Assembly (NCBI GenBank): GCA_001796415.1
Contig: MGML01000061.1
Location: forward strand, 1 to 5,064
Direction: 5' to 3'
Origin: Chloroflexi bacterium RBG_13_46_14
GTDB lineage: Bacteria; Chloroflexota; Dehalococcoidia; Dehalococcoidales; UBA2162
DNA length: 5,064 nucleotides
Part shown: positions 1 through 5,064 of the stretch, in pieces
Numbering within the stretch: position 1 is the stretch's first letter
Layout: each line of letters begins with the position of its first letter
Made by a program: the position numbers and the translations under genes
The notes under the pieces: model-generated
The model's database searches: none
Seen by the model: the letters and a program-made list of their open reading frames with translations, nothing else
What the model was told of the DNA's origin: nothing

Positions 1-41
1 CCCATATATTGCCGGTATATAGTTCGATCAACAATTTCCGG

Positions 42-70
42 TTGACACGCTGAAACCTTCGTGTTAATAT
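42..70 (+). promoter_or_regulatory. sigma70-like promoter of the operon
   Basis: A perfect -35 hexamer TTGACA (42-47) is followed after exactly 17 bases by TAATAT (65-70), which matches the TATAAT consensus at four of six positions. Transcription would start at about 76-79, inside the inverted repeat at 76-97, as expected for a promoter blocked by an ArsR-family repressor. No other equally good promoter was seen between the genes, so it probably drives the whole array. This is a sequence match only. Confidence 0.7.
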
Positions 71-75
71 ATCTA

Positions 76-97
76 TATATGCAGGTTTATGCATATA
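76..97 (+). promoter_or_regulatory. ArsR-type operator (inverted repeat)
   Basis: Perfect 8-base inverted arms TATATGCA (76-83) and TGCATATA (90-97) flank a 6-base spacer. The site lies between the -10 element and the arsR ribosome binding site and covers the predicted transcription start. ArsR/SmtB repressors typically bind AT-rich imperfect palindromes in this position and leave when metal binds. The regulator encoded just downstream is the obvious ligand. Binding itself is inferred. Confidence 0.65.
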
Positions 98-110
98 GTT
101 GGAGGGCAAT

Positions 111-500
111 ATGAGGGATATGATTAAAGTCTACAAAGCGTTGTCCGATGAATCCAGATTGAGAGTGCTGAACCTGTTATTCGAGAGAGAATGCTGTGTC
201 TGTGAAGTTGAGCAGGTCCTCGAAATTTCACAATCAAAAGCCTCAAGGATTCTCGGGACTTTATATGATGTCGGGTTCTTAAACCTTCGAAAAGAAGGCC
301 TCTGGTCACTCTACTCTATCGACTGGGAAGGAATGGGAGATCATCTCAGAGGTATCCTGGAAGCTGTAAGAAGAGGTTTCACAGGAAATCAGCAAATGGA
401 TGCGGACAGAGAACGTCTGAAAACCACGGTACGGATTGGTCCGGGTTGTGCCGGTAAGACCTGTAGTGAAGTATTGGAAAGCAAACCTGTAAACGCCTAA
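111..500 (+). CDS. arsR: ArsR/SmtB-family metalloregulatory repressor
   Basis: A 129-residue winged-helix repressor of usual family length. Residues 7-23 (VYKALSDESRLRVLNLL) are the typical first helices. Residues 28-31 (CCVC, within ECCVCE) match the ArsR metal-binding box, normally ELCVCDL, so C28, C29 and C31 are candidate arsenite or metal ligands. The recognition helix is around residues 40-52 (SQSKASRILGTLYDV) and the wing around 57-71. The C-terminal tail adds a second pair, C113 and C118, in GCAGKTC. ATG 111 is chosen because GGAGG lies at 101-105, five bases upstream; an in-frame TTG at 99 would contain that ribosome binding site, and ATG 120 is less well placed. It is the first gene of the operon and probably autoregulates through the inverted repeat at 76-97. 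The inducer is probably arsenite, but other thiophilic metals cannot be excluded. Confidence 0.92.
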   Translation: MRDMIKVYKALSDESRLRVLNLLFERECCVCEVEQVLEISQSKASRILGTLYDVGFLNLRKEGLWSLYSIDWEGMGDHLRGILEAVRRGFTGNQQMDADRERLKTTVRIGPGCAGKTCSEVLESKPVNA

Positions 501-531
501 GCATTAAATTCTTGAAAGGCTCAAATCAGAT

Positions 532-1566
532 ATGGAAATACTTACACAAATTATTCAGGGTGGCTGGGAGGCGCTGCTCGAGTACCTTTCGGCACATGTA
601 ATAACCTGCCTTATACCGGCTTTCTTCATCGCCGGCGCAATCGCGATATTCATCTCCCAGGGAGCGGTGCTTCGCTATTTCGGTCCGAAAGCGAAGAAAC
701 TCCTCTCTTACAGCATCGCCTCTGTGTCAGGCACGATTCTTGCGGTCTGTTCATGTACCGTCTTACCGCTTTTCGGCGGAATCTACAAACGCGGTGCCGG
801 TATCGGTCCGGCAGTGGCATTCCTCTATTCAGGTCCGGCAATCAATGTACTGGCTATAGTCTATACCGCACAGATTCTCGGTTTCGATCTTGGCCTTGCC
901 CGGGCAATCGGTGCCGTAGTATTTGCAGCCGGAATTGGCCTCATTATGGCTTTCATATACCGAAAGGATGAATCTCTCAAAGACAGTTCGGCTTTCGATG
1001 CTCTTGAAGCTGATACCGGAGGGAAATCCTGGTGGCAGCAGGTAATATTCTTCGCTGACCTGGTCGGAATCCTGGTTTTCCTGGCTTCGAAAAACTGGAT
1101 CGTGTCCGGTATCCTGTTGGCCATTCTTTTTGTTATCCTGTGGCGCTGGTTCAATAAGGGCGAATTATGGATGTGGATGAAAGAGACCTGGCGGTTCGTA
1201 AAACTAATCGTTCCCTGGCTGCTGGGCGGTGTATTTGTTGCCGGCATGATAATTACTTTTGTCCCGCAGGATGCCGTTACTTCCTGGGTCGGCAGCAATA
1301 CGATACTCTCGAACCTGATAGCTTCTGTTCTTGGCTCGTTGATGTATTTTGCCACGCTGACGGAAGTCCCGATCATAAATTCTTTCATGAATCTGGGAAT
1401 GCACAAAGGTCCGGTACTAACCCTGCTGCTGGCAGGCCCGGCACTTTCACTGCCTAATATGCTGGTAATCAGAAGTATCATGGGAACGAAACGAACACTT
1501 ACTTATGTAGGTCTGGTAATACTATTCTCAACCGTAACAGGCTATATTTTCGGTCTGTTTAATTAA
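532..1566 (+). CDS. ArsP/DUF318-family permease, full size
   Basis: A 344-residue polytopic membrane protein of the predicted permease family that includes the organoarsenical exporter ArsP (PF03773-type). About eight or nine hydrophobic segments are visible, roughly at 21-41, 62-82, 93-115, 121-142, 169-186, 189-206, 222-247, 260-276, 295-310 and 325-343. The family signature is clear in both internal repeats. The first half has C73-S-C75-T-V-L-P, then a GAGIGPAVAFLYSGPAINVL block. The second half has T277-E-V-P-I and a LLLAGPALSLPNML block. The C73/C75 pair in the membrane is the likely metalloid-binding or relay site. The start at ATG 532 has only a weak upstream GAAAGG (514-519). It lies 31 bases after arsR and 15 bases before the selenocysteine thioredoxin, a pairing common for this family. 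Export of trivalent (methyl)arsenicals or a similar soft metalloid is inferred from family and context; the actual substrate is unknown. Confidence 0.85.
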   Translation: MEILTQIIQGGWEALLEYLSAHVITCLIPAFFIAGAIAIFISQGAVLRYFGPKAKKLLSYSIASVSGTILAVCSCTVLPLFGGIYKRGAGIGPAVAFLYSGPAINVLAIVYTAQILGFDLGLARAIGAVVFAAGIGLIMAFIYRKDESLKDSSAFDALEADTGGKSWWQQVIFFADLVGILVFLASKNWIVSGILLAILFVILWRWFNKGELWMWMKETWRFVKLIVPWLLGGVFVAGMIITFVPQDAVTSWVGSNTILSNLIASVLGSLMYFATLTEVPIINSFMNLGMHKGPVLTLLLAGPALSLPNMLVIRSIMGTKRTLTYVGLVILFSTVTGYIFGLFN

Positions 1567-1581
1567 TTTAAGGAGGAAAGA

Positions 1582-1824
1582 ATGAATATCAAGGTATTAG
1601 GCAAAGGTTGAGCAAAGTGCGAAATGCTTGAAAAGACTGTCCGTGAGGTAGTCGAAGAAATGTCGGTAGAAGCTGAAATCGAACATGTCAGGGATATGAA
1701 AGCTATTATGGAATATCCCATTCTGACTACGCCGGGGCTGGTGATAGATGAAAAACTGGTCAGTTCCGGGAAGGTGCCGTCTAAAGCGGAAGTCACGACC
1801 TATATTACAAATGCAATGAGTTAA
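1582..1824 (+). CDS. thioredoxin-like selenoprotein with U-x-x-C active site
   Basis: Read with TGA 1609-1611 as selenocysteine, this encodes an 80-residue protein beginning MNIKVLGKG, followed by U10-A-K-C13. This matches the small thioredoxin-fold family often annotated as redox-active disulfide protein 2, whose members normally begin MKIKVLGxGCxxC, so U10 sits exactly on the first active-site cysteine. A TTP motif (T50-P51) provides the usual cis-proline, and residues 53-63 form the last strands. The start is strongly supported: AGGAGG at 1571-1576 lies five bases before ATG 1582. The next ATG, 1624, has no ribosome binding site and would delete the first strand and active site. It directly follows the permease gene, a known arrangement, so a role delivering electrons to, or taking metalloid from, the permease or ArsC is plausible. 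A sequencing error is unlikely given the neighbouring genes with the same behaviour. A SECIS-like hairpin is at 1635-1653. Confidence 0.88.
1635..1653 (+). promoter_or_regulatory. candidate SECIS element for the thioredoxin-like selenoprotein
   Basis: GACT (1635-1638) pairs with AGTC (1650-1653). After a small internal loop, CC (1641-1642) pairs with GG (1647-1648), closing a GTGA apical loop at 1643-1646. The loop begins 32 bases after the TGA at 1609-1611, within the roughly 16-37 base range known for bacterial SECIS hairpins, and carries a loop G. A weaker, closer fold pairs 1611-1614 with 1625-1628. The stem is short and interrupted, so this is tentative. Confidence 0.4.
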
Positions 1825-1865
1825 TTACCTGTAAAGAATTTCTGTGAAAGAATCGGTGAAGTAAA

Positions 1866-2222
1866 ATGAAAGTAAAGCTGCCGGATATTACTTTACTTGA
1901 CGATCATGTTATTGCTATCGAATCGGCCGTGGGGTGAGGTTGAGCTCCTGATATGATGCGTGCCGTCATCAGTTTCTCAAAAAAGATAACTCCCCTGATA
2001 CCGGGATTAAGTAAGGTAATACCCAGGTGCGGTTATAACTCCGAAATAAAGACGATAATTTTTCGCCATGAAGATATCGGGGTTTATATCGAGCCGCACC
2101 AGATTGTCGCATATAACGTGAGGGATGAAGCCAGGGCAATCGGACTTTTGAATTGGCTTAAGGAGCGAATGACTGCGAATTCAGCAGATAATGGCTCAAA
2201 ATTGAAAATGCCGGGAGAGTAG
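1866..2222 (+). CDS. small selenoprotein with U-G-U motif (paralogue 1)
   Basis: With TGA 1935-1937 and 1941-1943 both read as selenocysteine, ATG 1866 to TAG 2220-2222 encodes 118 residues. The N-terminal part (1-23) ends in ESAVG and leads into U24-G-U26-A-P-D. Then comes a compact alpha/beta domain: MMRAVISF (30-37), LIP (44-46), C55-G-Y-N, a strand-rich middle, and a final helix ending LLNWLKERM. The domain resembles small domains annotated as (Fe-S)-binding proteins, in which a Cys-rich entry is followed by C-x-YN and an E/D-W-L-K helix; this is from memory and only moderately certain. The next gene is a paralogue, 24 identities in 73 ungapped positions from M30 on, with the same U-x-U placement. 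A GGTGA at 1855-1859 precedes the start at six bases. The internal ATG 1953 would discard the motif. Function is unknown: a diselenide redox site, or selenolate ligands for an Fe-S cluster or metalloid together with C55, are options. Confidence 0.82.
1948..1972 (+). promoter_or_regulatory. candidate SECIS element for the UGU protein
   Basis: CTG (1948-1950) pairs with CAG (1970-1972). After a two-base AT bulge, ATGATG (1953-1958) pairs with CGTCAT (1964-1969) with one G-U pair, closing a CGTGC loop (1959-1963). The loop starts 22 bases after the first TGA and 16 after the second, so one hairpin could serve both, as bacterial SelB requires a hairpin close behind the codon. The same loop recurs in the paralogous gene at 2328-2332. 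The loop codons encode Arg-Ala, so part of the similarity may reflect the protein. Confidence 0.6.
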
Positions 2223-2225
2223 AGA

Positions 2226-2558
2226 ATGGTCAAGGATAAACCGGATACCGGTGCGTTAGAGAAATACAAAGCAACTCTGTACCCATACCGGGGTGATAAC
2301 TGAGAATGACAGGGTGGCGGGATGGCACGTGCTGTCATCGAGTTCAAAAAGGATATCGGTCATCTTATACCTTTGATAGGGAAATCGGTCGAAGGTTGTG
2401 CCTACAATCCTGAATCTAATATCGCAGGTTTTCAGGTCAATAACCTGCGTATAATCATAGGGCAAAACCGGATGAATATATATGGGACTGACGACGAACC
2501 AACGATAAAGAAGATTATCGACTGGCTTATCGACAGAATAAGTGAAAATCATCAATAA
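2226..2558 (+). CDS. small selenoprotein with U-E-U motif (paralogue 2)
   Basis: Reading TGA 2301-2303 and 2307-2309 as selenocysteine gives a 110-residue protein from ATG 2226 to TAA 2556-2558. The N-terminal 25 residues differ from those of the preceding gene, then come N25-U26-E-U28-Q-G-G-G and a domain paralogous to the UGU protein: MARAVIEF (33-40), LIP (47-49), C58-A-Y-N-P-E, and a closing helix with DWLIDRI. The two selenocysteines sit 30 residues before the conserved Cys (U28 to C58), against 29 in paralogue 1. GGGAG at 2213-2217 lies eight bases upstream of the start, and only three bases separate the gene from the stop of paralogue 1, suggesting coupled translation. The later in-frame ATG 2322 would remove the U-x-U motif. 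The function is not known; the two proteins may act as a heterodimer or as successive carriers of electrons or metalloid. Confidence 0.8.
2321..2339 (+). promoter_or_regulatory. candidate SECIS element for the UEU protein
   Basis: GATGGCA (2321-2327) pairs with TGTCATC (2333-2339), seven base pairs including one G-U, around a CGTGC loop (2328-2332). The loop begins 25 bases after the first TGA and 19 after the second. It is identical to the loop in the paralogue's hairpin although several stem bases differ, which supports a conserved RNA structure. Confidence 0.62.
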
Positions 2559-2575
2559 ACGTCGTGTAAACAATA

Positions 2576-2887
2576 GTGAAAAAATCAAATCGTAATGCAT
2601 CGGGTAATATAAAAAAACTGACTCTTCCTGACGGTTTACAGGTAGGTATTGTGAACCTGGATAGTATTTTACAGGAGGTTGCCGACCTGGAATTGTCCGA
2701 TACCAGGGTTATTGGAAAGGAACTGATTGACAGGGTTAAAACCTGTAATTATGTAGCGGCTGGTGCGGAAAAGGAATACTTATCAGCGTTGATACACGAA
2801 TATCAAAAAAGATTTTCCCCGGAGGGAGTATCGCATCGTATCGACCCTAAAAAGCCACACGCCGGCTGAGTATTCGGCTGACCATAA
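2576..2887 (+). CDS. small conserved protein with probable C-terminal G-U-V-F-G-U-P selenocysteine tail
   Basis: The body (residues 1-97) contains a KLTLPDGLQVGIVNLDSIL entry, a helical middle (VADLELSDTRVIGKELIDRVKTCNYV) and AGAEKEYLSALIHEYQKRF. It resembles small uncharacterised redox-operon proteins of the LPDGxxVGIxxLD type. At residue 98 the frame meets TGA 2867-2869, and five codons later it ends. Read through, the tail is H-A-G97-U98-V-F-G101-U102-P103, then TAA 2885-2887. The second TGA is 2879-2881, and both are preceded by GGC. Three neighbouring genes recode TGA, and a hairpin follows at 2893-2907, so read-through is the better reading; termination at the first TGA (97 residues) is the alternative. 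Start GTG 2576 is the first possible after an in-frame TAA at 2567, but its ribosome binding site is poor, suggesting coupling to the gene upstream. C84-like internal cysteine (in KTCNYV) is also present. Function unknown. Confidence 0.65.
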
Positions 2888-2892
2888 GGCAA

Positions 2893-2907
2893 TGACTGGT
2901 TCAGTCA
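2893..2907 (+). promoter_or_regulatory. candidate SECIS element at the end of the GUVFGUP gene
   Basis: TGACTG (2893-2898) pairs perfectly with CAGTCA (2902-2907) around a GTT loop (2899-2901); opening the last pair gives a GGTTC loop similar in style to G/U-containing bacterial SECIS loops. It starts 18 bases after the second TGA and 30 after the first. It lies beyond the TAA at 2885-2887 and ends just before the arsC ribosome binding site (2913-2917). It is too short and lacks the T-run of a terminator. Confidence 0.5.
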
Positions 2908-2926
2908 GAGACAGGAGAAAGAGAAA

Positions 2927-3349
2927 ATGAGCGCAACGGTACTTTTTGTATGCGTACATAACTCGGGTCGAAGCCAGATGGCTGCGGCTTTTTTTAACCT
3001 GATGGCGAAAGGTAAGGCAAAGGCCTTGTCTGCCGGTACAAAACCGGCTGATACAGTTAATCCCGTAGTCGTGGAGGCAATGCGAGAAGTCGGTATCGAT
3101 ATCAGCAGCAACAGACCACAGATGCTTACAATGGACCTGGTTGAGAAGGCTGACCGGATGATTACCATGGGCTGCGGTGAAGATACCGAAGCTGTGTGCC
3201 CGGCTGGATTCCTCGAGACCGAAGACTGGGAACTGGAAGACCCTCACGGGAAAAGGCTTGAAGAAGTAAGGGAAATACGGGATGAAGTTAAACGGAGAGT
3301 GGAAAATCTATTAACTGAAATGCAGATAGTCGGTAAACAGCATGAGTAA
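2927..3349 (+). CDS. arsC: arsenate reductase ArsC, thioredoxin-coupled LMW-phosphatase type
   Basis: A 140-residue cytoplasmic enzyme that reduces arsenate to arsenite. The phosphatase-like P-loop is at residues 9-16 (C-V-H-N-S-G-R-S), with C9 the nucleophile that attacks arsenate. C83 and C91 (GCGEDTEAVCP) form the second and third redox cysteines, spaced like C82/C89 of the S. aureus enzyme, and E104-D105-P106 provides the general acid. These features place it in the thioredoxin-recycled class rather than the glutaredoxin class. AGGAG at 2913-2917 lies nine bases before ATG 2927. The gene follows the selenoprotein block by 39 bases and overlaps the next permease gene by eight. Its usual electron donor is thioredoxin, so the selenocysteine thioredoxin upstream is a natural candidate partner, though that is inference. 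All three catalytic cysteines use TGC or TGT, in contrast to the recoded neighbours. Length is normal and no defect is seen. Confidence 0.93.
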   Translation: MSATVLFVCVHNSGRSQMAAAFFNLMAKGKAKALSAGTKPADTVNPVVVEAMREVGIDISSNRPQMLTMDLVEKADRMITMGCGEDTEAVCPAGFLETEDWELEDPHGKRLEEVREIRDEVKRRVENLLTEMQIVGKQHE

Positions 3350-3836
3350 TAACGCGATAATCTTCATCTCTTTATGTGGGATTCTTTCTCTGGTTTCTTT
3401 CCTGATAGACCGACGAAAGACCTGGGAGGGATTTAAACGAGGCTGGCGGATGTTCAGAAACATGCTCCTTCCTTTTATAAATATACTTATTCTGGTAAGC
3501 CTGGTTATTTATTTCATATCCCCGGATGTAATTTCGCGGTATTTGGGAGCCGAATCAGGAGTAACCGGGTTTGCGATTGCTGCTGTGGTCGGTTCAATTA
3601 CTCTGATTCCCGGGTTTATCTCTTATCCTATTGCTGCCGGACTGATCCAGCAGGGGGCATCATATGCTGTCGTTGCCACTTTCATGACGACATTGATGAT
3701 GGTCGGAGTAGTTACCCTGCCGCTTGAGATAAAGTATTTCGGAAGGAGGGCTGCTATTATCCGAAACTCTCTGAATTTCGTGGCAGCTATCATAATCGGC
3801 CTGCTGGTAGGACTGGTAATGGGTGTTATCAAATGA
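3342..3836 (+). CDS. half-size permease A, ArsP/DUF318-like
   Basis: A 164-residue membrane protein corresponding to one half of the full-size permeases of this superfamily. Hydrophobic segments lie roughly at 4-21, 40-60, 72-95, 107-125 and 142-162. Residues 67-76 (YLGAESGVTG) and a P90-G91-F-I-S-Y-P segment followed by an amphipathic L-I-Q-Q-G-A-S stretch match the repeat unit found in the partner gene. The positively charged region near residues 24-40 is probably cytoplasmic. It lacks the CSC motif; its only cysteine is C12. The start ATG 3342 overlaps the end of arsC by eight bases and its own stop overlaps the next start in ATGA (3833-3836), so the three genes are translationally coupled. 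It most likely pairs with the adjacent half to form one functional transporter. The substrate is unknown, probably a metalloid or related species given the neighbours. Confidence 0.8.
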   Translation: MSNNAIIFISLCGILSLVSFLIDRRKTWEGFKRGWRMFRNMLLPFINILILVSLVIYFISPDVISRYLGAESGVTGFAIAAVVGSITLIPGFISYPIAAGLIQQGASYAVVATFMTTLMMVGVVTLPLEIKYFGRRAAIIRNSLNFVAAIIIGLLVGLVMGVIK

Positions 3837-4366
3837 AAATTTTCATGAAAAAATTTCGGAACTATATCTGGATTACCCTGTATTTAGTCCTGACGGTGCT
3901 GTCTTTTATTATCGGTTTCGAGCCGGGCAAGGATATTTTCACTGGCTTTGGCCAGTCTTTTATCGAGATGATTACTTTTATACCGTTCCTGTTTATCATC
4001 GTCGGACTTTTCGATGTCTGGATGCCGAAGGAGAAAATCCAGCGCCATATCGGGCAGGAGTCCGGTGTCAAAGGTATTGCAATCATGGTACTTCTTGCCA
4101 TGCTCCAGGCTGGCCCCCTGTACGGAGCTTTTCCGGTCGCTTATATGCTGTATAGGAAGGGCGCCGGAATCCGGAATATTTTTATTTATCTTGGAGCGTT
4201 TACGTCAATGAAAATCCCGATGCTCGGAATAGAAATTGGCTATCTCGGTATTGAGTACACCATTACCCGTACCCTGGTTTCTCTGCCGCTTTTTATTGGG
4301 ATTGGTTACCTTATGGAAATTATGTTAAAAAACAGAAAATTCGAGGTGTATGACGGGAGTGGTTAA
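3833..4366 (+). CDS. half-size permease B, ArsP/DUF318-like
   Basis: A 177-residue membrane protein paralogous to the preceding gene. Hydrophobic segments lie roughly at 10-28, 41-63, 79-95, 112-132 and 145-165. The shared landmarks are RHIGQESGVKG (71-81, compare YLGAESGVTG), A93-G-P95-L-Y-G-A-F-P, L-Y-R-K-G-A-G, and a K-I-P-M-L-G-I-E-I-x-Y-L-G block that matches T-L-P-L-E-I-K-Y-F-G in half A. It contains no cysteine at all, unlike the full-size permease with its C73-S-C75 pair. ATG 3833 overlaps the upstream stop; another ATG at 3845 is possible but the overlap favours the first. The lengths and reciprocal similarity suggest a heterodimeric two-part permease rather than a broken gene: the reading frames are intact, and half B has its own start and N-terminal charged segment. 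The transported compound is not identifiable from sequence. Confidence 0.8.
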   Translation: MKIFMKKFRNYIWITLYLVLTVLSFIIGFEPGKDIFTGFGQSFIEMITFIPFLFIIVGLFDVWMPKEKIQRHIGQESGVKGIAIMVLLAMLQAGPLYGAFPVAYMLYRKGAGIRNIFIYLGAFTSMKIPMLGIEIGYLGIEYTITRTLVSLPLFIGIGYLMEIMLKNRKFEVYDGSG

Positions 4367-4393
4367 GTGAAAAATACTTTTGGAGTTAACCTT

Positions 4394-5064
4394 ATGAGAA
4401 GTAAAATCCTTGTACTGCTTACACTCGTAGCAACGATAATGATAGTACTTCCGGTAGCTGCTTGTGGACCAAAGCAGGCCTGGGGCGGTGATACCGTACG
4501 CGTACACTACACAGCGAAAACAGAAGATGGTGAAATAGTCGATTCGTCGCTCGACGGTGAACCACTTGAAATTACTCTCGGAGAGGGACAGGTTATTCCC
4601 GGGTTCGACCAGACTGTTATCGGGATGAAGGTCGGTGATAACAAAACTGTAACAGTCTCTGCCGATCAGGCTTACGGATATTATCGTGATGACCTCAAAA
4701 TGGAAGTCGACAGGGATGAACTCCCGGAAGACCTTGATTTAGACGTTGGTATGCAGTTGCAGGCAAGCCAGCCTGATGGTAGTGTGGTTATTTTCACCAT
4801 AACCGGTATATCCGATGAAAAAATAGAAGTTGACGCTAATCATCCGCTTGCCGGTCATGATCTGACATTTTATATCGAACTCGTTGAAATAGTAGCCTCC
4901 GGGAAAGATAAATCCGGCTCAAGCCTGGCATCGGTGTCGCTGGAAGAAGCTCTGTCCAGTGGAAAGGCGACACTGGCCGAGTTCGGTTCTAACACGTGTA
5001 TTCCCTGCAAGCAGATGAAACCGATTCTGGAACAACTGGCTGTCGAGTATAAAGATAAAGTTAA
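4394..5064 (+). CDS. lipoprotein with SlyD-like FKBP prolyl isomerase and thioredoxin domains (3' incomplete)
   Basis: At least 223 residues, cut by the window end. Residues 1-23 are a signal peptide (MRSK, then a hydrophobic core), ending in the lipobox V-A-A-C24, so C24 is likely lipidated and the protein is held on the outer face of the membrane. Residues 33-167 form an FKBP domain of SlyD type: GDTVRVHYTAKTEDGEIVDS, then G-Q-V-I-P-G-F-D (65-72), A-Y-G (93-95), an inserted chaperone flap (about 99-146), and the SlyD hallmark D-A-N-H-P-L-A-G (147-154). A Ser/Gly linker leads to a thioredoxin domain with C202-I-P-C205 followed by K-Q-M-K-P. ATG 4394 is chosen for its TGGAG at 4381-4385, eight bases upstream, and the clean signal peptide; an in-frame GTG at 4367 with GGGAG at 4355-4359 is possible. 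It would catalyse prolyl isomerisation and disulfide reduction of exported proteins, perhaps serving the permeases. Confidence 0.87.
   Translation, partial: MRSKILVLLTLVATIMIVLPVAACGPKQAWGGDTVRVHYTAKTEDGEIVDSSLDGEPLEITLGEGQVIPGFDQTVIGMKVGDNKTVTVSADQAYGYYRDDLKMEVDRDELPEDLDLDVGMQLQASQPDGSVVIFTITGISDEKIEVDANHPLAGHDLTFYIELVEIVASGKDKSGSSLASVSLEEALSSGKATLAEFGSNTCIPCKQMKPILEQLAVEYKDKV

What the first reader, a model, noticed from the sequence alone, without database searches (positions are those of the whole stretch)
1582..2887. Seven in-frame TGA codons in four consecutive small genes: a selenocysteine-rich operon block
Seen directly: TGA at 1609, 1935, 1941, 2301, 2307, 2867 and 2879 lie inside frames that otherwise continue cleanly to TAA or TAG, with ribosome binding sites or close spacing upstream of the first three full-length starts. 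One TGA falls on the known active-site Cys of a thioredoxin-like family. Four selenoproteins in a row, three of them with two selenocysteines each, is exceptional for about 1.3 kb, and it sits inside an ars-type operon. I know of no named system with this exact composition, but I could not search. Inference: a selenol-based metalloid reduction, chelation or hand-off pathway.
Basis: partly seen in the sequence, partly recalled or inferred. Interest (0 to 1): 0.95.

Follow-up and report, generated by a model that had tools for sequence, protein, structure and literature searches.

The report
Selenocysteine-rich arsenic-type operon block
Four neighbouring small genes inside an arsenic-type bacterial operon carry seven in-frame UGA codons that are most likely read as selenocysteine, and their products are predicted to pass arsenic along selenium groups to the cell's export pumps.

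Summary
In detail: all seven TGAs lie in four otherwise open frames. Gene 3 is a thioredoxin-like protein (TIGR00412, above cutoff) whose TGA sits on the active-site Cys of MTH895 and of six plasmid-borne relatives. Genes 4 and 5 are paralogues with a U-x-U motif; gene 6 would end in GUxxGUP. Genes 4-6 matched no Pfam or NCBIfam family.

Twelve other contigs, one a Dehalococcoidales MAG, appear to keep neighbouring copies, nearly all cut by gene callers at the same TGA places. One gene-4 relative is full length with Trp at both U positions, pointing to conserved TGAs. All seven TGAs are followed by a SECIS-like hairpin with GU in the loop, but under the strict published model only 4 of 7 pass, against 20% of other codons.

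ArsR, ArsP, an ArsC-like protein and two half-permeases surround the block. The ArsR-permease-thioredoxin trio with Cys recurs elsewhere, once beside arsD and arsA. I read the block as a selenol version of that trio with three undescribed selenoprotein genes added. Selenium insertion is likely (gene 6 least certain); the arsenic relay is inference. SAO and Tso are known selenoprotein operons, so this is a new variant.

The parts
42..97 (+). Likely promoter (TTGACA-17-TAATAT, 42-70) and likely ArsR operator (perfect 8-bp inverted repeat TATATGCA/TGCATATA, arms 76-83 and 90-97)
   Evidence: the promoter scan as a whole is no richer than shuffles (10 found, mean 8.9), this site scores best of the 10 (10 of 12, the others 9). 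Function inferred.
111..500 (+). ArsR/SmtB-type repressor with ECCVCEVEQVL motif
   Evidence: PF01022 E 1.7e-10; NF033788 68.6 bits over cutoff 55. The arsDA-linked ArsR of locus L004 has ELCVCEIEASL.
532..1566 (+). ArsP-family permease, full length
   Evidence: PF03773 E 1.3e-77
1582..1824 (+). Gene 3: thioredoxin-like selenoprotein (likely), GKGUAKC, U10 = TGA 1609
   Evidence: TIGR00412 100.8 bits over cutoff 62; U10 aligns with Cys of MTH895 1ILO and of six plasmid relatives
1635..1653 (+). SECIS-like hairpin of gene 3, GACTGTC[CGTGA]GGTAGTC
   Evidence: fails the -7.5 kcal/mol limit of the published model (-5.9)
1866..2222 (+). Gene 4: likely double selenoprotein, GUGUAP (TGA 1935, 1941), paralogue of gene 5
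   Evidence: no Pfam or NCBIfam match
1953..1969 (+). SECIS-like hairpin of gene 4, ATGATG[CGTGC]CGTCAT
   Evidence: passes the published model from TGA 1935; from TGA 1941 the loop starts 15 nt off, one short of the limit
2226..2558 (+). Gene 5: likely double selenoprotein, DNUEUQGGG (TGA 2301, 2307), predicted TBP-like fold
2321..2339 (+). SECIS-like hairpin of gene 5, GATGGCA[CGTGC]TGTCATC
   Evidence: passes the published model from both TGAs
2576..2887 (+). Gene 6: probable double selenoprotein ending HAGUVFGUP (TGA 2867, 2879)
   Evidence: least certain of the four
2893..2907 (+). SECIS-like hairpin of gene 6, TGACTG[GTT]CAGTCA, lying after the TAA stop
   Evidence: 0.2% of shuffles have one of 6 bp or more, 1.1% of 5 or more; passes it from TGA 2867 (-9.0), not from 2879 (-6.1)
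2927..3349 (+). ArsC-like (low-molecular-weight phosphatase family) protein
   Evidence: PF01451 E 1.3e-22; arsenate reductase models 80-87 bits, below their cutoffs
3342..3836 (+). Half-length ArsP-family permease A
   Evidence: PF03773, profile positions 18-132 of 294
3833..4366 (+). Half-length ArsP-family permease B, start overlaps the stop of A
   Evidence: PF03773, profile positions 7-142 of 294
4367..5064 (+). FKBP-type isomerase fused to a thioredoxin domain (CIPC), cut by the window end
   Evidence: PF00254 E 2.5e-21, PF00085 E 5e-5

Best explanation
This is an ars-type operon in which four consecutive small genes are likely selenoprotein genes, and their products are predicted to form a selenol relay that reduces arsenic compounds, holds As(III) and hands it to ArsP-type permeases. 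Shown: the frames, the seven TGAs, the ars gene neighbourhood, the gene-3 TGA on an active-site Cys, the shared truncation points in relatives, and hairpins behind each TGA. Inferred: SelB inserts Sec at each TGA (confidence about 0.95 for gene 3, 0.9 for genes 4 and 5, 0.75 for gene 6). Inferred mechanism: ArsR lifts repression when As(III) binds; the ArsC-like protein reduces arsenate; the Sec-thioredoxin (gene 3, UxxC) recycles it or keeps arsenic reduced; genes 4 and 5, small TBP-like domains with a U-x-U loop and a conserved Cys, act as chaperones that bind As(III) through two selenols and one thiol; gene 6 offers a mobile C-terminal tail with two Sec (U-V-F-G-U) that shuttles arsenic or electrons; the full and half-length ArsP permeases export the product.
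For: Frames and TGAs. Neighbours: ArsR, ArsP (E 1.3e-77), ArsC-like, two half-ArsP. Gene 3: TIGR00412 over cutoff, Cys at U10 in 1ILO and in 6 of 6 plasmid loci translated, out of 148 matching records. The trio ArsR-permease-Trx or ArsR-Trx-permease is annotated in L003, L006, L007, L008, found by ORFs and Pfam in L004, and by eye from ORFs in L005; in L004 it lies next to ArsA and ArsD.

Genes 4/5: paralogues (29% identity, E 8e-14 as a single comparison). 12 of 12 gene-5 relatives start at Met33, just after the TGAs. 11 of 12 gene-4 relatives start at Met30/31; the twelfth, P0034, is full length, keeps 19 of 23 residues before the first U and shows Trp at both U positions, as a TGA=Trp gene caller would write (that reading is inferred). 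Gene-5 model: pLDDT 83.8, with a strand at residues 14-19, before the TGAs, in a block of pLDDT 88. Gene 6: 13 of 19 relatives end exactly at HAG where the TGA lies, 4 of the other 6 end in Gly.

Synteny: equal contig lengths and sources point to 12 further contigs carrying two of genes 4-6 each (contig names not shown, so inferred); one has MAG tags JSU58_09330 and JSU58_09340, Dehalococcoidales. Hairpins (stem of 5 or more, loop 3-8 with GU at its start, 16-37 nt off): 7 of 7 TGAs against 8.2% of 1577 other in-frame codons and 7 of 104 other TGAs; with 6 or more pairs 7 of 7 against 4.3% and 4 of 104. 0 of 9 stop codons have one, among them the TGA stop at 3834. Three of the five CGTG[AC] sites on the plus strand are these loops. 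Sec machinery in the order: Dehalogenimonas alkenigignens has selC, Sec synthesis genes and the elongation factor (PMC4918011, passages; order).
Against: No source genome, so selA-D untested. No Cys homologue of genes 4-6 was found among 12, 12 and 19 relatives. Under the full published bSECIS model (energy limit included) only 4 of 7 TGAs (3 of 4 genes) pass, and 20.5% of 1578 other codons do too; gene 3 fails on energy, TGA 1941 on spacing, TGA 2879 on energy. My sharper hairpin rule was set after seeing the hairpins; by energy alone only gene 5 stands out; synonymous recoding keeps a 5-bp hairpin in 2.5%, 16% and 10% of trials for genes 3, 4 and 5. Two UGAs one codon apart share one hairpin in genes 4 and 5. 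Before the TGAs genes 4 and 5 share only 5 of 25 residues, and their U-x-U motifs align two residues out of register. The residues after gene 5's TGAs already make a TBP-like repeat, so an internal start at Met33 is possible; the model is poor at the motif itself (residues 25-27 and 29-31 under 50). Gene 6 has no evident ribosome-binding site and its fold is unclear. Nothing here shows arsenic binding; two gene-4 relatives lack the conserved Cys (P0042, P0046).
Confidence: 0.6

Rival explanations
1. Only gene 3 is a selenoprotein; genes 4 and 5 start at the Met after the TGAs and gene 6 ends at its first TGA, so the other six TGAs are ordinary or untranslated.
Against: P0034 shows the gene-4 N-terminus conserved and read through; codons before gene 4's TGAs score as coding, and both full-length starts have ribosome-binding-like sites, that of gene 5 clear; the gene-5 model puts a confident strand before the TGAs; the hairpin of gene 6 lies after its TAA.
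Confidence: 0.15
2. The genes are selenoproteins but serve another purpose: mercury or other soft metals, organoarsenicals, or general redox defence, rather than As(III) relay.
For: The transporter models SO_0444 (Cu/Zn) and SaoE match the permease below cutoff; SAO and Tso operons show that selenoprotein clusters occur for other chemistry (PMC13188914).
Against: ArsC-like gene in the operon, ArsR with a CVC motif like that of the ArsR beside arsDA, the trio beside arsDA in L004.
Confidence: 0.3
3. The organism reads TGA as Trp or Gly throughout.
For: P0034 carries Trp at the U positions.
Against: The six other genes counted hold 19 TGG and no internal TGA, TGA looks like an ordinary stop at 3834, and gene 3's TGA lies on an active-site Cys.
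Confidence: 0.01
4. Pseudogenes or sequencing errors.
For: Seven stops in 1.3 kb.
Against: All internal in-frame stops are TGA, none TAA/TAG, and most relatives keep the same truncation points at 46-99% identity.
Confidence: 0.01

Closest known systems
SAO system (selenocysteine-assisted organometallic; six selenoprotein genes)
   Same: Tandem selenoprotein genes with an efflux transporter (SaoE), a thioredoxin-like UxxC protein (SaoT) and a Cys-Cys-COOH type Sec protein (SaoC), as named in PMC13188914 and NCBIfam
   Different: The window's permease and thioredoxin fall below the SaoE and SaoT cutoffs (115 of 325 and 18 of 65 bits); no hit to SaoL, SaoB, SaoC, SaoP or SaoX; it has an ArsC-like gene and the UxU pair instead
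Tso (three selenoprotein operon)
   Same: Several selenoproteins and an ArsR-type regulator model (TsoR)
   Different: ArsR scores 24.6 bits against a TsoR cutoff of 115; no TsoA, TsoB, TsoC hit
ArsR-ArsP permease-thioredoxin (redox_disulf_2) trio with Cys
   Same: Gene set and, in L004, L005, L007 and L008, order of the window's first three genes
   Different: Cys instead of Sec in all six loci read; no plasmid record held a match to gene 4, 5 or 6
MTH895 / TIGR00412 thioredoxin-like family
   Same: Gene 3 is a full match
   Different: First active-site Cys replaced by TGA
TATA-binding protein fold
   Different: One repeat-sized protein, no credible sequence match in the PDB, UxU loop; Foldseek has nothing at E below 0.001; DNA binding is not implied

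Membership tests
Bacterial selenoprotein gene | In-frame TGA in a conserved frame | tested here: met
   for the window; in relatives only through truncation points and P0034, as no DNA of relatives was held
Bacterial selenoprotein gene | Cys at the TGA position in homologues | tested here: inconclusive
   Met for gene 3; no Cys homologue found for genes 4-6
Bacterial selenoprotein gene | bSECIS hairpin by the published model (loop 3-9, stem 4-16, G in first two loop positions, 16-37 nt, MFE at most -7.5) | tested here: inconclusive
   4 of 7 TGAs, 3 of 4 genes pass; 20.5% of 1578 other codons pass. I also asked for G or U after the G, which the model gives as the usual case.
Bacterial selenoprotein gene | selA, selB, selC, selD in the host | not testable with these tools
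   No genome held; Sec machinery reported in Dehalogenimonas alkenigignens, same order (PMC4918011 passages)
SAO system | SaoE, SaoT, SaoL, SaoC, SaoB, SaoP, SaoX models over cutoff | tested here: not met
   (ten window genes): SaoE and SaoT far below cutoff, others absent
Tso operon | TsoR, TsoA, TsoB, TsoC models over cutoff | tested here: not met
   only TsoR, 24.6 of 115 bits
TIGR00412 MTH895/ArsE-type thioredoxin | Score over curated cutoff | tested here: met
   100.8 against 62 bits
ArsP permease family (PF03773) | Score over gathering cutoff | tested here: met
   261, 33.6 and 47.8 bits against 32.3 for the three permease genes
ArsC arsenate reductase | NCBIfam cutoffs | tested here: not met
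   87.1 of 157.6, 85.8 of 215, 80.3 of 174.3 bits; member of the wider LMWPc family
TBP fold | Predicted structure matches solved TBPs | tested here: inconclusive

The most novel reading that the evidence does not exclude
A dedicated selenol pathway for arsenic: a Sec-thioredoxin, two TBP-fold chaperones that grip As(III) with a U-x-U-plus-Cys site, and a third protein with a two-Sec tail, feeding ArsP permeases. It would be the first TBP-fold selenoproteins that I know of and, with seven Sec in four small proteins, an ars operon where reduction, carriage and hand-off all run on selenium.
Probability: 0.35. Interest if true: 0.9.

Novelty: new variant of a known kind. Interest (0 to 1): 0.78.

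Why it matters
If right, it adds two selenoprotein families that I did not find in the 2026 list (genes 4/5 and gene 6) and that gene callers cut, and shows a whole arsenic-handling chain moved onto selenols in an uncultured Chloroflexota lineage. It makes testable why selenium would be preferred for binding arsenic, and how one hairpin serves two UGAs a single codon apart.

Full report
What is there. Reading TGA as a residue, four tandem frames are open at 1582-1824, 1866-2222, 2226-2558 and 2576-2887, with one, two, two and two internal TGAs. Around them on the same strand lie ArsR (111-500), a full ArsP permease (532-1566), an ArsC-like protein (2927-3349), two half-length ArsP proteins (3342-3836, 3833-4366) and an FKBP-thioredoxin fusion running off the window. 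A promoter-like site (42-70) and a perfect 8-bp inverted repeat (76-97) precede ArsR. The six other genes hold 19 TGG and no internal TGA in the spans counted; the gene at 3342 ends with an ordinary-looking TGA that overlaps the next start, so TGA does not seem to be recoded throughout.

Gene 3. It scores 100.8 bits against TIGR00412 (cutoff 62). Its U10 falls on the first Cys of the active site in MTH895 (1ILO) and in six plasmid loci that I translated, out of 148 matching records. Those loci hold the same trio of ArsR, permease and thioredoxin in Chloroflexota, Fusobacteriota and Clostridia (in L005 judged by eye from ORFs). In Acetoanaerobium noterae the trio lies beside ArsA, ArsD and a second ArsR, which ties it to arsenic.

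Gene 6. Of 19 relatives, 13 end exactly at HAG where the window has its first TGA; of the other six, four end in Gly (the window's own P0014 left out). That fits G-U but also a true stop. The further codons would give U-V-F-G-U-P. A 6-bp hairpin with loop GTT lies after the TAA; 0.2% of shuffles have one as long. I hold gene 6 as probable only.

SECIS. By a rule of stem 5 or more, loop 3-8 with GU at loop position 1-2, 16-37 nt from the codon, all seven TGAs qualify against 8.2% of 1577 other in-frame codons and 7 of 104 other TGAs; with 6 pairs the figures are 7 of 7, 4.3% and 4 of 104. The seven TGAs share four hairpins, so they are four observations, not seven. Synonymous recoding keeps such a 6-bp hairpin in 1.2% (gene 3), 9.1% (gene 4) and 2.6% (gene 5) of trials, shuffling in 0.2% (gene 6); for 5 bp the figures are 2.5%, 16%, 10% and 1.1%. 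None of nine stop codons has one. Against this, the rule was sharpened after seeing the hairpins. The model printed in PMC13188914 (passages), with its energy limit, passes 4 of 7 TGAs in three genes and also 20.5% of 1578 other codons; gene 3 fails on energy, TGA 1941 on spacing and TGA 2879 on energy.

Lineage and synteny. Gene-4 and gene-6 relatives in one MAG are JSU58_09340 and JSU58_09330, Dehalococcoidales. Equal contig lengths and sources across searches suggest 12 contigs beside the window that each carry two of genes 4-6. Passages of PMC4918011 report selC, Sec synthesis genes, the elongation factor and Sec proteins in Dehalogenimonas alkenigignens of the same order; passages of PMC5736913 and PMC9751293 report Sec formate dehydrogenases and glycine reductases in other Chloroflexota. 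The window's own genome was not held, and that it belongs to Dehalococcoidales is inferred from these relatives.

How it likely works. ArsR senses As(III); the ArsC-like protein reduces arsenate; the Sec-thioredoxin recycles it or keeps arsenic reduced; the UxU proteins bind As(III) with two selenols and perhaps the conserved Cys; gene 6's tail passes arsenic or electrons on; ArsP permeases export. Every step of this paragraph is inference from families and neighbourhood.

What is known. Table 1 of the 2026 review PMC13188914 (section 7, parts 1 and 2 read; part 3 not; other passages) says it covers 119 families; I saw none with UxU like genes 4/5 nor one like gene 6, but it does list PF13192 thioredoxin-like selenoproteins (CxU, UxC), SaoT (UxxC) and the SO_0444 transporter with UxC. 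SAO and Tso are known multi-selenoprotein operons. The two papers cited for them (Haft and Gwadz 2023; Haft and Tolstoy 2025) were not held, so I cannot say that they do not mention this cluster; NCBIfam of June 2026 has no model that hits genes 4-6. Literature searches showed in the parts of their listings that I saw no paper on this cluster. It is therefore filed as a new variant of a known kind.

Noticed in passing
window 3342-3836 and 3833-4366: Two half-length ArsP-family proteins in tandem with overlapping stop and start, both matching the first part (positions 18-132 and 7-142 of 294) of the profile; perhaps a two-subunit permease.
   Followed up: partly
window 4367-5064: An FKBP isomerase fused to a thioredoxin domain (CIPC) with an N-terminal hydrophobic stretch and a Cys, perhaps a lipoprotein, follows the permeases and is cut by the window end.
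   Followed up: no
L004 2525-6758: Acetoanaerobium noterae megaplasmid has ArsR-ArsP-thioredoxin facing an arsR-arsD-arsA set, without listed genes in PLSDB's table.
   Followed up: yes
P0029-P0033: A more distant branch of gene 6 with other C-terminal tails, four of five ending in Gly before the stop; their DNA may show further UGA codons.
   Followed up: no
L005 3809-4243: The Subdoligranulum thioredoxin relative has an N-terminal extension with a Cys-rich CCCVGNC stretch.
   Followed up: no
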